Source: Glycomyces artemisiae | GTDB lineage: Bacteria > Actinomycetota > Actinomycetes > Mycobacteriales > Micromonosporaceae | Direction: 5' to 3' | Assembly: GCF_003002955.1 (NCBI RefSeq) | Contig: NZ_PVTJ01000003.1 | Coordinates: forward strand, 124,001 to 188,000 | DNA: 64,000 nt | Part shown: positions 1 through 64,000 of the stretch, in pieces | How the letters are laid out: each line of letters opens with the position of its first letter | How positions within the stretch are numbered: the first letter of the stretch is position 1 | The notes under the pieces: generated by a model | Database searches by the model: none | Told to the model about the DNA's origin: nothing | What the model saw: the letters and a program-made list of their open reading frames with translations, nothing else | Program-made: the position numbers and the translations under genes

Positions 1-26
1 GGACCACCACGGTCTGACTCTGGACA

Positions 27-56
27 GGCGCGTCGGCCCACACGGGCCGGCGCGCC
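27..56 (-). terminator. Terminator hairpin after the D-apionate lactonase-like gene
   Basis: A 13-bp stem with one mismatch (arms 27-39 and 44-56, loop ACAC) begins 3 nt beyond the stop codon of the minus-strand gene at 60-1736. No long T-run is visible, as is usual for GC-rich actinobacterial terminators. It suggests that the operon ends here. Confidence 0.6.
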
Positions 57-59
57 GCG

Positions 60-1736
60 TCAGTCGATGGCGGCCCAGCCGAGGGGGCCGAGGGTGAGGC
101 GGAGTTCTTCCGGGCCGAAGGCGACGGTGAAGGCACGCGGTTCGCGGTCGAGGTTGGCGGCGGCGAGGCGGGTGCGGGGGCCGGTGCGCGAGCCGAGGGC
201 CCAGACCAGGCCGTCGGGGCTGTCGCCCCAGAGCAGCTCCCCCGGGCTCATGGCGGCGAGGGTCTCCAGGACCGCGGCGACCGGATACGGATCGCCTGCG
301 GCGGAACGGATGCCGCGGGTCCCCCACTCCTCGAACCAGGCGAGGCCCGCGACGCCGGGGACGGCGAGGGCCGCGGCGGAGGCGATCGTCCACGCGGCGA
401 GCGGGTCGTCGGTCTGGCGCCGGTCGGCGGCCCCGGTGAACTCGGGGCCGTAGCCCGCGGCGAGGTCGGTGCGGGGTGACGCAAGACTCGCGGTGGCGGC
501 GACGTTGTTGAAGCGGGGCCGGAGCGTGACCGGTCCGATGTAGACGGGTCGGCCGGAGGCGGCGGCCTGGAGGGCGACCGTGCGCTGCACGGCCACGGAT
601 TCCAGGAGCTGTTCGGTGCTCGGGTCGTGGAAGAGCGGCGTGGCGCTGAACGTGAGCGCGTCGGCGTCGGGGAGCGCGGCGGCCGGGTTGCGGTTCAGCT
701 CGGTGAAGTGGGCCCGGCTCCCGGCGACGAGCGGCGGCCGGAGGCCCGCGCGGTCGAGGGCGGCGCGGAGCCCGTCGAGGCTGGCGGTGACATGGGTGTC
801 GGGGTCGAACAGGCCGACTCGTGCGATCCAGTGCGGCACCAGGTGCGCCGCGAGGAGGTCGAGGTCGGCGCCGGGACGGGCGATGACGCGGACGTCGAGC
901 GGGAGGCCCGCACTGGCGGCCCGTTCGAGGGCGGCGGGCCAGTTCGGGGTCCACAGGTCGAGTTCGACGAGGACGGCGGTGCCGAGGGGCGCGGGGACCG
1001 GCTCGGGATCGGGCCCCGTGGCGGCGCCGAGGGCGGTCTCCGGGAAGGCGCCGCCGGGGGACAGGACGATCCGGGTGTCGGCGGCGAGCGGCGCGGCCGG
1101 TCGCAGTTCCTTGGCGCGCAAGGTGACCGATTGGCGGACTCGCTCCCCCGGCGCGAGGTCGTACGGGAACGGGAGCGCCAGCGGGCGGGAGTAGGTCTTG
1201 TAGGAGGCGTCGGTCCAGTTGCGCTGGTCCTCCATCTCGAAGACCTCGCCCGCGAAGACCGCCTCAACGGCGAGGCCGTCGTGCTCCCAGGCCAGCGCGG
1301 CGATGTCGAAGACCGGCTGGTGCGGGCTGACCGCGGCGGGGAACGCGGTGTCCTCCACGGTGCCGTCCGGGTGCGTGGCCCGCAGGGCGGTCCCGGCGAG
1401 GCGCGGCGGGTGGAGGGCGACGAGGCCGGTCCGGTTGGTGGAGAAGGATTCCGCGGCTTCGAGGTCGAGTTCGATGAGCAGTTCGCCGGCGGTGCCGCGG
1501 ACCGTGAGCGTGCCGGACAGCAAGCCCGCCTGGAGCCCTAGCGAGAGGGTGTCGTCGTCGGCGAGGACGTCGACCGTCCATTCCGGGGTGTTCCAGTCCT
1601 GGTCCCGGGCGACGGCGCGGATCGCGCGCATCACTGGGCGGCCCCGGTAGGCGATGTCGGCGAGTTCGGCGCCGCGGCGGGCGAGGGACCAGGGGCCGGC
1701 GGTCCAGGTCGCGGAGGTGGTGCGCCAGGTGCCCAT
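60..1736 (-). CDS. apnL: D-apionate lactonase-like protein
   Basis: The 558-residue protein resembles ApnL, which hydrolyses D-apionolactone to D-apionate in catabolism of the branched plant sugar apiose. I recognise the N-terminal pattern of an Arg/Ala-Val-x-Arg-Asp-x-x-Trp block near residues 40-50. The signature FEMEDQRNWTDASYKTY lies near 165-185 and is followed by RPLALPFPY. The middle looks like a TIM-barrel region, and a beta-rich tail ends in GPLGWAAID. There is no signal peptide, so the enzyme should be cytosolic. The start ATG lies one base after the stop of the upstream SDR gene (TGACATG), so translation is probably coupled; no separate Shine-Dalgarno is evident. The family call rests on remembered motifs. 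The apiose dehydrogenase that normally feeds this enzyme is not in the window. Confidence 0.75.
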   Translation of the reverse strand: MGTWRTTSATWTAGPWSLARRGAELADIAYRGRPVMRAIRAVARDQDWNTPEWTVDVLADDDTLSLGLQAGLLSGTLTVRGTAGELLIELDLEAAESFSTNRTGLVALHPPRLAGTALRATHPDGTVEDTAFPAAVSPHQPVFDIAALAWEHDGLAVEAVFAGEVFEMEDQRNWTDASYKTYSRPLALPFPYDLAPGERVRQSVTLRAKELRPAAPLAADTRIVLSPGGAFPETALGAATGPDPEPVPAPLGTAVLVELDLWTPNWPAALERAASAGLPLDVRVIARPGADLDLLAAHLVPHWIARVGLFDPDTHVTASLDGLRAALDRAGLRPPLVAGSRAHFTELNRNPAAALPDADALTFSATPLFHDPSTEQLLESVAVQRTVALQAAASGRPVYIGPVTLRPRFNNVAATASLASPRTDLAAGYGPEFTGAADRRQTDDPLAAWTIASAAALAVPGVAGLAWFEEWGTRGIRSAAGDPYPVAAVLETLAAMSPGELLWGDSPDGLVWALGSRTGPRTRLAAANLDREPRAFTVAFGPEELRLTLGPLGWAAID

Positions 1737-1737
1737 G

Positions 1738-2493
1738 TCAGAGCGCCGTCATGCCGCCGTCGACGGCGAAGAGGCCGCCGGTGGCGAACGCGCTCTCGTC
1801 GCCGGCGAGGAACACCATGATCCCCTCGACGTCGGCGGGCGTGCCGGGGCGGCCGAGGGGGATGCGGGAGATGATGGCGGCGCGGGCCTCGGGGTCGTCG
1901 GAGAGGGTGGTGACCAGGCCGGTCTCGGTGTAGGTGGGGACCACGGTGTTCACGCGGATGCCGTTGGGGGCGTATGCGGCCGCAGTGGTGCGGGTGAGGC
2001 CGTGGATGCCGGCCTTGGAGGTGCTGTAGGCGGCGAACTCGTTGCCTTCGCCGCTGAGCCCGGTGGGGCTGCCGGTGAGGATGATCGAGCCGCCGCCGTA
2101 CTTCAGCATGGTCCTGACGGCGTGCTTGACGGTGAGGAACGTGCCGGTGAGGTTGACGTCGATCGTGCGGCGCCACACGTCCACGTCGAGGTCGGCGACC
2201 TGCGCGTCCTGGCCGAGCAGCTGGACCGCGGCGTTGGCGACGACCGTGTCGGGGGCCCATCCCGCGGCGGCGAGGTCGGCGAAGGCGGCGGCCACGGCGG
2301 TCTCGTCGGCGATGTCCACAGTGACGGCGCGGGCCCGGTCGCCGATCCGCGCGACGGCCTTCGCGGCGGCGTCGGCGTCGCGGTCGGCGACGGCCACGCG
2401 TGCGCCTTCGGCCCCGAAGCGGGCCGCGACCGCGTACCCGATCCCGTTGGCGGCCCCGGTGATGAATGCGGTCTTCCCGTCGAGCCTGCCCAT
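1738..2493 (-). CDS. SDR-family NAD(P)-dependent oxidoreductase
   Basis: This is a classical short-chain dehydrogenase of 251 residues. The cofactor-binding TGAANGIG motif is near residue 12, the acidic Asp (VADRD) that usually favours NAD is near 40, and NAA is near 87. The catalytic Ser and Tyr-x3-Lys (YSTSK) are near 145-165, and the C terminus GGLFAVDGG is typical. I chose the ATG at 2493, which gives the standard SDR N terminus (MGRLDGKTAFITG); the open frame upstream is non-homologous sequence. It directly precedes the apionate-lactonase-like gene with one base between them, so it probably oxidises or reduces an intermediate in the same sugar-acid pathway. The actual substrate cannot be read from the sequence. 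Confidence 0.85.
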   Translation of the reverse strand: MGRLDGKTAFITGAANGIGYAVAARFGAEGARVAVADRDADAAAKAVARIGDRARAVTVDIADETAVAAAFADLAAAGWAPDTVVANAAVQLLGQDAQVADLDVDVWRRTIDVNLTGTFLTVKHAVRTMLKYGGGSIILTGSPTGLSGEGNEFAAYSTSKAGIHGLTRTTAAAYAPNGIRVNTVVPTYTETGLVTTLSDDPEARAAIISRIPLGRPGTPADVEGIMVFLAGDESAFATGGLFAVDGGMTAL

Positions 2494-2569
2494 GTGGATT
2501 CCTCTCGGTCGAGGCGCGTGCGCACCGGAATCCACCATAACGTCCAACCGGTTGACCGACTGTCCGGGT

Positions 2570-3634
2570 CTAGAGGCCCAGGACCTCGTCGAGGAGCACG
2601 GCGCGGGCCTCCATGTCGGCGACAGGGAGCGGTTCGGCGAGGTCGGGGGCGAGGCCGGCGACCGCTTCGCGGGCGGCGTCGGTGAAATGGACCGTGCCGT
2701 CGGGGTCGATGCGCTCGACGCCGTCGGCGCGGGCCATCCGCTCGTTGAACGCCACGGCGTCCTCAAGAGAGGTCCCGGGCGGGAGGTCGAGTTCGACGGC
2801 GCCGCCGTCGATCCGCACCGGGTACCCGCCGGGCAGGCCGCCCGGGGCGGGCACCGACCAGCGCAGGATCTTCGATTCGGGGAGCAGCGCTTCGATCACG
2901 GGGAGCGCGGTGGCGGCGGTGAGGAAGTTCCAGCGCAGGCCCGGGTCGATCGCGGGCGCCTGATAGGCGAGGCCGTCCTCGCGGCGGCCGTCCTCGCCGA
3001 GGTAGACGCGGGCGCGGTCCTCGCGGCCGGGGTCCTCGGCGGTCATGACGCCGGTGAGCTGCGAGTGGTGGCCGACGACGCGGACCAGCGGCGGCACGCC
3101 CCCGCCCGCCTCGGCGCGGAGGACGGCGCTCGCGCGGCGCTGGATCATTCCCGCGTTGCCGAGGCCGAGCGCGGGCGCGAGGCCGATGCGCTCCAGGACC
3201 GGGCCGGTCACGTCGGGGAGCGACAGGTTCGCGACCGGGGCGGTCAGGCCGACCTCCTTGGCCGCGCGCATCACGTTGAGCACCACGGGGACCTGGTAGG
3301 GCAGGCGCAAAGCGAGCCCGGCGGCCTCGATCGCGCTGGCGGCCGGGTCGCCGCGGTCGGCGAGGCCCCACGGGCTGCGCAGCGAGGCGCACTGGACGAC
3401 GACGTCGGGGCGGACCCGGTCGAGGAGCGCGGCCACCTCGTCGAGGCGGGTCGCGTCGAGCGGCGCGGGCTCGACGAGGCAGTCGGAGGCGCTGGCGATG
3501 ATCGCCGCCGCCTGATTGACGTTGTGCTCGGAGCGGCTGGCGATGACCAGCCTGTGTACGAAACCGCTCGCGGCGAGGTCCGCGGCGATCCGCTCCCCCA
3601 TGTCGCCCAACCCGATGACCAGCGCAGTGCTCAT
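2570..3634 (-). CDS. Saccharopine-dehydrogenase-like NAD(P)-binding protein
   Basis: The protein is 354 residues long with an N-terminal Rossmann motif (ALVIGLGDMGERIA, residues 4-17) and a serine-arginine pair (ASRS) after the second strand that suits NADP. The remaining sequence has no catalytic motif I can name with confidence; a GHHSQ segment near 185 and a compact C-terminal domain are visible. It lies 76 bp upstream of the SDR and lactonase-like genes on the same strand, so it may belong to the same transcript and act on a sugar acid. It could be the oxidoisomerase-type partner of the apionate route, but the sequence does not show this. Function beyond an NAD(P)-dependent redox enzyme is unassigned. 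Confidence 0.7.
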   Translation of the reverse strand: MSTALVIGLGDMGERIAADLAASGFVHRLVIASRSEHNVNQAAAIIASASDCLVEPAPLDATRLDEVAALLDRVRPDVVVQCASLRSPWGLADRGDPAASAIEAAGLALRLPYQVPVVLNVMRAAKEVGLTAPVANLSLPDVTGPVLERIGLAPALGLGNAGMIQRRASAVLRAEAGGGVPPLVRVVGHHSQLTGVMTAEDPGREDRARVYLGEDGRREDGLAYQAPAIDPGLRWNFLTAATALPVIEALLPESKILRWSVPAPGGLPGGYPVRIDGGAVELDLPPGTSLEDAVAFNERMARADGVERIDPDGTVHFTDAAREAVAGLAPDLAEPLPVADMEARAVLLDEVLGL

Positions 3635-3659
3635 GCGGCCGATCCTATGCGACCGCGCG

Positions 3660-3691
3660 GGGCCGGGCGCGGACTCGGTCGAGCCCGGCCC
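3660..3691 (-). terminator. Terminator hairpin after the AhpD/CMD-family gene
   Basis: A perfect 9-bp GC stem (3660-3668 with 3683-3691) lies 13 nt beyond the stop codon of the minus-strand gene 3705-4172. It separates that gene from the oxidoreductase gene at 2570-3634. Confidence 0.5.
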
Positions 3692-3704
3692 GGCCGGAGA
3701 GCCG

Positions 3705-4172
3705 CTAACCCCACTGGCCGGGGGTGTAGTTCCCCGCGGGGGTCTGGGTGAGGGCGTTGAGCCGGTTGTAGGCGTTGATCGAGGCGATGAGCGAGACGAG
3801 CGCGGCCAGCTGGTCGTCGTCGAAGTGCTTGCGGGCGCCCGCCCACACGTCGTCGGGGACGCCCGCGCCGTCGGCGATGCGGGTGCCCGCCTCGGTGAGC
3901 GCGAGCGCGGCCTTCTCGGCCTCGGTGTAGACCACCGCGTCCCTCCAGGCGCCGACGAGGGCGACCCGGACAGCGGTCTCCCCGGCGTGCACGGCGTCCT
4001 TGGTGTGCATGTCGAGGCACACGCCGCAGCCGTTGATCTGGCTGGCGCGGATGGTCACCAGGTTGCCGATGCCTTCGGGCAGGGCGGCTTCGAGCGACCG
4101 CGCGGCGGACGTGAGGTGCTTCGCGAACTTGGCGCCGACGGGGTTGGCGTAGTAGTCGATGCGGGCTTCCAT
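3705..4172 (-). CDS. Carboxymuconolactone decarboxylase / AhpD-family protein
   Basis: The 155-residue protein carries the peroxidase-active CxxC...H signature of the AhpD-like branch: CGVCLDMHTKDA, residues about 50-61. The two cysteines and the histidine form the thiol relay in characterised relatives. The all-alpha fold and length fit the family. I chose the ATG at 4172 because a strong Shine-Dalgarno (AAGGAG) precedes it by 6 nt; the open frame continues upstream without typical sequence. It follows the chaperone-kinase operon on the same strand but is separated by 125 bp and a strong terminator, so it is probably its own unit. A likely role is peroxide or alkylhydroperoxide reduction with an unidentified thiol donor. 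A decarboxylase role is unlikely given the CxxC motif. Confidence 0.85.
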   Translation of the reverse strand: MEARIDYYANPVGAKFAKHLTSAARSLEAALPEGIGNLVTIRASQINGCGVCLDMHTKDAVHAGETAVRVALVGAWRDAVVYTEAEKAALALTEAGTRIADGAGVPDDVWAGARKHFDDDQLAALVSLIASINAYNRLNALTQTPAGNYTPGQWG

Positions 4173-4258
4173 GGTGTGCTCCTTAGTGTTCGTCGGATTC
4201 ACTGCCATGACGGATGCGCCCGCGCTGATGTGACCGGCGGTGTGCGGGGTCACGATTG

Positions 4259-4293
4259 GACCGGCGGCCGGGCCCCACGGTCGGCCGCCGGTC
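4259..4293 (-). terminator. Terminator hairpin ending the Hsp70/kinase operon
   Basis: A perfect 12-bp stem (4259-4270 with 4282-4293) starts 3 nt past the stop codon of the OmpA-like gene. It marks the 3-prime end of the five-gene chaperone/kinase operon. Confidence 0.65.
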
Positions 4294-4296
4294 GGT

Positions 4297-5172
4297 TCAG
4301 GGGGTCACGAGGAAGGTGACGGTCTGGTTCCTGGTGCGGTCGGCCTCGGTGTCGTTGGGGTAGGGCGGGTCCTCGTCTGCGGCGGTGGCGATGCCGATGT
4401 CGGCGAGGGCCGGGCCGCCCGCGTCGGCGAGGGCCTGCGCGGCGGCGAGCGCGCGGGCGAGGCCCAGGGCGGCGTTGTCGTCGTAGCGGCTGCCGGGGCC
4501 GGTGGGGATGTCGTTGGTGTGGCCGACCACGGTGACGTGGAGGCCCTCGACGGCGGCGGCGAGGTCGGCGAGGAAGTCGCCGCTGTCGTCGGGGAGCGCG
4601 GTGCCGCCGTCCGGGAACAGCGACTCGGCGAGGACCACGGACACGTGCCCGTCCTCGGCGGTGGCGGTCCAGCGGGGGTCCTGGAGTGACGCGAGGACGG
4701 GGTCCAGCGGCGAGGCCGTCGACGGGGCCTCCGTCGGTTCGGGGGCCTCGGTCGACTCCAGGGCGTCCACTGCGGACGCGAGGCGGTCGAGCTCGTCGGC
4801 GACGGCGCGGTCCTCTTCCGGTGCAGGGGAGAGCAGGCGCCCGGCGGCGGTCCCGGCGGCGACGAGGAGGAGCACGGCGGCGGCCGCGCCGACGCGGCGC
4901 GCCACGGGTTTGGGCCTGCGGGACCAGATCCGGCGGATGCGGCGGCGGCCTTCGCGGGCGCCCTCGTGCGCGGGGTCGAGGGCCTGCACGCGGGCCCAGT
5001 AGCCGTCGGCGGCGGCGAGGTCGCCCTGCTGGGCGTGGACGCGGGCGAGGAGGTCGAGCGCGTCCGCGTCGTCGCCGACGGGTTCGAGGGCCCGGCGAGC
5101 CAGGTCGTAGCGCCCGGCGCGGGCGTGCCCGGCGGCTTCGGCGAGGGCGGCGCGGGTGGTCGCGGCGGTCAT
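4297..5172 (-). CDS. TPR-like, single-pass membrane protein with OmpA/MotB-like C-terminal domain
   Basis: The protein has 291 residues. Residues about 1-80 look like TPR-type helices (alternating Ala/Leu helical pairs, YDLARRAL, GDLAAADGYW). A basic stretch (RRIRRIWSRRPKPVARR) leads into one membrane segment near 92-112, with an acidic Pro/Thr-rich linker near 115-155. Residues about 165-291 follow the OmpA-C pattern: a phase of increasing strand, HVTVVGHTNDIP, then GLARALAAAQAL and a final RNQTVTFLV. In relatives that domain binds peptidoglycan, here from the outside of a monoderm cell. By topology the TPR part faces the cytosol. It is the last gene of the coupled operon, overlapping the Hsp70 gene by 4 bp, and may tether the chaperone complex to the wall. 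That role is inference. Confidence 0.75.
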   Translation of the reverse strand: MTAATTRAALAEAAGHARAGRYDLARRALEPVGDDADALDLLARVHAQQGDLAAADGYWARVQALDPAHEGAREGRRRIRRIWSRRPKPVARRVGAAAAVLLLVAAGTAAGRLLSPAPEEDRAVADELDRLASAVDALESTEAPEPTEAPSTASPLDPVLASLQDPRWTATAEDGHVSVVLAESLFPDGGTALPDDSGDFLADLAAAVEGLHVTVVGHTNDIPTGPGSRYDDNAALGLARALAAAQALADAGGPALADIGIATAADEDPPYPNDTEADRTRNQTVTFLVTP

Positions 5173-7685
5173 CGGCGGTCGCCTCCCCGCACGGTGCTGC
5201 GCCCGCCGTCGAGGCCGAGCCCGGCCGCCTCGTCGGGCAGGTACGGGCGGAGCTTCGCGTTGACGGCGGCAAGATGGTGCACGTCGCCGTCGTTGAGGCG
5301 GCGCCGGCCCTCGGCGAGGTGCCGCTGCACCTCGCGGCTGGGGTGGTCGGCCAGCTCGTGTTCGAGGGAGCTGAAGACGACCACGGGGAGGCGCCCGGTC
5401 TCGTCGAGCAGGCGCACGGCGAGGTGGCGCAGCTCCTCGGCCTGGCGGCGGATGAGCACGAGGTCGCGTTCGGCGATGGCGGCGTCGAGTTCGGCCTCGG
5501 CGCGGCGCAGGTCGGTGCGGTGCTCGGCCTGCCCGGCCTCCTTGACGATCTCCCTGACGGCCTTGCGGGTCGCCTCGGCGTCGTCCACCGCGCGCGGCAG
5601 TTCGAGGTGCTCCTCCACCTCGTCGAGGACCGTGTGGGCGTCGCGCAGCCGCACCTGGCAGGTCGCGGTCGCGTCGGGGTCCACCTCGGCCTGGTGCAGG
5701 AGCCGGTCGATCTCGGTCAGGGCGTCCTGGGACTCGAAGCGGTGCAGCAGGTTCCGGGCCTCGGGCGCGTCCGTGTCGGACACGTCCTCGCGCAGCCCGT
5801 CATAGCGGCGCTCCAGCTCGGCGCGGTCGGCGCGCAGCTCGGGCAGGCCCGGCGCGGTCGAGCGGGACAGGTCGATGTCGATGTCGAACTCCTCGTCGAG
5901 CACGGGCACGTAGGCGACGGCGCTGGCCGCGAAGCTCGTGTCCACGCGCACCGTCACCTCGACCTCGCTCCCGGCGGGCACGTTGCGGCGCACCTCGGCG
6001 GGGTGCAGTTCGAGCGAACCGATGACGGTGTTGCGGTCGGCGCGCGGCCGCTCCCCCGAGCCGAGCGGCACCAGGATCAGGCCGGTCCCGGCGCTCCGGT
6101 CCACGGCCACAGTGGTGTAGGCGACGAGGGTCTTGCTCGCCGGGAGCTCGGTGCCCTTCGCGAGGATCACCCCGGTCGTGTTGTCCGCGTATCCGACCCG
6201 GATCGAGTGGCTCAGCGTCGGCGCGGAGCCGACGAGATCGGCGTGCCGGTAGGTGAGGCTCGGGGTGTCGGTCGGGACGGCCGCGCCGCGGTGGTCGCGG
6301 AGGGTGATCGCGAACGTGGTCCTGTTGCGCTCCCGCGCGAACAGGCGGGTGCTGAACGCGCCGTCGGGGCGCAGCGGGACCTTCCCGCTGGTCCAGCCCT
6401 CGTCCGACTCGGTGTCGTCGAACTCGACGGTCCACCCGGACCAGTCGCGCTCGGTGTCGGCCGCGGCGCGCCCGCCCACGAGCGGGTCGACGTCCTGGCC
6501 GACCGCCGCGAACTCCAGGTCCAGGCGCACCTGGCCGACTTCGACGGGGCGGGCGGCCCTGGCGGCCTTGGGGATGCGCTGCGTCCCGGCGAAGATCGCG
6601 GCGCCGCGGGCGACCACGGTGACCGGGTCCAGCGAGTGGTCGAGCGGGATGCCGAGCCCCTCGACGGAGTGGGCGAGCGTCTCCCGCAGCACCGGCACCT
6701 GGGTCATGCCGCCGACGAGGATCACCCGCTCGATGTCGGCGGCGCGGGTGCGGCTCTCGGCGAGGGCCTTGCGGCACAGCTCGATCGAGGTCTCCACGAG
6801 GGGGCGGGTGACCCGGTCGACGTCGTCGCGGGTCAGCTCGTGCGCGAACTCGGCGGTCGACCCGTCCTCGCGGCGCAGCTCCACGTAGACCTCCGCGGAC
6901 GGGGCCCGCGACAGCTCGATCTTCGCGAACTCAGCGGCCGCCTTGAGCTTCGCGATGTTCCCGCGCACCCGCGGGTTCTCGCGGTCGAGGTCGATGCCGA
7001 GCGCGCTGCGCGCCTTCGGGATCAGGATCTCGTCCACGAGCGCCCAGTCCGCCCGCTTCCCGCCGAGGAAGTTGTCCCCCGCGTGGTTGACGACGGTGAA
7101 TTCGCCGTCCTGGACCTTCACGACGGAGGCGTCGAAGGTCCCGCCGCCGAAGTCGTAGACGAGCCAGAACGCCTTCTGCGATGCGTTGCTGACGCTGTAC
7201 GCCCAGGCGGCGGCGGTCGGCTCCTGGAGGAGCGGCGCGAAGCGCAGGCCCGCCAGCTCCGCGGCCCGGCCGGTGGCGTCGCACTGGTCGAGCTCGAACG
7301 CGGCCGGGATGGTGATGACCGCGGCCTCGACCTCGTCGCCGTCGGTGCTGGACACGTTGGCGCGCAATGACTTCAAGACTTCGGCCGACAGGTCCTCCGG
7401 GGTCATGGACCGCCCGGATGCCTTGAACCGCTTGTGCTCCCCGCGGGTGCCCATGCGCAGTTTGAACTCCGCGCACGCGTTGTCGGGGTCCGCCTCGATC
7501 CGGTCGCGGGCGGCGTCGCCGACGATGACGGCCCCCGAGGCGGCCACGTACACGGCCGAAGGCGTGAACTCGCGCTGGCGGTTGTTGCGGACCACCACCG
7601 CGTCGGCGCCCTCGGCGCGGGCGATGGCGCTGTTGGTGGTGCCGAGGTCGATGCCGAAGTCGACGGTCTCACGGTAAGTCGCCAT
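5169..7685 (-). CDS. Large Hsp70-family (DnaK-like) protein with extended helical tail
   Basis: The protein has 838 residues and an N-terminal actin-like ATPase domain. The phosphate-1 motif DLGTTNS is at residues 13-19, the phosphate-2 motif DFGGGTFD at 178-185, and the adenosine motif LVGGMTQVP near 325-335. Beyond about residue 375 it departs from DnaK. A beta-rich region (about 390-600) replaces the standard substrate domain, and a long charged helical tail (about 600-838, many Glu/Arg heptads) exceeds the usual lid. DnaK is normally about 610-640 residues. It overlaps the GrpE-like gene by 17 bp and the OmpA-like gene by 4 bp, so stoichiometric co-expression is likely. It is not the housekeeping dnaK, which would sit with grpE-dnaJ-hspR. 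The client is unknown. Confidence 0.9.
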   Translation of the reverse strand: MATYRETVDFGIDLGTTNSAIARAEGADAVVVRNNRQREFTPSAVYVAASGAVIVGDAARDRIEADPDNACAEFKLRMGTRGEHKRFKASGRSMTPEDLSAEVLKSLRANVSSTDGDEVEAAVITIPAAFELDQCDATGRAAELAGLRFAPLLQEPTAAAWAYSVSNASQKAFWLVYDFGGGTFDASVVKVQDGEFTVVNHAGDNFLGGKRADWALVDEILIPKARSALGIDLDRENPRVRGNIAKLKAAAEFAKIELSRAPSAEVYVELRREDGSTAEFAHELTRDDVDRVTRPLVETSIELCRKALAESRTRAADIERVILVGGMTQVPVLRETLAHSVEGLGIPLDHSLDPVTVVARGAAIFAGTQRIPKAARAARPVEVGQVRLDLEFAAVGQDVDPLVGGRAAADTERDWSGWTVEFDDTESDEGWTSGKVPLRPDGAFSTRLFARERNRTTFAITLRDHRGAAVPTDTPSLTYRHADLVGSAPTLSHSIRVGYADNTTGVILAKGTELPASKTLVAYTTVAVDRSAGTGLILVPLGSGERPRADRNTVIGSLELHPAEVRRNVPAGSEVEVTVRVDTSFAASAVAYVPVLDEEFDIDIDLSRSTAPGLPELRADRAELERRYDGLREDVSDTDAPEARNLLHRFESQDALTEIDRLLHQAEVDPDATATCQVRLRDAHTVLDEVEEHLELPRAVDDAEATRKAVREIVKEAGQAEHRTDLRRAEAELDAAIAERDLVLIRRQAEELRHLAVRLLDETGRLPVVVFSSLEHELADHPSREVQRHLAEGRRRLNDGDVHHLAAVNAKLRPYLPDEAAGLGLDGGRSTVRGGDRR

Positions 7686-8157
7686 GGGCGGTCTCCTTGG
7701 TCGGGATTGCGACGATCACTTGCGGGGCCTGGATGCGCCTGCCGCCGCGCACGACGGCTGGCCGGACGGTCTCCAGGACCGTCTGCCCGACGACGCCGGG
7801 CTCCTCCTGGTAGGCGATGACTTCGAGGTCGAGCCCGGGGTCGAAGCGGGCCCCGTCGTAGTCCTTGACGCGGATGCCCGCCTCGGCCAGGCGGTCCCAC
7901 GCCTGGCGCAGGTGCCGGTTGGCCTGCCTCTGGTTGCGCGGCACGTCGGCCGCGCCGCCGCGGTCGTCGATCTTGCGGGTGGTGCGCCACAGCTGGGTGA
8001 CGATCTCGCACAGGTCGCGGTCGGACAGGTCTGACGGGTCAGCGGGGACCGGCGCCACCGCGGGCGGCTCCGGCACCTCGTCAGGAACCGGGCCGGGCGG
8101 CGCGATGCGGAATTCTGCGGGGAACCGGCGCTGGCGCAGGGAGGCGAGGACGTTCAT
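7669..8157 (-). CDS. GrpE-like protein, putative Hsp70 nucleotide-exchange factor
   Basis: The 162-residue protein has a Pro-rich N terminus (about 20-50), a short helix and a C-terminal beta domain. The tail pattern LEVIAYQEEPGVVGQTVLETVRPAVVRGGRRIQ (shown only as its key stretches) matches the wing domain of GrpE: a conserved acidic-Pro-Gly turn, then E-T-V-R-P and a closing VIVAIP. The long dimeric coiled coil of housekeeping GrpE is much reduced. The start at 8157 overlaps the stop of the J-like gene by 4 bp (ATGA), and the 3-prime end overlaps the Hsp70 start by 17 bp. This context strongly supports a dedicated exchange factor for that Hsp70. The family call is from motif memory and should be tested by profile search. 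Confidence 0.7.
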   Translation of the reverse strand: MNVLASLRQRRFPAEFRIAPPGPVPDEVPEPPAVAPVPADPSDLSDRDLCEIVTQLWRTTRKIDDRGGAADVPRNQRQANRHLRQAWDRLAEAGIRVKDYDGARFDPGLDLEVIAYQEEPGVVGQTVLETVRPAVVRGGRRIQAPQVIVAIPTKETAHGDLP

Positions 8158-9734
8158 CGGGCCGCCTCCTGCTTGCGGGCCCACGCGTCGAGGGAGAGCG
8201 CGCGCCCGCAGAGCGCGACGGCCGCAATGGCCCCGGCCATCGCCGCCGTCCACAGTGCCCATCCAGGTCCTGCGAAGCGCAGGGCGATCAGCGCGGGCGC
8301 GGCGATGAGGAACAGCACGCGGTAGACGCGGGCGGCGCCGCTGAGCGGGACGCGGCCGCCGTAGACCCGGCCCCAGGTGGTGGTGTCGTACCCGACGATG
8401 TGGGCACTCAAGGGCACCAGGGGGATCCACAGGAACGTCAGGTACAGGGTGGTGACGTGGGTGCGCACCCCCGGGGTGGTGCTGCGGTGGTCGCGGGCGC
8501 CGTACTGCTTGGCGCCGAAGAAGAACAGGCAGCCGCCGAGGTTCGCCTCCCTGATCTCGCCGCAGAGCCTGCGCGGGTCGGCGAGGATCTCCGCGAGGGC
8601 GGCCTTGCGGACGGGGTCCTTCGTGATGCGGTGCCAGGCGCGCAGGCGGGCGGCCGCGGCGTCGATCTTGTTCAGTTTCAGCAGCGGTTCGACCGTGCCG
8701 AGGATCGGCTCGGTCTTGACGACCGCCAGGTTGTCGTCGATGAGCGCGGCGACCGCGTCGGAGGCGGCGATCGTGCGGGCCCGCTCCAGGACCCGGGAGA
8801 CGCCGTTGTCCTTGCGGCGCTTGTTGAAGTAGCCCACGGCGCAGCGGTTGGCGGTCCCGGCGACCTCGTCGCGGCAGGCCCGGGAGAGCGGATCGGTGCG
8901 GCCGAGGAGCACCTCGATGACGCGCAGCGGCTCGGCCGTGTCGGACAGGAGCGCTTGGGCCGCTTTGAGTCCGGCGCCGTCGCCGCGCTCGACCGCGGCT
9001 TCGCAGGCGGCCTTGACGCGGGCCTCGGCGGGGGCGACGGCGGCGCGGCGGGCGCGCTTGACGGGGCCCTCGCGGAAACCAGCCTCGTCGAGGTGCGCGA
9101 CGTGCCGGGCGGCGGCCTCGGTGTCGCCGTCGGCGGCCGCGGCGGCAGCCAGCGCGAAGCTGACGGCGGCGATGAGCTCGGGGAGGCGGGTCTTGAGGGT
9201 GTTCACGACGTCGACGTCCAGGCGGGGGTCGTCGATGGCGCGCACGCGCTGGCGGGCCCAGCGCCAGGTGTCGCGGTCGGCGAAGACGCGGTCCCAGGAG
9301 GCGAGGGCGGCGGCCCACATGGCGGGGGCGTCCTCGCCCGCGGCGGCGGCTTCGATGGCGGCGCAGTGGGTGCGGACGGCGGCGTTGTGGTGGTGGTCGG
9401 GGCCCAGATCGGGCCGCAGCCAGAGCAGTTCGTGGACGAGGCGGGCGAGGGGGTCGCGCAGGCCCTCGAAGGCGTGGTGGACCTCGTCGGGGTCGGTGGA
9501 CGGCGGCAGCGGCGCGTCGCGGGTCTCGGCGGGCGGCTCGTAGTAGGGGTTGGTGCGCTCCTCGCGGGCGCGGCGGACCTGGCGGGGCGTCGCGTCGGAG
9601 GGCAGGCCGGTGGTGCGGAAGACGTTGTCGCGGTAGAGGTCCCGGCCCGCGAGCGGGGCGAGCACGCGGTCGAGTTCGCGCCGGGGAGCGCCGGTGCGGG
9701 CGCGCGGGGCCTGTGCCTTGCCGGCCATGGTCAT
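8154..9734 (-). CDS. J-domain-like membrane protein lacking the HPD motif
   Basis: The protein has 526 residues. Residues about 25-65 (DLYRDNVFRTTGLPSDATPRQVRRAREE) resemble helix I-II of DnaJ-type domains (N-x-F-R-x-x-G-L-x-x-D-A-T), and a second block near 85-110 reads AFEGLRDPLARLVHELLW. The invariant His-Pro-Asp needed to stimulate Hsp70 ATPase is not seen. A long alpha-helical middle (about 110-400) follows, then three or four hydrophobic segments in the last 120 residues (LTFLWIPLVPL, RVLFLIAAPALIALRF, WTAAMAGAIAAVAL). The protein is therefore probably anchored with a cytosolic N terminus. The start at 9734 overlaps the kinase stop (ATGA); a second ATG lies two codons later. Position between a kinase and the GrpE/Hsp70 pair suggests an adaptor role, which is inferred. 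Confidence 0.7.
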   Translation of the reverse strand: MTMAGKAQAPRARTGAPRRELDRVLAPLAGRDLYRDNVFRTTGLPSDATPRQVRRAREERTNPYYEPPAETRDAPLPPSTDPDEVHHAFEGLRDPLARLVHELLWLRPDLGPDHHHNAAVRTHCAAIEAAAAGEDAPAMWAAALASWDRVFADRDTWRWARQRVRAIDDPRLDVDVVNTLKTRLPELIAAVSFALAAAAAADGDTEAAARHVAHLDEAGFREGPVKRARRAAVAPAEARVKAACEAAVERGDGAGLKAAQALLSDTAEPLRVIEVLLGRTDPLSRACRDEVAGTANRCAVGYFNKRRKDNGVSRVLERARTIAASDAVAALIDDNLAVVKTEPILGTVEPLLKLNKIDAAAARLRAWHRITKDPVRKAALAEILADPRRLCGEIREANLGGCLFFFGAKQYGARDHRSTTPGVRTHVTTLYLTFLWIPLVPLSAHIVGYDTTTWGRVYGGRVPLSGAARVYRVLFLIAAPALIALRFAGPGWALWTAAMAGAIAAVALCGRALSLDAWARKQEAAR

Positions 9735-10597
9735 TGCCTCGTTTCTGGGTTGCGCCAGCCGCGGAGCAGCCGTGCCAGCTCGGCCGCGTCGGCGGCGCGG
9801 CGGGCGGGGTTCGGCTCCAGGGCGTGGAGGACGGTCCGGGCGAGTTCGTCGTCGACTTCGGGGTTGCGGATCTGCGGGGACGGCGGCGGTGCGTCGCGCG
9901 GGACGCCGAAGAAGGCGACTGGGGAGCTGTCGTCGTGGAAGGGGAGCGTGTCGGTGAGCAGCAGATAGGCGATGGCGCCGACGGCCCACACGTCCCCGGC
10001 CGGGGAGTCGCCTTTGCGGTAGCGCAGGGCCTCAGGGGATTTGAAGGCGAGGGTGCCGCGGGCGCTGGCGAGGCCGGTGAACGCGTCGGTGCGCTTGGCG
10101 AGCCCGAAGTCGCTGACGCGCACGCGGGGGCGGCCGTCGTCGTCGAAGCCGACGAGGACGTTCTGCGGGGTGAGGTCGCGGTGGACGATCGGCGGGCGCT
10201 CGCCGTGGGCGACGGCGAGGCCGTCGCAGATCTGGATCAGGAGGTCCACGGCCTCCCCGATCCGGGTGAACCGGTCGCCGCGGGCGGCCCAGTACTGCTC
10301 CAGGTTCCCGGCGGGGACGTACTCCATGGTGAAGAACGCGGAGCGGCCGCCGGGGGTCTCGGCGATCCCGGCGTCGAAGACCCGCACGATGTTCGGGTGG
10401 CCGATGCGCGAGAGGAGCACGGCCTCTTCGAGCAGCTCCTCGGCGGCGGCGCGGCTGCCGACGTGCTTGAAGACCTTCATGGCCTGGCGTCCGAGGAACC
10501 GGTGGCGCACCCGGTAGACCTCGGCGAACGCGCCCCGGCCGAGGTACCGCTCGACGGTGTACTGGCCCGCGATCCGCTGGCCCTCACTGAGCATCAC
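9731..10597 (-). CDS. Cytosolic serine/threonine protein kinase
   Basis: The 288-residue protein is a bare Hanks-type kinase domain with no membrane segment. Gly loop GRGAFAEVY lies at 20-28, VAIK-equivalent Lys41, HRDLTPQN at 139-146 (catalytic Asp141), and the DFGLAK magnesium motif at 163-168. HRDLT in place of HRDLK is a notable variant: the usual Lys two after Asp is Thr. The start is GTG at 10597, or ATG one codon later, with an AAGGAGG Shine-Dalgarno about 7 nt upstream. It is the first gene of the five-gene operon and overlaps the J-like gene by 4 bp. A second kinase is divergent 196 bp away. Substrates may include the co-encoded FHA or chaperone proteins; that is inference from context. 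Confidence 0.92.
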   Translation of the reverse strand: MMLSEGQRIAGQYTVERYLGRGAFAEVYRVRHRFLGRQAMKVFKHVGSRAAAEELLEEAVLLSRIGHPNIVRVFDAGIAETPGGRSAFFTMEYVPAGNLEQYWAARGDRFTRIGEAVDLLIQICDGLAVAHGERPPIVHRDLTPQNVLVGFDDDGRPRVRVSDFGLAKRTDAFTGLASARGTLAFKSPEALRYRKGDSPAGDVWAVGAIAYLLLTDTLPFHDDSSPVAFFGVPRDAPPPSPQIRNPEVDDELARTVLHALEPNPARRAADAAELARLLRGWRNPETRQ

Positions 10598-10793
10598 GGC
10601 GCGCCCTCCTTCCCGGTCCCGGTGCGTCCCTTGCCTTCGGGTACATGTCTAACCAGAAGTGCGCGGGAGGGGTCCCGGACCTGGTGCCGCGGGCGGGCGG
10701 CGCGGTCTGCTTTCATGGAAGGCGGTTGCGGGGGGCGCCGGTTTGCACCGGTTCGCGCCCGCTCCGTGCCCTCCTCCCCCGAAGGCGGTTCCG

Positions 10794-12278
10794 ATGGACG
10801 AGACCTCCGATCCGTTCGCCCCCGTGCGCCGCAGGCTCGGCGAGCTGCTCCCGGAGTACCGGCTCGCGGCGGACCCGCCGAGCACCACGGGCCTGAGCCA
10901 GGTGTTCCGCGCCGAGGACCTGCGCCTGCACCACCGCCGGGTGGCGGTGAAGGCGATGGCCGGGTACCTGTCGATGCATCCGGGGTACCGGCAGCGGTTC
11001 CTGCGGGAGATCCAGCTGATGACCGAGCTGGAGCACCCGAACATCATGTACCTGATCCGCGCGTCGGCCGCCGAGGACGACCTGCTGTACCTGGTGATGC
11101 CGTGGGCCGAGGACGACCTGCGGCGGCGCCTGGCCCGCGAGCGCCTCGACCTGGCGGCCGCGGTGGACGTGGTGATGCAGGTGGCGCGGGCCCTGGACTA
11201 CGCGCACGACCGCGGAGTGGTGCACCGCGACGTCAAGCCCGCCAACATCCTGTTCGGCGCCGAGGGGCACGTCTACTTGAGCGACTTCGGGGTCGCGAAG
11301 GACCGCATGGGCCCGGACCTGACGGTGGCGGGCGAGAGCATCGGCACGCGCCGGTACACCGCGCCGGAGGTGTACAGCGCGGGCCCGGCGGACCCGAACG
11401 CCCCCGGGGTGCCCGCGGAGCGGCCCGCGACCGACGCGGAGCGGGCGGGCGACGTGTACTCGCTGGGCGCGGTGCTCTACCACTGCCTGAACGGGCAGCG
11501 GCCCTTCGACCACCTCGACGACAGCGCCGCGGAGCTGGCGCAGCGCGAGGGCGACCTGACGCCGGTGACGATGCTGCACCCGCAGCTCCCGGCGGCGCTG
11601 GACCCGGTGGTGGCCAAGGCGATGCACGTGGACCCGGCGCAGCGGTACCGGTCCTGCGGGGAGCTGGCGCGCGCGCTGGCGCAGACGGTGGGGGTGACCG
11701 ACGCGGGGTCGGCGCTGCCGATCCTGCGCGACATCCAGGAGCGGCTGCGCACGGAGCCCGGCGAGCGGACCGAGCTGGTCCGGTCGGTGCCCGCGGCCCG
11801 GCCGCACTGGCTGCACCTGCTCGTGCCGGTGCTGTCGCTGCTGCTGGCGGCGGGGGTCCTGGCGTGGTCGGCGTTCGGCCCGGAGGACGACGGCGGAGGC
11901 AGCGGCGTCGCCGCGGAGGAGACCTCGGGCGAGGAGGTCGAGGAGGGCGCGGAGCCGACGGCCCCGCCGCCGGTGACCGGCGACGAGCAGGTCGAGCGGC
12001 GGCCGCTGGTGGGCGAGTGCACGACCGACGACGACGAGACGTGGGTGGTCGTCGCCTGCGACTCGCCGGACGCGGCCGAGTACTACTACCGGATCGTGGT
12101 GAACCCGGAGGACCCGAACCCGTCGCAGCCCGACCACGACGACGCCTCGTGGCTGGCGTGCGGGGATTCGCGGGCCACCGACTTCGAGTACTACTGGAGC
12201 GACAGCACGCCGGACGGCGAGCAGTGGGACCCCGCGACGGACGTCATCTACTACATCATGTGCTACCAGGAGCTCTAG
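10794..12278 (+). CDS. Transmembrane serine/threonine protein kinase with cysteine-bearing extracellular domain
   Basis: The 494-residue protein has a kinase domain at about 20-300: Lys53 (RVAVKAM), HRDVKPAN at 144-151, DFGVAK at 164-169, and an activation segment closing with GTRRYTAPE. The glycine loop is degenerate (STTGLSQVF, a single Gly). One membrane helix lies at about 339-361. An acidic Gly/Glu/Pro linker follows, and a roughly 95-residue outer domain contains four Cys (GECTT, VVACDS, WLACGD, IMCYQ), suggesting two disulfides and ligand sensing. The ATG at 10794 was chosen because the family domain begins soon after and GAAGG lies upstream. It is divergent from the chaperone operon. 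Its stop overlaps the stop of the FHA gene on the other strand (CTAG, 12275-12278). Confidence 0.92.
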   Translation: MDETSDPFAPVRRRLGELLPEYRLAADPPSTTGLSQVFRAEDLRLHHRRVAVKAMAGYLSMHPGYRQRFLREIQLMTELEHPNIMYLIRASAAEDDLLYLVMPWAEDDLRRRLARERLDLAAAVDVVMQVARALDYAHDRGVVHRDVKPANILFGAEGHVYLSDFGVAKDRMGPDLTVAGESIGTRRYTAPEVYSAGPADPNAPGVPAERPATDAERAGDVYSLGAVLYHCLNGQRPFDHLDDSAAELAQREGDLTPVTMLHPQLPAALDPVVAKAMHVDPAQRYRSCGELARALAQTVGVTDAGSALPILRDIQERLRTEPGERTELVRSVPAARPHWLHLLVPVLSLLLAAGVLAWSAFGPEDDGGGSGVAAEETSGEEVEEGAEPTAPPPVTGDEQVERRPLVGECTTDDDETWVVVACDSPDAAEYYYRIVVNPEDPNPSQPDHDDASWLACGDSRATDFEYYWSDSTPDGEQWDPATDVIYYIMCYQEL

Positions 12279-13108
12279 CCGTCGAGCGCGGCGAGGTCCC
12301 CCGGATCGAGGGTGGCGCTCTGGAGAAGCGCGCGGATCAGGTTGTCGTTCAGGGCGTTCCCGAGCGGCTCGCCGAGGACCTCGTCGCGCAGGAGCCCGGC
12401 GACGCGGGGCCGGTACTCGGGGCTGGAGAGGCGCTCGCGCACCGCGGCGACGACGCGGGCGGCGGTGCCCTCGCTCCAGCTGCGGTCGTGCGCGAAGGCG
12501 GTGCGGCGCATGTCGTCGGCGACCTGGCGCCACGAGACCGGCTGGGGCCGCGGCAGTCCGCGCAGGTACCGCTGGGCGAGGGAGGTCAGGACGAGCCGCT
12601 CGACCGGGCTCAGCTCGTGCCGTCCGGGGACGGCGGTCTCGTCGTCGGCGGCGCCGTCGTCGGGGGTGCGCTTGCCGCCGATGAGGCGGATCTCCAGGCA
12701 GTGCACGGCTTCCGAGATGTCGCCGATGTAGACGGGCGTGTAGGAGTGCTCGATGAGCCGCTCCTGGCCCGCGAGGAGCATGGTGTCGCCGGGCAGGAGC
12801 ATCGGCAGGCGGCCCTCGTTGCGCATCGTCCACTCCGCGCCGTGGCAGATGAGGCGGCCGTGGATGCGGGAGATGCGCTTGTCCTTGACGCCCATGGGGA
12901 TGTTGACGTTGGCCTCGTCGCGTCCGAAGAGGAGCTCGAAGGGGCGCGGCGGCACGACCCAGCCGACGTCCTCGCCCAGGGCGTACACGGTGCCGAGCGG
13001 GGCGGGCGGCAGCGGCTCGGTGGCGTCGTCGGGCGCCTCGGGGACGCCCGCGGCGAGGCTGCGGACCCACGGCGGCAGGATCTGCGGCGGGAAGACTGGT
13101 GTGCTCAT
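12275..13108 (-). CDS. FHA-domain protein
   Basis: The 277-residue protein carries a forkhead-associated phosphothreonine-binding domain at about 50-140. The core FGRDEANVNI, then ISRIHGRL (Ser and His of the phospho-pocket), and a later NEG...LLPGD (Asn and Gly landmarks) are visible. The C-terminal half, about 165-277, is helical, with SPVERLVLTSLAQRYL and a WRQVADDM segment that looks like a winged-helix-like element; it may bind DNA or protein. No membrane segment is present. It is convergent with the transmembrane kinase, sharing the CTAG stop, and lies beside the Hsp70/kinase operon. It is therefore the obvious reader of kinase-phosphorylated threonines in this module, although no direct link is shown by the sequence. 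Confidence 0.85.
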   Translation of the reverse strand: MSTPVFPPQILPPWVRSLAAGVPEAPDDATEPLPPAPLGTVYALGEDVGWVVPPRPFELLFGRDEANVNIPMGVKDKRISRIHGRLICHGAEWTMRNEGRLPMLLPGDTMLLAGQERLIEHSYTPVYIGDISEAVHCLEIRLIGGKRTPDDGAADDETAVPGRHELSPVERLVLTSLAQRYLRGLPRPQPVSWRQVADDMRRTAFAHDRSWSEGTAARVVAAVRERLSSPEYRPRVAGLLRDEVLGEPLGNALNDNLIRALLQSATLDPGDLAALDG

Positions 13109-13206
13109 CTCGGGCGTTCCTCTCAGGCGGTACTGGATCCGATTATGGGCGGGCCGCGGCGGGACCCCTCTCGCCCGATCCCGGGCAGGCTTGCGCGAGC
13201 GCGTAT

Positions 13207-13227
13207 ACGTATATTATGTTTATACGT
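13207..13227. promoter_or_regulatory. Operator-like inverted repeat before the P450 gene
   Basis: ACGTATA-N7-TATACGT is a perfect 7-bp inverted repeat inside an AT-rich island, 33 nt before the P450 start. AT content is far above the surroundings. Its size fits a homodimeric TetR/LacI/MarR-type repressor, and no cognate regulator is adjacent. Confidence 0.55.
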
Positions 13228-13260
13228 GGAAACGCACCGACGCACGGTCAGGAGACCCCG

Positions 13261-14475
13261 ATGAACGACACCGTCCCCTACGGCATCCCGCTCGACCGCG
13301 AGACCCGCTACGACCCGCCCGCCGCGCTCATGGCCCTCCACCGCGAGGCCCCGCTGCGGCGCCTGCGCTACCACCCCGACGGCACGCTCGGGTGGATCGT
13401 CACCGACCACCGCCTGGGCCGCAAGGTCCTCGCCGACACCCGGTTCCGGTCGCGGCTGCGCGCCCCGCTCAAGGTCCCCGTCCCCATGCCCCAGGTCGAG
13501 GCGATGGGCGACTACGAAGGCGACCTGCCCGCCACGCCCGGGATGTTCATCGAGATGGACGGCGCGGACCACACCCGCCTGCGCCGCAAGCTCACCGGCG
13601 TGTTCACCGTCCGCCGCATGCGGCTGCTGGAGCCGCGCGTCGCCGAGATCGTGGAGGAGCGGCTCGACGCGCTGGAGGCCGCGGGCGGCGGCGCGGACCT
13701 CGTCGCCGAGTTCGCGCTCCCCGTCCCGGCCCTGGTGATCTCCGAACTCCTCGGCGTGCCGCGATCCGACCAGGGCCGCTTCACTGCCGACGCCGCCACG
13801 ATCATGACCATGACCGTCTCCGCCGAGGAGAAGGCCGCCGCGAGCGAGCGCGTCATGGGCTTCATCGCCGGGCTCGTCGCCGCCAAGCGGGCCGACCCGC
13901 AGGACGACCTCCTCTCCGACCTCGCCGCCGACCGGGACCTGACCGAGGAGGAGGTCATCGGCATGGCGCTGCTCCTGCTCGTCGCCGGGCACGAGACCAC
14001 CGCGAAGATGATCGGGCTCGGCACCATGGCGCTCCTGGAGAACCGCGACCAGTGGGACCTCCTGCGTGCGCGGCCCGAGCTCATGGCGAACGCCGTCGAG
14101 GAGCTGCTGCGGTACGTCGGCGTGATCCACACCGGCATCATCCGCCAGGCCGGGGAGGACTTCGAGTTCGAAGGCGAGCAGATCAAGGCGGGCGAGTTCA
14201 TGACCGTCTCGGTCCAGACCGCCAACCGCGACCCCGAGCAGTTCACCGAGCCCGACGTCTTCGACGTCGCCGGGGACGCCAAGGGCCACATGACGTTCGG
14301 CCACGGCGTCCACCAGTGCCTCGGCCAGCAGCTCGCGCGCGTCGAGATGCGCATCGCCTTCGAGCGGCTGATCCGGCGCCTCCCGAGCCTGCACCTGGCC
14401 GTCCCCGCCGCCCAGGTCCCCCTGCGCACCGACCAGAACTTCTACGGCGTCGGCGAACTGCCCGTCACCTGGTGA
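13261..14475 (+). CDS. Cytochrome P450
   Basis: This is a bacterial class I P450 of 404 residues. The I-helix oxygen-binding motif AGHETT is at 242-247, the K-helix ExxR (EELLR, Glu281 and Arg284) is present, and the heme-binding loop FGHGVHQCLGQ carries the ligand Cys353. There is no membrane anchor, so it is soluble and needs separate ferredoxin/reductase partners, neither of which is nearby. The ATG at 13261 follows an AGGAG Shine-Dalgarno by about 5 nt; the frame is open upstream but runs through the operator. A perfect 7-bp inverted repeat sits just upstream, pointing to repression by a regulator encoded elsewhere. The substrate cannot be inferred; it may be secondary-metabolite tailoring or xenobiotic oxidation. 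Confidence 0.93.
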   Translation: MNDTVPYGIPLDRETRYDPPAALMALHREAPLRRLRYHPDGTLGWIVTDHRLGRKVLADTRFRSRLRAPLKVPVPMPQVEAMGDYEGDLPATPGMFIEMDGADHTRLRRKLTGVFTVRRMRLLEPRVAEIVEERLDALEAAGGGADLVAEFALPVPALVISELLGVPRSDQGRFTADAATIMTMTVSAEEKAAASERVMGFIAGLVAAKRADPQDDLLSDLAADRDLTEEEVIGMALLLLVAGHETTAKMIGLGTMALLENRDQWDLLRARPELMANAVEELLRYVGVIHTGIIRQAGEDFEFEGEQIKAGEFMTVSVQTANRDPEQFTEPDVFDVAGDAKGHMTFGHGVHQCLGQQLARVEMRIAFERLIRRLPSLHLAVPAAQVPLRTDQNFYGVGELPVTW

Positions 14476-14488
14476 CGCGGAAAACCGA

Positions 14489-14517
14489 TTGGCGCGACCG
14501 GCTCCGCGCCCTACCGT
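14489..14517 (+). promoter_or_regulatory. Promoter for a leaderless phosphotransferase-like transcript
   Basis: TTGGCG (14489-14494), a 17-nt spacer and TACCGT (14512-14517) form a good SigA-type promoter. The GTG start at 14525 lies 7 nt after the -10 box, where transcription would begin, so the mRNA is predicted to be leaderless. Confidence 0.6.
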
Positions 14518-14524
14518 GGAGCCG

Positions 14525-15472
14525 GTGAAGACCGCACTCTCCGGCGAGGAGGCCGCGCAGGCGATGCGCGACCTCCTCGGCCCGATCGGCCACTGGACCC
14601 CGCTGACCGAAGGCGAGGTCTCCCAAGCCTTCGGCTTCCGCGCGGGAGGCCGCGACCTCGTCCTGCGGGTCGCGCCGCGCCGCGACGGGTTCGACCGCGA
14701 CGCCTGGATCGCGGGCCGCCTGCGCGGCACGCCGGTGCCCGTCCCCGAAGTCCTGCACGTCGGCCCGGTCGGCGCGGGCGCGTACGCGTGCGTCTCCGCC
14801 CGTGTCGGCGGCGTCCACCTCACCGGAGCCGATGCGGCGCACCAGCACCGCATGGCCCCGGTCGTGCGGGCGCTCATCGAGGACATCGCGGCCGTCGACC
14901 TCGCCGGCACCGAGGGGTACGGCTCCATCGACCCGGCCACCGGGAACGGGGCCGCCCCCACCTGGGCGGCGCAGCTCCGCGCCCTGCTCCCCGCCGACTG
15001 GAACGCCCTCGGCTCCTTCGACGACATCGCGATGACCGAAGAGCTCACCGCGACCGCCCTCGGCATCGCCGACGGGCTCCCGGAGGTCCGCAGGCTCGTC
15101 CACGGCGACCTCGGCCCGGACAACTTCACCGTCGAAGGCGACCGCATCGCGGGCGTCTTCGACTGGGAGGCCGCCATGTACGGCGATCCGATGTGGGAGC
15201 TCGCCCGGTACGTGCTGTGGGCCCCGGTCATGCCGAGCACCCGCGTCCAGGCCGACCACGACCTCGACCTCCTCGCGGGCGAGGCGGTCGAGGACCGGCT
15301 GCGGTGCCTCGTGATCGTCAACGGCCTCTGGGCCCTCGACTTCTACCGGCGCACCTCCCAGGCAGGCCCGATGGAGTTCATGCTCAACCGGCTCAACGGG
15401 TTCCGCGGCGAGCCGCTCCCGGTCGGCACCGGCCGCGAGGACTACTGGATGAGGATCGGACGGCGCCGGTGA
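14525..15472 (+). CDS. Aminoglycoside-phosphotransferase-like (APH-fold) kinase
   Basis: The protein has about 315 residues in the APH/choline-kinase fold. The catalytic loop LVHGDLGPDNF (near 192-202; Asp and Asn) and the metal-binding FDWEAAMYGDP (near 212-222) are clear. N-lobe features include DLVLRVAPRR (nucleotide Lys replaced in position by Arg/Ala context). It is closest in feel to hygromycin-B-4-O-kinase-like proteins, but the substrate is not determinable and many such proteins are not resistance enzymes. GTG at 14525 was chosen because a promoter places the transcript start there; TTG 14489 and GTG 14516 lie within the promoter. Its stop overlaps the next start (GTGA), so it is coupled to a nucleotidyltransferase-like gene. 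Confidence 0.8.
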   Translation: MKTALSGEEAAQAMRDLLGPIGHWTPLTEGEVSQAFGFRAGGRDLVLRVAPRRDGFDRDAWIAGRLRGTPVPVPEVLHVGPVGAGAYACVSARVGGVHLTGADAAHQHRMAPVVRALIEDIAAVDLAGTEGYGSIDPATGNGAAPTWAAQLRALLPADWNALGSFDDIAMTEELTATALGIADGLPEVRRLVHGDLGPDNFTVEGDRIAGVFDWEAAMYGDPMWELARYVLWAPVMPSTRVQADHDLDLLAGEAVEDRLRCLVIVNGLWALDFYRRTSQAGPMEFMLNRLNGFRGEPLPVGTGREDYWMRIGRRR

Positions 15473-18400
15473 CCGACTTGACGTACGACGAGTTCGTCCG
15501 CACCGCGACCGCGGACCCCGCGGTCGTCGGGCTGGTCCTCATCGGATCGCACGCCCACGACGGGCTCGCCTCCGAGCGCTCCGACCACGACCTGTGGGTC
15601 GTGCTCGCCGACGGCGCCGCGAGCGAACTGCAAGCGCTGCATGGGCACCGAACGGACAAGCTCGACCTGGTGGTCATCACGCACACCCAGTTCCGGGCCG
15701 CGGGGATGCCGGGGTTCGCCCGGTACGCGCTGGCGCGCGGCAAGGTCGTCCTCGACCGGCTCGACGGCGGGATCGCCGCACTCGTCGCCGAGAAGCGGAC
15801 GCTCGGCGCCGAAGCGGCCCGCGCACTCGCGTCCGAGAGCCTCGACGGCTACGTGAACCTGCTCTACCGGTCGGCCAAGAACCACCGCGACGGCCTCGTC
15901 CTCGCCGCCCGGCTCGACGCGACCGAGAGCCTGGGGTACCTCCTCGACCACCTGTTCGCGGTCGACCGGCGCCCGCGCCCCTACAACCGGTACCTGGAGT
16001 GGGAGCTGGAGCGGTTCCCGCTGCCGGACTGGGAGACCGCGGCACTGCTGAAGTCGCTCGGCGCCGTCGCGGCGACCGGATCGCTCGACCGCCAGCGCGA
16101 GCTGTTCGCCGAGGTCGACGGCAGGGCCCGCGCCGCAGGGTTCGGCGACGACCTCGACTCGTGGGGCGAGGACCTGGCGCTGCTGCGTCCCTAACGGCCG
16201 CAGCCGGAACCCCTGCGGCGTCGCGTGGAAGCCCGCCTCCTGCAACGCGGCGGCGAGCGTCGAGCCGGGGGCGTAGGCGTCGTTGACGCGTTCGATGTGG
16301 AGCGGCCCGGTGCGGCCTTCGCGCACGGCGTCGGCGAGGGCCGCGGCGGCGGCGCTCAGGCGCGGGTCGGCCGAGAGGTCCGCGGCATCGGTCGCGGGCC
16401 AGGCGATAAGGGTCCGGCCGCCGCGTTCCACGTACAGGGCGAGTTCGCCGCCGACGAGGACCACGAGGGACCCGGCTTTGCGGCCGGGCTTGTGTCCGTC
16501 GGTGTCGGGCCAGGGCAGGGCCGCGCCGTAGGCGTTCGCGGGGTCGGCGGCGGCGAGGACGACTGCGGTGCCGTCGGCACGGTTCGCCATGGCGCGCAAC
16601 CGGTCCACTGCGCCCTCCATCGCGAACTGGGCCGCGCCGAGGCCGTCCACGACATAGCCGCGGCGGGCCCGCCCGGACTCCTCGAAGACCGACAGGACCC
16701 GGTAGACCTTCGCGAAGCCGCCTTCGACGCCTTCGGCCGCGACCGCGCCGCGGGTGACGACCCCGTGCCGGTCGAGCAGGGTGTGGGCGAGCGCGTGGGC
16801 GCGGACCGTGGGGTCCGGTTCCGGTGCGGGAAGGAGCGACCAGCGTCCGGCCGCTGTGGGGCCGCTGACGGGGCCCTGCTGCTGGCGCAGGTCGCGCCAG
16901 CCGCCGCCGTAGCGGGCGCGCGGGGCCGCGCGGCGGGCCCGGTGGGCGGTCGATCCGGCCGTGCGGCCCGAGCCGAGGAGCGCGCGCAGCGGCGCGAGCG
17001 TGTCGTTCGCGACCCGGCCGGTCCAGGCGAGGTCCCACAGGGCCGCAGTGAGATCGGCGTCGTTCGCTTCGGTGTGCTCGCGGACGCGGTCGGCGAGCTG
17101 GCGGTAGAAGAGCCCGTAGCCGCCGTCGAGCGCGTCGAGGATCGCGGCGTGCAGGCCGGTCGGTGCATCGCCGGGCGGAGGGAGGAGCAGCGGGGCGGTC
17201 TCGGCCGGGTAGAGCGCGACCCAGCCGTCGTTGCCGGGGAGCGATCCGGCGCCGGCCCACAGGACCTCGCCGGAGGAGGTCAGCTCGTCGAGCATCGCCG
17301 GGCGGTAGTCGGCCACGCGCGAGGGCAGGATCAGGGACTCCAGTGCGGAGGCGGGCACGGCCGCGCCCTGGAGCTGCTCGATCGCGCGGGCGAGGCCGTC
17401 GACGCCTTCGAGGCGGTCGTCCTCGGCGGACTTGCCGCCGACGTGCTGCCAGCGCGGCAGGAACTCGGCGAGCGCGGCGGGCGGGACGGGTTCGAGCTCC
17501 TTGCGGAGCGCGGCGAGGGAGCGGCGGCGCAGGCGGCGCAGCACGTCGGCGTCGCACCATTCGCGGTGCTCGCCGCCGGGCCGGAACTCGCCTTCGACGA
17601 GGCCGAGGTCCCGGAGGGCGCGTTCGGCGACGGCCCCGCCGAGGCCGAAGCGGGCGGCGGCGTCGGCGGTGGTGAAGGGGCCGTGGGTGCGGGCGTAGCG
17701 GGCGAGGAGGTCGCCGAGGGGGTCGTCCGCGGGTTCGGTGAACGCGGCGGGGAGTCCGGCGGGGATGACGGTGCCGAGGGCATCGCGGAGGCGTCCGGCG
17801 TCTTCGACTGCGGCCCAATGGGCGTGACCGGCGATGTCGACGCGGATGGCGCGGCCCGCGGCTTCGAGGGTCTCGGCCCAGGCCGCTTCGGCGCCGCGTT
17901 CGGCGAGCTCTGCGGGGGTGAGGGGGCCGAGGACGCGGAGGAGGTCGGCGACGCTCTCGGCGTCGCGGGCGGGGTAGGTGCGGCGCTGGATCTCGGCTTC
18001 GACGTCGGCGAGGACGCCGGGGTCGAAGAGGTCGCGCAGCTCGACCTGGCCGAGGAGGTCGGCGAGGAGGCGGGAGTCGAGGGAGAGGGCGGCGGCGCGG
18101 CGTTCGGCGAGCGGTGTGTCCCCTTCGTACATGAACTGGGCGACGTAGCCGAAGAGGAGGGACCGGGCGAACGGGGAGGGCTCGACGGTGGTGACCTCGA
18201 CGAGGCGCACGTCCCGGGTCCGGAGGTCGGCCATGAGGTCGGTGAGGCCGGGGACGTCGTAGACGTCCTGGAGGACTTCGCGGACGGCTTCGAGGATGAT
18301 CGGGAACGTGGGGAAGCGCCCGGCGACTTCGAGGAGCTGCGAGGAGCGCAGGCGCTGCTGCCACAGGGGCTGGCGCTTGCCGGGCTGGCGGTGCGGGAGC

Positions 18401-20760
18401 AGGAGCGCGCGGGAGGCGGCCTCGCGGAAGCGGGAGGCGAAGAGCGAGGAGCCGGAGACGGCGCGGGTGACGGTGTCGCCGATGGCGGCGGGGTCGAAGG
18501 CGAGGTCGTCGGCGTGGAGGGCCGGTTCGGCCTCGCCGGTGTCGGGCAGGCGCAGGACGATGCCGTCGTCGTGGTGCATGACCTGCGGGTCGAGGCCGTG
18601 GCGGTCGCGGAGGCGCTCGCCGAGGGCGAGGGCCCAGGGGGCGTGGACCTGGGCGCCGAACGGGGAGTGGATCACGACGCGCCAGTCGCCGGTCTCGTCG
18701 CGGAACCGCTCGATCAGGACGGTGCGGTCGTCGGGGACGAGGCCGGTGGCCTCGCGCTGCTCGGCGAGGTAGGCGATGGCGTTGCGGGCGGCGGAGTCGT
18801 CGAGTCCGGCGGCGGCGAGGCGGGCGTGCGCCGCCTCGTCGTCCATACTGGAGAGTTCGCGCACGAATGCGCCGAGGGCGCGGCCGAGTTCGAGGGGGCG
18901 GCCGAGGCCGTCGCCGTGCCAGAACGGGAGGCGGCCGGGCACGCCCGGCGCGGGCGAGACCATGACGCGGTCGCGGGTGATCTCCTCGATGCGCCACGAG
19001 GAGGTGCCGAGGGTGAAGACGTCGCCGACGCGGGACTCGTAGACCATCTCCTCGTCGAGTTCGCCGACGCGGCCGCCGCCGCGGCCGGTCGCGGCGCCCG
19101 TCAAGAACACCCCGAACAGGCCGCGGTCGGGGATGGTGCCCCCGGAGGTGACGGCGAGGCGCTGGGCGCCGGGGCGGCCGGTGACGGTGCCCGCGTTGCG
19201 GTCCCAGACCAGGCGCGGGCGCAGCTCGGCGAACGCGTCGGAGGGGTAGCGGCCCGCGAGCATGTCGAGGACCGCGTCGAACGCGGAGTCGGGGAGGGTC
19301 GCGAAGGGGGCGGCGCGGCGGACCAGGTCGAGCAGGTCGCCCACGTCCCACTCGTCCATGGCGGCCATGGCGACGAGCTGCTGGGCGAGGACGTCGAGCG
19401 GGTTGGCGGGGACGCGGAGCGCCTCGATGGCGCCCGCCTTCATGCGCTCGGCGACGACCGCGGACTGGATGAGGTCGGAGCGGACCTTCGGGAAGAACAC
19501 GCCGCGCGAGACCGCCCCGACCTGGTGCCCGGCGCGGCCGACGCGCTGGAGGCCGGAGGCGACCGACGGGGGCGCCTCCACCTGGACGACGAGGTCGACG
19601 GCGCCCATGTCGATGCCCAGTTCCAGGCTGGAGGTGGCGACGACGGCGGGCAGCCGCCCGGCCTTGAGGTCGCCTTCCACTTCGGCGCGCTGCTCCTTGG
19701 AGATCGAGCCGTGGTGGGTGCGCGACAGGACCGGCGGGGCCCCGGCGGCGGCCCCGGAGCCGCCCATGGCCGCGGCGGGCCCGTGCGACTCGGGCAGCGG
19801 TTCGCCGTGGCGGCGTTCGTACTCGATCTCGTTGAGGCGGTTGGAGAGCCGTTCGGCGACGCGGCGGGCGTTCGCGAAGACGATGGTCGAGCGGTGGGCC
19901 TCGACGAGGTCGACGATCCGCTCCTCCACGTGCGGCCAGATGGACCCGGCCGAGCGGGCCGCGGACGCGGTGGGCGCGACGGGCGCGTCGCCGAGCGCGG
20001 CCATGTCCTCGACGGGGACGACCACTTGCAGGTCCCAGCGCTTCTCGGAGGGCGGCTGCACGATCGCGACGTCGTGGCGCGGCGACAGGAACCGGGCGAC
20101 CTCTGCGACGGGCCGCACGGTCGCGGAGAGGCCGATGCGGCGCGCGGGCCGGGCCAGGCGGGCGTCCAGGCGCTCAAGGGACAGCGCGAGGTGCGCGCCG
20201 CGCTTGGTGCCCGCGACGGCGTGGACCTCGTCGAGGATCACGGTCTCCACGCCCGCGAGCGCGTCGCGGGCGCCGGAGGTGAGCATCAGGAACAGCGACT
20301 CGGGCGTGGTGATGAGGATGTCGGGGGGCCGGTTCGCGATCGAGCGGCGCTCGGCCTGCGGGGTGTCGCCCGAGCGGATCGCGGTGCGCACGTCCGGTTC
20401 GGGCAGGCCCAGGCGGCGGGCCTCGGCGCGGATGCCGTCGCGGGGCGCGGCGAGGTTGCGCTCAACGTCGACGCCGAGGGCCTTCAGCGGCGAGATGTAG
20501 AGGACGCGGCAGCGCTCCTTGGGTTCGGCGGGCACCGGGGCCGTCGCGAGCGCGTCAAGAGCCGACAGGAACGCGGCGAGGGTCTTGCCCGAGCCGGTGG
20601 GCGCCACGACGAGGACGTCCCGGTCCTCCGCGAGCGCCTCCCACGCGCCCTGCTGCGCGGGCGTCGGGTCGCCGAACGTCTGCGCGAACCACGAGGCGGT
20701 GGCCGGGGAGAACCGCGCGAGCGACGGGTGCGGCGCGGTGTTCGGCTCTCGACGGGACAT
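15442..20760 (-). CDS. lhr: Lhr-type ATP-dependent helicase with an unstopped C-terminal extension
   Basis: This is a superfamily-2 Lhr helicase. Walker A APTGSGKT is near residue 54, the DEVH box (LDEVHAVAG) near 180, motif III SAT near 225, and helicase-C motifs (TSSLELGIDMG, QRVGRAGHQVG) near 380-430. The long Lhr-specific C-terminal region follows. Recognisable Lhr sequence ends near nucleotide 16195 (GFRLRP), about 1520 residues, which is normal for actinobacterial Lhr. The frame then continues about 250 codons antisense to the complete nucleotidyltransferase gene before stopping at 15442. That tail has shadow-like composition and no motif. ATG 20760 gives the usual N terminus; an in-frame ATG at 20826 is an alternative. 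Lhr acts in DNA repair, where it unwinds DNA/RNA hybrids. Confidence 0.85.
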   Translation of the reverse strand: MSRREPNTAPHPSLARFSPATASWFAQTFGDPTPAQQGAWEALAEDRDVLVVAPTGSGKTLAAFLSALDALATAPVPAEPKERCRVLYISPLKALGVDVERNLAAPRDGIRAEARRLGLPEPDVRTAIRSGDTPQAERRSIANRPPDILITTPESLFLMLTSGARDALAGVETVILDEVHAVAGTKRGAHLALSLERLDARLARPARRIGLSATVRPVAEVARFLSPRHDVAIVQPPSEKRWDLQVVVPVEDMAALGDAPVAPTASAARSAGSIWPHVEERIVDLVEAHRSTIVFANARRVAERLSNRLNEIEYERRHGEPLPESHGPAAAMGGSGAAAGAPPVLSRTHHGSISKEQRAEVEGDLKAGRLPAVVATSSLELGIDMGAVDLVVQVEAPPSVASGLQRVGRAGHQVGAVSRGVFFPKVRSDLIQSAVVAERMKAGAIEALRVPANPLDVLAQQLVAMAAMDEWDVGDLLDLVRRAAPFATLPDSAFDAVLDMLAGRYPSDAFAELRPRLVWDRNAGTVTGRPGAQRLAVTSGGTIPDRGLFGVFLTGAATGRGGGRVGELDEEMVYESRVGDVFTLGTSSWRIEEITRDRVMVSPAPGVPGRLPFWHGDGLGRPLELGRALGAFVRELSSMDDEAAHARLAAAGLDDSAARNAIAYLAEQREATGLVPDDRTVLIERFRDETGDWRVVIHSPFGAQVHAPWALALGERLRDRHGLDPQVMHHDDGIVLRLPDTGEAEPALHADDLAFDPAAIGDTVTRAVSGSSLFASRFREAASRALLLPHRQPGKRQPLWQQRLRSSQLLEVAGRFPTFPIILEAVREVLQDVYDVPGLTDLMADLRTRDVRLVEVTTVEPSPFARSLLFGYVAQFMYEGDTPLAERRAAALSLDSRLLADLLGQVELRDLFDPGVLADVEAEIQRRTYPARDAESVADLLRVLGPLTPAELAERGAEAAWAETLEAAGRAIRVDIAGHAHWAAVEDAGRLRDALGTVIPAGLPAAFTEPADDPLGDLLARYARTHGPFTTADAAARFGLGGAVAERALRDLGLVEGEFRPGGEHREWCDADVLRRLRRRSLAALRKELEPVPPAALAEFLPRWQHVGGKSAEDDRLEGVDGLARAIEQLQGAAVPASALESLILPSRVADYRPAMLDELTSSGEVLWAGAGSLPGNDGWVALYPAETAPLLLPPPGDAPTGLHAAILDALDGGYGLFYRQLADRVREHTEANDADLTAALWDLAWTGRVANDTLAPLRALLGSGRTAGSTAHRARRAAPRARYGGGWRDLRQQQGPVSGPTAAGRWSLLPAPEPDPTVRAHALAHTLLDRHGVVTRGAVAAEGVEGGFAKVYRVLSVFEESGRARRGYVVDGLGAAQFAMEGAVDRLRAMANRADGTAVVLAAADPANAYGAALPWPDTDGHKPGRKAGSLVVLVGGELALYVERGGRTLIAWPATDAADLSADPRLSAAAAALADAVREGRTGPLHIERVNDAYAPGSTLAAALQEAGFHATPQGFRLRPLGTQQRQVLAPRVEVVAEPCGAGPAVDLGEQLALAVERSGRRDGAERLQQCRGLPVRQREPLQLPLQVPVVGARAPVDREQVVEEVPQALGRVEPGGEDEAVAVVLGRPVEQVHVAVEALGRECAGRFGAERPLLGDECGDPAVEPVEDDLAARQRVPGEPRHPRGPELGVRDDHQVELVRSVPMQRLQFARGAVGEHDPQVVVGALGGEPVVGVRSDEDQPDDRGVRGRGADELVVRQVGHRRRPILIQ
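15469..16194 (+). CDS. Nucleotidyltransferase-like protein
   Basis: The 241-residue protein has the nucleotidyltransferase signature GS-x10-DxD: IGSHAHDGLASERSDHDLWVV near 27-47, with the two metal-binding aspartates in DHDLW. This resembles streptomycin/kanamycin adenylyltransferase-like proteins and related small-molecule NTases. The rest is helical, with a YLLDHLFAVDRRPRPYNRYLEWEL segment typical of aminoglycoside-NTase-like C-terminal domains. It starts at GTG 15469, overlapping the kinase-like gene by 4 bp. The pair recalls antibiotic-modifying enzymes, but resistance is not shown. The whole gene is antisense to the 3-prime part of the lhr frame, and its TAA stop is the exact complement of an lhr TTA codon. 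Confidence 0.8.
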   Translation: MTDLTYDEFVRTATADPAVVGLVLIGSHAHDGLASERSDHDLWVVLADGAASELQALHGHRTDKLDLVVITHTQFRAAGMPGFARYALARGKVVLDRLDGGIAALVAEKRTLGAEAARALASESLDGYVNLLYRSAKNHRDGLVLAARLDATESLGYLLDHLFAVDRRPRPYNRYLEWELERFPLPDWETAALLKSLGAVAATGSLDRQRELFAEVDGRARAAGFGDDLDSWGEDLALLRP

Positions 20761-20826
20761 GCCGTCAATGGTGCCCCCGGGGACCGACACGGACCCCCGG
20801 TTCGCCGCCCGAAACCTTTCAGACAT

Positions 20827-20878
20827 GCGTCAAGAACGCGTATGGAACATCACAGCGGGCGTCAAGAACGCGTATGGA
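20827..20878. repeat. 20-bp direct repeat between divergent lhr and kup
   Basis: GCGTCAAGAACGCGTATGGA occurs at 20827-20846 and again at 20859-20878, spaced 32 bp start to start (about three helical turns). On the lhr strand each copy contains TTGACG. The distal copy's TTGACG with TACGCG 17 nt on could form an lhr promoter. The arrangement also suits a regulator binding on one face of the helix. Confidence 0.6.
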
Positions 20879-20953
20879 TTCGCGTCAACGGCCTCTGGAC
20901 CGGGCAATCGGCCCCCGGTTCGCGCTAGCGTGCGGCACCGGAAGGGAGCACAC

Positions 20954-22921
20954 GTGACCGCTCAAACCAGCGAGGGCAGGCTGGACCAGGAACCGGCCGG
21001 CCCGGCGCACGGGCATGCCTTGAAAGGCGGGCCGCTGCGCATGGGGCTGTTCCTCGGCGCACTCGGAGTCGTCTACGGCGACATCGGGACCAGCCCCATC
21101 TACGCCCTCCAGACGATCTTCAACCCCGGCGACCCGCACCCGGTCCCGGTGAACACGGAGAACGTCTTCGGGATCGTCTCCCTCATCTTCTGGTCGGTCA
21201 CGATCATCGTCACGGTCTTCTACGTGGGCCTGGCGATGCGCGCCGACAACGACGGCGAGGGCGGCATCATGGCGCTCATCACCCTCCTGCGCCGCCAGGT
21301 CGACAGCCGCGGCCGCAAGGCCGCGTTCGCGCTCGCCGCCCTCGGCATCTTCGGCGCCGCCCTGTTCCTCGGCGACTCCATGATCACCCCCGCGATCTCG
21401 GTCCTCTCCGCCGTCGAGGGCGTCAAGACCGTGTCGTCGGGCCTCGAAGCGGCCATCATCCCCGCGACCGCCGTCATCATCGTGCTGCTGTTCGCGCTCC
21501 AGAAGCGCGGCACGCACGTCATCGGCCGCTGGTTCGGCCCGATCATGGCCGTCTGGTTCGCCACCCTCGCGCTCTTCGGCATCGGCGGCATCGCCGGGAA
21601 CCCCGAGATCCTCCGGGCCCTCTCCCCCACCTACGCGATCGACTTCGTGTTCGGGAACTTCGGCGTCGCGTTCTTCGCGCTCGCCGCCGTCATCCTCACC
21701 TTCACCGGCGCCGAGGCGCTCTACGCCGACATGGGCCACTTCGGGCGCAAGCCCATCTCCCGCGCCTGGATCGCCGTCGTCTTCCCGTCGGTGATGCTCA
21801 ACTACATGGGCCAGGGCGCACTCATCCTGGAGGACTCCGGGAACGTCGCCGGGTCGTTCTTCCTCCTCGCCCCCGAGTTCCTGCGCATCCCCCTGCTGCT
21901 CCTCACCACCGTCGCCACCGTGATCGCCGCGCAGGCCGTCATCTCCGGCGCGTTCTCCGTCGCCTCGCAGGCCTCCGAGCTCGGCTACCTGCCGCGGCTG
22001 CGGATCGCGCACACCTCCGAGCACCAGTACGGGCAGATCTACGTGCCGTGGATCAACTGGCTGCTCATGGTGTCCGTGCTGGTCCTCGTGTTCGCGTTCC
22101 GCACCTCCGAGGCGCTCGCGTTCGCGTACGGCATGGCCGTGATCGGGACGATCACCATCGTGTCGCTGCTGTTCCTGTACGTCGCGCGCATCCGCTGGGG
22201 CGCGCCGCGCTGGGCGCTGGCGCTCGGCGGCGGCCTGCTCCTCGCGATCGACCTGGCGTTCCTGTCGGCCAGCTCGACGAAGATCATCCACGGCGCGTGG
22301 CTGCCGCTGCTCATCGGCGTGCTCGCGTTCACCGTCATGATCACCTGGCAGAAGGGCCGCGAGGTCGTCACGTTCGAGCGCGAGAGCCGCGAGGGCTCGC
22401 TTCAGGAGTTCGTCGAGAAGCTCCGCGAGGGCGAGCCGAAGGTCGCGCGCGTCCCCGGCACCGCCGTGTTCCTCGACCGCGGCAAGCACTCCGCGCCCCT
22501 CGCCATGCGCTCCAACCTGGAGCAGAACCACGCCCGGCACTCCCAGATCGTGATCCTCTCGGTCGTCACCGAACCGGTCCCGCGGGTCGCCGAGGACGAC
22601 CGGCTCACCGTCGACCAGCTCGGCGACGACCGGGACGGGGTCATGCACGTGACCGCCCGCTTCGGCTACATGGAGACCCCGGACGTGCCGCGCGCGCTCG
22701 AAGGGATCGAGCCCGAGCAGGCCGAGGGCCGCCGCCTCAACCTCCACCGGGCCACGTACTTCCTGTCGACGATCCAGCTCAAGCCCGGCAAGGCCCGGAC
22801 GATGGCGACCTGGCGCAAGCACCTGTTCATCGCCACGTCCCACATCACCGCCGACGCCGCCGAGCACTTCCGCCTCCCGCGCGAGCGCACGATGATCATC
22901 GGCTCGCACATCGAGGTCTGA
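20954..22921 (+). CDS. kup: Kup-family potassium transporter
   Basis: The 655-residue protein has about 12 membrane helices in the first 450 residues and a cytosolic tail. The family hallmark GVVYGDIGTSPIYAL lies near residues 35-50, and GEGGIMALITLLRR near 95-108. The tail keeps the VARVPGTAVFLDR segment (near 495) and ends ERTMIIGSHIEV. Kup proteins import K+ with protons and are often controlled by c-di-AMP at the tail. The start is GTG 20954, with an AAGGGAG Shine-Dalgarno 7-8 nt upstream. It is divergent from lhr across a 20-bp direct repeat. A strong terminator follows. No c-di-AMP riboswitch is evident in the short leader. Confidence 0.95.
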   Translation: MTAQTSEGRLDQEPAGPAHGHALKGGPLRMGLFLGALGVVYGDIGTSPIYALQTIFNPGDPHPVPVNTENVFGIVSLIFWSVTIIVTVFYVGLAMRADNDGEGGIMALITLLRRQVDSRGRKAAFALAALGIFGAALFLGDSMITPAISVLSAVEGVKTVSSGLEAAIIPATAVIIVLLFALQKRGTHVIGRWFGPIMAVWFATLALFGIGGIAGNPEILRALSPTYAIDFVFGNFGVAFFALAAVILTFTGAEALYADMGHFGRKPISRAWIAVVFPSVMLNYMGQGALILEDSGNVAGSFFLLAPEFLRIPLLLLTTVATVIAAQAVISGAFSVASQASELGYLPRLRIAHTSEHQYGQIYVPWINWLLMVSVLVLVFAFRTSEALAFAYGMAVIGTITIVSLLFLYVARIRWGAPRWALALGGGLLLAIDLAFLSASSTKIIHGAWLPLLIGVLAFTVMITWQKGREVVTFERESREGSLQEFVEKLREGEPKVARVPGTAVFLDRGKHSAPLAMRSNLEQNHARHSQIVILSVVTEPVPRVAEDDRLTVDQLGDDRDGVMHVTARFGYMETPDVPRALEGIEPEQAEGRRLNLHRATYFLSTIQLKPGKARTMATWRKHLFIATSHITADAAEHFRLPRERTMIIGSHIEV

Positions 22922-22964
22922 GGCCGGCCGGCACCTCGTCAAGGCCGTCGCCTGGACCTGCGGC

Positions 22965-23007
22965 ACGACGAGGCCGGGCGCCCCTTTCGGGCGCCCGGCC
23001 TCGTCGT
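22965..23007. terminator. Strong terminator after kup
   Basis: A perfect 19-bp stem (22965-22983 with 22989-23007) with loop CTTTC lies 44 nt after the kup stop. It is symmetric enough to serve both kup and the convergent fasciclin gene. Confidence 0.8.
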
Positions 23008-23015
23008 CTCTCGAA

Positions 23016-23054
23016 GCAGGCCGCCCCGCTTTGGACCGGGTCCGGGCGGCCTGC
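23016..23054 (-). terminator. Terminator hairpin after the fasciclin gene
   Basis: An 11-bp perfect stem (23016-23026 with 23044-23054) lies about 35 nt past the stop of the minus-strand fasciclin gene, next to the kup terminator. Confidence 0.55.
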
Positions 23055-23088
23055 GCTCCGGGACTCGCCGTGCGGCGGGCCCCGGACA

Positions 23089-23721
23089 TCACTGGGCGGG
23101 CATGAGCACCGTGTCGATGATGTAGACCGTGGCGTTCGCGGTCTGCACGTTGCCGCAGACCACGGCGGCCTCGCCGTTCACGGTGAAGTCCTCGCCGGAG
23201 CCCTCGACCGTCAGGTTCTCGCCCTGAAGGGTCGCGTGCTCGCCCGCGAGGTCCTCGGGCGCGAGCCGCCCGGCGACCACGTGGTAGGTCAGGATCGACG
23301 TGAGCGTCTCAGTGTCGGCCAGGACGGCCTGGAGGTCGGCCTCCGGGATTTTCGCGAACGCGTCGTTCGTGGGCGCGAACACGGTGATGTCCTCCGCGGT
23401 GTTGAGCGTGTCGACGAGCCCGGCCTCGGTCACCGCGGTGACCAGTGTGGACAGGACCGGGTTGTTGCTCGCGGCGGTCGCGACCGGGTCGTCGGCCATG
23501 CCGGTGAACGAGCCCTCGCCGTCGGCGGGGACCGCGGAGCACGCGGCGCCGAACTCGCCGGAGACGGGCGTCTCCTCGGTGGTCTCCTCCTGCGCAGACT
23601 CCGCACTGGACGTGGCGTCCTCGTTCGAGGTCCCGTCGCCGGAGCCGCACGCGGTGAAGACGAAGGCGCATCCGGCCGCGGCCAGCACGGCGCCTGCGCG
23701 GGTGAGCAGTCGAGTGTTCAT
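23089..23721 (-). CDS. Fasciclin-domain (FAS1) lipoprotein, MPT83/MPT70-like
   Basis: The 210-residue protein starts with a lipoprotein signal peptide whose lipobox FTAC puts the lipidated residue at Cys25. An acidic Ser/Glu/Thr linker (about 27-50) follows, then one FAS1 domain. H1 (TVFAPTNDAFAKIP, near 110-125) and H2-type YHVVAG (near 147) are seen, with a closing TVYIIDTVLMP. Mycobacterial MPT83/MPT70 are SigK-controlled relatives, and here the gene sits in a SigK/RskA/molybdopterin-oxidoreductase locus, which supports the same regulon. It is 45 bp downstream of the oxidoreductase stop on the same strand, and a small 8-bp GC hairpin (23744-23761) lies between. It is probably a cell-surface adhesion or redox-linked protein; its exact function is unknown. 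Confidence 0.9.
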   Translation of the reverse strand: MNTRLLTRAGAVLAAAGCAFVFTACGSGDGTSNEDATSSAESAQEETTEETPVSGEFGAACSAVPADGEGSFTGMADDPVATAASNNPVLSTLVTAVTEAGLVDTLNTAEDITVFAPTNDAFAKIPEADLQAVLADTETLTSILTYHVVAGRLAPEDLAGEHATLQGENLTVEGSGEDFTVNGEAAVVCGNVQTANATVYIIDTVLMPAQ

Positions 23722-23766
23722 GGTCTTGCCTCTCTGTCGGTTCGGGGCGCGGTCGCGCCCCGCGGT

Positions 23767-25260
23767 TCATTCGGCGTTCAAGACGATGGAGTGCCATCCG
23801 GTGGCACCGTTCGGGAAGGGCGCGGCCCGCTCCGAGGTCTGGACGGCGCCGTCGCCGTCGGTGGCGCGGACCTCCAAGGTGCGGCGGCCGGGCGCCGCGT
23901 CCCAGGTCCACTTCCACTGGCGCCACGTGTCCTCGCCGATGACGGGCGCGAGTTCGGCCTCGTTCCAGGGGCCCCCGTCGGCGCGGACCTCGACGCGGGC
24001 GATGCCGCGGCGCTGGGCCCAGGCGACCCCGGCGACGGTGACCGGCCCGGCCGGAACGGTCGCGAGGGGCTTGGGAGTGTCGATGCGCGAGAAGGTCTTG
24101 ACCGGCGCCTGCGCGTCCCAGTCGCGGCGGACCCAGTAGGCGTCGAAGTCCGCGAAGGACGACAGCTCGATCTCGACGAGCCACTTGGTGGCCGAGACGT
24201 ACCCGTACAGGCCGGGGACGATCATGCGCACCGGGAACCCGTGCTCCAGCGGGAGCGGGCGGCCGTTCATGCCGACGGCCACGAGCGCGTCGCGCCCGTC
24301 GGTGCAGACCGCGGTCGGCGTGCCCGCGGTCCAGCCGTCGGCCGAGCGCGAGACCACCTGGTCCGCACCGGGTTCGGGACCGGCCTCGGCGAGGAGGCCG
24401 GCGAGCGGCACGCCGAGCCAGCGCGCATTCCCGGCGAGGTTCCCGCCGACCTCGTTGGAGACGCAGGAGATCGTGATCTCCCGTTCGACCAGACCGCGGT
24501 CCAGGAGGTCTCTATAGGACAGCTCCATGGGGTTCGCGACGCGGCCGGTGATGCGGAGCCGGTAGTCCTCGGGGAGGAGGCGCGGCAGGACCAGGGCGGT
24601 GTCGACGCGGTAGAAGTCGGCGTTCGGCGTCAGATAGGGGGTGAGGCCGTCCACGTCGAGGCCGGCGCCCGCGGGCCCGACGTCGACGGGCGCGGGCAGA
24701 TCGACCGCGGCGCGGGCGTCTTCGAGGTCCGAGGTGCCGGTGAGCCGCCAGCCCGCCGCGCCGGCCAGCCCGGCGCCGCCGAGGGCGATGAGGACGCCCC
24801 GGCGGTCGACGGCCCGGCCCGGCGCGGCGGAGCCGTCCGAGCGTTCGCGGAGCAGCATCGCGAGGACGCCCGCGCCGCAGGCGGCGCCCACGAGGGACGG
24901 GAGCGCCCACGACGGGGAGGCGGCGGGGCGGGCGAGGGCGGCTGCCGCGCCCGCCCCGCCGAGGAGGGCCAGGACCGCGTACCCGGTCCAGGGGCGCCGA
25001 CGGGCGGCGACGCCGGTCGCGGCGGCGAGCGCGGCGATCACCGTGCCGATCCCGGCCAGGAGTGCGAGCTTGTCGTACTCGCCGAAGGTGCGGATCGCGA
25101 ACTCCTTGACGGGTTCGGGGACCGCGTCGACCACGGCGGCGCCGATCGCGGCGACCGGGGCGCTGCCGGGGTCGACGGCGGCGGCCGCGAGCTGCGCGGT
25201 CGCGACCGCGACGGCGGCGCAGGCGATGCCGGCGAGTGCGGCGGCGATGGTCGGTCTCAT
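23767..25260 (-). CDS. Membrane molybdopterin-dependent (sulfite-oxidase-fold) oxidoreductase
   Basis: The 497-residue protein has about four membrane helices in the first 170 residues (segments near 5-28, 65-82, 93-110 and 120-136, plus GVLIALGGAGLAGAAGW near 155). A sulfite-oxidase-type domain then faces outward. The molybdenum ligand Cys266 sits in ITISCVSNEVGG, followed by the GNARWLGVPL block. A Mo-cofactor dimerisation-type beta domain (VTVAGVAWAQ... to the end) closes the protein. I chose ATG 25260, not the ATG nine bases upstream, because a SigK-type promoter ends 7 nt before it and the upstream ATG overlaps the -10 box. The transcript is therefore leaderless. The substrate may be oxidised methionine or another S/N-oxide; this is not determinable. 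Confidence 0.88.
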   Translation of the reverse strand: MRPTIAAALAGIACAAVAVATAQLAAAAVDPGSAPVAAIGAAVVDAVPEPVKEFAIRTFGEYDKLALLAGIGTVIAALAAATGVAARRRPWTGYAVLALLGGAGAAAALARPAASPSWALPSLVGAACGAGVLAMLLRERSDGSAAPGRAVDRRGVLIALGGAGLAGAAGWRLTGTSDLEDARAAVDLPAPVDVGPAGAGLDVDGLTPYLTPNADFYRVDTALVLPRLLPEDYRLRITGRVANPMELSYRDLLDRGLVEREITISCVSNEVGGNLAGNARWLGVPLAGLLAEAGPEPGADQVVSRSADGWTAGTPTAVCTDGRDALVAVGMNGRPLPLEHGFPVRMIVPGLYGYVSATKWLVEIELSSFADFDAYWVRRDWDAQAPVKTFSRIDTPKPLATVPAGPVTVAGVAWAQRRGIARVEVRADGGPWNEAELAPVIGEDTWRQWKWTWDAAPGRRTLEVRATDGDGAVQTSERAAPFPNGATGWHSIVLNAE

Positions 25261-25267
25261 GCCCCTC

Positions 25268-25294
25268 ATTCGGGGGCGGGCGGGCCGCGGATGG
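25268..25294 (-). promoter_or_regulatory. SigK-type promoter of the molybdopterin oxidoreductase gene
   Basis: On the minus strand CCATCC (25294-25289), 15 nt, then CCGAAT (25273-25268) match the mycobacterial SigK consensus hexamers exactly, as I recall them. The ATG at 25260 begins 7 nt after the -10 box, implying a leaderless mRNA. Confidence 0.7.
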
Positions 25295-25341
25295 GTCGGC
25301 GGGGAAAGAATTCCGGATGTTTTTCCCGGCGGGTGCGAAAG

Positions 25342-25367
25342 CGGGCCCGGCCGTGCGGCCGGGCCCG
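25342..25367 (-). terminator. Terminator after rskA
   Basis: A perfect 11-bp stem (25342-25352 with 25357-25367, loop GTGC) is followed on the minus strand by GCTTTCGC. It lies 13 nt past the anti-sigma factor stop and separates the sigK-rskA transcript from the oxidoreductase gene. Confidence 0.7.
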
Positions 25368-25380
25368 TGTCGGCTGGGGG

Positions 25381-26121
25381 TCAGCCCTCCAGCGGGACGC
25401 CCGCCACCAGCGGGAGGGTCGGCGTCTCGGAGCCCCCTGCGGGCTCCTGGGTGACGCCGATGAGCTCGGCGTCGCCGAGCCCCTCGACGAGCATCGTCGC
25501 GGAGCGGTCGCCCGGGTCCATGACGCCCGCGGAGACCTGGCCTTCGGGGTCGACCATCCAGATCTGGTAGGACCGCTCCTCGCCGATCGCGGCGAGCCCG
25601 GCGAGGACCACCACGGCCTTGTCGAGCTGCTCGGAGTACACGACGCTGACCTTGCCGCCGCCGTCGGCCGCGATCGACCCGATCGCGGCGTCCCCGGATT
25701 CGAGGACGGCGGCGATCTGGTCCGACCGGGACGGCTCGGTGTCGCGCATGACCGACCAGGTGACGATGCCGCCGACGACGGCCATGACCGCGGCGAGGGC
25801 CCCGGCGGCGAGCGCGAGCCGCAGGCGCGGCATGCCGCGGTGGCGGCGTAGGCGGGGCCGGGCGGTGCGGGGTTCGGCCGCGGGCGGTTCGGGGGCCTCC
25901 TGGCGGGTGCGGGCGACCTCGGTGAGGACGCGGGCGCGCAGCCGCGGGGGCGGGTCGGCGATCGTCACGTCGGAGAGACGCCAGACGGCCTCGCGCAGCT
26001 CGGCGGCCTCCTGGGCGCAGGATTCGCATTCGCCGAGGTGGTGCTCGACTTCGGCGCGCTCGTCATCGTCGAGGGCGTCGACGGCCCAGGCGCCGATGAG
26101 AGTGTGGACGTCGGCGCTCAT
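25381..26121 (-). CDS. rskA: RskA-like anti-sigma factor
   Basis: The 246-residue protein has an N-terminal zinc-finger-like anti-sigma domain. HTLIGAWAVDALDDDE opens it, and HHLGECESCAQE carries the H-x3-C-x2-C motif near residues 27-37. One membrane helix lies at about 100-122. The extracytoplasmic RskA domain (about 130-246) keeps YQIWMVDPEG and a closing EPAGGSETPTLP, the hallmarks of this family. RskA holds SigK at the membrane and releases it on regulated proteolysis after a redox or envelope signal. It overlaps sigK by 4 bp (ATGA), giving tight stoichiometry. The neighbouring fasciclin and molybdopterin genes match the SigK regulon known from mycobacteria. Confidence 0.9.
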   Translation of the reverse strand: MSADVHTLIGAWAVDALDDDERAEVEHHLGECESCAQEAAELREAVWRLSDVTIADPPPRLRARVLTEVARTRQEAPEPPAAEPRTARPRLRRHRGMPRLRLALAAGALAAVMAVVGGIVTWSVMRDTEPSRSDQIAAVLESGDAAIGSIAADGGGKVSVVYSEQLDKAVVVLAGLAAIGEERSYQIWMVDPEGQVSAGVMDPGDRSATMLVEGLGDAELIGVTQEPAGGSETPTLPLVAGVPLEG

Positions 26122-26660
26122 CGGGCCACCTCCAGGCAGTCGCGCAGTTTGAGCAGGCCGTCCCTGATGCGGGACTTGACGGTGGGCACGGCGGCGCCCA
26201 GCAGGGACGCGACCTGCCGGTAGGTGTGGCCGCCGTAGTAGGCGAGGGTGACGGCCTGCCGCTGGAGCTCGGTGAGGGTCCCCAGGCAGCGGCGGACCTG
26301 CCGGTGCTCCAGGCGGGTCGCGGCGGCCTCCGCGACGGCGTCGTACTCGGGTTCGGACTGGGCTGCGGCGCGGCGCTCGCGGTCGCCGGAGGCCTGGGCG
26401 GACCTGACGCGGTCGACGGCGCGGCGGTGCGCGATGGTCGAGATCCACGCGCCGGCGGACCCGCGGGAGGGGTCGAAGCGGGTCGCGGTGCGCCAGATTT
26501 CGACGAGGACCTCCTGCGCGACCTCCTCGGCCTGCGCGGGGTCGCGCAGGACGCGCAGGCACAGGCCGTAGACGCGCGGGGCGGCCTCGTCGTAGAGGCG
26601 CGCGAAGGCGTCGTCGTCGCCCAGCGCCGTGCCGTGCAGCAGCTGTTCGAGCGCGGGCAT
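26118..26660 (-). CDS. sigK: ECF sigma factor, SigK-like
   Basis: The 180-residue ECF sigma factor has region 2 ([21 protein letters not shown]... to [13 protein letters not shown], about 20-85) and region 4 ([23 protein letters not shown]...[16 protein letters not shown], about 120-178). The DNA-reading helix falls near VPTVKSRI. I chose ATG 26660 because a GAGGAGGCGAGG Shine-Dalgarno stretch lies directly before it; longer in-frame starts lack support. Pairing with RskA and the fasciclin/molybdopterin genes identifies the SigK group. No clear SigK-type promoter is seen in front of sigK itself, so autoregulation is not evident, unlike some relatives. Confidence 0.9.
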
Positions 26661-26878
26661 CCTCGCCTCCTCTACCGCCGTACGCCGGTGTCCGCCTGTG
26701 GCCCAGGCCGATGGATTCCCCCTTGTGGACATCATCATGCTCCGCTCGGTTTGTCAACTCCGGTCGACCACGATTCGGAGCCGAGCGGCTCGCGGACGGG
26801 TCCGGTCACGGAGCAATTTCGGGGCGGGCGACAATGGCCCGGACGGACTCCTCACCATCGCATCCGATAGGCCCTCCC

Positions 26879-28111
26879 ATGACGAAACGACAATTCCCCC
26901 GGCCCCACGACCTCTTGCCGTTGATACGTTTCAAAACGCCGGACTTCAACGCGAAGCGGCGGCGTCTGAACGCCGCGCTCACCATCAGTGACCTGCGCCG
27001 GATTGCGGCGCGGCGCACCCCGCGCGCGGCCTTCGACTACACCGAGGGCGCCGCCGAGGGCGAGCTGTCGCTCGCGCGGGCGCGGCAGGCGTTCGCGGAC
27101 ATCGAGTTCCACCCCGCGATCCTCAGGGACGTCTCGAAGGTCGACACCGGCTGGGACGTGCTCGGGAAGCGCTCGGCACTCCCGTTCGGCATCGCGCCCA
27201 CCGGGTTCACCCGCATGATGCACACCGAGGGCGAGATCGCCGGGGCCGGAGCCGCCGCCGCGGCGGGCATCCCGTTCGCGCTCTCCACGATGGGGACGAC
27301 CCCGATCGAGGACGTCGCCGCCGCGGGCGGTCCCGAAGGGCGCCACTGGTTCCAGCTGTACATGTGGAAGGACCGCGACCGGTCGATGGCCCTCGTCGAG
27401 CGGGCCGCCGCGGCCGGGTTCGACACGCTCCTGGTCACCGTCGACGTACCCGTCGCCGGAGCCCGGTTGCGGGACAAGCGCAACGGCTTCTCGATTCCGC
27501 CCGCGATCACTCCGAAGACGTTCTTCAACATGGCCTCGCGCCCGGCCTGGTGGTTCGACATGCTCACCACCGAGCCCCTCTCGTTCGCCTCGCTCAACCG
27601 CTGGTCGGGGACGATCGCCGAACTCCTCGACACCATGTTCGACCCGACGGTGGACTACGCGGACCTCGCGTGGATCAAGGAGCAGTGGCCCGGGAAGATC
27701 GTCGTCAAAGGCGTCCAGACCGTCGCGGACGCCAAGCGCTGCGCCGACCTCGGCGTCGACGCCGTCACGCTCTCCAACCACGGCGGCCGCCAGCTCGACC
27801 GCGCCCCGATCCCCTTCCACCTCCTCCCCCACGTGGTGAAGGAAGTCGGGAGCGACATCGAGGTGCACCTGGACACCGGCATCATGTCCGGCGCCGACAT
27901 CGTCGCGTCAGTCGCCTTGGGCGCCAGGTACACCATGATCGGCCGCGCCTACCTGTACGGGCTCATGGCCGGAGGGCGCGAGGGCGTCGACCGCGCCATC
28001 GCCATCCTCCGCGAAGAGGTCGAGCGGACGATGAAGCTCCTCGGCGTGGCCTCGCTCGACGAACTCGAACCCGCCCACGTCACGCAGTTGCAGCGACTGG
28101 TACGCGTCTGA
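26879..28111 (+). CDS. FMN-dependent alpha-hydroxy-acid oxidase/dehydrogenase (LldD family)
   Basis: The 410-residue protein follows the FMN-dependent 2-hydroxyacid dehydrogenase family (lactate, mandelate and glycolate oxidases). It opens with [27 protein letters not shown] (near 40-65). [18 protein letters not shown] binds FMN near 110, and [15 protein letters not shown] contains the catalytic His and substrate Arg near 300. [13 protein letters not shown] and a closing [15 protein letters not shown] follow. ATG 26879 sits at the start of the usual N-terminal extension. It is most like the L-lactate dehydrogenase subgroup, although the precise hydroxy acid is uncertain. The 3-prime end overlaps the MFS gene on the other strand by 32 bp. 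The 218-bp region upstream holds no other gene; a weak GACAAT element is visible. Confidence 0.9.
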
Positions 28112-29366
28112 TCGCGAGGGACATCACCGCGGCGAGCGCGCACAGCGCTCCCGCGGTGAACCACGCCGGGTCGTAGTTCCCGGTCGCGTCGCGCACGAAG
28201 CCCGCGCCCCAGGCGATGAGGGCCGCGCCGACCTGGTGGGAGGCGAGGACCCAGCCGAAGACGACCGCGCCGTCCTCGCCGAAGTGCTCGCGGCACAGCG
28301 CGATCGTGGGCGGGACCGTCGCGACCCAGTCGAGGCCGTAGAAGACGATGAAGAACAGCATCGGCGGCTTGACGTCGCCCGCGAACAGGGTCGGGAGCGC
28401 GAGCAGCGAGAGGCCGCGGAGCGCGTAGTAGACCGCCAGGAGCATCCGCGGGTCGAACCGGTCGGTGAGCCAGCCGGAGAAGATCGTGCCGATCAGGTCG
28501 ACCACGCCGATGACCGCCAGGAGCGACGCGGCGGCCGTCAGAGGCATGCCGTGGTCGTGGGCGGCGGGCACGAAGTGGGCGCCGACGAGGCCGTTCGTGG
28601 AGGCGCCGCAGATCGCGAACGTGCCTGCCAGGAGCCAGAACGCGCGGGAGCCGCTGGCCTGCCACAGGCCGCCGAGGGCCCGCTTCGCCGCGCCCTGCGT
28701 CGAGGGCGCGGGTGTCGTGTAGTCGGGGCCCGCGCCGAAGGGCGTGAGGCCCACGTCCTCGGGCCGGTCGCGCACGACGAGGAGGACGAGCGGGACCATC
28801 GCGAGTGCGGTGGCGGCCACCAGGAGCGAGGCCGCGCGCCATCCCGGGCCCTCGACGAGCAGGCCGACGAGCGGCAGGAACACGAGCTGCCCGGCCGCGC
28901 CCCCGGCGGTGAGGATGCCGGAGACGAGGCCGCGGCGGGCGATGAACCAGCGGTTGGTGATCGTGGCGACGAACGCCATCGCCATGGACCCGGTGCCGAT
29001 GCCGACGATGAAGCCCCAGCACAGGACCAGCTGCCACGACGCGGTCATGAAGACCGTGGCGCCGCCGCCGAGGGCGATGAGGCCCAGGGCGATCGCCACG
29101 ACGCGGCGGATCCCGTACCGCTCCTGGAGCGCGGAGGCGAACGGCGAGAACAGGCCGTAGAGCAGGATGTTCACGGAGATGGCGGCGGAGATCGTGCCGT
29201 GGGACCAGCCGAACTCGGCGTGGAGCGGCTCGATGAAGACGCTCGGGGTGGCGCGGAAGGCGGCCGCGCCGACGACGGCGACGAAGCTGACGGCGGCGAC
29301 CCACCACGCGCGGTGGACGGTGCGGCGTCTGGTCTGCTCGGGGGATTCCGGGGCTGCGATGGACAT
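28080..29366 (-). CDS. MFS transporter (monocarboxylate/OFA-like)
   Basis: The 428-residue membrane protein has 12 predicted helices. The order is [15 protein letters not shown] (near 20), the loop motif after helix 2, [29 protein letters not shown], then two six-helix halves split by a loop near 200-225. It looks like the oxalate:formate-antiporter/monocarboxylate branch of the MFS, given the FGWS/T motif. ATG 29366 was chosen as the first Met before typical sequence. It is divergent from the GlxA-type regulator (70 bp), which may control it. It is convergent with the hydroxy-acid oxidase gene, overlapping its last 32 bp. Import of a hydroxy acid used by that oxidase is a plausible inference. 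Confidence 0.88.
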
Positions 29367-29436
29367 GGATACAGCTTCGCCGAGCCGCGGCCGGGCGGCC
29401 AGTGGCCCGCAGGCCAACATGTGCGAAGATCGGGCC

Positions 29437-30414
29437 ATGAGCGTCTTTCGGCATCCCGGGCGGCACCGCGTGGCGGTCCTGGTCCGGCACGGGCTCCTCC
29501 CGGTCGAGCTGGGCATCCCGCACCGCGTGTTCGGCTCCGCGAAGTCCGGCGGGGAGCACCTGTACGAGGTCGTCACCTGCGCGCCGGAGCCTGGCGAGAT
29601 CCGCACCGACGCCGACGTCACCGTGAACGTCAAGCACGGGCCGGAGGCGCTCGCCGAGGCCGAGACGGTCGTGGTGCCCTCGGCGCACGAGTCGGACGAG
29701 TCGTGGACGGCGGGGCGGCTGCCCGCGGACGTGGCCGCGGCGTTGGAGCGCATCCGGCCGGAGGCGCGGATCGCGTCGATCTGCACGGGGTCGTTCGTGC
29801 TCGCCGCGGCGGGGATGCTCGACGGGCGGTCGGCGACGACGCACTGGGACGCGGCCGAGCGGTTCCGGCGGCTCTATCCGAAGGTGCGGCTGGAGCCGGA
29901 GGTGCTGTACACCGAGGACGGGCGCGTGCTCACTTCGGCGGGCGTGGCCTCCGGGTTCGACCTGTGCCTGCATATGACGCGGCTCGATTTCGGTGTGGCC
30001 GTGGCGAACCGGGTGGCGCGGCGGGCCGTGGTGCCGCCGCACCGCGACGGCGGCCAGGCCCAGTACATCGAACGGCCGGTGCCCGAGGCGGGGTCGGCCG
30101 CGACGGGCCGGGCGCGGGAGTGGGCGCTCGCCCGCCTCCACGAGCCGCTGACGCTGCGGCAGCTCGCGGAGTGCGAGGCGATGAGCGTCCGCACGTTCAC
30201 GCGGCGCTTCCGCGAGGAGGTCGGCACGTCGCCGCAGCGGTGGCTCCTGCACCAGCGCCTGGAGCGGGCCAGGCACCTGCTGGAGCGCAGCGACGAGCCG
30301 ATCGACCGCGTGGCGGCCGGCGCCGGGTTCGGCTCGGCATCATCGCTGCGCCTGCACTTCCAAGCGGCCCTTGGGGTCACGCCGAGCGCGTACCGCCGGA
30401 CCTTCGCGGGCTAA
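29437..30414 (+). CDS. GlxA-family transcriptional regulator (DJ-1/PfpI plus AraC domains)
   Basis: The 325-residue protein has a DJ-1/PfpI-like domain at about 10-185, with the nucleophile-elbow sequence IASICTGSFVLAAAG near 110-124. A C-terminal AraC-type double helix-turn-helix follows at about 225-322 (LTLRQLAECEAMSVRTFTRRFREEVGTSPQRW, then RVAAGAGFGSASSLRLHF). ATG 29437 follows a GAAGAT -10-like box by 6 nt, so the message is probably leaderless. It is divergent from the MFS gene and convergent with ridA, sharing the CTAA overlap (30411-30414). GlxA regulators usually control neighbouring catabolic or transport genes; the MFS transporter is the best candidate target. The effector is unknown. 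Confidence 0.92.
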   Translation: MSVFRHPGRHRVAVLVRHGLLPVELGIPHRVFGSAKSGGEHLYEVVTCAPEPGEIRTDADVTVNVKHGPEALAEAETVVVPSAHESDESWTAGRLPADVAAALERIRPEARIASICTGSFVLAAAGMLDGRSATTHWDAAERFRRLYPKVRLEPEVLYTEDGRVLTSAGVASGFDLCLHMTRLDFGVAVANRVARRAVVPPHRDGGQAQYIERPVPEAGSAATGRAREWALARLHEPLTLRQLAECEAMSVRTFTRRFREEVGTSPQRWLLHQRLERARHLLERSDEPIDRVAAGAGFGSASSLRLHFQAALGVTPSAYRRTFAG

Positions 30415-30824
30415 GCGACGACCGCGGTCACCCGGATCTCCACGCGCATCCCCGGGGCGCCGAGGGCGGCGACGCCGAGCTCGGTCCAGATCGGGGCGCG
30501 CCCGTTCATGCGCTTGCGGAACTGCTCGGCCATGACGCGGCCGGGGCGCTCTCCGATGTATGCGGGGTCGTCGGGCAGGTGGTAGGAGTTCACGTGGACC
30601 ACGTCGGCCCAGGTGGCGCCCGCAGAGGCGAGGACGCGCTCGACGTTGTCGAAGGCGCGCACGATCTCCTCTTCGAGGTCCTCGGGGAATTCGAGGTCGT
30701 CGTTCCAGCCGCCCTGGCCCGAGATCTCGACGCGGTCGCCGATGCGCACGGCCTGGCTGTAGCCGAGCATCCCGTGCAGCTTCTCGCCGGCCCCGGGGGT
30801 GATGATGAACTGCGGCTCGCTCAT
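30411..30824 (-). CDS. RidA-family protein (YjgF/YER057c/UK114)
   Basis: The 137-residue protein has the RidA fold pattern. GYSQAVRIGDRVEISGQGGWND lies near 20-42. A middle helix (AFDNVERVLASAGATWADVVHVNSYH) precedes an ALGAPGMRVEIRVTAVV finish, where the Arg in the last strand normally anchors the substrate carboxylate. Archetypal RidA deaminates reactive enamine/imine intermediates and can act as a chaperone when N-chlorinated. The start at 30824 has a strong GGAAGGGG Shine-Dalgarno. It is divergent from a MarR-type repressor across two 20-bp palindromes that overlap its promoter, so repression with release by a signal is likely. It may counter reactive halogen or aldehyde stress, by inference. 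Confidence 0.9.
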   Translation of the reverse strand: MSEPQFIITPGAGEKLHGMLGYSQAVRIGDRVEISGQGGWNDDLEFPEDLEEEIVRAFDNVERVLASAGATWADVVHVNSYHLPDDPAYIGERPGRVMAEQFRKRMNGRAPIWTELGVAALGAPGMRVEIRVTAVVA

Positions 30825-30840
30825 GGCGACCCCTTCCGAT

Positions 30841-30892
30841 TGACTTCATGCTTGAAGTCATCGTAGCAGATTTGACTTCAAGCATGAAGTCA
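30841..30892. promoter_or_regulatory. Twin 20-bp MarR operators between divergent ridA and marR
   Basis: Two perfect palindromes lie at 30841-30860 and 30873-30892. Both have TGACTTCA/TGAAGTCA arms, and they are exact reverse complements of each other with centres 32 bp apart. The ridA -10 box (TACGAT, complement 30860-30865) lies between them, and the marR -10 box TAGACT (30904-30909) is just beyond. The 5-prime operator covers the ridA start and the 3-prime one the marR upstream promoter region. Confidence 0.8.
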
Positions 30893-30915
30893 CGGCCGCC
30901 GGTTAGACTGCGCGT

Positions 30916-31404
30916 ATGGCCGAGACTCCCCGAACCGCCGCGTCCGAGCAGGTCCGCTGGCTCGACCCGGCCGAGAAGGACGCCTGGACCGGGCTCGTCT
31001 CGCTTGTCTACATGCTGCCGCCGCGCCTCGAAGGCCCGCTCCACAAGGAGTGCGGGCTGACCCTTTTCGAGTACCTGGTCCTCAGCCACGTCTCCGAGGC
31101 CCCCGGGCGGCGCCTGCGCATGAGCGAGCTGGCGTTCCTGGCGAACGGCTCGCTCTCGCGCCTGTCCAACGTGGTCAAGCGCTTCGAGCAGCGCGGCTGG
31201 ATGGAGCGCTCGCCCGACCCCGAGGACGGCCGCTACACGATCGCGGCCCTCACCGATGCGGGGTACGGGCTCGTCCAGGCCGCCGCGCCCGTCCACGTGC
31301 GGGCCGTCCGCGAGGCCGCGCTCGACCTCCTCGACGCCGACGACCACGCCGCCCTCGCCCGGATCGCCGAGAAGCTCAGCGTCCGGCCCGTGGACCTCGC
31401 CTGA
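30916..31404 (+). CDS. MarR-family transcriptional regulator
   Basis: The 162-residue protein carries a winged helix at about 55-125. LTLFEYLVLSHVSEAPGRRLRMSELAFLANGSLSRLSNVVKRFEQRGWMERSPDPEDGRYT contains the recognition helix (SLSRLSNVVKRF) and the D-x-R wing signature (EDGRYT). ATG 30916 lies 6 nt after TAGACT, so the mRNA is probably leaderless. The twin operators in front imply autorepression and co-repression of ridA. A Cys (ECGLT near 51) could be a redox switch, although a single Cys makes this tentative. The gene is convergent with the GH30 gene, with a bidirectional hairpin between. Confidence 0.92.
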   Translation: MAETPRTAASEQVRWLDPAEKDAWTGLVSLVYMLPPRLEGPLHKECGLTLFEYLVLSHVSEAPGRRLRMSELAFLANGSLSRLSNVVKRFEQRGWMERSPDPEDGRYTIAALTDAGYGLVQAAAPVHVRAVREAALDLLDADDHAALARIAEKLSVRPVDLA

Positions 31405-31414
31405 GCCGGGACGC

Positions 31415-31452
31415 CGCGCGAGCACCGCGCGGTGCTCGCGGTGCTCGCGCGG
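31415..31452. terminator. Bidirectional hairpin between marR and the GH30 gene
   Basis: CGCGAGCACC (31417-31426) pairs with GGTGCTCGCG (31431-31440), and the overlapping GTGCTCGCGCGG (31441-31452) offers an alternative right arm. It sits between two convergent stops. Confidence 0.6.
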
Positions 31453-31455
31453 GGC

Positions 31456-32721
31456 CTAGTTCAGGACGTAGGTGCGGATGCTCTGCGCGGGGAGCTGGGA
31501 GCCGAAGGAGCCGTTGGTCATCGGGACCGCGTTGGAGGCCGCGAGGGTCTGGCTCGACGTGGTCACCCAGGTCGCGAAGGAGCCCGTGCCGCCGCCTTCG
31601 AGGGTGAAGGGGAGGTACACGGCCGAGGCGTTCTTGTTGACGGCGACCATGACGATCCTGGACCCGCTCTTGAACGCGGAGATGTAGACGCCCGACTGCG
31701 GGTTCGCGGTCGCGGTGATCCGCTGGTAGCCCGGCCGGACCCACTTCGAGTAGTGGGCGAGGTTGGCGCCGCGCTTGCTGATCTGGCCGTCCTCGCGCAT
31801 CGGCCCGTACCCGCGGCGGATGTACCACCAGATGTAGGCCTGGAAGCGGCCGTTCACCAGCGCGCGGTGCACGTGCTCGCCCACGTCGAGGGCGCCGGGC
31901 CACAGGTCGGCCGAGTCGCTGGAGTTGGGGTAGTACACCTCCGACATCCACAGCTCCTTGCCCGCGCCCTTCTGCTGGAACAGCGGGTAGGGGAAGTCCG
32001 CGGGCTGCGTCCCGTACAGGTGCGCGCCGAGGATGTCCATGTTGGCGAGCGCGGCGGCGTCGTTGAGGATCGGGTCGGAGAGGTTCTTGCGGTACTGGAA
32101 GGACTCCGGCGCCATCACGCGGGTGCTGATCACCCCGGAGTTCTCCTTGAGGAAGCGGACGATCTCGGCCGCGGTCCACGCGGTCCATTCGTGCGCGTAG
32201 TCCGGCTCGTTCTGGACGGAGATCGCGTAGAGCTCGACCCCGTTGTTGCGCATGAAGACGACGAAGTCGTTGAGGTGCTGGGCGTAGGCCCCGTACTGGT
32301 CGTAGCGCAGCCGCTTGCCGCCGGAGAAGCTCTCGGTCATGGACGCGGGCGGGTTCCACGGGGACGCGAGCACCTTGGCGCCCAGGGCGACCGCGCGCTG
32401 GGCGGTGGCGACCTCGCGGCTCCAGTTGCTGCGGTCCTCGTGGACGGGGATGCGCAGGATCGAGAAGCCGAGCTGCCCCGCGCCGTTGCCGAACGCCGTG
32501 TCCCGCTGGGCCGCGGTGAGGTCGCTGATCCACACCGTGTGGTTCATCCCTCCGAAGCCCTGGATCGTCTGCTGCCCGATGGAGGGCTGGATGAGGACCG
32601 TGGTCTGCGCGGAGGCCGCGTCGGCGACGAGGGGGGCGCCGATGATCGGAAGCGCTCCCAATGCGAGCAGGGAGCGGCGGCCCAGGCGCGGGGCGCGGGC
32701 GTCGTCGGAGCGGGATGCCAT
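31456..32721 (-). CDS. Secreted GH30-family glycosidase (glucuronoxylanase-like)
   Basis: The 421-residue protein has an N-terminal twin-Arg-like signal (RRSLLALGALPIIGAPLV, cleavage near residue 38), a TIM barrel and a C-terminal beta-sandwich, typical of GH30 subfamily 8 in length. QTIQGFGGMNH opens the catalytic domain. The acid/base Glu172 is in SVQNEPDY, and the nucleophile Glu261 is in WMSEVYYP. A closing QSIRTYVLN is typical. Such enzymes cut glucuronoxylan or related xylans outside the cell. ATG 32721 follows a CCTGGAGGAAC Shine-Dalgarno. A perfect GAAA/TTTC-type palindrome (32769-32784) lies 48 nt upstream and probably mediates sugar-dependent repression. The xylan-versus-galactan preference is not determinable by reading. 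Confidence 0.9.
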   Translation of the reverse strand: MASRSDDARAPRLGRRSLLALGALPIIGAPLVADAASAQTTVLIQPSIGQQTIQGFGGMNHTVWISDLTAAQRDTAFGNGAGQLGFSILRIPVHEDRSNWSREVATAQRAVALGAKVLASPWNPPASMTESFSGGKRLRYDQYGAYAQHLNDFVVFMRNNGVELYAISVQNEPDYAHEWTAWTAAEIVRFLKENSGVISTRVMAPESFQYRKNLSDPILNDAAALANMDILGAHLYGTQPADFPYPLFQQKGAGKELWMSEVYYPNSSDSADLWPGALDVGEHVHRALVNGRFQAYIWWYIRRGYGPMREDGQISKRGANLAHYSKWVRPGYQRITATANPQSGVYISAFKSGSRIVMVAVNKNASAVYLPFTLEGGGTGSFATWVTTSSQTLAASNAVPMTNGSFGSQLPAQSIRTYVLN

Positions 32722-32768
32722 CGTTCCTCCAGGAGGTTGGAAGTTCCAAATGTTCCCGATCACAATAC

Positions 32769-32784
32769 ATCGAAATGTTTCGAT
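32769..32784. promoter_or_regulatory. Operator-like palindrome upstream of the GH30 gene
   Basis: ATCGAAA-TG-TTTCGAT is a perfect 7-bp inverted repeat in an AT-rich region 48 nt before the GH30 start. CGAAA/TTTCG-type elements are known before Streptomyces xylanase genes (ROK/LacI regulators). No regulator gene is adjacent. Confidence 0.6.
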
Positions 32785-32826
32785 TTAAAAGGCCGGAAGT
32801 CCGCTGAAACTTCCGAAGTGCAGCGC

Positions 32827-33624
32827 TTACCGCGGCGCGGTCGTCAGCCGCTCCCGCAGCTCTTCGAGCACGCCCTTGAGGAGCCGCGAGACGTGCATCT
32901 GCGAGATGCCGATCTCCTCGCCGATCTGGGCCTGGGTCTTCTCCTCGAAGAACCGCAGCGCCAGGATGCGGCGCTCGCGCTCGGTCAGGTCGGACAGCAG
33001 CGGCACCAGCGCCTCGTGGTCCTCCACGAGCGCGAGCGCGACGTCCTCGGCGCCGATGGTCTCGCACAGCGGCGCGCGGCCCGGATCGCGGTACTCGGGC
33101 TCGTCGAGCGAGACCGACCAGTACGCCTGGCGCGCTTCGAGCCCCTCGTCCACCTCCGCCTCGGTGAGCCCGAGGTGCGCGGCGAGGTCGGCGCACGTGG
33201 CGGGGCGGCCCAGCTCCTGCGCGAGGTCCCCGGCGGCCCGGTTGATGGCGAGGCGCAGCTCCTGGAGGCGGCGCGGCACGCGCATCGGCCACGCGGTGTC
33301 GCGGAAGCAGCGCCGCACCTCCCCCATCATCGTGGGGACGGCGTACGACAGGAACTCGCTGCCGAGGGACGGGTCGAAGCGGTCGACGGCGTGGATGAGC
33401 CCGATCGAGGCGACCTGGAGGAGGTCGTCCTTGACGATGCCCTTGCCGGAGAAGCGCTGCGCGATGTGCTCGGCGAGCGGCAGGTGCCCGGTGATCAGCC
33501 GCTCGCGGAGCTCCGCGCGGCGCGGGTCGTCCGCTTCAAGTCCGGCCATCTCCGTGAAGAGCGGGGCGAGTCCGCGGTAGTCCGCGCGCCCCGAATCGTG
33601 CTGTCCTGGTGCCAAGTCGGCCAC
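32827..33624 (-). CDS. SigF/SigB-type RNA polymerase sigma factor
   Basis: The 265-residue group-3 sigma factor has region 2 (HIAQRFSGKGIVKDDLLQVASIGLIHAVDRFDPSLGSEFLSYAVPTMMGEVRRCFRD, about 52-110), region 3 (WPMRVPRRLQELRLAINRA), and region 4 (LSDLTERERRILALRFFEEKTQAQIGEEIGISQMHVSRLL, about 205-250). It matches actinobacterial SigF-like factors of stress and sporulation. The start is GTG 33624; the Shine-Dalgarno is weak (GGGGGCG). No RsbW-type anti-sigma or anti-anti-sigma gene is adjacent, so control must come from elsewhere. It lies alone between the GH30 gene and the two-component system on the same strand. Confidence 0.92.
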   Translation of the reverse strand: MADLAPGQHDSGRADYRGLAPLFTEMAGLEADDPRRAELRERLITGHLPLAEHIAQRFSGKGIVKDDLLQVASIGLIHAVDRFDPSLGSEFLSYAVPTMMGEVRRCFRDTAWPMRVPRRLQELRLAINRAAGDLAQELGRPATCADLAAHLGLTEAEVDEGLEARQAYWSVSLDEPEYRDPGRAPLCETIGAEDVALALVEDHEALVPLLSDLTERERRILALRFFEEKTQAQIGEEIGISQMHVSRLLKGVLEELRERLTTAPR

Positions 33625-33693
33625 CGCCCCCGATCGTCACCCGAGCGTATAACGGCAGGCTTCCCATGTCAGGGACACGAACCGAATTCCAGG

Positions 33694-34317
33694 TCAGCGC
33701 CGGATCAGGCCCTGCTGGACGGCCGCGGCGACGGCCGCGGTCCGCGAGTCGACGCCGAGCTTCGCGAAGATGTGGACCAGGTGGGTCTTGACGGTGGCCT
33801 CGGTGACGAACAGGCGCTGCGCGATCTGCCGGTTCCCCAGGCCCTCGGCGAGAAGGCCCACGATCTCGGACTCGCGGGCCGTCAGCGCCGGGCGACCGGA
33901 CCTGGCCTGGTCCATCACGCGCGCGGCGACCTTGGGCGAGAGGGACGACTCCCCGCGGGCGGCCGCGCGGATCGCCGCGAACAGCTCCTCGGGCGGGCAG
34001 GCCTTGAGCAGGTACCCGGTGGCGCCGGCCGCGACGGCGCGGCGCACGTCGGCGTCCGACTCGTATGTGGTCAGCACGAGCACCCGCGGCGCGTCGGGGA
34101 GTTTCGCGACCTCCTCGGCGACGGCGAACCCGTCGGGGCCGCCGCCGAGCTGGAGGTCCATGAGCACCACGTCGGGCGCGCACCCGCGGATGCCGCGCAG
34201 CGCGGCGGCCGCGTCGGCGGCCTCCCCGACGACCTCCATGTCGGGCTCGCCGTCGACGAGCGCGGCCAGGCCCGCCCGGACCACGGGGTGGTCGTCGACC
34301 AGGAACAGGCGCATCAC
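33694..34317 (-). CDS. NarL/FixJ-family response regulator, SenR-like
   Basis: The 207-residue response regulator has a receiver domain at about 3-120 (DDHPVVRAGL; phospho-acceptor Asp in VVLMDLQL near 54; switch Thr in VLVLTTY; Lys in LLKACP near 104). A LuxR-type HTH is at about 145-205 (LTARESEIVGLLAEGLGNRQIAQRLFVTEATVKTHLVHIFAKLGV). The start is GTG 34317, overlapping the sensor gene by 4 bp, or ATG 34314 with TGATG overlap. Its partner is the coupled histidine kinase. The divergent HbpS-like gene marks the set as the SenS/SenR/HbpS type, where SenR activates catalase, hbpS and redox genes. The target genes here are inferred. Confidence 0.9.
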   Translation of the reverse strand: MMRLFLVDDHPVVRAGLAALVDGEPDMEVVGEAADAAAALRGIRGCAPDVVLMDLQLGGGPDGFAVAEEVAKLPDAPRVLVLTTYESDADVRRAVAAGATGYLLKACPPEELFAAIRAAARGESSLSPKVAARVMDQARSGRPALTARESEIVGLLAEGLGNRQIAQRLFVTEATVKTHLVHIFAKLGVDSRTAAVAAAVQQGLIRR

Positions 34318-35480
34318 GGCTCCTCACCGAGCGGGACGGACGCGGCGAGCGCGGTGCCCTCGCCGGGACGGGACTCGACCGCGAGGCTCCCGCCGACCCG
34401 CGCGAGGCGCTCGCGCATCCCCGGCAGGCCGAACCCGCGGCCGGACGCGGCGGCGCCGTCAGGGTCGAGGTCGTCGGGGTCGAAGCCGCGGCCGTCGTCG
34501 CGCACGTCGAGGGCGACGGCGTCGCCCAGGTGCGAGAGCGTCACGACCGCTTCGGACGCGGCCGCGTGCTCCACGGTGTTGGCAAGGGCCCCTTGGGCGA
34601 CCCGCAGCAGGACCGCAGCGGCGGCCTCGCCGGTCACGGCGGGCTCGCCCTCCTCGCGGAAGACGGTGCGCAGGCCCGAGCGGCGCTCGGTGTCGGCGCA
34701 CAGGTCGCGGAGCGCGTCGGCGAGGCTGCGGCCTTCGAGCCGCGCGGGGGTGAGGTCGCGGACGAAGCGGCGGGCCTCGGCCAGGTTCTCGTCGGCGACC
34801 GCCGCGGCCTGAGCGGCGAGGGCCCGGGACCGGTCGGTGCCCCAGGAGCGGTCGGCGGCCTGGAGCAGCATGCTGATGCTGGAGAGCCCCTGCGCGAGCG
34901 TGTCGTGGATCTCCCGGGCGAGGCGGCCGCGCTCTTCGAGCGCCCCGGCGCGCAGCTGCGAGGCCGCGAGCGAGTCGCGGGCGGCCACGAGGTCGTCGAT
35001 GAGGCGCTGGCGCTGCCGGATCTCGTACTGGAGGGCCCAGAACACGGCGGTGATGATCGCGGCGATGCCGATCGGCGCGAGCACCAGGCTCGGGTCGACC
35101 ACCGTCGCGATGCGCACCTGCCCGGCGACGACGGCAGCGGTGAGCAGCACCGCCGCGGTGACGACCCCGATGGTCGGGAGCAGCCGCAGGCACAGGAAGT
35201 ACAGGGGGACGGCGCACCACGCGAACGAGGGCGCCAGGAGCACCAGCGCGACGGCCACGCCGATGACGAGGCCGAGCCACACCGGCAGGGCGGGCCCGAG
35301 CCGCCGCCACAGGACCACGCCCGCGCCGTAGAGCAGCGCGAGGAGCGCGGCCACCGCGAGGGCCGCGACGGTGAGCCGGTCGGTGAGCTCGTGCCGGGCG
35401 ACCACCCGCGCAGCGGAGGCGGCGAGCAGCAGGAAGAACCCGGCGTGCATCGCGCCGTTCAGCCAGGAGCGCTCTCCCAC
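34314..35480 (-). CDS. Membrane sensor histidine kinase, SenS-like
   Basis: The 388-residue kinase has five or six membrane helices in residues about 10-155 (HAGFFLLLAASAARV, LTVAALAVAALLALLYG, LPVWLGLVIGVAVALVLLAP, IGVVTAAVLLTAAVVAG, LVLAPIGIAAIITAVFW). A HisKA_3 helix follows with the phospho-acceptor His in RLAREIHDTLAQGL near 210. The ATPase domain ends with DVRDDGRGFDPDD and GFGLPGMRERL. GTG 35480 was preferred because GGAGGAGGGAGGGG precedes it; the open frame further upstream is unsupported. It is coupled to the NarL regulator and divergent from an HbpS-like gene 212 bp away, matching SenS organisation. The trigger would be HbpS bound to heme or oxidised iron, by family knowledge. Confidence 0.9.
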   Translation of the reverse strand: MGERSWLNGAMHAGFFLLLAASAARVVARHELTDRLTVAALAVAALLALLYGAGVVLWRRLGPALPVWLGLVIGVAVALVLLAPSFAWCAVPLYFLCLRLLPTIGVVTAAVLLTAAVVAGQVRIATVVDPSLVLAPIGIAAIITAVFWALQYEIRQRQRLIDDLVAARDSLAASQLRAGALEERGRLAREIHDTLAQGLSSISMLLQAADRSWGTDRSRALAAQAAAVADENLAEARRFVRDLTPARLEGRSLADALRDLCADTERRSGLRTVFREEGEPAVTGEAAAAVLLRVAQGALANTVEHAAASEAVVTLSHLGDAVALDVRDDGRGFDPDDLDPDGAAASGRGFGLPGMRERLARVGGSLAVESRPGEGTALAASVPLGEEP

Positions 35481-35692
35481 GGCCCCTCCCTCCTCCCCGG
35501 GGGCCAGCGTAGGCCCGCGCGCGCCCGGCCGCGGGCGCTTCGCGTCAAGCGTGCCCGGCGGGTCCGACGCCCGCATCGATCAAAGGATGGAGACCGGATC
35601 GAACCGCCGCTCGATGCGCCGAGGCGCCCGCGGCCGAAGACTTGGCCGAGTGCCGCGGCGGAACCGCCGCCGCGAGAACCGAAGGAGCACCA

Positions 35693-36259
35693 ATGAACGC
35701 GATCAACCTCCGCAAGCGCCTGGCCGTCGGGGCCGTGGCCGGACTGGCCGTCGTCGGCGGCATCGTCGGCGCGAGCGCCTATGCCGCGCCGGTCGCCGAG
35801 GCCGAGCCGATCGAGGCCGTCGCGGTCGCCGAGGTCCAAGGCGTGCGCGGCGCGAACGCCCTCACCCACGAAGCGGCCCTCGCGGTCCTCGACGCCGCCC
35901 AGGACAAGGCCGCCGAGCTCGACCAGCGCGTCACCGTCGCGATCGTCGACCGCAACGGCAACACGATCGCCATGGTCAAGGGCGACGGCGCAGGCCCGCA
36001 GAGCCCCGACTCGGCCGAGGCCAAGGCGTACACCGCGGTGTCGTGGGGCCAGGCCACGAGCGACCTGACGAACGCGGCCAAGGGCAACGGCGCCACGATC
36101 GCCGACATCCCCGGGACCCTGTTCCTCGCGGGCGGCGTGCCCGTGACCTACGACGGCGCCCCCATCGCGGGCATCGGCGTCGGCGGCGCGCCCAGCGGCG
36201 ACATCGACGAGGAGATCGCCCTCGCCGGTCTCGCGGCCCTCGAAGACCTGGACAGCTAG
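35693..36259 (+). CDS. hbpS: Secreted HbpS/GlcG-family heme-binding protein
   Basis: The 188-residue protein has a Sec-type signal peptide (basic N terminus, AVGAVAGLAVVGGIVGASAYA, cleavage near residue 32). A GlcG/HbpS domain follows: LTHEAALAVLDAAQDKAAELDQRVTVAIVDRNGNTIAMVKGDGA, AKAYTAVSW, and GTLFLAGGVPVTYDGAPIAGIGVGGAP. HbpS octamers bind heme and iron outside the cell and modulate the SenS kinase in Streptomyces. ATG 35693 has a GAAGGAG Shine-Dalgarno. It is divergent from the SenS/SenR-like pair, so the three-component system is complete here. Its stop overlaps the ankyrin lipoprotein start by one base (TAGTG), so the two are co-translated. Confidence 0.88.
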   Translation: MNAINLRKRLAVGAVAGLAVVGGIVGASAYAAPVAEAEPIEAVAVAEVQGVRGANALTHEAALAVLDAAQDKAAELDQRVTVAIVDRNGNTIAMVKGDGAGPQSPDSAEAKAYTAVSWGQATSDLTNAAKGNGATIADIPGTLFLAGGVPVTYDGAPIAGIGVGGAPSGDIDEEIALAGLAALEDLDS

Positions 36260-37002
36260 TGAAGGCGCGCAAGGGGATCGGGCGCAGGCTCGTGCTGGCG
36301 GCCGGGGCCGGTTCGCTCGCGGCCTGCGCGCCGGTCCCCGAGCCGCGCCATCGGTCCGTCGAGGAGACGCGGCGCACCGCGCGGCCCGCGCCCGGGGACG
36401 TCGCGGACTGGAACCGGGGGCTGCTGGAAGCCGCTGACACCGGGGACGCCGACGAGGCGGCCCGGCTGCTGGGACTGGGCGCGGAGGTCGAGGTGCGCGA
36501 CGGGAAGGGCCGCGGGCCGCTCATGCTCGCGGCGCTGGCCGACCGGGTCGAAGCGGCGCGTGTCCTCGTGGCGTGCGGCGCGGACCCGGACGCGCGCGAC
36601 GACCTCGGGGACACGCCGTGGGTGACCTGCGGCGTCACCGGGTCGGTGGCGATGATGCGGGCGATCCTCCCGGCGGGACCGGACCTGGAGGTCCCCAACC
36701 GGCGCGGCGGCAGCCCGCTGCACCCGGCCGCGGAGCGCGGGCACGCCGACTACGTGCGGGAGGTGCTGGCGGCCACGGGCATCGCCGCGGTCGTCGACCG
36801 CGTCAACTACAACGGCTGGACGGCGCTGCTCGAAGCCGTCGCGCTCGGCGACGGCGGTGAAGCGCACCAGGAGATCGTCGCGCTGCTCCTCGACGCGGGC
36901 GCGGACGCCTCGATCCGGGACCGCAACGGCCGCAGCGCGCTCGACCATGCGCGCGAGCGCGGCTACGGGGTCATCGCGGATCTGCTCGCGAACGTCAGGT
37001 GA
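36259..37002 (+). CDS. Ankyrin-repeat lipoprotein coupled to hbpS
   Basis: The 247-residue protein starts at GTG 36259 with a lipoprotein signal and lipobox LAAC (Cys23). Four or five ankyrin repeats follow (about 55-245): WNRGLLEAADTGDADEAARLLGLGAEVEVRD, GRGPLMLAALADRVEAARVLVACGADPDARD, a degenerate repeat near 120, SPLHPAAERGHADYVREVL, and TALLEAVALGDGGEAHQEIVALLLDAGADASIRD. The repeats therefore display outside the membrane. Overlap with hbpS (TAGTG) implies joint function; ankyrin proteins (AnkB types) also pair with catalases. It may scaffold HbpS or the SenS sensor domain, by inference. The 3-prime end overlaps the acetyltransferase gene by 8 bp on the other strand. Confidence 0.85.
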   Translation: MKARKGIGRRLVLAAGAGSLAACAPVPEPRHRSVEETRRTARPAPGDVADWNRGLLEAADTGDADEAARLLGLGAEVEVRDGKGRGPLMLAALADRVEAARVLVACGADPDARDDLGDTPWVTCGVTGSVAMMRAILPAGPDLEVPNRRGGSPLHPAAERGHADYVREVLAATGIAAVVDRVNYNGWTALLEAVALGDGGEAHQEIVALLLDAGADASIRDRNGRSALDHARERGYGVIADLLANVR

Positions 37003-37642
37003 GGCCGTTCGCCTCGGCGATCGCGAAGACGTCGGCGGGCGTGCCCGACATGATCGTGCGGGCGTGCTCGGTGACGAGCTCGGCGGGCCAGTCCCACCAC
37101 GCGGCCCGCAGCAGCAGCTCGATCTCCTCGTCGCCGAACCGCTTGCGGATCGGCTTGGCGGGGTTGCCGCCCACGATGGTGTAAGGCGGGACGTCGGCGG
37201 TGACGACGGCGCCGCTCGCGATGATCGCGCCGTCGCCGATGGTCACGCCGGGCATCACGGTGGTGTTGTAGCCCAGCCAGACGTCGTTGCCGACGGTGGT
37301 GTCGCCGCGGCTCTCCACGTTCATGACGATGTCGAGCGTCGACTCGGTCCAGTCGCCGCCGAAGATCGCGAACGGGAACGTCGAGACCCCGACCATCGGA
37401 TGGTCGGCCCCGGCCATGAGGAACCGCGTGCCCGTCGCCAGCGCGCAGTACCGGCCGATGCGCAGCTTCTCGGGGCCGTACGAGTAGAGGACGTTCCGCT
37501 CCTCGAACGCCGTGGCCGCGTCGGGGTCGTCGTAGTACGTGTACTCGCCGACCTCGATCTTCTCTGATTCGATGAGCGGCTTCAGGAACACGACGCGCGG
37601 CTGTCCGGCCATCGGGTGCAGGACGGTGGGGTCGGGGATCAA
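36995..37642 (-). CDS. CatB/Vat-family O-acetyltransferase (left-handed beta-helix)
   Basis: The 215-residue protein is a xenobiotic/streptogramin-type hexapeptide acetyltransferase. VGEYTYYDDPDAAT lies near 33-46, LRIGRYCALATGTRFLMAGADHPM supplies the catalytic-His region near 62-85, and hexapeptide turns (TTVGNDVWLGYNTTVMPGVTIGDGAIIASGAVV) lie near 115-150. The VGGNPAKPIRKRF closing is standard. TTG 37642 gives the usual N terminus (IPDPTVLHPMAGQ) and follows GAGAGGA by 7 nt; an ATG further in (MAGQ) would clip the domain. Vat relatives acetylate streptogramin A and CatB relatives chloramphenicol, but many actinobacterial copies have unknown acceptors. No transporter or regulator is attached. 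It overlaps the ankyrin gene tail by 8 bp. Confidence 0.88.
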   Translation of the reverse strand: MIPDPTVLHPMAGQPRVVFLKPLIESEKIEVGEYTYYDDPDAATAFEERNVLYSYGPEKLRIGRYCALATGTRFLMAGADHPMVGVSTFPFAIFGGDWTESTLDIVMNVESRGDTTVGNDVWLGYNTTVMPGVTIGDGAIIASGAVVTADVPPYTIVGGNPAKPIRKRFGDEEIELLLRAAWWDWPAELVTEHARTIMSGTPADVFAIAEANGLT

Positions 37643-37662
37643 CTCGGGTCCTCTCGGCGGTC

Positions 37663-37690
37663 CCCGGGGGCCGCGGGTGCGGCCCCCGGG
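37663..37690 (-). terminator. Terminator after the DxDGDG-repeat gene
   Basis: A perfect 12-bp stem (37663-37674 with 37679-37690, loop GGGT) lies about 32 nt past the stop of the minus-strand repeat gene and before the acetyltransferase start. Confidence 0.6.
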
Positions 37691-37722
37691 ATTCAAGCGG
37701 TTCCGGCGCGTGGCCGGAGGGG

Positions 37723-38340
37723 TCAGATGACCTGCCCGGTCTGGGACTGGAAGGAGTCGCCCTGCGGGGTGGTCTCGGTGTAGACGGTGTCGAGGAAGCC
37801 GTCGCCGTCGGAGTCGATGAGGGTCGTGTCCGAGGCGCCGTCGCCGTCCGAGTCGATCTCGATCTCGTCGACGAGGCCGTCGCCGTCGTAGTCGGTGGCG
37901 ACGACGTCGGCGTAGCCGTCGCCGTTCGTGTCCGTGACGACCTGGTTGACGTAGCCGTCGCCGTCGGTGTCGTAGGAGACCTGGTCCACGACGCCGTCGC
38001 CGTCCGTGTCGGACTCGAAGGTGTCGGCGACGCCGTCGCCGTCGGTGTCGTAGACGGCGGTCTCGAAGCTGCCGTCGCCGTCCATGTCGACGAGGAGCTC
38101 GTCGGAGACGCCGTCGCCGTCGTAGTCGACTGCGACGCCGTCGGCCTGGCCGTCGCCGTCCGAGTCGATGTAGGTGACGCCGTCGGCGGTGATGGTGCTG
38201 TCGGCGTAGCCGTCGCCGTCGAGGTCGAAGGTCTCCTCGACCGTGACGCCGGGGAGGCCGCCGAGGCTCTCGTCCTCGGTCGTGTACTCGTCCTCGACGC
38301 CGGCGTCGGTCTCGTCCGGGGTCACGTCGTATTCGCTCAT
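37723..38340 (-). CDS. Acidic DxDGDG-repeat protein, putative calcium-binding
   Basis: The 205-residue protein is extremely acidic. Eleven DxDGDG or DxNGDG motifs fill residues about 40-190, most at an exact 13-residue (39-bp) period of the form D-x-D-G-D-G-x-x-D-x-x-x-x. This resembles tandem EF-hand-like/dockerin or thrombospondin-type-3 loops that bind calcium. No signal peptide or membrane segment is seen, so secretion would need another route. The C terminus (TETTPQGDSFQSQTGQVI) is Gln/Ser-rich. I chose ATG 38340 because GGAGG lies 9 nt upstream; the ATG at 38349 abuts that GGAGG. It is monocistronic with its own terminator. The family is common in actinomycetes, but the function is unknown to me. 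Confidence 0.8.
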   Translation of the reverse strand: MSEYDVTPDETDAGVEDEYTTEDESLGGLPGVTVEETFDLDGDGYADSTITADGVTYIDSDGDGQADGVAVDYDGDGVSDELLVDMDGDGSFETAVYDTDGDGVADTFESDTDGDGVVDQVSYDTDGDGYVNQVVTDTNGDGYADVVATDYDGDGLVDEIEIDSDGDGASDTTLIDSDGDGFLDTVYTETTPQGDSFQSQTGQVI

Positions 38341-38443
38341 GGTGCTCATCCTCCGCTTGAATGTGTCGCTGGGTTGCTGATGACGACTCTACGAGGGCGC
38401 GGGGTCCCCAGAATCCCCAGAGTGTGCCATCCGCCCCACGGAT

Positions 38444-38971
38444 TCAGGCGGCGGCGCGGACGAGGCGGAGCTGGCCGATCTCGGCGGCGTTCTTCATGAG
38501 CTCGGCGTTGACCCAGGCCCCGAGGTGGGCGACGGTGAGCCCGGCGTCGCCGGGCCAGGGGTACGCGGAGGGCGCGTCGAGGTCGGCGTCGGTGAGGGCG
38601 TCGAGGGCCGCGAGCCAGTCGTCGCGGTGGCCGCGGAGCCATTCGGCGCTGGCGGCGGGGCCGGGCCACCTGACGTCGGCGCGGTCGCGCGGGGCGCGGC
38701 CCCGGACGTGCGCGGTGGCGGTGGTCCACCACCAGCCGATGTGCCAGGTGAGCCAGGCGATGGTGGGGGCCGGGACGGGGTCGGGCTCGGTGTCGGCCCA
38801 GTCGGGCTCCCAGCCATCGGCGGCGGGATGGAGGGTCCAGGTCTCGGCGGCGGGCTCCCAGAGGAAGTCCTCGTCTTCGAGGCGTTCGAGGTGGTACTCG
38901 AACAAGGCCCAGGTGAGGTCGAACTGCCAGCGGAGCAGGCCGATGCGGTCGGTCGGTTCGGCGTCGGACAT
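38444..38971 (-). CDS. DinB-like four-helix protein
   Basis: The 175-residue protein fits the DinB/MDMPI N-terminal superfamily of metal-dependent four-helix proteins. LLRWQFDLTWALFEYHLERLEDEDFLWEP is at the start, TIAWLTWHIGWWW supplies the first metal His near 75-87, and VAHLGAWVNAELMKNAAEI supplies another His near 145-165. Relatives are thiol-dependent (bacillithiol or mycothiol) transferases or are uncharacterised. ATG 38971 follows a TTGCCG-17-GAGGAT promoter by 6 nt, so the mRNA is leaderless. It is a stand-alone gene between the repeat protein and the multicopper oxidase. The substrate is unknown. Confidence 0.82.
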   Translation of the reverse strand: MSDAEPTDRIGLLRWQFDLTWALFEYHLERLEDEDFLWEPAAETWTLHPAADGWEPDWADTEPDPVPAPTIAWLTWHIGWWWTTATAHVRGRAPRDRADVRWPGPAASAEWLRGHRDDWLAALDALTDADLDAPSAYPWPGDAGLTVAHLGAWVNAELMKNAAEIGQLRLVRAAA

Positions 38972-38977
38972 CCGCCG

Positions 38978-39006
38978 ATCCTCGCATGCGGGAACGGTTG
39001 CGGCAA
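38978..39006 (-). promoter_or_regulatory. Promoter of the leaderless DinB-like gene
   Basis: On the minus strand TTGCCG (39006-39001), 17 nt and GAGGAT (38983-38978) precede ATG 38971 by 6 nt. There is no Shine-Dalgarno. Confidence 0.6.
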
Positions 39007-39015
39007 ACGGGAAAA

Positions 39016-39044
39016 CCGGGGCGCCGCGCGGGGCGGCGTCCCGG
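39016..39044 (-). terminator. Hairpin between the multicopper oxidase and DinB-like genes
   Basis: A 12-bp stem with one G-T wobble (39016-39027 with 39033-39044) lies about 52 nt past the multicopper oxidase stop. It probably ends that transcript just upstream of the DinB-like promoter. Confidence 0.5.
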
Positions 39045-39096
39045 TTCGGGTGGTGGCTCAGGCGGTGCCGGTGACGGTGCCGCCCTCGGGTCCGGA

Positions 39097-40674
39097 TTAG
39101 ACGATCTCCAGATTCGCCATCATGCCCATGTCCTCGTGCTCGGCGTTGTGGCAGTGGAAGAGGTACCGGCCCCGGTAGCCGTCGAAGCGGGTGATGATCT
39201 CGGCCGACTCGCCGGGGCGCAGCGAGATCGTGTCCTTGAGCCCGGCGTCGTGCGCCAGCGGCGCCCCGCCGCCGCGCGAGAGGACCCGGAAGCCCACGAG
39301 GTGCAGGTGGACGGGGTGGTGCACGTCGGCGACGAGCCGCCACACCTCGACGTCGCCGAGGCGGGCCGTGACGTCGGTGCGGGCGGGGTCGAACGGGAGG
39401 CCGTCGATGAGCCAGCCGTGCCGCCCGTCGTCCATGCGGCCCGCACGGAACGCGAGGTCGCGGACCACGGCCGCCTCCGATCGGTCCCACTCGGGGAGGT
39501 CTTCGGCGAGGGTCTCGGGGATCGCGGCGGCGGTGCCTTCGCGGGCGATGCGGAACCGCATGATGTCGGCGGTGCCGCCGCTCCCGAGCCGGTTCCGCAG
39601 GCGCACAGTCGAACCGACGGGCAGGCCGCCGAAGTCGATTAGCAGGTCGTAGCGTTCGGCGGGCGCGATCGGCAGCCGCTCGTGGCGTACGGGCGCGGCG
39701 AGGAGGCCCTGGTCGGCGCCGATCTGCACCAGCGGCACGGTGCGGCCGTCGTCGGCCACGGCTTCGAGCTCGTAGTGCCTCGCGTTGGAGCCGTTGAGGA
39801 CCCGCAGCCGGTACAGGCCGGTGTCCACCTCGTGCTCGGGCCAGGGCGCGCCGTTGACGAGGACCACGTCTCCGAGGACTCCGGCGAGGTAGGGCTCGGT
39901 GACGCCGTGCTCGCCGGTGAGGCTCGGGTCGACCGCGGGGTAGGCGAGCTGGCCGTCCTCGTCGAAGGCCCGGTCGGCGATCATGAGCGGCAGTTCATGG
40001 TCGCCGCGCGGCAGGTCGAGGGCGTCCTCCACGTCGTCGCGCACGAAGTGGAGCCCGGCGAGGCCGCGCCAGATCGCCGGGGCGGTGAAGTCCATGCGGT
40101 GGTCGTGGTACCAGAGCATCGCCGCGCGCTGGTCGAGCGGGAACCCGTACTCGCGCTGCACGTTCGACACCGCGGCGCGGTCGTCGGCCATGGAGTGGCC
40201 CGCGTGGCCGGTCCAGCCGTCGGGGAGCACGAGGTCGGTCGGGTAGCCGTCGGAGGCGGCGGGGGTGCGGCCGCCGTGGAGGTGGAGCACGGTGGGGACC
40301 GGGAGTTCGTTGCGGTGCAGGACAGTCGTGTGCCGCCCGCGCCGCGACTCGATCGTCGGGCCGGGGAAGACCCCGTCGTAGGTCCACAGCCGCGTCGCGA
40401 ACCCGGGGATGACCTCCGCGTCGATCTCCTGCTGCACCAGCTCGTACCGGTCGCCGTCCGCAGTGGACTCGACGGGCGCGAGCACGGGCGGGATCGGCAG
40501 CGGCACCGTGAACGGCTCGGGCAGCGGCACGGCGCTGCGCAGCTGGTCCCCGGTCTCGGCGGGGCGGCGGGCCCACCCGGCGGACAGGGCCAGCCCGCCC
40601 GCGGCGACCGCCCCGATCCCGGCGCCGATCGCCAGCGCCCGGCGCCGCGACACCGGCAGACTCCACTCACCCAT
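39097..40674 (-). CDS. Secreted multicopper oxidase
   Basis: The 525-residue protein has a Tat-type signal (SRRRALAIGAGIGAVAAGGLAL, near 9-30). Three cupredoxin domains follow, with all four copper motifs: HLHGG near 135, WYHDHRMD near 187, HPVHLHLVGF near 438 and HCHNAEHEDMGMM near 507. The last motif carries Met as axial ligand of the type-1 copper. It resembles bilirubin-oxidase/CotA/CueO-like enzymes that oxidise phenols, Cu(I) or Mn(II) at the cell surface. The 5-prime end overlaps the upstream four-helix membrane-protein gene by 8 bp. A LysR-type regulator is divergent beyond that. A role in copper or phenolic (lignin-derived) oxidation is likely, while the exact substrate is open. Confidence 0.93.
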   Translation of the reverse strand: MGEWSLPVSRRRALAIGAGIGAVAAGGLALSAGWARRPAETGDQLRSAVPLPEPFTVPLPIPPVLAPVESTADGDRYELVQQEIDAEVIPGFATRLWTYDGVFPGPTIESRRGRHTTVLHRNELPVPTVLHLHGGRTPAASDGYPTDLVLPDGWTGHAGHSMADDRAAVSNVQREYGFPLDQRAAMLWYHDHRMDFTAPAIWRGLAGLHFVRDDVEDALDLPRGDHELPLMIADRAFDEDGQLAYPAVDPSLTGEHGVTEPYLAGVLGDVVLVNGAPWPEHEVDTGLYRLRVLNGSNARHYELEAVADDGRTVPLVQIGADQGLLAAPVRHERLPIAPAERYDLLIDFGGLPVGSTVRLRNRLGSGGTADIMRFRIAREGTAAAIPETLAEDLPEWDRSEAAVVRDLAFRAGRMDDGRHGWLIDGLPFDPARTDVTARLGDVEVWRLVADVHHPVHLHLVGFRVLSRGGGAPLAHDAGLKDTISLRPGESAEIITRFDGYRGRYLFHCHNAEHEDMGMMANLEIV

Positions 40675-41128
40675 CGGCCCGGACCTCCTTGCGGCGCCGG
40701 GGAAGCGGGCGCCGCCAGACCGCCGCGAACATCCCGGCGATCCCGGCGACCAGCGCGACGCCGAGCGGGAAGTGCAGCCACAGCTCGCCCCACATCCCCG
40801 CGAAGTACTGCGCGGTCACACCCGTCACGAGCGCCAGCGAGGCCCAGAACGGCCAGGCCCGGCGCGCTCTCGCCCACACGACGCCCGCGGTGACGAGGTG
40901 CGCGATCGCTATGTAGGACACCAGGTCCGCGCCGCGCATGTGCCAGGCGAGGCCGTCGAAGTCGCCGCTCAGGTACACCCCGGCGAACACCGGCTGCGCG
41001 AATCCCGCGACCAGGTACGCGGTCGACACGCCCCGCAGGACCCACCCGCTGGCCGCGGTCCGCTCCGCCGACTGCTCCGGCGGCGCGGGTGCCGCTGCCG
41101 GGGCGTCGATCGTCAGTTCTCGTTGCAT
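40667..41128 (-). CDS. Small four-helix membrane protein paired with the multicopper oxidase
   Basis: The 153-residue protein has four membrane segments (VLRGVSTAYLVAGFAQPVFAGVYL, DLVSYIAIAHLVTAGVVW, FWASLALVTGVTAQYFAGMW, LHFPLGVALVAGIAGMFAAVW) and a basic cytosolic tail (RRPLPRRRKEV). His residues lie in or near the second helix (MRGADLVSYIAIAHL) and fourth helix (LWLHFPLG), which might bind heme or metal, although no known family is recognised with confidence. It overlaps the oxidase gene by 8 bp, so the two proteins are probably made together. A cytochrome-b561-like electron conduit to the oxidase is possible. ATG 41128 lies immediately beside the LysR intergenic region. Confidence 0.75.
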   Translation of the reverse strand: MQRELTIDAPAAAPAPPEQSAERTAASGWVLRGVSTAYLVAGFAQPVFAGVYLSGDFDGLAWHMRGADLVSYIAIAHLVTAGVVWARARRAWPFWASLALVTGVTAQYFAGMWGELWLHFPLGVALVAGIAGMFAAVWRRPLPRRRKEVRADG

Positions 41129-41137
41129 GCCAGCAAC

Positions 41138-41191
41138 GTTATGACGATATGGTTAAGACTTCAAAGACCAATATCGCTATGATGTTATGAC
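41138..41191. promoter_or_regulatory. LysR-type control region between divergent genes
   Basis: An AT-rich spacer holds an inverted CGATAT (41145-41150)/ATATCG (41171-41176) pair with 20 nt between. A direct repeat GTTATGAC lies at 41138-41145 and 41184-41191. Both fit LysR-type regulator contacts controlling the oxidase operon and the regulator itself. Confidence 0.55.
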
Positions 41192-41213
41192 TCGAACGGT
41201 ATGAGGAGCACTC

Positions 41214-42092
41214 GTGGACCTGAACACCCTGCGCCAGTTCCTGGCGGTCGCCCGCCTGGAGCACCTCAGCGGCGCCGCCGCCGAACTGCGCGTGGCCCAG
41301 CCTTCGTTGAGCCGGAGCATCGCCCGCCTCGAAGCCGAGCTCGGCGCGCCCCTGTTCGACCGCGCGGGTCGCTTGCAGCTCAACGACACCGGTCGCCTCT
41401 TCCGCGACCACGTCGAGCGGGCCGTCGGCGAACTGGAGGCCGGGCGCCGCGCGGTCGCCGAGTCCCTCAGCGGCGGCGCGGGCAGCGTGCGCCTGGCCTC
41501 GGAGACGTTCCTGCCGCTGACCGGCCCGATCGCGGCGTTCACCGCCGCGCACCCCGAGGTCGAGCTGCACCTCCATCAGATGGCGCCCGCCGAGATGGAG
41601 CGGGCCCTGCTCGCGCAGGAGGTGGACCTGTGCCTGGCCTCGCAGCCGGTCGCCGCCCCCGGCACCGAGTCGGCCGTGGTCGCGATCGAACCGGTCTGGC
41701 TCGCGACCCCGCCCGGCCACCGCCTCGCCGCCGCGGGGCGCGTGTCCCCCGACGACCTCGCCGACGAGCCGTTCGTCACGACCCGGCCCGGACTATGGCA
41801 GCGCCGCCTCCTCGACCGGCTGTTCGCCGACCGCAACCGCGAGCCGCGGATCGTCTGCGAGACCGACGAGACCGCCGCCACGTTCGTGCTCGTCAGCTCC
41901 GGCATCGGCGTGTGCCTGTTCCCCGCGATCGCCCGCGTCGCCTGGACGACCCCGGAGGTCGCCTGGGTGGCCATCGACGACCCGCACTGCCACCGCACCC
42001 TCAGTCTCCACTGGACCGACGGCGACCGCCTGCCCGCCGCGGCCCGCCTCATGCGGGCGCAGATCCTCGAATGGCAGTGGGGCGGCCACTGA
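41214..42092 (+). CDS. LysR-family transcriptional regulator
   Basis: The 292-residue regulator has the LysR winged helix at residues 1-60 (MDLNTLRQFLAVARLEHLSGAAAELRVAQPSLSRSIARLEAELGAPLFDR). A periplasmic-binding-like effector domain follows at about 90-290 (VRLASETFLPL, FVLVSSGIGVCLFP). The start is GTG 41214, with a GAGGAG Shine-Dalgarno about 6 nt upstream. It is divergent from the multicopper oxidase/membrane protein operon across 86 bp rich in AT inverted and direct repeats, so it probably controls that operon. The effector is unknown. A clear start-to-stop frame of normal length makes the identification safe. Confidence 0.92.
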   Translation: MDLNTLRQFLAVARLEHLSGAAAELRVAQPSLSRSIARLEAELGAPLFDRAGRLQLNDTGRLFRDHVERAVGELEAGRRAVAESLSGGAGSVRLASETFLPLTGPIAAFTAAHPEVELHLHQMAPAEMERALLAQEVDLCLASQPVAAPGTESAVVAIEPVWLATPPGHRLAAAGRVSPDDLADEPFVTTRPGLWQRRLLDRLFADRNREPRIVCETDETAATFVLVSSGIGVCLFPAIARVAWTTPEVAWVAIDDPHCHRTLSLHWTDGDRLPAAARLMRAQILEWQWGGH

Positions 42093-42129
42093 GCCCGCAG
42101 CGGACTGGCCGGTCCCTGCGGCGGCCCCG

Positions 42130-42570
42130 CTACGGCTCCAAGTCGGCCACTCCCTTGCCGGTGGCGATGTCGAACGGCACCGACACCTGGTCGTGCACGA
42201 TCCGCCACTCCCCCGCCGGCTTCGCGAGGCAGAACGTCGCCCGCACCCACATGCCCTCCGTGACGGCACCGTTCTTCAGCTTCCCGCTGAGCCGCCCGAA
42301 GCCGTGCGCGAACGCGATCGACTCGTCCACGGTGAGCCGCAGGTCCCGCAGCTCGTAGTCCACTTCGGCGAACACGGCGAAGACGTTCGCCCAGTTCTTC
42401 AGCTTCGCGTCGATCCCGACGTGCTGGAGCGGCGGCTCAACGTCGAAGGACACGACGTCCTCTGCGTACAGCCGCCCGATCGCGTCGAGGTCCTTGGCGC
42501 GCAACCCCTCCACGATCGATCCGAACAGCCCCCGGATCGCCGTCCCGTCCGCCTCACGCTGCATGTCCAT
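42130..42570 (-). CDS. NTF2-like (SnoaL/DUF4440-type) protein
   Basis: The 146-residue cone-fold protein has IRGLFGSIVEGLRAKDLDAIGRLYAEDVVSFDVEPPLQHVG near the start and LRLTVDESIAFAHGFGRLSGKLKNGA in the middle. It closes with VRATFCLAKPAGEWRIVHDQVSVPFD, the usual order of nuclear-transport-factor-2-like stress or ketosteroid-isomerase-like proteins. The pocket could bind a small ligand or catalyse isomerisation or hydrolysis, but no catalytic pair is certain. ATG 42570 has GGAAGGG about 9 nt upstream. It is convergent with the LysR gene and upstream in orientation from nothing obvious, so it is probably monocistronic. Function is unassigned beyond the fold. Confidence 0.82.
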   Translation of the reverse strand: MDMQREADGTAIRGLFGSIVEGLRAKDLDAIGRLYAEDVVSFDVEPPLQHVGIDAKLKNWANVFAVFAEVDYELRDLRLTVDESIAFAHGFGRLSGKLKNGAVTEGMWVRATFCLAKPAGEWRIVHDQVSVPFDIATGKGVADLEP

Positions 42571-42674
42571 CGTCTCGTTCCCTTCCTTCGGTCGACTGTG
42601 TCCGAAACTAAGACGGCGCAGCCGTCCCGAGTGTGACAGCCCGGGACGGCGACCTGGAACACGTCGCGAATCCG

Positions 42675-44945
42675 CTAAGGCGCGGCCCAGCGCGTCAGCC
42701 GGGCCGTGGTGACCGCGGGGGTCGGGAGGCCGTCGAGGGCGGTGAGTTCGAGGTCGAGCGCGGCGGGGCGGGGCTCGGCCGCGAGCTCGCCGGGGACGGG
42801 GTAGTCGAGGTCGAAGGCCTCGCCGCCGCCGTCCCAGCGCTCTTCGGCGACGAGGACGCCGCCGAGGCGGATCGCGACGGCGGCGGGGCCGTCGAGGCGG
42901 AAGCCGATGCGCAGCCCTTGGGCCTGGGCCTGCGGGTCCTTGAAGGTGACGGCCATCGACGCGGTGGTCGAGCGGGAGCGGCGGCCGTCGGCGGTGGTGT
43001 GGACCTGCGTGTCCCGGCCGCGGAAGGCGTGGTCGCTCTCGGGCTGCTGCTCGCCGAACGCGACCTTGTCGACCGTGGTGCGGTCGAGCGCGAGGGAGTC
43101 GCGGTCGGCGGCGGCGAGGGCGGCCCGGCGCTCGGCGATCCGCGCGGGCTCGGCGACGGGCCAGTAGACGGTGTAGCGGGCGTCGTGGAGCCCGTGGAAC
43201 GGCTCCAGCTCCACGGTGCCGGCCGGGTCGGCCGTGGCGAGCCGGTAGCGGAGCGGCCCTTCGGGTTCGAGGACGTCGGCGGCGGGCAGGTCGGGGACGA
43301 TCGGCACGTCGCCGAGGCTCATGAGCGGGCCGTGGGCGACGTGGCCCATGCGGGAGTCGTCGGCGAGGAGGCCGTCCAGGCGGCTGTCGCCGTTGCGGGC
43401 GGCGAGGAGCACGGGACCGGCGAAGTAGGCCTGCCAGGGCGAGCCGTCGGGGAGCCGTTCGGCGCTGAGCCGCAGCGGGAGCCGGAAGGTGACAGTGTCG
43501 CCGGGCTGCCAGGTCCGCTCGATGAGGACGGCTCCCGGGACGGCTTCGGCTTGCGCCGCTTCGCCGTTGACCGCGAGGTCGGCGAGGCCGTCGGACCAGC
43601 CGGGCGCGCGCAGGCGGAGCGCGAACGCGCGCGGCTCGTCCAGGTCGAGGACGACGGTGACGGTTTCCTCTGCGGGGAAGGCGGTCTCGATGCGGACGCG
43701 GCCGCCGAACTCGGGCGCGTCGAGCTGCGCGGGGAGGTACAGGTTGACCGCCAGCGCGCCGTCGTGTTCGCCGAAGACGAGTTCGCCGTACTTGGCCTGG
43801 GCTTCGATGCCGGTGCCGACGCAGCACCACATGCTCGTCTCCGGTTGGGAGTAGACGCGGTAGTGGCCCGGGCGCATGGAGGTGAAGTAGACGAGGCCGC
43901 CGTGGCCGGGGTGCTGGGAGGCGAGCTGGTGGTTGTAGACGGCGCGCTCGGCGAAGTCGAGGTGGGCGGGTTCGAGGCCCGCGGCGGCGAGGCGGCGGGT
44001 CAGCTTGAGCATGTTGTAGGTGTTGCAGGTCTCGGGGCCTTCACGGTCCTCGATCATGGCGGTGAAGTCGTCGGAGGCGTGGAAGTGCTCGCGGACGGAG
44101 TTGCCGCCCAGGGCGACCGAGCGGTGCTCGACGACCTGGTGCCAGAAGTGCCTTGCGGCGCCTTCGAGTTCCGTGTCGCCGGTGACGGCGGCGGTGGCGG
44201 CGTAGCCGACGGCCTTGGGGATCTGGGTGTTGGCGTGGCGGCCGGTGAGGTCGTCGCGGCGCTCCAGGAGCGGACCCAGGATCGCGCGGTGGGAGAAGCG
44301 GCGGGCCATGTCGGCGTAGTCGGCGCGGCCGGTGATGGCGGCGAGGTCGGCGTAGGCCTCGTTCATGCCGCCGAACTCGGTGTCGAGCATGGTCTCGAAC
44401 GCGTCGTCGCCGATGGTGGCGGCGATGTCGAGCCACCAGTCCGCGAGGCGCAGCACGATGTGGAGCGCCTTGTCGTGGCCGAGGAGGGTGTGGGCGTCGA
44501 TGAGGCCCGCGAAGGTCTTGTGCAGGTTGTACCAGGGGACCCAGTGGTCGCTGGAGCCGAGCGTGCCCACGCCTTCGCCGTCGCGGAGCCCTTCGAAGAG
44601 CGCGGCGCCGCCGGGGACGCCGCCGACGTAGCCGGTGCCGAGATGGTCCTGGGCGCGGGCGAGTTCGGCGACCATGCGGTCCAGGCGCTCCCGGGGCTCG
44701 GCCTCGCCGGTGGCGACGGCGAGGAGGGCGAGCGCGGAGAGGTAGTGGCCGCCGATGTGGCCGTCGAGGCCGGAGTCCTCCCAGTTGCCGTAGCTGGGGG
44801 CGGCGGGTTCGAGCCCCGCTTCGCGCAGGAACGGGGCGAGGAGGCGGTCGGGGTCCATGGCGAGGACGTAGGCGAGGTCGGTGCCGAGGGCGTGCTTGAA
44901 CGGGCCGTCCAGCAGCGTGACTCGGGTGAGCGGGAAGGCGTGCAT
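42675..44945 (-). CDS. GH127-family beta-L-arabinofuranosidase
   Basis: The 756-residue protein is a GH127 (former DUF1680) enzyme. FPLTRVTLLDGPFKHAL opens the catalytic (alpha/alpha)6 domain. The zinc site is complete: Glu305 and Cys307 (GPETCNTYNML), with Cys374 (nucleophile in family members) and Cys375 (SMWCCVGTG). Two beta-domains follow from about residue 420. There is no signal peptide, so it is cytosolic and acts on imported arabinofuranosyl oligosaccharides. ATG 44945 has GAGGGG about 5 nt upstream. An imperfect GTnTACCGGTAnAC palindrome (44963-44976), typical of LacI-family operators, lies directly upstream. No transporter is adjacent, so import is encoded elsewhere, perhaps at the ABC locus at 53-56 kb. 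Confidence 0.92.
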   Translation of the reverse strand: MHAFPLTRVTLLDGPFKHALGTDLAYVLAMDPDRLLAPFLREAGLEPAAPSYGNWEDSGLDGHIGGHYLSALALLAVATGEAEPRERLDRMVAELARAQDHLGTGYVGGVPGGAALFEGLRDGEGVGTLGSSDHWVPWYNLHKTFAGLIDAHTLLGHDKALHIVLRLADWWLDIAATIGDDAFETMLDTEFGGMNEAYADLAAITGRADYADMARRFSHRAILGPLLERRDDLTGRHANTQIPKAVGYAATAAVTGDTELEGAARHFWHQVVEHRSVALGGNSVREHFHASDDFTAMIEDREGPETCNTYNMLKLTRRLAAAGLEPAHLDFAERAVYNHQLASQHPGHGGLVYFTSMRPGHYRVYSQPETSMWCCVGTGIEAQAKYGELVFGEHDGALAVNLYLPAQLDAPEFGGRVRIETAFPAEETVTVVLDLDEPRAFALRLRAPGWSDGLADLAVNGEAAQAEAVPGAVLIERTWQPGDTVTFRLPLRLSAERLPDGSPWQAYFAGPVLLAARNGDSRLDGLLADDSRMGHVAHGPLMSLGDVPIVPDLPAADVLEPEGPLRYRLATADPAGTVELEPFHGLHDARYTVYWPVAEPARIAERRAALAAADRDSLALDRTTVDKVAFGEQQPESDHAFRGRDTQVHTTADGRRSRSTTASMAVTFKDPQAQAQGLRIGFRLDGPAAVAIRLGGVLVAEERWDGGGEAFDLDYPVPGELAAEPRPAALDLELTALDGLPTPAVTTARLTRWAAP

Positions 44946-44962
44946 CGGGCCCCTCGTTGGAT

Positions 44963-44976
44963 GTGTACCGGTAAAC
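44963..44976. promoter_or_regulatory. LacI-type operator before the GH127 gene
   Basis: GTGTACCGGTAAAC has an 8-bp perfect palindromic core TACCGGTA (44966-44973) with outer GT/AC matches. It lies 17 nt before the GH127 start, where a LacI-family repressor could block transcription. Confidence 0.55.
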
Positions 44977-45024
44977 CTGCGTTGCCAATCTACCCGAGCG
45001 GCGCGGCCGCGGCGCACAAGGAAA

Positions 45025-45050
45025 GGCCCCCGTCCCACCAGACGGAGGCC
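45025..45050 (-). terminator. Terminator after the small secreted-peptide gene
   Basis: A 10-bp stem with one mismatch (45025-45034 with 45041-45050) is followed on the minus strand by TTTCCTT. It lies about 20 nt past the stop of the small gene at 45071-45241. Confidence 0.65.
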
Positions 45051-45070
45051 TCGGGTTCGTGAGCCGGCGG

Positions 45071-45241
45071 CTATCTCGGTCGTTCGAGGTGGTCGCCCGC
45101 GGTGTCCTGGGTCGCGGCGGTGGCGTGGTCGGCGACGCCGGCGGTGAGTCCGGCGACCGCCAATGCCAGGGCGGCGGCCGCGATGATCCTGCGGCGGTAT
45201 GGGTGTCGCATCTTGAACGCGTGGTCGGGTCGGTGCTGCAT
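45071..45241 (-). CDS. Small secreted peptide (hypothetical)
   Basis: The 56-residue frame reads as a basic N terminus (RHPYRRR), a hydrophobic stretch (IIAAAALALAVAGLTAGVA) and an Ala-x-Ala site near residue 44, leaving a short charged tail (TQDTAGDHLERPR). GAGGGAA lies about 10 nt upstream of ATG 45241. Support comes from a terminator with a T-run directly after it and a leaderless upstream ORF (45376-45462) in the same orientation. The first Met could also be the one eight codons on (MRHPY). I do not recognise the family. The 435-bp gap between this gene and the serine hydrolase otherwise holds only the leader-peptide ORF and one hairpin. Confidence 0.5.
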   Translation of the reverse strand: MQHRPDHAFKMRHPYRRRIIAAAALALAVAGLTAGVADHATAATQDTAGDHLERPR

Positions 45242-45375
45242 GGGCTCGGTGTTCCCTCGTCGATGGCTGGCCCGGGGGCCGTCCGGTGGGGACGGGTGCG
45301 GGCATCGCGTGATCGGAAATGGTGGGTCCGCGTGGGAGGCGGGGATCGGCCGGGCGGCGCTGAGCGCGCGTCCGG

Positions 45376-45462
45376 CTAGCGCATCAGAGGTCGACAGAGG
45401 GCGCTCGCGGCGCCCATCTGGTCGATGGCGCGCCGCCGGGTGAGTCGTGCGGCGGTTCGCAT
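45376..45462 (-). CDS. Short leaderless leader-peptide-like ORF
   Basis: A 28-residue frame reads MRTAARLTRRRAIDQ followed by ...ASALCRPLMR. The pattern L-T-R-R-R-x-x-D then A-S-A-L-C-R matches the short putative leader peptides found before sulfur-related genes in actinomycetes, where Cys codons are thought to sense cysteine. Here a single Cys (residue 23) is present. ATG 45462 follows an extended -10 box (TGGTATGGT, -10 TATGGT at complement 45469-45474) by 6 nt, so translation would be leaderless. It lies 134 nt upstream of the small secreted-peptide gene and may attenuate it. It is too short for statistics, and the call rests on motif and promoter. Confidence 0.55.
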   Translation of the reverse strand: MRTAARLTRRRAIDQMGAASALCRPLMR

Positions 45463-45573
45463 GGCTCGACCATACCAGCGGCCCCATCCGGGGGGTAGGA
45501 GTTCTTGCATGGTGGGACGATTGCGGACATCCCTCGCAAACGCTGTCATGGCGACCTGCGAGTGACCGGCCGA

Positions 45574-45593
45574 CCCCTGACTTTCGTCAGGGG
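45574..45593 (+). promoter_or_regulatory. NarL-type operator candidate before the serine hydrolase/two-component operon
   Basis: CCCCTGAC-TTTC-GTCAGGGG is a perfect 8-bp inverted repeat with a TGAC-N4-GTCA core, 84 nt before the serine hydrolase start. NarL/LuxR-type regulators often bind such short-spaced repeats. The operon's own response regulator (48063-48719) is the natural candidate. Confidence 0.5.
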
Positions 45594-45676
45594 CTGATCC
45601 GGACTTTCTTCCGATGGCAGCAGGTCAGGGCCGCAATAACGTTCACCGGGTACTCGTCCAGAACGGAGCCACCCAC

Positions 45677-47107
45677 GTGAAACCCAAGGTCCTCAAGCTG
45701 ATCGGCGCCGCGCTCGCGGCCGCCGCAGTGGCCGCCGCGCCGGCCTCCCCGGCGCACGCCGAGACCGCCCCCGACCCCGAGGCGTACGACGCCTACCTGA
45801 CCGACCTCGTCGAGGCCACCGACGTGCCGGGCCTCTCCGCGGTCGTCACCCGCGGCGGGGAGACCGTCTTCGCCGCCGGGTACGGGGAGGACTCGAACGG
45901 CGACCCGGTCACCGAGCACACGCCGATGCGCGTCGCCTCGGTGTCGAAGTCCTTCACCGCCATGGCCGTCATGATCCTCGTCGAGGAAGGCGCGATCGAC
46001 CTCGACGCCCCCGTCGCCGACCAGCTCCCCGGATTCGAGATGGCCGACCCGCGGGCCGGGGAGGTGACGGTCCGCCAGCTCCTCGACCAGACCTCCGGGT
46101 TCAGCGACACGAGCATCGACGTCGTCGAACTTGAGGACGCGACCTCCTTGGAGGACTACGTGTCCCGCCTCGCCGACGACTCGCTCGCCGCCGACCCGGG
46201 CACCGACTGGGCCTACTGCAACGCGAACCTCAACGTCGCGGCGCGCCTCGTCGAGGTCGCCTCCGGGCAGTCGTTCGCCGACTTCATGCGCGAACGGGTC
46301 TTCACGCCGCTCGGCATGGAGGACAGCGCGACCCGCGACGAGGACGTCATGCCCGGCCTGGGCTACAACTCCTTGTACGGCGTCTGGATCCCCCGCGAGG
46401 AGGCCCCCGGGTTCCTCGACGACTCCGGCAGCGGCGGCATCATCACCAGCGCCGCCGACATGGGGAAGTGGCTCATCAGCCAGAACGGCGAGGGCACGCA
46501 GCTCGTCAGCGCCGCAGGGCTCGACGCGATGCACACCGCCTCGGACGTCCAGGACTACGGGATGGGCTGGAGCGTCGAGTCCGACGGGACGCTGGCCCAC
46601 TCGGGGAACCTCATGACCTACAACGCGGTCGAGTGGATCGATCCCGAGACGGGGTACGGGATCGCGGTGATGAGCACCGGCGCGGGTCTCAGCGACGTCA
46701 CCTGGAGCGCCATGGAGGGCCTGGCCGCGATCACCGAAGGCGGAACCCCTGCCGAGCCTTCCAGCAGCGGGCAGGTCTACGACCTGGTGCTGCTGCTGGC
46801 GACGCTGGCCGCGATCGGACTCGGGGTCCTCGGGATGGTGCGCTCGCGCCGCTGGGCCGGGAAGCGGGCCGGGCGCAAGGCGTGGCGGACCGCGCTGCGG
46901 ATGGTGCCGGTGCTCGTCCCCGCGGTCGTGTTCGCGGGCTTCCCGGCGGGCGTCTCGTTCATCTCGGGCGGGCGCACGATCCCGTGGAACCAGATGTTCT
47001 ACTTCGCGCTGCCGCTCACGCTGACGCTCCTGGCCGCGGCCGTGGCGGGGATCGCCGTCGCAGTCGCGCGGGCGGTGCGGCTCAAGTCGGTAGTCTCGGC
47101 GGCGTGA
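45677..47107 (+). CDS. Secreted, membrane-anchored beta-lactamase-family serine hydrolase
   Basis: The 476-residue protein has a Sec signal (KPKVLKLIGAALAAAAVAAAPASPAHA, cleavage near residue 28) and a class-C beta-lactamase/DD-peptidase-like domain. Nucleophile motif SVSK is at 88-91, YCN of the YxN triad near 183, and HSG near 318. Three membrane helices follow (about 368-390, 412-432, 445-468). Such proteins are usually esterases or peptidases rather than true beta-lactamases. GTG 45677 follows GGAG by 9 nt. It overlaps the histidine kinase gene by one base (TGATG), so it may act as an outer sensor or effector of the two-component system. That link is inferred. Confidence 0.9.
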   Translation: MKPKVLKLIGAALAAAAVAAAPASPAHAETAPDPEAYDAYLTDLVEATDVPGLSAVVTRGGETVFAAGYGEDSNGDPVTEHTPMRVASVSKSFTAMAVMILVEEGAIDLDAPVADQLPGFEMADPRAGEVTVRQLLDQTSGFSDTSIDVVELEDATSLEDYVSRLADDSLAADPGTDWAYCNANLNVAARLVEVASGQSFADFMRERVFTPLGMEDSATRDEDVMPGLGYNSLYGVWIPREEAPGFLDDSGSGGIITSAADMGKWLISQNGEGTQLVSAAGLDAMHTASDVQDYGMGWSVESDGTLAHSGNLMTYNAVEWIDPETGYGIAVMSTGAGLSDVTWSAMEGLAAITEGGTPAEPSSSGQVYDLVLLLATLAAIGLGVLGMVRSRRWAGKRAGRKAWRTALRMVPVLVPAVVFAGFPAGVSFISGGRTIPWNQMFYFALPLTLTLLAAAVAGIAVAVARAVRLKSVVSAA

Positions 47108-48066
47108 TGTACGGGGCAGGGCTGGCGCTCATCGCGGCCGCGGCGATGGTGAACGGGATCGACACCGTGCAGCTCCCGGCGTGGCGGCAGGCGATCTTCA
47201 TCGTGCTGGCCCTGCTCGCGTACCTGCACGGGCGGCGCCTCGACTTCCGGTACGGCGCGCCACTGCTGCTCGCGGCCGCGGCGCTCACGGTGCCGGTCAT
47301 GATCGTCGACCGGGGCAACGGCGTCACGGCGTTCCTGGTCCTGGGGGCGTTCGTGATGCTGCCGTGGTTCGGCGGCCGGTACCGCCGCCAGCAGGTCGAA
47401 CTGCTCGAAGCCGAGCGGGAGCGGGCCACGCGGCTCGAACACGAGCGCGACCTCGTGGCCGAGCGGGCCCAGGCCCTGGAGCGGGCCCGGATCGCCGCCG
47501 ACCTGCACGACTCGGTCGGCCACGACCTCGCGCTCATCGCCCTGCGGGCCGGGGCCCTGGAACTGTCGCCGGACCTGTCTGAGGCCGGTCGGGAGGCCGC
47601 GGCCGCGCTGCGCGCCAACGCGGTCGAGGCCACCGACCGGCTCCGGCAGTCCCTGGGCATGCTGCGCGACGAGGCCGCGCCGGTCGCGCCGGTCGACGAG
47701 CCGGTGCGGGACCTCGTGGCGCGGTCGGCAGAAGCCGGACTCGACGTGCGGCTCGAAGGCGGCGCCGAGGCGTTCGGGCCGCTCGTGGACCGGGCCGTGT
47801 ACCGGATCGTGCAGGAGGCGTTGACCAACGCCGCCAAGCACGCTCGTGGCGCGGCGGTCGCGGTGCTGGTCGAGCGGGAGGGCGCGGAGGTGCTCGTGCA
47901 GGTGTCGGACTCGGGCGGCGCGGCGGCGCCGCGGCTGGAGCCGGGCGGCTCGGGGCTGGCGGCACTGTCCGGGCGGGTGCGGCTGCTGGGCGGGTCGTTC
48001 AGTGCGGGGCGGCGCGGCGGCGGGTTCGCCGTCGAGGCCCGGATCCCGTTGGAGGGGAATCGATGA
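47107..48066 (+). CDS. Membrane sensor histidine kinase (DesK/NarX-type)
   Basis: The 319-residue kinase has about four membrane helices in residues 1-90 (YGAGLALIAAAAMVNG, AWRQAIFIVLALLAYLHG, YGAPLLLAAAALTVPVMIV, AFLVLGAFVMLPWF). A coiled linker follows, then a HisKA_3 helix with phospho-acceptor His in RIAADLHDSVGHDLALIAL near 138. The ATPase domain has YRIVQEALTNAAKHARG near 235 and GSGLAALSGRVRLLGGS near 285. ATG 47107 (TGATG overlap) was chosen; GTG 47104 is equally placed. It is coupled upstream to the serine hydrolase and downstream by ATGA to a response regulator. The signal may be a cell-wall or antibiotic stress sensed with the hydrolase, which is inference. Confidence 0.92.
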   Translation: MYGAGLALIAAAAMVNGIDTVQLPAWRQAIFIVLALLAYLHGRRLDFRYGAPLLLAAAALTVPVMIVDRGNGVTAFLVLGAFVMLPWFGGRYRRQQVELLEAERERATRLEHERDLVAERAQALERARIAADLHDSVGHDLALIALRAGALELSPDLSEAGREAAAALRANAVEATDRLRQSLGMLRDEAAPVAPVDEPVRDLVARSAEAGLDVRLEGGAEAFGPLVDRAVYRIVQEALTNAAKHARGAAVAVLVEREGAEVLVQVSDSGGAAAPRLEPGGSGLAALSGRVRLLGGSFSAGRRGGGFAVEARIPLEGNR

Positions 48067-48719
48067 TCAGAGTGCTGCTGGCCGACGACGAGGCCATGAT
48101 CCGGGCCGGAGTCGCCGCGATCCTGGCGAGCGACCCGGGGATCGAGGTGGTCGCGGAGGCCGGGGACGGCGCCGAGGCCGTCGAGATGGTCCGGGCGCAC
48201 CGGCCCGACGTGGCGGTTCTCGACATCCGCATGCCGCGGCTCGACGGGCTCTCGGCGGCCACGGAGATCCGCAGTGTCGCACCGGGAACCGCGGTGGTCA
48301 TGCTGACCACGTTCGATGAGGACGACTACGTGATGCGCGCGCTCGGGGATGGCGCGAGCGGGTTCATGCTCAAGGCGGCCGACCCGCGGGAGCTGATCTT
48401 CGGGATCAAGGCGGTCGCCGACGGCGCGGCGTACCTCTCCCCCAGGATCGCCCACCGGGTCATCGCGAAGATGGGCGCGGCGGGCTTCGCCCGGCCGACC
48501 CCGGCGAAGGAGCGGATCGCGGGCCTGACCCCGCGGGAGCAGGAGGTGCTCGGACTGCTCGGCGAGGGGTTGTCCAACCACGAGATCGGCAAGCGGCTCT
48601 TCATGTCGGAGGGCACGGTCAAGGGCCACATGACCGCGATCTTCACCCGCCTCGGTCTCCGCAACCGCGTCCAGGCCGCGATCCTCGCCTACGAGGCGGG
48701 CCTGGTGGCCCGCCCCTGA
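48063..48719 (+). CDS. NarL/LuxR-family response regulator
   Basis: The 218-residue protein has a receiver domain (LLADDEAMIRAGV at the start, phospho-acceptor Asp in VAVLDIRMP near 54, VVMLTTFDEDDYV, and Lys in FMLKAADP near 104). A LuxR-type HTH follows at about 155-215 (LTPREQEVLGLLGEGLSNHEIGKRLFMSEGTVKGHMTAIFTRLGLRNRVQAAILAYEAG). Its ATG overlaps the kinase stop by 4 bp. It is the last gene of the three-gene operon. The TGAC-N4-GTCA repeat at 45574-45593 is the nearest candidate binding site, implying autoregulation. No hairpin terminator is evident after its stop. Confidence 0.92.
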   Translation: MIRVLLADDEAMIRAGVAAILASDPGIEVVAEAGDGAEAVEMVRAHRPDVAVLDIRMPRLDGLSAATEIRSVAPGTAVVMLTTFDEDDYVMRALGDGASGFMLKAADPRELIFGIKAVADGAAYLSPRIAHRVIAKMGAAGFARPTPAKERIAGLTPREQEVLGLLGEGLSNHEIGKRLFMSEGTVKGHMTAIFTRLGLRNRVQAAILAYEAGLVARP

Positions 48720-48826
48720 GCCGAAGCGGCGCCGACCGAACGGCGGGCCGTGCGACCTGGCCGAGGGTCGGTCCGAAGACGGCCGCCCCTTGCTCGGACG
48801 AGTGGCCGAAGCCGACCGATGGGCGG

Positions 48827-49333
48827 CTAGCGCTGGAGTTCGGTCTCGATGGCCTTGCGGAGGGCCGGGTCGTCGGGGGTGACCGTGGGGGCGAAGCGGG
48901 CGGCGACCTCGCCGTCGCGGCCGAGAAGGAACTTCTCGAAGTTCCACTGGATCTCGGGGTCGGCGTCGGTGTTGCCCTCGATTATGGGGCGGCGGGCGAT
49001 GAGCTCGGTGTAGAGCGGGTGGCGGGTCTCGCCCGCGACGCTGATCTTCGCCATGAGCGGGAACGTCACCGCGTAGTTGACCGAGCAGAACTCGGCGATC
49101 TCCTCGTCGGTGCCGGGCTCCTGGCCCATGAAGTCGTTCGCGGGGAAGCCGACCACGGTGAAGCCGCGGTCGCGGTACTCCTCGTACGCGGCCTGGAGGC
49201 CCTCGTACTGCGGGGTGAGGCCGCATTTCGAGGCGGTGTTGACGACCAGGACCACCTCGCCGAGGTGGTCGGCGAGCGTCGCCGCCGCGCCGTCGTTGGT
49301 GGTGAAGCCGATCGCGCCCAGGTCCTGTCCCAT
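48827..49333 (-). CDS. Glutathione-peroxidase-family thiol peroxidase
   Basis: The 168-residue protein has the peroxidatic Cys37 in NTASKCGLTPQY. FPANDFMGQEPGTDEEI carries the Gln and the near-family resolving region (here Met instead of the usual Cys), and the WNFEKFLLGRDGEV tail contains the active-site Trp. Bacterial members are usually thioredoxin- or mycothiol/mycoredoxin-dependent rather than glutathione-dependent, given that actinobacteria lack glutathione. The resolving Cys commonly found in FCxxxxx helix positions is present at EFCSVNY near 82. ATG 49333 has AAGGGGG about 5 nt upstream. It is monocistronic and detoxifies peroxides in the cytosol. Confidence 0.93.
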   Translation of the reverse strand: MGQDLGAIGFTTNDGAAATLADHLGEVVLVVNTASKCGLTPQYEGLQAAYEEYRDRGFTVVGFPANDFMGQEPGTDEEIAEFCSVNYAVTFPLMAKISVAGETRHPLYTELIARRPIIEGNTDADPEIQWNFEKFLLGRDGEVAARFAPTVTPDDPALRKAIETELQR

Positions 49334-49371
49334 GGGTCCCCCTTCGTGTCGCCGTTGCTCCGGCAAACCTA

Positions 49372-49406
49372 CCCGCCGGGCGTCCGGTGCGGGGACGCCC
49401 GGCGGG
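49372..49406 (-). terminator. Terminator after the secreted beta-propeller gene
   Basis: A perfect 14-bp stem (49372-49385 with 49393-49406) lies 20 nt past the stop of the minus-strand gene at 49426-50403. Confidence 0.7.
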
Positions 49407-49425
49407 GCGGCGGTCAGGGGACCGG

Positions 49426-50403
49426 TCAGGTGCGGGCGATGGCGATGTTCGTGTTCCCGCGGGCCCCGGCCTCGTAGAACATGTAGAGGCGCCCGCCCTC
49501 TCCGGCGAAGCTCGGCGCGGCCGCGCGGGTGGCCTGCGGCTCGGTGTACAGGACGCCGAGGTGCTCCTCGCGGTCGAAGCCCGTGCCCACGTAGGCGACG
49601 CGGATGCGGCCGTCGCCGCCGTGGTAGACGACGTGGCCGCCGCCGTTGCGGCCCCAGTAGTGGGCGCCCGAGATCTGCCCCTCCTCCCCCGCTCCGGGAG
49701 AGATGAGCGGCTGCTGCTTGAACTGCCAGCCCGAGGTCAGCGAGTGCGACCAGCCGATGAAGATCTTGCGGGTCCCGGACTGGTTCCCCATGAACAGCAT
49801 GATGAACACGCCCGACTGGGTCGGGTGCGGGAAGACCCGCGCGTAGGACGCCTCGGTGACGTTCGACGGGAGCATCGAGGTGTGCAGGACCGTGCCGACG
49901 TAGGTGAACGAGCGGCCGTCGGTGGAGGTGGCGACGCGGGTGGTGCGGTTGTCGCCGTGGAAGTACAGGTACATCTTCCCGTCGGCGGCGTTCCAGTGCG
50001 CGTGCGGGCTGGAGACGTGCGGGACCGAGAAGTGCCCGTTCCAGTTCCGGTCGATGATCGGGTTGGCCGAGTACTCCTTCCAGGGCCCGGCGAGGGAGTC
50101 GGCGTAGGCGAGGCAGATGCCGCCCGGGTCGTCGTGCGGCGCGTAGTACATGTACCAGTTGCCCAGGGGGTTGGCGACCTTCCCGGCGACGTGCCTGATC
50201 GACGGGAAGATGATCTCCTTCCGGGCGGGCGCGTAGCTCAGCGCGGACTTGTCCAGCGCCGCACCGAGACGAGTGAAAGCGGGGAAGCCGGGGACGGCGG
50301 CCGCGGCGGGGGCGGCGGCGCCGATCGCCGCGGTCGTGCCGAGGGCGGCGGCCCCCAGCAGCAGGCCGCGGCGCCCGAAGGCGGGTCGCGGTTCGGAACC
50401 CAT
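49426..50403 (-). CDS. Secreted five-bladed beta-propeller, glycosidase-like protein
   Basis: The 325-residue protein starts with a twin-Arg signal (GRRGLLLGAAALGTTAAIGAAAPAAAA, cleavage near 36). A beta-propeller of GH43/GH117-like style follows: IIFPSIRHV, WYMYYAPHDDPGGICLAYADSLAGPWKEY, HVSSPHAHW, MYLYFHG, and repeats of GAHYWGR/YVGTGFDREEHLGVLYTEP. Catalytic residues cannot be fixed by eye. ATG 50403 has an AGGAG Shine-Dalgarno. It is divergent from the LacI repressor across a 32-bp perfect palindrome, so it belongs to that regulon and may release the oligosaccharide that the ABC system imports. A lectin-like or phytase-like propeller is an alternative. Confidence 0.75.
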   Translation of the reverse strand: MGSEPRPAFGRRGLLLGAAALGTTAAIGAAAPAAAAVPGFPAFTRLGAALDKSALSYAPARKEIIFPSIRHVAGKVANPLGNWYMYYAPHDDPGGICLAYADSLAGPWKEYSANPIIDRNWNGHFSVPHVSSPHAHWNAADGKMYLYFHGDNRTTRVATSTDGRSFTYVGTVLHTSMLPSNVTEASYARVFPHPTQSGVFIMLFMGNQSGTRKIFIGWSHSLTSGWQFKQQPLISPGAGEEGQISGAHYWGRNGGGHVVYHGGDGRIRVAYVGTGFDREEHLGVLYTEPQATRAAAPSFAGEGGRLYMFYEAGARGNTNIAIART

Positions 50404-50506
50404 GACGCACTCCTGTCCGGCCCGCGCGGTCGCGCCGCGCTCGGGCGGTGCAGGGGCACCGCGGCGGGCCTCTGGAGGACGAGTGTCCGTTCTGCGGTGA
50501 TCGGCA

Positions 50507-50538
50507 GTCAAGATGATAATACGTATTATCATCTTGAC
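50507..50538. promoter_or_regulatory. LacI operator O1, a perfect 32-bp palindrome
   Basis: Two 16-bp arms, 50507-50522 and 50523-50538, are exact reverse complements centred on TAATACGTATTA. The site lies between the divergent beta-propeller gene and the LacI-family gene. The length and perfection are exceptional; it could also extrude as a cruciform. Confidence 0.85.
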
Positions 50539-50580
50539 GGTCCGAAAATCGGCGTGCAACATGATCACACGCACCTGTGG

Positions 50581-50592
50581 TTATACGCATTA
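50581..50592. promoter_or_regulatory. Second LacI operator O2, degenerate
   Basis: TTATACGCATTA, read on the minus strand as TAATGCGTATAA, matches the O1 core TAATACGTATTA at 10 of 12 positions. It lies about 64 bp from O1 and 26 nt before the LacI start, giving a looping geometry of roughly six helical turns. Confidence 0.6.
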
Positions 50593-50617
50593 TATGCCCG
50601 CCGAGAAAGGCCCCGCC

Positions 50618-51655
50618 GTGACCGGACCCCGCCGCCGCGTGACGCAGCGCGACATCGCCCGCCTCTCCGGCGTCAGCCAGGCCACCGTCTCACTGGTGCT
50701 CAACAACCGGCTCGACGGCGGCGTCAGGATCGCCGCCGACACCCGCCAGCGCGTGCTCGACGCGATCCGCGAGACCGGCTACGTGGCCGACCCGATCGCC
50801 CGGCGCCTCGCCGACCACTACAACCGGATCATCGGCGTGTTCACGTACGAGCCGGTATTCCCTTCGGGCGCAAGGGACTTCTTCCACCCGTTCCTGCTGG
50901 GCCTGGAGGAGCAGGCCGAGCGGCTCGGCTGCGACCTGCTGCTGCTCACCAGCGCGCCCGTGGACGGGGGCCGGCGCCGCATGTTCGCCGAAGGGAGCCG
51001 GATCAGGCTCGCCGACGGGTGCGTGCTCCTCGGGCAGGAGGTCGACCGCGGCGACCTGGAACGGCTTGTGGCCGAAGGGATCCCGTTCGTGTCGGTGGGT
51101 CGCCGGGACGACGCGGGCGGGCCGGTGCCGTACGTGGGCGCCGACTACCCGGCCGCGACGGCGGCGCTCGTGGCGCGCGCGGCCGAGCTGGGGCACCAGA
51201 AGATCGCGTACGTGGGCCGCGGCGAGGGCCCGGAGTCCTATGCGGACCGGCTGCGCGGGTTCCGCGCGGCGGCGGCGAAGGCCGGGGTCGCGTACGGCCG
51301 CGTCCCCGCGGCCGCGGGCGAGAAGCTCGATGCGGCCGTGGCCGAAGGCGTGACCGCGGTGTTCCTCGAAGAGCCCGCCGACGTTCCGGCCGTCACCGCG
51401 TGGGCCGCGGGCCGCGGGCTGGACGTCCCGGGCGACCTGTCCGTGGTGGCGCTCGGCGACCCGACCCGGCCGGTGTCGATCGACCTCGACGTCACCGGCT
51501 TCACCATCCCCCGCCGCGAGATGGGCCGCCAGGCCCTCGACGTGTTCCTCGGGCTGCTCGGCGGCACCGAGGAGGACGTGCAGCGGCTGCTCCCGTGCGA
51601 ACTGCACGACGGCGCGACCCTCGCGCCGGCCCCCACCGGAAGGAACCACTCTTGA
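50618..51655 (+). CDS. LacI-family transcriptional repressor of the sugar locus
   Basis: The 345-residue regulator has the LacI HTH and hinge (RRVTQRDIARLSGVSQATVSLVLNNRLDGGVRIAADTRQRVLDAIRETGYVADPIARRLADH). The periplasmic-binding effector domain starts at about residue 60. GTG 50618 was chosen because GAAAGG lies 7 nt upstream; the ATG at 50594 would sit next to the O2 operator and has no Shine-Dalgarno. The two AT-rich operators upstream imply autorepression and repression of the divergent glycosidase-like gene. Its stop overlaps the oxidoreductase start (TTGA), tying it to the oxidoreductase-ABC operon. The effector sugar is unknown. Confidence 0.93.
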   Translation: MTGPRRRVTQRDIARLSGVSQATVSLVLNNRLDGGVRIAADTRQRVLDAIRETGYVADPIARRLADHYNRIIGVFTYEPVFPSGARDFFHPFLLGLEEQAERLGCDLLLLTSAPVDGGRRRMFAEGSRIRLADGCVLLGQEVDRGDLERLVAEGIPFVSVGRRDDAGGPVPYVGADYPAATAALVARAAELGHQKIAYVGRGEGPESYADRLRGFRAAAAKAGVAYGRVPAAAGEKLDAAVAEGVTAVFLEEPADVPAVTAWAAGRGLDVPGDLSVVALGDPTRPVSIDLDVTGFTIPRREMGRQALDVFLGLLGGTEEDVQRLLPCELHDGATLAPAPTGRNHS

Positions 51656-53265
51656 AGCAGGCGAACGAACTCCAGGCCGACATCCTCGTCGTGGGCGGCG
51701 GTCTCGGCGGCGTCGCCGCCGCGCTGGCCGCGCTGCGCGCCGGGCGGCGCGTCGTCCTCACCGAGGAGTACGACTGGATCGGCGGGCAGCTCACGAGCCA
51801 GGCCGTGCCCCCAGACGAGTCGTCCTGGGTGGAGCAGTTCGGCGTCACCGCCTCGTACCGCCGACTGCGGGACGGGATCAGGGAGTACTACCGGCGCCAC
51901 TACCCGCTCACGGAGGCGGCCCGCGCGAAGCGGGACCTGAACCCGGGCGGCGGGCACGTCAGCCGCCTGTGCCACGAGCCCCGCGTGGCCGTGGCGGTCC
52001 TGGAGTCGATGCTCGCGCCCTACATCGGTTCGGGGGCGCTGCGGCTCCTCCAGCCGTACCGGCCCGTGGCGGCGGCCGTGGACGGTGACAGGGTCGAGGC
52101 CGTCGAGCTCGCGCACCGGGACACCGGCGAGCGGCTCACCGTGGCCGCGCCGTACGTGCTGGACGCCACCGAGACCGGGGAGCTGCTGCCGCTCACCGGC
52201 ACCGAGTACGTCACCGGGTTCGAGTCCGGGAAGGACACCGGTGAGCCGAGCGCGCCCGACGAGGCGCAGCCGGACAACATGCAGGCCGTGTCGGTGTGCT
52301 TCGCCGTGGACCACGTCGACGGGGACCACACGATCGACAAGCCGGAGAACTACGACTTCTGGCGCGGCTTCCGCACCGACTTCTGGGGCGGGAACCTGCT
52401 GGGGTTCCGGGCCCCGAACCCGCGGACCCTCGAACCCGCGGAGCGGACGTTCGAGCCGAACCCGGACGACGACCCGCTGTCCGTCGTCGGCGACCAGCGG
52501 CTCGGCGGCGGCGACATGAACCTGTGGACGTTCCGCAGGATCGCCGCGCGCCGGAACTTCACGCCCGGCGCGTACGCCAGCGACATCACGCTCGTGAACT
52601 GGCCGATGATCGACTACTTCCTGGCCCCGATCATCGACAATCCCGACGCCGCAGTGCATCTGGAGCGCGCGAGGGGCCTCTCCAGGTCCGTCCTGTACTG
52701 GCTCCAGACCGAGGCGCCGCGCGCCGACGGCGGCGCGGGCTGGCCGGGGCTGCGGCTGCGCGGGGACGTGACCGGCTCGGCCGACGGCCTCGCCCAGGCG
52801 CCCTACCACCGCGAGTCGCGGCGCATCAAGGCCGAGTACACCGTGGTCGAGCAGGACCTGTCGGCGGCGGTGCGCGGCGAGAAGGGCGCGGTGTCCTATC
52901 ACGACAGTGTCGGGATCGGCATGTACCGCATCGACCTCCACCCCTCCACCGGAGGCGACAACTACATCGACGTCGCCTCCTGCCCGTTCGAGATCCCGCT
53001 CGGCGCACTCCTGCCGGTGCGGGTCGACAACCTCCTCCCCGCCGGGAAGAACCTCGGCACGACCCACATCACCAACGGCTGCTACCGGCTGCACCCGGTC
53101 GAATGGAACATCGGCGAGGCCGCCGGTGCCCTCGCGGCCTTCAGCTTCGAGCGCGGCCTGCCGCCGCGCGCGGTCGGGGACGACCCGGCGCTGCTCGCCG
53201 AGTTCCAGGACCGGCTCACCGCGCAGGGCTTCGAGCTGCGCTGGCCCGACGTCGCGCCCTACTGA
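51652..53265 (+). CDS. FAD-dependent oxidoreductase of the sugar operon
   Basis: The 537-residue protein has an N-terminal FAD Rossmann motif (ILVVGGGLGGVAAALAALRAGRRVVLTEE). YDWIGGQLTSQAVPPDE and a later FAD-ring LLPAGKNLGTTHITNGCYRLHPVEWNIGEAAG near the C terminus identify the GlcD-unrelated FAD-dependent oxidoreductase family (pfam FAD_oxidored type). That family is often found beside carbohydrate genes. The substrate is not readable. TTG 51652 overlaps the LacI stop by 4 bp and has an AAGGA Shine-Dalgarno. It precedes the binding-protein gene by 58 bp, so the enzyme may oxidise an imported sugar or lignocellulose fragment before catabolism, which is an inference from context. Confidence 0.82.
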   Translation: MKQANELQADILVVGGGLGGVAAALAALRAGRRVVLTEEYDWIGGQLTSQAVPPDESSWVEQFGVTASYRRLRDGIREYYRRHYPLTEAARAKRDLNPGGGHVSRLCHEPRVAVAVLESMLAPYIGSGALRLLQPYRPVAAAVDGDRVEAVELAHRDTGERLTVAAPYVLDATETGELLPLTGTEYVTGFESGKDTGEPSAPDEAQPDNMQAVSVCFAVDHVDGDHTIDKPENYDFWRGFRTDFWGGNLLGFRAPNPRTLEPAERTFEPNPDDDPLSVVGDQRLGGGDMNLWTFRRIAARRNFTPGAYASDITLVNWPMIDYFLAPIIDNPDAAVHLERARGLSRSVLYWLQTEAPRADGGAGWPGLRLRGDVTGSADGLAQAPYHRESRRIKAEYTVVEQDLSAAVRGEKGAVSYHDSVGIGMYRIDLHPSTGGDNYIDVASCPFEIPLGALLPVRVDNLLPAGKNLGTTHITNGCYRLHPVEWNIGEAAGALAAFSFERGLPPRAVGDDPALLAEFQDRLTAQGFELRWPDVAPY

Positions 53266-53322
53266 CCTCACTACTGCGAAACCCCTGATGACAATGCCGT
53301 CAACGGAAAGGAAGAACCCCTT

Positions 53323-54591
53323 ATGAAGCACGGACGCCAACTGCTCGCCGCCGCGGCGGCGGCGCCGCTCGTCCTCGCCGCCTGCGGAGGCGGAGGCGAC
53401 GACGGACCGGTCACGCTGCGCATGACCACGTGGTCCGCGAGCGAGGACCACCTCGCGATGCTGAACGAGATCGCCGACGCCTACATCGCCGACCACCCCG
53501 ATGTGGAGGCGATCGAGTTCGACCCGCTCCCCTTCGAGGGGTACACGAGCACGCTGACCACGCAGATCGCCGGGGACAACGCCCCGGACCTGGCGTGGAT
53601 CCTGGAGAACTCCGCGCCCGACTTTGTCTCCAGCGGGGCTCTCGTGCCGCTGAGCGAGACCCTCTCGGGCACTGAGGGGTACGAGTACGACGACTTGATC
53701 CCCGCGGCCACGGAGCTGTGGCGCGAGGGCGACGAGCTGTACGCGTACCCGTTCTCGACTTCGCCGTTCGGCGTGTTCGTCAACAACGACCTCCTCGCCG
53801 AGGCCGGGCAGCCCACCGCCGCAGAGCTCATCGCGAACGGCGAGTGGACCTGGGAGCGCGTGATCGAAGCGGGCGCGGCCGTCCACGCCGCCACCGGCAC
53901 GGACGGGCTCGTCATCCGCGACTTCGACTACTCCGGCTGGGACAACCTCTCGACGCTGTGGACCGGCTGGGGCGCCCAGGCCTGGAGCGCCGACGGCGCC
54001 GACTGCGGCTTCGACGACCCGGAGATGACCGAGGCGCTCACGTTCATGCACGACGCCGTGTTCGAGCAGGAGGCCATGCCCGGACCGGGCACCACCGCGG
54101 ACTTCTTCGCGGGCGAGGCGGCCATGACCGTCACGCAGATCTCCCGCGCCGGGCTCCTCGCGGAGGCGGAGTTCGGGTGGGACCTCGTGCCGCTCCCGGC
54201 CGGGCCCGCGGGCGAGTACTCCGTGATCGGGCAGGGCGGCCTCGGCGTCCTCACCGTCGCGCCGCACCCCGAGGAGGCCGCCGACTTCCTCGCGTACATG
54301 ACGAACCCGGAGAACTCCGTGAAGCTCGCCCAGTACTTCCCGCCGCCGCGCGAGTCGCAGCTGACCGCCGAGGTCCTCGGCCAGGCCAACCCGCTGCTCA
54401 CCCCCGAGCAGCTCCAGGCCGTGGTCATCGACCGGATCGACAGCGGCGTCGTCAAGCCCAGCCACACCGGCCAGGCCCAGCTCGACCAGGCCGTGCGCGC
54501 CGCGCTCGACCCGCTGTGGACCGCCGACGCGGACGTCGCGGGCGTCCTCGCGGAGCTGTGCACCGCCATCGACCCGCTGCTGACGCAATGA
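53323..54591 (+). CDS. Sugar ABC transporter substrate-binding lipoprotein
   Basis: The 422-residue lipoprotein has a signal peptide with lipobox LAAC (Cys21) and a Gly-rich start. A family-1 extracellular binding domain follows: TLRMTTWSASEDHLAMLNEIADAYIADHPDVEAIEFDPLPFEGYTSTLTTQIAGDNAPDLAWI. The lobe linkers, FAGEAAMTVTQISRAGLL, and MTNPENSVKLAQYF near the C terminus complete the family pattern. ATG 53323 follows AAGGAAG by about 9 nt. It overlaps the first permease gene by 4 bp (ATGA). The ligand is unknown, likely an oligosaccharide given the LacI control and the secreted propeller. Confidence 0.93.
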   Translation: MKHGRQLLAAAAAAPLVLAACGGGGDDGPVTLRMTTWSASEDHLAMLNEIADAYIADHPDVEAIEFDPLPFEGYTSTLTTQIAGDNAPDLAWILENSAPDFVSSGALVPLSETLSGTEGYEYDDLIPAATELWREGDELYAYPFSTSPFGVFVNNDLLAEAGQPTAAELIANGEWTWERVIEAGAAVHAATGTDGLVIRDFDYSGWDNLSTLWTGWGAQAWSADGADCGFDDPEMTEALTFMHDAVFEQEAMPGPGTTADFFAGEAAMTVTQISRAGLLAEAEFGWDLVPLPAGPAGEYSVIGQGGLGVLTVAPHPEEAADFLAYMTNPENSVKLAQYFPPPRESQLTAEVLGQANPLLTPEQLQAVVIDRIDSGVVKPSHTGQAQLDQAVRAALDPLWTADADVAGVLAELCTAIDPLLTQ

Positions 54592-55532
54592 CCGCGGTGA
54601 AGACCGACGCGCCGCCCGGCCGGGAGCAGTCCCGGCCGGGCCGGCCCGGATGGTGGACGGCACGGCGCCGCGACCACCTCGCCGGATTCCTGTTCACCGC
54701 CCCGCAGCTGGCCGGGACGCTCCTGTTCGTGCTGCTGCCGCTGGGCCTGATGTTCTGGTACAGCTTCCACGACTGGAACGTCCTCGCCGGGGGCTTCACG
54801 TGGACCGGCGGCGAGAACTACGAGCGGCTCGCGCAGGACCCGGCGCTGCCGGGCGTCCTCGGCGCGACCGCCGCGTTCTCGGTCGGCCTGGTCGCGCTCA
54901 ACCTGAGCCTCGCGCTGGTGCTCGCGATCCTGCTCAACCAGAGGCTGGCGGGCACGATCGTGTTCCGCACGATCTTCTTCTCGCCCGTCGCGGTCACCTT
55001 GGTGGCGTGGACGATCGTGTGGCGGTTCCTGCTCCAGGACGACGGCGGCGTCAACGGCCTGCTGTCCGTGTTCGGCGCCGAGGGCCCGAACTGGCTGCGC
55101 GGCGAGACCACCGCGATGGTCTCGGTCGTGGTCGTGCAGGTGCTGAAGAACGTGGGGCTCAACATGGTCCTGTTCCTCGCCGCGCTCCAGGGCGTGCCGA
55201 AGGAGCTGTACGAGGCGTCCACGATCGACGGCGCGGGCGCGTGGACCCGGTTCCGGCGCATCACGATGCCGATGATCAGCCCGACGATCCTGCTCACCTC
55301 GATCATCACCGTCGTCGGCTCGCTCCAGGTGTTCGCCCAAATCGACGTGCTCACCAGCGGCGGACCGGGCACCTCCACCACGGTGCTCGTCTACTACCTG
55401 TACCAGAACGCCTTCCAGTTCCACGACTTCGGCTACGGCGCGACCCTCTCGGTCCTGCTGTTCGCGATCGTCCTGGTGCTCACCGTGATCCAGTGGCAGA
55501 TGCGCAGGAAGTGGGTCGTCCATGAGGACTGA
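54588..55532 (+). CDS. Sugar ABC transporter permease (MalF-like)
   Basis: The 314-residue inner-membrane permease has six helices (LAGFLFTAPQLAGTLLFVLLPLGLMFWYS, VGLVALNLSLALVLAILLN, IFFSPVAVTLVAWTIVWRFLL, VVVVQVLKNVGLNMVLFLAAL, and two C-terminal helices). The EAA loop ELYEASTIDGAGAWTRFRRITMPMISPTI has the invariant Gly. The N terminus is long and basic. ATG 54588 overlaps the binding-protein stop (ATGA). The 3-prime end overlaps the second permease by 11 bp. No ATPase gene is in the operon, so a shared ATPase of MsiK type elsewhere is expected. Confidence 0.93.
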   Translation: MTAVKTDAPPGREQSRPGRPGWWTARRRDHLAGFLFTAPQLAGTLLFVLLPLGLMFWYSFHDWNVLAGGFTWTGGENYERLAQDPALPGVLGATAAFSVGLVALNLSLALVLAILLNQRLAGTIVFRTIFFSPVAVTLVAWTIVWRFLLQDDGGVNGLLSVFGAEGPNWLRGETTAMVSVVVVQVLKNVGLNMVLFLAALQGVPKELYEASTIDGAGAWTRFRRITMPMISPTILLTSIITVVGSLQVFAQIDVLTSGGPGTSTTVLVYYLYQNAFQFHDFGYGATLSVLLFAIVLVLTVIQWQMRRKWVVHED

Positions 55533-56379
55533 ACGACTGAGGACCGGACCCTCGCGGCGCGCGAAGCTCGTCCTCTACGCGCTGCTGTGCGTGCTCGCCG
55601 TCCCGTTCGTGTTCCCCACCTGGTGGATGGTCACGTCGAGCCTCAAGTCCGCCAACGAGATCTTCGCGTTCCCGCCGACGCTGCTGCCCGCGGACCCGAG
55701 CCTGTCGGCGTACGCCCGCGTCTTCGAGTTCGCGCCGTTCGCCGCCCAGTACTGGAACAGCATGTACATCGCGGCGGTGGTCACGATCGGGACGCTCGCG
55801 GTGTCCTCGCTCGCCGGATACGCGTTCGCGCGCATCCGCTTCCCCGGCCACAACCTGCTGTTCCTGGTGGTCCTCGTGGGCCTGCTCATCCCCAGCGAGG
55901 TCACCATCGTCCCGCTGTTCCAGCTGTTCAACGGGCTCGGCATGGTCGACACGCACTGGCCGCTGATCCTCGTGCCGATCTTCGGCGCGCCGAGCGTCCT
56001 CGCGACACTCATCATGCGGCAGTTCTTCATCGCGCTGCCCGGCGAGATCGAGGAGGCCGGGCGCATGGACGGCCTCGGGCGCCTCGGCCTGTACTGGCGG
56101 ATCGCGCTGCCGCTGTCGCGCCCGGCGCTCGGCGCGGTCGCGATCTTCTCGTTCCTGCACAGCTGGAACCTGTACCTGGAGCCCGTCGTGTTCCTGTCGA
56201 CGCCCGAGAAGTTCACGCTCCCACAGGCGCTCACGCAGTTCACCGACGCCTACGGCGGCCCCATGTGGGACGTGCAGCTCTCGGCTGCGACGCTCTCGGC
56301 GCTGCCGGTGCTCATCGTCTTCGTGGTGGCCCAGCGCCAGTTCGTCGAGGGCCTCGCCCACACCGGCCTCAAAGGATGA
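55522..56379 (+). CDS. Sugar ABC transporter permease (MalG-like)
   Basis: The 285-residue permease has six helices (YALLCVLAVPFVFPTWWMVTSSLK, YIAAVVTIGTLAVSSLAGYAFARI, LLFLVVLVGLLIPSEVTIVPLF, ILVPIFGAPSVLATLIMRQFFIAL, LGAVAIFSFLHSWNLYLEP, LSALPVLIVFVVAQRQFVEGLAHTGLKG). The EAA loop EIEEAGRMDGLGRLGLYWRIALPLSRPAL is intact. The ending FVEGLAHTGLKG is typical of MalG/CUT1 permeases. It overlaps the first permease by 11 bp and is the last gene of the locus, followed directly by a strong hairpin. It belongs to the CUT1 class with the preceding two genes. Confidence 0.94.
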   Translation: MRTERLRTGPSRRAKLVLYALLCVLAVPFVFPTWWMVTSSLKSANEIFAFPPTLLPADPSLSAYARVFEFAPFAAQYWNSMYIAAVVTIGTLAVSSLAGYAFARIRFPGHNLLFLVVLVGLLIPSEVTIVPLFQLFNGLGMVDTHWPLILVPIFGAPSVLATLIMRQFFIALPGEIEEAGRMDGLGRLGLYWRIALPLSRPALGAVAIFSFLHSWNLYLEPVVFLSTPEKFTLPQALTQFTDAYGGPMWDVQLSAATLSALPVLIVFVVAQRQFVEGLAHTGLKG

Positions 56380-56411
56380 AGCGGTGCCCCGGCCGGGGCC
56401 GGGGCACCGCT
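56380..56411 (+). terminator. Terminator of the sugar ABC operon
   Basis: A 15-bp stem (56380-56394 with 56397-56411; AGCGGTGCCCCGGCC/GGCCGGGGCACCGCT) starts immediately after the second permease stop. Confidence 0.75.
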
Positions 56412-56437
56412 CCCTGTGTCACTCCGCTACAAGCGCT

Positions 56438-56686
56438 TTAGAGTCCGTGCTCGTTGCGGAAGTCCTCGACGGCGCCCTGCGCCCGGTCCTGGGCGTCCTG
56501 CGCGGCGTCGCCCGCCCCCTGGGCGGCCTCGCCGGCCTGCTGCGCCGCGTCCGGGACGTACTCCTCGAACGCCGCGCCCGCTTCGCCGGTCGCGTCGCCC
56601 GCCATCTCCCCGGCCTGCCCCTTGGCCTCCTCGACCGCGCCGGTCACCATGTCCTTCAGCTCGTTGAACTTGTCCAGCAAGCCCAT
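56438..56686 (-). CDS. Small acidic MT0933-like protein
   Basis: The 82-residue protein is a single charged, amphipathic helix: MGLLDKFNELKDMVTGAVEEAKGQAGEM, then alternating Ala/Gly/Asp/Glu repeats with 11-residue LEA/CsbD-like spacing (DAAQQAGEAAQGAGDAAQDAQDRAQGAVEDF). It matches the MT0933-like short proteins annotated as antitoxins in actinobacteria, but no toxin gene is adjacent, so a stress-protective role is as likely. ATG 56686 has an AAGGGGGT Shine-Dalgarno. A TTGTAT-16-TATAGT promoter (56719-56746) is in front. It is divergent from the next FAD oxidoreductase gene. Confidence 0.75.
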   Translation of the reverse strand: MGLLDKFNELKDMVTGAVEEAKGQAGEMAGDATGEAGAAFEEYVPDAAQQAGEAAQGAGDAAQDAQDRAQGAVEDFRNEHGL

Positions 56687-56718
56687 TGACTTACCCCCTT
56701 TTCGCGTCGGTACGTCCC

Positions 56719-56746
56719 ACTATAGGGGGACATGATGCGGATACAA
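56719..56746 (-). promoter_or_regulatory. Promoter of the MT0933-like gene
   Basis: On the minus strand TTGTAT (56746-56741), 16 nt, and TATAGT (56724-56719) form a good SigA-type promoter 33 nt before the ATG at 56686. Confidence 0.6.
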
Positions 56747-56789
56747 AGTTCCCGGAACCGCGGCAACGGAAACCGTGCTAGGAAGGGAC

Positions 56790-58361
56790 ATGCCTCTGCA
56801 CCGGTCCTACGACGCCGTCATCGTCGGCGGCGGCCACAACGGCCTCGTCTCCGCGGCCTACCTCGCCCGCGCCGGAAAGCGCGTCCTCGTCCTGGAACGC
56901 CTGGGCCGCACCGGAGGCGCCGCGATCTCCGCCCCCGCGTTCCCCGGCGTCGACGCGCGCCTCTCGCGCTACTCCTACCTCGTGAGCCTCCTGCCGCGCA
57001 AGATCGTCGACGACCTCGGCCTGCGGTTCCAGGTGCGCAAGCGCCACGTCTCCTCCTACACGCCCGCGGTGCGCGGCGGCCGCGACACCGGCCTGCTCGT
57101 CACCAGGGATGCCGCCCGCAACCGCGACTCGTTCAAGCACCTCACCGGCTCCGACGCCGAATACGAGGCGTGGCAGGCGTTCTACGCCGACGCGGCCAAG
57201 GTGGCCGAACGGGTATTCCCGACGCTCACCGAACCCCTCGTGTCCGAAGCCGAACTGCGCCGGCGCGTCGGCGACGACCGGATCTGGCGCATGTTCTTCG
57301 AGGCGCCCCTCGGCGAGACGATCCAGGACGCGTTCCGCGACGACCTCGTGCGCGGCGTGGTCCTCACCGACGGCCTCATCGGCACCTTCACCTCCGCATG
57401 GGCGCAGGACCTGCGGCAGAACCGCACGTTCCTGTACCACGTCATCGGCGGCGGCACGGGCGACTGGGACGTGCCCGTCGGCGGCATGGGCGCGTTCACC
57501 GACGAGCTCGCCGCGGCGGCGCGGGCGGCGGGCGCGGAGATCCGCACCGGCCACGAGGCGACCGGGATCGCGACCGACGGGACCCGCGCCGAAGTGGCGT
57601 TCGCGACCGCCGAAGGCACCGGAGCCGTGGAGGCGCGGCACGTCCTCGTCAACGCCTCCCCCGAGGCGTTGGCCGCGCTCCTCGGCGACCCGGAGCCCGA
57701 GCCCGCCGAAGGCGCGCAGTTGAAGGTGAACATGCTGCTCAAGCGGCTGCCGCGGCTGCGGGACGCCGACACCGATCCGCGCGAGGCGTTCGCGGGCACG
57801 TTCCACGTCGCCGAGTCGTTCGACGAGCTCGAAGCGGCGTACGTGCAGGCCGCGGCCGGGTCGCTCCCGACACGGCCGCCTTCGGAGATCTACTGCCATT
57901 CGCTCTCGGACCCGTCGATCCTCGGCGCGGACCTGGTGGAGCAGGGGTACCAGACGCTGACGCTGTTCGGCCTGCACGCGCCCGCGCGCCTGTTCCGCGG
58001 CAGCGCCGACAACGACAGTGCGAACCAGGAGGCGAAGGCCGCACTCCTGGAGGCCACCGTCGCGCAGCTCGACGCGTACCTGGCCGAGCCGCTCGCCGAC
58101 TGCCTCGCCGAAGACGCGAACGGCGAGCCGTGCATCGAGGCGAAGACCCCCGTCGACCTCGAAGCGGACCTGCGGCTCCCGGGCGGCAACATCTTCCACC
58201 GCGACCTGTCCTGGCCCTACCGGACCGGCGCCGAGCAGGGGCGGTGGGGCGTCGAGACCGCGCACGCGAACGTCCTGCTGTGCGGGGCGGGCGCGGTGCG
58301 CGGCGGCGGGGTGAGCGGGATCCCCGGCCACAACGCGGCCATGGCCGTCCTCACGCCATAG
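56790..58361 (+). CDS. FAD/NAD(P)-dependent oxidoreductase, phytoene-desaturase-like
   Basis: The 523-residue flavoprotein has an N-terminal FAD motif (AVIVGGGHNGLVSAAYLARAGKRVLVLER) with the GxGxxG pattern. It also has the GGAAISAPAFPGVDARLSRYSYLV segment typical of the phytoene dehydrogenase/CrtI-like group, and GTGDWDVPVGGMGAFTDELAAAARAAGAEI near 225-255 as the substrate-domain turn. The C terminus (LLCGAGAVRGGGVSGIPGHNAAMAVL) binds the isoalloxazine ring. No carotenoid genes are adjacent, so the substrate is unlikely to be phytoene, and an amine or alkene-type oxidation is possible. ATG 56790 follows GGAAGGG by about 2-3 nt. The AlkD-like gene begins 10 nt after its stop. Confidence 0.85.
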   Translation: MPLHRSYDAVIVGGGHNGLVSAAYLARAGKRVLVLERLGRTGGAAISAPAFPGVDARLSRYSYLVSLLPRKIVDDLGLRFQVRKRHVSSYTPAVRGGRDTGLLVTRDAARNRDSFKHLTGSDAEYEAWQAFYADAAKVAERVFPTLTEPLVSEAELRRRVGDDRIWRMFFEAPLGETIQDAFRDDLVRGVVLTDGLIGTFTSAWAQDLRQNRTFLYHVIGGGTGDWDVPVGGMGAFTDELAAAARAAGAEIRTGHEATGIATDGTRAEVAFATAEGTGAVEARHVLVNASPEALAALLGDPEPEPAEGAQLKVNMLLKRLPRLRDADTDPREAFAGTFHVAESFDELEAAYVQAAAGSLPTRPPSEIYCHSLSDPSILGADLVEQGYQTLTLFGLHAPARLFRGSADNDSANQEAKAALLEATVAQLDAYLAEPLADCLAEDANGEPCIEAKTPVDLEADLRLPGGNIFHRDLSWPYRTGAEQGRWGVETAHANVLLCGAGAVRGGGVSGIPGHNAAMAVLTP

Positions 58362-58370
58362 GATCGGGCC

Positions 58371-59039
58371 ATGGACGCGACGACATCCGAGGTCATGGCC
58401 GAACTGGCCGCGCTCGACGAGCCGAAGGCGCGGGCCGTCAACGCCAGGCACGGCGACGACCACGGCGTGAACCTGACGAAGCTCCGCGCCGTCGCCAAGC
58501 GGCTCAAGACCCAGCAGGACCTGGCCGTGGACCTGTGGGCCACCGGCGACACCGCGGCCCGGCTCCTCGCGCTGCTCGTCTGCCGCCCGAAGGCGTTCGG
58601 CCGCGACGAGCTCGACGCGATGCTGCGCGAGGCGAACGGCCCGAAGGTCCACGACTGGCTCGTCAACTACGTCGTCAAGAAGAGCCCGCACGCCGAGGAG
58701 CTGCGCCTCGCCTGGCTGGACGACCCGGACCCCGTCGTCGCCAGCGCGGGCTGGGCGCTCACCACCGAGCGCGTTGCGAAGCGGCCCGACGGCCTCGACC
58801 TGCCGGGCCTGCTCGACGTGATCGAAGCGGAGATGAAGGACGCGCCGGACCGGTTGCAGTGGGCCATGAACCACTGCCTCGCCCAGATCGGCATCGACCA
58901 CGCCGAGCACCGGGCGCGGGCCATCGCGATCGGTGAACGGCTCGAAGTCCTCAAGGACTACCCGACGCCCCCGAACTGCACGTCCCCATATGCGCCGATC
59001 TGGATCGAGGAGCTGGTGCGGCGCAAGGAGAACGCCTAG
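58371..59039 (+). CDS. AlkD-like DNA alkylation repair protein
   Basis: The 222-residue protein is all helical and follows the AlkD/HEAT-like repeat glycosylase group. LTKLRAVAKRLKTQQDLAVDLWATGDTAARLLALLVCRPKAF lies near 35-78. WLVNYVVKKSPHAEELRLAWLDDPDPVVASAGWALTTERVAKRP near 100-143 carries a Trp/Asp pair like the AlkD base-flipping pocket. The end of the upstream gene provides a TAGGAT -10 box (58359-58364) that includes its TAG stop, and ATG 58371 lies 6 nt later, so the mRNA is leaderless. It is convergent with the SDR gene, overlapping by 4 bp (CTAG). It is probably a 3-methylpurine-type repair glycosylase. Confidence 0.82.
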   Translation: MDATTSEVMAELAALDEPKARAVNARHGDDHGVNLTKLRAVAKRLKTQQDLAVDLWATGDTAARLLALLVCRPKAFGRDELDAMLREANGPKVHDWLVNYVVKKSPHAEELRLAWLDDPDPVVASAGWALTTERVAKRPDGLDLPGLLDVIEAEMKDAPDRLQWAMNHCLAQIGIDHAEHRARAIAIGERLEVLKDYPTPPNCTSPYAPIWIEELVRRKENA

Positions 59040-59860
59040 CCTCGGGGCTTCTCCGTGAGCTCGGTGCTCAGGTCCCACAGGCGCTGCTTGATGCTCGGGT
59101 CGTAGGCGTCGGCGTGCGCCCGCGCGGGTTTGGTGCGGTCGAAGAACTGCCCGGTGACGCCGTCGAGGTCGGGGCTGTCGATGAGGCGCAGGGTCGCGTG
59201 GAGGCCGGTCTCCAGGGAGTCGATGCTGTGGCCGACCGACTGGAGGACCATCTTGGTCGGCATGTAGGTGCCCGGGTGCAGGCTGTTGACGGTGACGCGC
59301 TGCGGGTCGAGGCGTTCGGCGAGGGCGAAGCCGGTGGTGATCATCGCGAGTTTCGACTGGCCGTAGGCGCGCATGCCGGAGTAGTCGTGCTCGATGAACG
59401 GGTCGTCGAAGTCGATGGGGGCCTGGCCGATGGAGGCGACGTTGACGATCCGCGCCGGGGCGCCGCGGTCGAGCAGCGGCAGGAGGCGCTGCGTCAGCGC
59501 GAAGGCGGCGAGGTGGTTGACGGCGAAGCGCAGTTCGTAGCCGTCGGCGCTGAGGCGCCGGTCGTTGCCGTCGGGTTCGCCGCCGCCGACTCCGGCGTTG
59601 TTGACCAGGACCGAGACGCGGTCGGTCAGGCCCTCGACGTCGTCGGCGAGGCGGTGGACCTGCGCGAGGTCGGCGAGGTCGGCCCGGACGGTGCGGATGG
59701 TCGCGGGGGCGTCGGCGAGCTCGGCGGCGAGGTCGTCGAGCCGGGACCGGTTGCGTCCGTGGAGGATGAGGGTGTTCCCGGGCTCGCGGGCGAGTTCGGC
59801 GGCGAGCGCGCGGCCCAGTCCGTCGGTGGCGCCGGTGAGCACGATGGTGCGAGCGGTCAT
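59036..59860 (-). CDS. SDR-family oxidoreductase of the TetR locus
   Basis: The 274-residue SDR has TGATDGLG (near 9-16), NNAGVGG near 87-93 and an AYGQSKLAM catalytic Tyr-x3-Lys near 168-178. The SIGQAPIDFDDPFIEHDYSGM loop is typical of the retinol-dehydrogenase/WWOX-like extended SDR branch. The Asn-His of the substrate loop (FAVNHLAAFALT) is present. ATG 59860 follows AAGGAG by about 7 nt. It lies 4 bp downstream of the tetR stop, so the two form one transcript. TetR with twin operators probably represses both. The substrate is unknown; an alcohol/ketone pair for detoxification is likely. Confidence 0.9.
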   Translation of the reverse strand: MTARTIVLTGATDGLGRALAAELAREPGNTLILHGRNRSRLDDLAAELADAPATIRTVRADLADLAQVHRLADDVEGLTDRVSVLVNNAGVGGGEPDGNDRRLSADGYELRFAVNHLAAFALTQRLLPLLDRGAPARIVNVASIGQAPIDFDDPFIEHDYSGMRAYGQSKLAMITTGFALAERLDPQRVTVNSLHPGTYMPTKMVLQSVGHSIDSLETGLHATLRLIDSPDLDGVTGQFFDRTKPARAHADAYDPSIKQRLWDLSTELTEKPRG

Positions 59861-59863
59861 GTC

Positions 59864-60457
59864 CTACTCCTTGCCTGAGCGGTCGGTCAGCAGTCGTCGG
59901 ATCGCGGTGACGTCCTCGTCTTCGAGGAGGCGTTCGGTGGCGAGGACCCGGTACCAGACGAGCCCGAACACCACGTCGGCGGCGAGGTCGGGCGTCAGGT
60001 GCGGGGGCTTGTCGCCGCGGGCCGCGGCCCGGTCGACGATGGTCTCCAGCGCGGCCCGGCGCCTGGTCAGGAAGCCGTCTTGGAAGCGGCGGCGGAAGTC
60101 GGCGTCGCGCTGTGCCTCGGCCATGAGCGACCGGAGCACGGGGACGACGCCGGGGAACGCCAGCAGGGTCGCGGAGTCGCGCAGGAACGTGTCCAGCTCG
60201 GCCCGGAACGAGCCCTGGTCGGCGGTCGACACCTTGAGGTCCGCTTTGAGCGCCAAGGCTTCCAGCAGGATGTCGGCCTTGGTCGGCCACCACCGGTACA
60301 CGGTCTGCTTGCCCGCTCCGGCGCGGGCGGCGATCCCCTCGACCGTGAGGTCGGGATACCCCGCTTCGGCCGTGAGTTCGTAAGCGGCGGTGAGGATCGC
60401 GAGCCGCGCCTCTTCGTTGCGCCTGCGGCCGCTCGCGGTCCGGGTCGCGTTGGTCAT
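59864..60457 (-). CDS. TetR-family transcriptional regulator
   Basis: The 197-residue regulator has a classical TetR HTH at about 14-62 (RLAILTAAYELTAEAGYPDLTVEGIAARAGAGKQTVYRWWPTKADILLEAL), with a TetR_C-type ligand domain beyond. The start is ATG 60457. It is upstream of and cotranscribed with the SDR gene, 4 bp apart. Two perfect inverted repeats lie 23-71 nt upstream, centred 34 bp apart, so autorepression is likely. The ligand is unknown; the AcrR-like large pocket suggests a hydrophobic compound oxidised or reduced by the SDR. Confidence 0.93.
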   Translation of the reverse strand: MTNATRTASGRRRNEEARLAILTAAYELTAEAGYPDLTVEGIAARAGAGKQTVYRWWPTKADILLEALALKADLKVSTADQGSFRAELDTFLRDSATLLAFPGVVPVLRSLMAEAQRDADFRRRFQDGFLTRRRAALETIVDRAAARGDKPPHLTPDLAADVVFGLVWYRVLATERLLEDEDVTAIRRLLTDRSGKE

Positions 60458-60479
60458 GGATTCCAGACTACCGTTGCCG

Positions 60480-60528
60480 AGACGCAGCGTCTAGGAAATC
60501 ATCCGTCTTTTCGAGACGTAACGTCTCG
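60480..60528. promoter_or_regulatory. Twin TetR operators
   Basis: AGACGC-A-GCGTCT (60480-60492) and CGAGACGT-A-ACGTCTCG (60512-60528) are perfect inverted repeats sharing the GAGACG/CGTCT core, with centres 34 bp apart. They lie upstream of the tetR-SDR transcript and beyond the divergent side of the DUF7144-like gene. Confidence 0.7.
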
Positions 60529-60568
60529 TCAAGCGTGCGGAGCCGGAGCACCAGGTGTCCGCGAAGGA

Positions 60569-60973
60569 TCAGGGCCCGGAGTTGACCTCGGCGAGGACCA
60601 CTGCGAGGGCCCAGATCACGAAGACGTTGAACGCGATGATGAGCAGCGCCCACAGCGGGTAGTACGGCAGGAAGAAGAACTGGTTCAGCGCCGAGACCGC
60701 GGCGAGGCCGATGCCCACGCCGTACGCCCACGAGCGGCCCGCGAGCACGAAGATCCCGGCGAGGCCGACGAGCGCGCCGAGCACGATGTGGATCCAGCCC
60801 CAGCCGGTCGTGTCGATCGCGAACGTGTAGTCCTTGAGGCCGAGGAAGAGCTCGTCGTGCGCGACCGCGGCGATGCCCTCGAAGACCTGGAACAGGCCCA
60901 CGGTGATCATCAGCGCGCCGGCCGCCACCGCGCCCGCGGTCGCCCAGGCGAGCCTGCCGTCGTCGTCGGCCAT
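60569..60973 (-). CDS. DUF7144-like membrane protein
   Basis: The 134-residue protein has four membrane helices (AGAVAAGALMITVGLFQVFEGIAAVA, WIHIVLGALVGLAGIFVLAG, YGVGIGLAAVSALNQFFFLPYY, LLIIAFNVFVIWALAVVLAEV). A conserved HDELFLGLKDYTFAIDTTGWGWIH loop near 40-63 identifies the actinobacterial DUF7144 group. ATG 60973 follows GAGGAG by about 7 nt. It precedes the tetR operator region in the same orientation but is separated by 111 bp. Function is unknown. It is often stress-induced in relatives, but no evidence here bears on that. Confidence 0.85.
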   Translation of the reverse strand: MADDDGRLAWATAGAVAAGALMITVGLFQVFEGIAAVAHDELFLGLKDYTFAIDTTGWGWIHIVLGALVGLAGIFVLAGRSWAYGVGIGLAAVSALNQFFFLPYYPLWALLIIAFNVFVIWALAVVLAEVNSGP

Positions 60974-61086
60974 GGCCGTCTCCTCACCCCAGCGGCCTCG
61001 CGCGCGGCAGGCCGTCCCTTTTCGCTCCTGTCTACTCTGGACAGGGGGCCGGTGCGGCGGAATGCGCGAATCAGGCTCGGGAAGGG

Positions 61087-61120
61087 GACGGGCCGCCCGG
61101 GGTGTGCCGGGCGGCCCGTC
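61087..61120 (-). terminator. Terminator ending the secreted-protein/SGNH operon
   Basis: A perfect 14-bp stem (61087-61100 with 61107-61120, loop GGTGTG) starts 3 nt beyond the stop at 61124. Confidence 0.75.
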
Positions 61121-61123
61121 TGC

Positions 61124-62230
61124 TTATCGCCGCCGGCCCGGGATCACCAGGTCGACGTCGATGTAGCGGGGGCGGTACAGGTGGGCGTCCGCGTAGAGGT
61201 CGTCGCCCTCGAAGCTGTTCACGTTGTAGGTGACCAGCAGGGTGTCGCGGTCGCCGAGCTGCGGGTGCGCCTTCGCGTTGTAGGTGAAGACGTTCCCGCC
61301 GGTCTCGGGGGTCGAGTACAGGACGGTCTTGCCGGTGTACGGGCCCGCGAGGTCGTCGGCGCGGTACATGACGATGTCGGCGCTGAGCGGCTGCGTCGCG
61401 TCGCCGGTGACGAGCGTGAACTTGCCCTGGAACATGCTCACGCTGAACTCGTTGGAGACGCCTTCGAGGATGCGGGAGGAACCGGTCGGGTCGGTGGACC
61501 AGGTCCCGTCCGCGTAGTACTCCCACGGCGCGGTCGTCAGGTCGCCGGAGGGGACGCGGGCGAGGTGGGCGTACTTCTGCGCCTGGTTGTCCTCGACGCC
61601 GAACACGTAGGTGTAGTCGCCCTCCTCGTAGATCGCCGAGCCCCAGTTGACGTCGGACTCGGGGAGGTCGGTGATCGCGGTGAGGCTCATGTCGGCGGTG
61701 TCGAAGCTGGCGACGGCGTTGCCCGCGAACGCGAAGTCGAAGACGCCGGTGCCGGTCTTCACGAATTCGAGGAGCATCACCTGGAGCGTGTCGCCTTCGA
61801 CCGTGCCGTCGCCGAACCAGTACCAGTTCTGCGTCTCGTCGCCGCCGGGGACCTTCACGAGGGACTCGGGGGCGGCCTCGGTGCCGCCGGTGACCGTGGT
61901 GAGGTCCCCGCCGTCCTCGACGATGATCGAGTTGTGCAGGAACGGCGAGTCGAGCGGCCGGGACAGGTCGTCGTTCACCTCGCCCATGAACGTGTCGGAG
62001 TACAGCCAGGCGGTCGAGCCGTCGGGCAGCGGGACGCTGTAGGCGGAGTCGGCGCCGGTCCAGCGCCCGGCGGTGTCGCCGTAGGTGCCGAACAGCTCCG
62101 TGAGCTCCTCGTTGACGCTGGCGGAAGCGGTGGCCGCGCAGGCGGTCGCGGCCTGTGCGGCGGTCGGGACCGCGGCGACGGCGAGTCCGGTGAGGACCGC
62201 GGCGGCCACGGTGATCGGTCGGTTGGTCAT
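61124..62230 (-). CDS. Secreted beta-propeller-like protein (DUF5005/DUF4185-like)
   Basis: The 368-residue protein has a Sec signal (PITVAAAVLTGLAVAAVPTAAQA, cleavage near residue 27). The mature part has propeller-like repeats: GRWTGADSAYSVPLPDGSTAWLYSDTFMGEVND, WYWFGDGTVEGDTLQVMLLEF, VNWGSAIYEEGDYTYVFGVEDN, and YADGTWSTDPTGSSRIL. These resemble DUF5005/DUF4185 putative carbohydrate-active propellers. Cys residues near the mature N terminus (ACAATAS) may anchor or cross-link. ATG 62230 follows AAGGAG by about 9 nt and overlaps the SGNH gene stop (ATGA). It is the last gene of the operon at the right edge. The substrate is not known. Confidence 0.8.
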   Translation of the reverse strand: MTNRPITVAAAVLTGLAVAAVPTAAQAATACAATASASVNEELTELFGTYGDTAGRWTGADSAYSVPLPDGSTAWLYSDTFMGEVNDDLSRPLDSPFLHNSIIVEDGGDLTTVTGGTEAAPESLVKVPGGDETQNWYWFGDGTVEGDTLQVMLLEFVKTGTGVFDFAFAGNAVASFDTADMSLTAITDLPESDVNWGSAIYEEGDYTYVFGVEDNQAQKYAHLARVPSGDLTTAPWEYYADGTWSTDPTGSSRILEGVSNEFSVSMFQGKFTLVTGDATQPLSADIVMYRADDLAGPYTGKTVLYSTPETGGNVFTYNAKAHPQLGDRDTLLVTYNVNSFEGDDLYADAHLYRPRYIDVDLVIPGRRR

Positions 62231-63396
62231 GTACTGCTCCTTTGCAGTTCGGGGGTGAACTCGATGAGCACGCGGTCGGCGAAGCGCTCGCCGATGAGCC
62301 GCTGCACGTCGGGTCCGGGGTGGAGGTTGTCGGGGAGCGGCGTGGCGGCGGCGTCCTGTTCGCCGTAGAGCGACAGGCCGTCGAGGTAGTGGAGGCGGTG
62401 GTCGTCGTCCTGACGCCGGTCCACGATGGCCGCGAGTTCGGTACGGATCGCCTGGAGGGACAGGTGGCCGGTGAGCACGTCCGCTTCGGTGCCTCCGGCG
62501 ATCGACCACTCCTCGGCGCGGTCGGGGTCCTGGATCGTGGGCCCGGCCGCGGTCTCCACCGGCGCGCACCAGATCGGGGAGACCAGGACGATCGGGGTCG
62601 CGGGGTGGCCTTCGCGGATCGTGTCGAGGAAGCCGTCCACGGCGGGCCGGAACGCGCGCATGCGCATCACGTCGCCGTTGACGAGGTTGATGCCGATCTT
62701 CAGGGTGATGAGGTCGGCCGGGGTGTCGCGGAGGGTCCGGGCGGTGAACGGGTCGAGCATCGCGTTGCCGCTGAACGCGAGGTTGGTGAGGTGGACGCCC
62801 GCGCGGAGCGCGGCGACCGCGGGCCAGGTGCCCGTGGTGGTGTCGGCGCGGTAGCCGTGGCTGATGCTGGAGCCGTGGTGGGCCCAGCGGAGCGCGCCCG
62901 AATCCGGTTGCGCCGCAACGGGGGCGTCGGCTCGGAGTTCGAGGAGCTCCACGGCGTCGTAGTACGGGAGCCAGAGTTCGAGGTCGCGTTCGGTTCCCGT
63001 GCCGAGTCCTGTGAATCGGGCCGTGGCGTCGGGGCCGGGGGCGACCTCGCCGTAGGGGCGGTCGAAGGTGAAGACGAAGCGGGAGCCGACCGGGACGGCG
63101 GCGGTGGCGACGACCGCGCCGCGCTCGGTGAGCTCGTAGACGCTCGGCGGCATGGGCGCTTCGGCGTCGTCGGCGATGCGGCGGGCCTGCACGTCGAGTT
63201 CGATCACGTCGGCGGCGGTGCGGAGGGCGAGGCGCACGCCCGCGCTCTCCGCGCTGGTCTGGACCATGAACCGGTCGGGGATCTGGCGGCGGGCCCAGCG
63301 CGGGAGCCGGTGCGGGAGGAGGCCGCGGCCGGTCTCCTCCAGCTCCACGGCGCCGCGCACCATCGCCGGGGTGATCGCGATGCGCTGCAAGGTCAT
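62227..63396 (-). CDS. SGNH/GDSL-family hydrolase
   Basis: The 389-residue protein has an N-terminal beta-sandwich (about 1-170, carbohydrate-esterase-like). The SGNH domain follows: block I GSSISHG near 175 (nucleophile Ser), block II FSGNAM (oxyanion Gly) near 208, block III GIN near 232, and block V NLHPG (catalytic His) near 365. The arrangement fits carbohydrate esterases or rhamnogalacturonan-acetylesterase-like enzymes. There is no signal peptide. ATG 63396 overlaps the upstream gene stop by 4 bp, and its own stop overlaps the propeller gene. It probably removes acetyl groups from a polysaccharide fragment; substrate and location are inferred. Confidence 0.85.
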   Translation of the reverse strand: MTLQRIAITPAMVRGAVELEETGRGLLPHRLPRWARRQIPDRFMVQTSAESAGVRLALRTAADVIELDVQARRIADDAEAPMPPSVYELTERGAVVATAAVPVGSRFVFTFDRPYGEVAPGPDATARFTGLGTGTERDLELWLPYYDAVELLELRADAPVAAQPDSGALRWAHHGSSISHGYRADTTTGTWPAVAALRAGVHLTNLAFSGNAMLDPFTARTLRDTPADLITLKIGINLVNGDVMRMRAFRPAVDGFLDTIREGHPATPIVLVSPIWCAPVETAAGPTIQDPDRAEEWSIAGGTEADVLTGHLSLQAIRTELAAIVDRRQDDDHRLHYLDGLSLYGEQDAAATPLPDNLHPGPDVQRLIGERFADRVLIEFTPELQRSST

Positions 63397-64000
63397 GCGT
63401 CGATGACCCTGCCGTCGGCGCGGACGTCCACGAGCCGGTCCCCGACGCGCAGGCCGCGCAGGACCGCGTCCGGGTCGAGGTCGGCGATGCACGCCCGCGA
63501 GGTGTCGAGGCCGGTCGAGCCGACGACCGGGTCGACGCCGAAGAACGACTCGATCACCAGGGCCACATACGATCCGGCCGAGGAGCAGGCCCAGTCGATG
63601 ATGTACGGGAGCTGCGGCGGGGCCTTGCGGGCGCCGCCGTTGACCGCGGGCATCGCCTCTTCGGTGAAGTGCGCCTGCCCGGGCGGGCCCTGGTTCGCGG
63701 AGCGCGCGAGCCCGGGGATCCAGTCGATGGCGGCCTGCGGTTCGCCCAGGGCCACGAGCGAACGGGCGGCGTCGGCGGGCCACGCCGGGTAGGCGCCGTT
63801 CCACTGGTGGTCCGGGCGGGGACTGAAGCTCGCGTCGGAGTCCCAAGGGGACAGTGACCGGAGCCAGACCCCGGTGCGCAGCTCGCGCTGGAAGAAGTCG
63901 ACCATCTCGCGGCGGACCTGGTCGTCGAGGTCTGCGGCGATCGTGGTGCCGACGACGGAGAAGTCGTAGACGTGGCGGACCGGCACGCGGGTGCCGTCCG
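63393..64000 (-). CDS. Partial glycosidase-like protein, C-terminal part
   Basis: The gene runs off the right edge; 202 C-terminal codons are present. The sequence has an (alpha/alpha)6-type pattern: VYDFSVVGTTIAADLDDQVRREMVDFFQRELRTGVWLRSLSPWDSDASFSPRPDHQWNGAYPAWPADAARSLVALGEPQAAIDWI, with HQWNGAYPAWP resembling the substrate-cleft motif of GH-clan-L and related enzymes. AHFTEEAMPAVNGGARKAPPQLPYIIDWACSSAGSYVALVIESFFG is a typical trough, and a C-terminal beta finish follows. The stop overlaps the SGNH start (ATGA). The exact family and full length cannot be read from this fragment. Confidence 0.75.
   Translation of the reverse strand, partial: DGTRVPVRHVYDFSVVGTTIAADLDDQVRREMVDFFQRELRTGVWLRSLSPWDSDASFSPRPDHQWNGAYPAWPADAARSLVALGEPQAAIDWIPGLARSANQGPPGQAHFTEEAMPAVNGGARKAPPQLPYIIDWACSSAGSYVALVIESFFGVDPVVGSTGLDTSRACIADLDPDAVLRGLRVGDRLVDVRADGRVIDA

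Follow-up and report, generated by a model that had tools for sequence, protein, structure and literature searches.

The window analysed here is a stretch of 64,000 nucleotides from the soil bacterium Glycomyces artemisiae. Five overlapping genes, hereafter called the cassette, lie on its minus strand, next to the genes of a second kinase and of an FHA protein. The features discussed below are the following:

3677..10663, strand not applicable: segment missing from the syntenic locus L105 of a sister Glycomyces (G117), with nucleotide synteny blocks on both sides
3705-4253: carboxymuconolactone decarboxylase gene, inside segment 3677-10663
4297..5172, minus strand: OmpA, with TPR, a single transmembrane (TM) segment and an OmpA-like domain of the peptidoglycan-binding type (291 aa); last cassette gene; called from PF00691, TM prediction and family alignment
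5169..7685, minus strand: Hsp70, with ATPase domain, inserted beta-sandwich, DnaK-like substrate domain and long helical tail (838 aa)
7669..8157, minus strand: GrpE-like protein (162 aa); called from hhalign to genuine GrpE and from Pfam GrpE in relatives
8154..9734, minus strand: J-like membrane protein (526 aa), whose J-type domain lacks HPD, with helical repeats and C-terminal TM segments
9731..10597, minus strand: PK1, soluble Ser/Thr kinase, its motifs intact (288 aa; PF00069, E 1.8e-36); first cassette gene
10794..12278, plus strand: PK2, transmembrane Ser/Thr kinase (494 aa; PF00069, E 1.5e-36); resident, outside the cassette
12275..13108, minus strand: FHA protein whose C-terminal region is HTH-like (277 aa); forms a resident pair with PK2

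An earlier sequence-only reading had described five overlapping minus-strand genes, and their coordinates and overlaps are confirmed: 4 bp between PK1 and J-like, 4 bp between J-like and GrpE-like, 17 bp between GrpE-like and Hsp70, and 4 bp between Hsp70 and OmpA. It was also right that PK2 is divergent from these genes and that the stops of PK2 and FHA overlap in a common CTAG (12275-12278). A sigma-70-type promoter and a minus-strand terminator were searched for, and neither was found. Both kinases keep the AxK, HRD, DFG and (A/S)PE motifs, and PK2 has one predicted TM segment (342-360). OmpA passes the gathering cut-off of PF00691 (31.8 bits vs 27.2) and has one predicted TM segment (96-114); its TPR is weak in Pfam, yet its N-terminus is well conserved in the family alignment. 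Its best NCBIfam match, TssL-long, stays below the cut-off (47.3 bits vs 139.8). As read from its sequence, the anatomy of OmpA fits membrane spanning and wall contact. The profile searches thereby bear out the Hsp70, kinase and OmpA calls of the earlier reading. The FHA call is sub-threshold for the window protein alone (Pfam FHA, E 0.038), 12 of its 15 homologues matching FHA; the GR and SRxH motifs are conserved in the family, and the HTH of the window protein was called by eye. The J-like and GrpE-like proteins of the window have no convincing Pfam match of their own, and their identities are based on profile comparisons. Searches of the window with NCBIfam and PADLOC named no system, PADLOC giving generic kinases only.

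The Pfam HSP70 match (E 4e-77) covers only the ATPase domain of Hsp70. Residues D8, T11-T13, K70, E171, D194, T199 and D201 are invariant in 39/39 aligned rows, including the window, in E. coli DnaK numbering. A model of residues 360-838 (pLDDT 85) contains a beta-sandwich, then a DnaK-like substrate domain, then a long helical tail; its best Foldseek match to the DnaK substrate-binding domain has E 7.6e-11. The beta-sandwich is an insertion relative to DnaK and precedes the substrate domain. Judged from alignment and model, the protein has the residues for ATP hydrolysis together with a DnaK-type substrate domain. With a query from a more central position in this Hsp70 class, members scored E <1e-115 and ordinary DnaK about 1e-51, with an empty gap between. 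Canonical grpE, dnaJ and dnaK are also present in the genome, on another contig.

The earlier reading had paired this Hsp70 with a J protein and an exchange factor. The second half of that proposal holds: the GrpE-like protein is, by profile comparison, a genuine GrpE relative. Its family aligns with genuine actinobacterial GrpE in hhalign (P 2e-6), collinearly across the beta domain, and Pfam GrpE matches 6 of 17 relatives (best E 0.002); a profile search of the PDB with this family found no GrpE chain. The J half stands less firmly. The N-terminus of the J-like protein aligns collinearly with J domains (hhalign P 1e-3, control families giving 0.1-0.67), Hsp40 J domains are among its weak PDB matches, and the model (pLDDT 93) has helices in J order followed by helical repeats. 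Foldseek and VIA-align with this model returned generic helical repeats only and listed no J domain, the J-type part being barely probed by these searches. A J-related domain is thus moderately supported by profiles and model. In J-domain proteins, the HPD motif sits between helices II and III. It is absent from this site in all 39 aligned members, and the single HPD string found among them (L031) is positioned after helix IV. Hence, ordinary J function cannot be assumed, and the J-like protein could have lost the ability to stimulate the Hsp70 ATPase.

Near its C-terminus, the J-like protein has two or three predicted TM segments; of 20 J-like proteins from relatives, 6 match Septum_form. PK2, for its part, ends in a small ectodomain with conserved Cys, possibly related to this Septum_form domain. 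Among the threonines, J-like T42 is the only one specific to the kinase-type lineages, those with PK1 (T in 82% of the kinase-type rows, otherwise mostly S); taken from an alignment, it is suggestive at most. Two loci (L046, L050) contain a tandem pair of J-like genes inside one cassette. In two others (L022, L034), a J-like gene lies without Hsp70 or GrpE-like genes in the fetched stretch; that of L022 (7721-9376) adjoins kinases and a gene of the window's FHA family (12894-13700).

The cassette, or its J-GrpE-Hsp70 triad, recurs in 37 actinobacterial loci of two architectures. Kinase-type loci (n=26, six families) keep the gene order; PK1 is present in 25 of them, a different kinase replacing it in L048, and OmpA likewise in 25, L046 having none. 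Triad-type loci (n=11) have J, GrpE and Hsp70 genes and no PK1, so that PK1 is dispensable for the core; one of the 11 has an OmpA-like gene. Some copies are fragmentary, among them one with broken frames (L049) and one stopping at a contig edge (L056). Presence is patchy. The J-like query detected relatives in 19 of the family's 151 genomes, at loci that also have GrpE-like and Hsp70 genes and, for most, PK1 and OmpA. With the central Hsp70 query, members were found in 6/22 genomes of the genus, 11/250 of the order and 13/395 of the class, each count including the window's own genome. A J-family profile search across the phylum and a search with the C-terminal half of the window Hsp70 yielded nothing further in 396 genomes; they are judged to be of low sensitivity, since the more central Hsp70 query found members in other families. 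The genes flanking the cassette vary from locus to locus and are mostly metabolic. In L023 (9566-12757), a BTAD/NB-ARC/TPR regulator precedes the J-like gene, as does a gene of the same protein cluster in L028.

From these comparisons, PK1, J-like, GrpE-like, Hsp70 and OmpA form a conserved operon-like unit, far beyond chance. The co-occurrence anticipated for these five genes is therefore upheld, their order being kept in 26 loci of six families. The idea of a dedicated envelope chaperone set was likewise a sound one, because the five genes stay together across families and the ATPase residues and DnaK-type substrate domain of Hsp70 are intact.

The seven genes do not form one unit as had been supposed. 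The FHA family of the window is represented in 23 of the 121 genomes from the same taxonomic family, in many cases with no cassette. In the sister Glycomyces G117, locus L105 keeps the order helicase, phosphotransferase, P450, FHA, PK2, then the gene found at 2570-3634 in the window, with 80-82% nucleotide identity in the synteny blocks on either side of 3677-10663. This segment, which comprises the five-gene cassette and the decarboxylase gene, has no counterpart there; its position is taken by roughly 0.7 kb of different DNA. Conversely, another Glycomyces (G132) has the cassette, and its closest PK2 homologue is on a separate contig. FHA and PK2 were considered as cassette parts and ruled out by FHA-PK2 pairs at cassette-free loci, including the G117 one. 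Since the pair is kept in G117 without the cassette, and G132 has the cassette without an adjoining pair, FHA-PK2 is a resident pair beside which the cassette either was inserted or, in G117, has been lost. This resident pair may or may not be wired to the cassette. Between FHA and P450, about 5 kb of G117 DNA (L105:2905-7911), including secreted-looking ORFs, corresponds to a few bases of the window (13178-13183), so that variable sites border the pair on either side.

The proposed link between kinases and FHA proteins survives in another form. In the window, FHA and PK2 lie outside the cassette; elsewhere, other FHA-HTH proteins and second kinases join it. In 8 loci, a gene between J and PK1 belongs to a second FHA family, which has an OmpR-like winged helix (FHA, E 5e-8; Trans_reg_C, E 6e-5, just below cut-off); in 4 loci, a member of a third family, with a weak sigma-like HTH, adjoins PK1, several of these next to a divergent TPR kinase. 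In total, 12 loci, all outside Glycomyces, have FHA-HTH genes inside or beside the operon at PK1. The three FHA families have no member in any of the 11 triad-type loci. As the four such genomes counted have just 5-14 PF00498 matches each, chance FHA adjacency is estimated at about 1 per cent per locus. Judged from gene neighbourhoods, the coupling of kinase and FHA genes with the cassette in other lineages is real. Comparison of the three FHA-HTH families with each other by hhalign gave no confident score, the alignments being too shallow.

In the Hsp70 tree, neither the kinase-type nor the triad-type loci are monophyletic. Three Glycomyces make up the window clade, whose sister group is a pair of triad-type loci from a different family, and distant types coexist within one genus and within one genome (G561). 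Together with a patchy distribution and a variable site, this tree suggests that the cassette spreads horizontally. Homologous Hsp70 units are found on plasmids of Proteobacteria and Bacteroidota, namely in Pseudomonas (a conjugative plasmid), Aminobacter, Vibrio and Haliscomenobacter. In every unit, a GrpE-like gene (E 3e-4 to 5e-8) comes before Hsp70. In Haliscomenobacter hydrossis (pHALHY02), the J-like partner is clear (E 2e-17), and J-GrpE-Hsp70 is directly followed by a kinase fused to AAA (L118:10520-12334, annotated merely as AAA ATPase), then by TerB, with BREX genes alongside. The first gene of the Aminobacter unit encodes a peptidoglycan-binding domain (its J-like match is weak, E 1e-3), and a separate peptidoglycan-binding protein is encoded near the Vibrio locus. 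Hence, both the kinase link and the wall link recur outside actinobacteria. The C-terminal half of the window Hsp70 has no match on plasmids or phages, and matches of the full-length protein to phages are confined to the ATPase half.

With a probability of about 0.5, we propose that positions 4297-10597 are a horizontally spread cassette for a second, dedicated Hsp70 machine at the envelope, linked to a Ser/Thr kinase. The J-like protein and OmpA would hold the dedicated Hsp70/GrpE pair at the membrane. PK1 would phosphorylate a cassette protein or itself and thereby switch recruitment or cycling, and the FHA-HTH protein, where encoded, would read phosphothreonine and adjust transcription, as in PknH-EmbR. 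The trigger might be wall damage or an invader. The anatomy and linkage of the genes are observed; the regulatory steps, phosphorylation and FHA reading, we infer by analogy. In its fullest version, a phosphorylation-gated Hsp70 with an HPD-less J partner, in which Ser/Thr phosphorylation triggers the membrane chaperone cycle and FHA-HTH reports its state to transcription, the model is distinctly speculative.

Other explanations share part of this evidence. The cassette might belong to an anti-phage or conflict system, the Hsp70 set holding or releasing an immune component and the kinase setting the threshold, as predicted for the HSP70/GrpE-containing GAP1-N2 systems. Patchy presence, gain or loss at a syntenic site, plasmid-borne relatives, one of them beside BREX genes, and the published HSP70-GrpE-J/TPR theme (PMC7159879) all fit this explanation. 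It is nevertheless on the unlikely side: no effector domain recurs near the cassette, where flanks are varied and mostly metabolic, GAP1 is not among the 25 commonest families of the 92 flanking proteins, PADLOC yields generic kinases only, and the OmpA part suggests an envelope job. That same OmpA gene, together with the membrane-bound J-like protein, the Septum_form domains of its relatives and the peptidoglycan-binding domains of the plasmid relatives, would suit an envelope quality-control or septation chaperone that refolds or assembles wall-linked complexes without signalling output, PK1 serving for general tuning. This is rather unlikely, as FHA-HTH regulators of different families join the operon at PK1, which suggests signalling.

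Intact Hsp70 chemistry, in a genome with its own dnaK-grpE-dnaJ elsewhere, could also be that of a redundant DnaK-type paralogue for general stress, to which kinase and OmpA are linked incidentally. The gene order kept over divergent lineages, the distinct Hsp70 class with its extra domain and the HPD-less J partner make this very improbable. That all seven genes are neighbours by chance is barely credible: it holds for FHA-PK2 relative to the cassette, each being found without the other, but is refuted for the five cassette genes, which keep order and overlap across divergent lineages.

Hsp70 systems are commonly regarded as folding machines for general use, under the control of J proteins and heat shock. 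The envelope-anchored cassette proposed here couples a full Hsp70 set with a kinase and the cell wall, always including a J-type partner that lacks HPD, and offers a testable case of a chaperone devoted to a single task and perhaps of an Hsp70 under phospho-control. If true, a phosphorylation-gated Hsp70 would be a transferable wall-to-gene chaperone signalling circuit. The 37 loci, the two architectures and the cassette-free syntenic locus lend themselves to direct comparative and deletion tests.

Among published themes, the nearest is that of the GTPase-centred GAP1-N2 conflict systems, in which HSP70, GrpE and a J- or TPR-bearing partner occur in actinobacterial operons, kinases belonging to a separate theme (Kaur et al., 2020; PMC7159879). 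The cassette resembles it as a patchily distributed operon with HSP70, GrpE and a J partner, and differs in adding TM-OmpA, PK1 and FHA-HTH and in the absence of HPD from its J-type domain; no GAP1-N2 protein or TRAFAC GTPase was seen in the window cluster. With canonical DnaK-DnaJ-GrpE, the cassette shares the ATPase residues, the substrate-domain fold, the GrpE beta domain and, with moderate support, a J-related domain, whereas the beta-sandwich insertion of its Hsp70, its short GrpE, the missing HPD, the membrane-bound partners and the kinase in the operon set it apart. In mycobacteria, STPK/FHA regulator pairs such as PknH-EmbR and PknQ-MupFHA are encoded at one locus (PMC4238996). Similarly, kinase genes adjoin FHA genes here, several with a DNA-binding-type domain; however, the FHA-HTH families are different ones, BTAD has no match in the window or in the FHA proteins of relatives, and an Hsp70 cassette is linked. 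The single TM segment and C-terminal OmpA-like domain of OmpA recall Type VI TssL-long and MotB/ZorB, from which it differs by its N-terminal TPR and sub-threshold TssL score; NCBIfam and PADLOC revealed no other secretion or motor genes near it in the window. Finally, the TerY-P triad and CoCoNuT extensions unite a Ser/Thr kinase and an Hsp70-like protein in one predicted operon (PMC11090510), as does the cassette, whose Haliscomenobacter relative has TerB beside it; in contrast, the window cluster has no vWA, PP2C or McrBC-type parts. The sequence-only reading knew of no characterised system with this exact gene set, and our literature searches likewise found none described. The cassette is best read as a horizontally moving, envelope-anchored, kinase-linked Hsp70 module.
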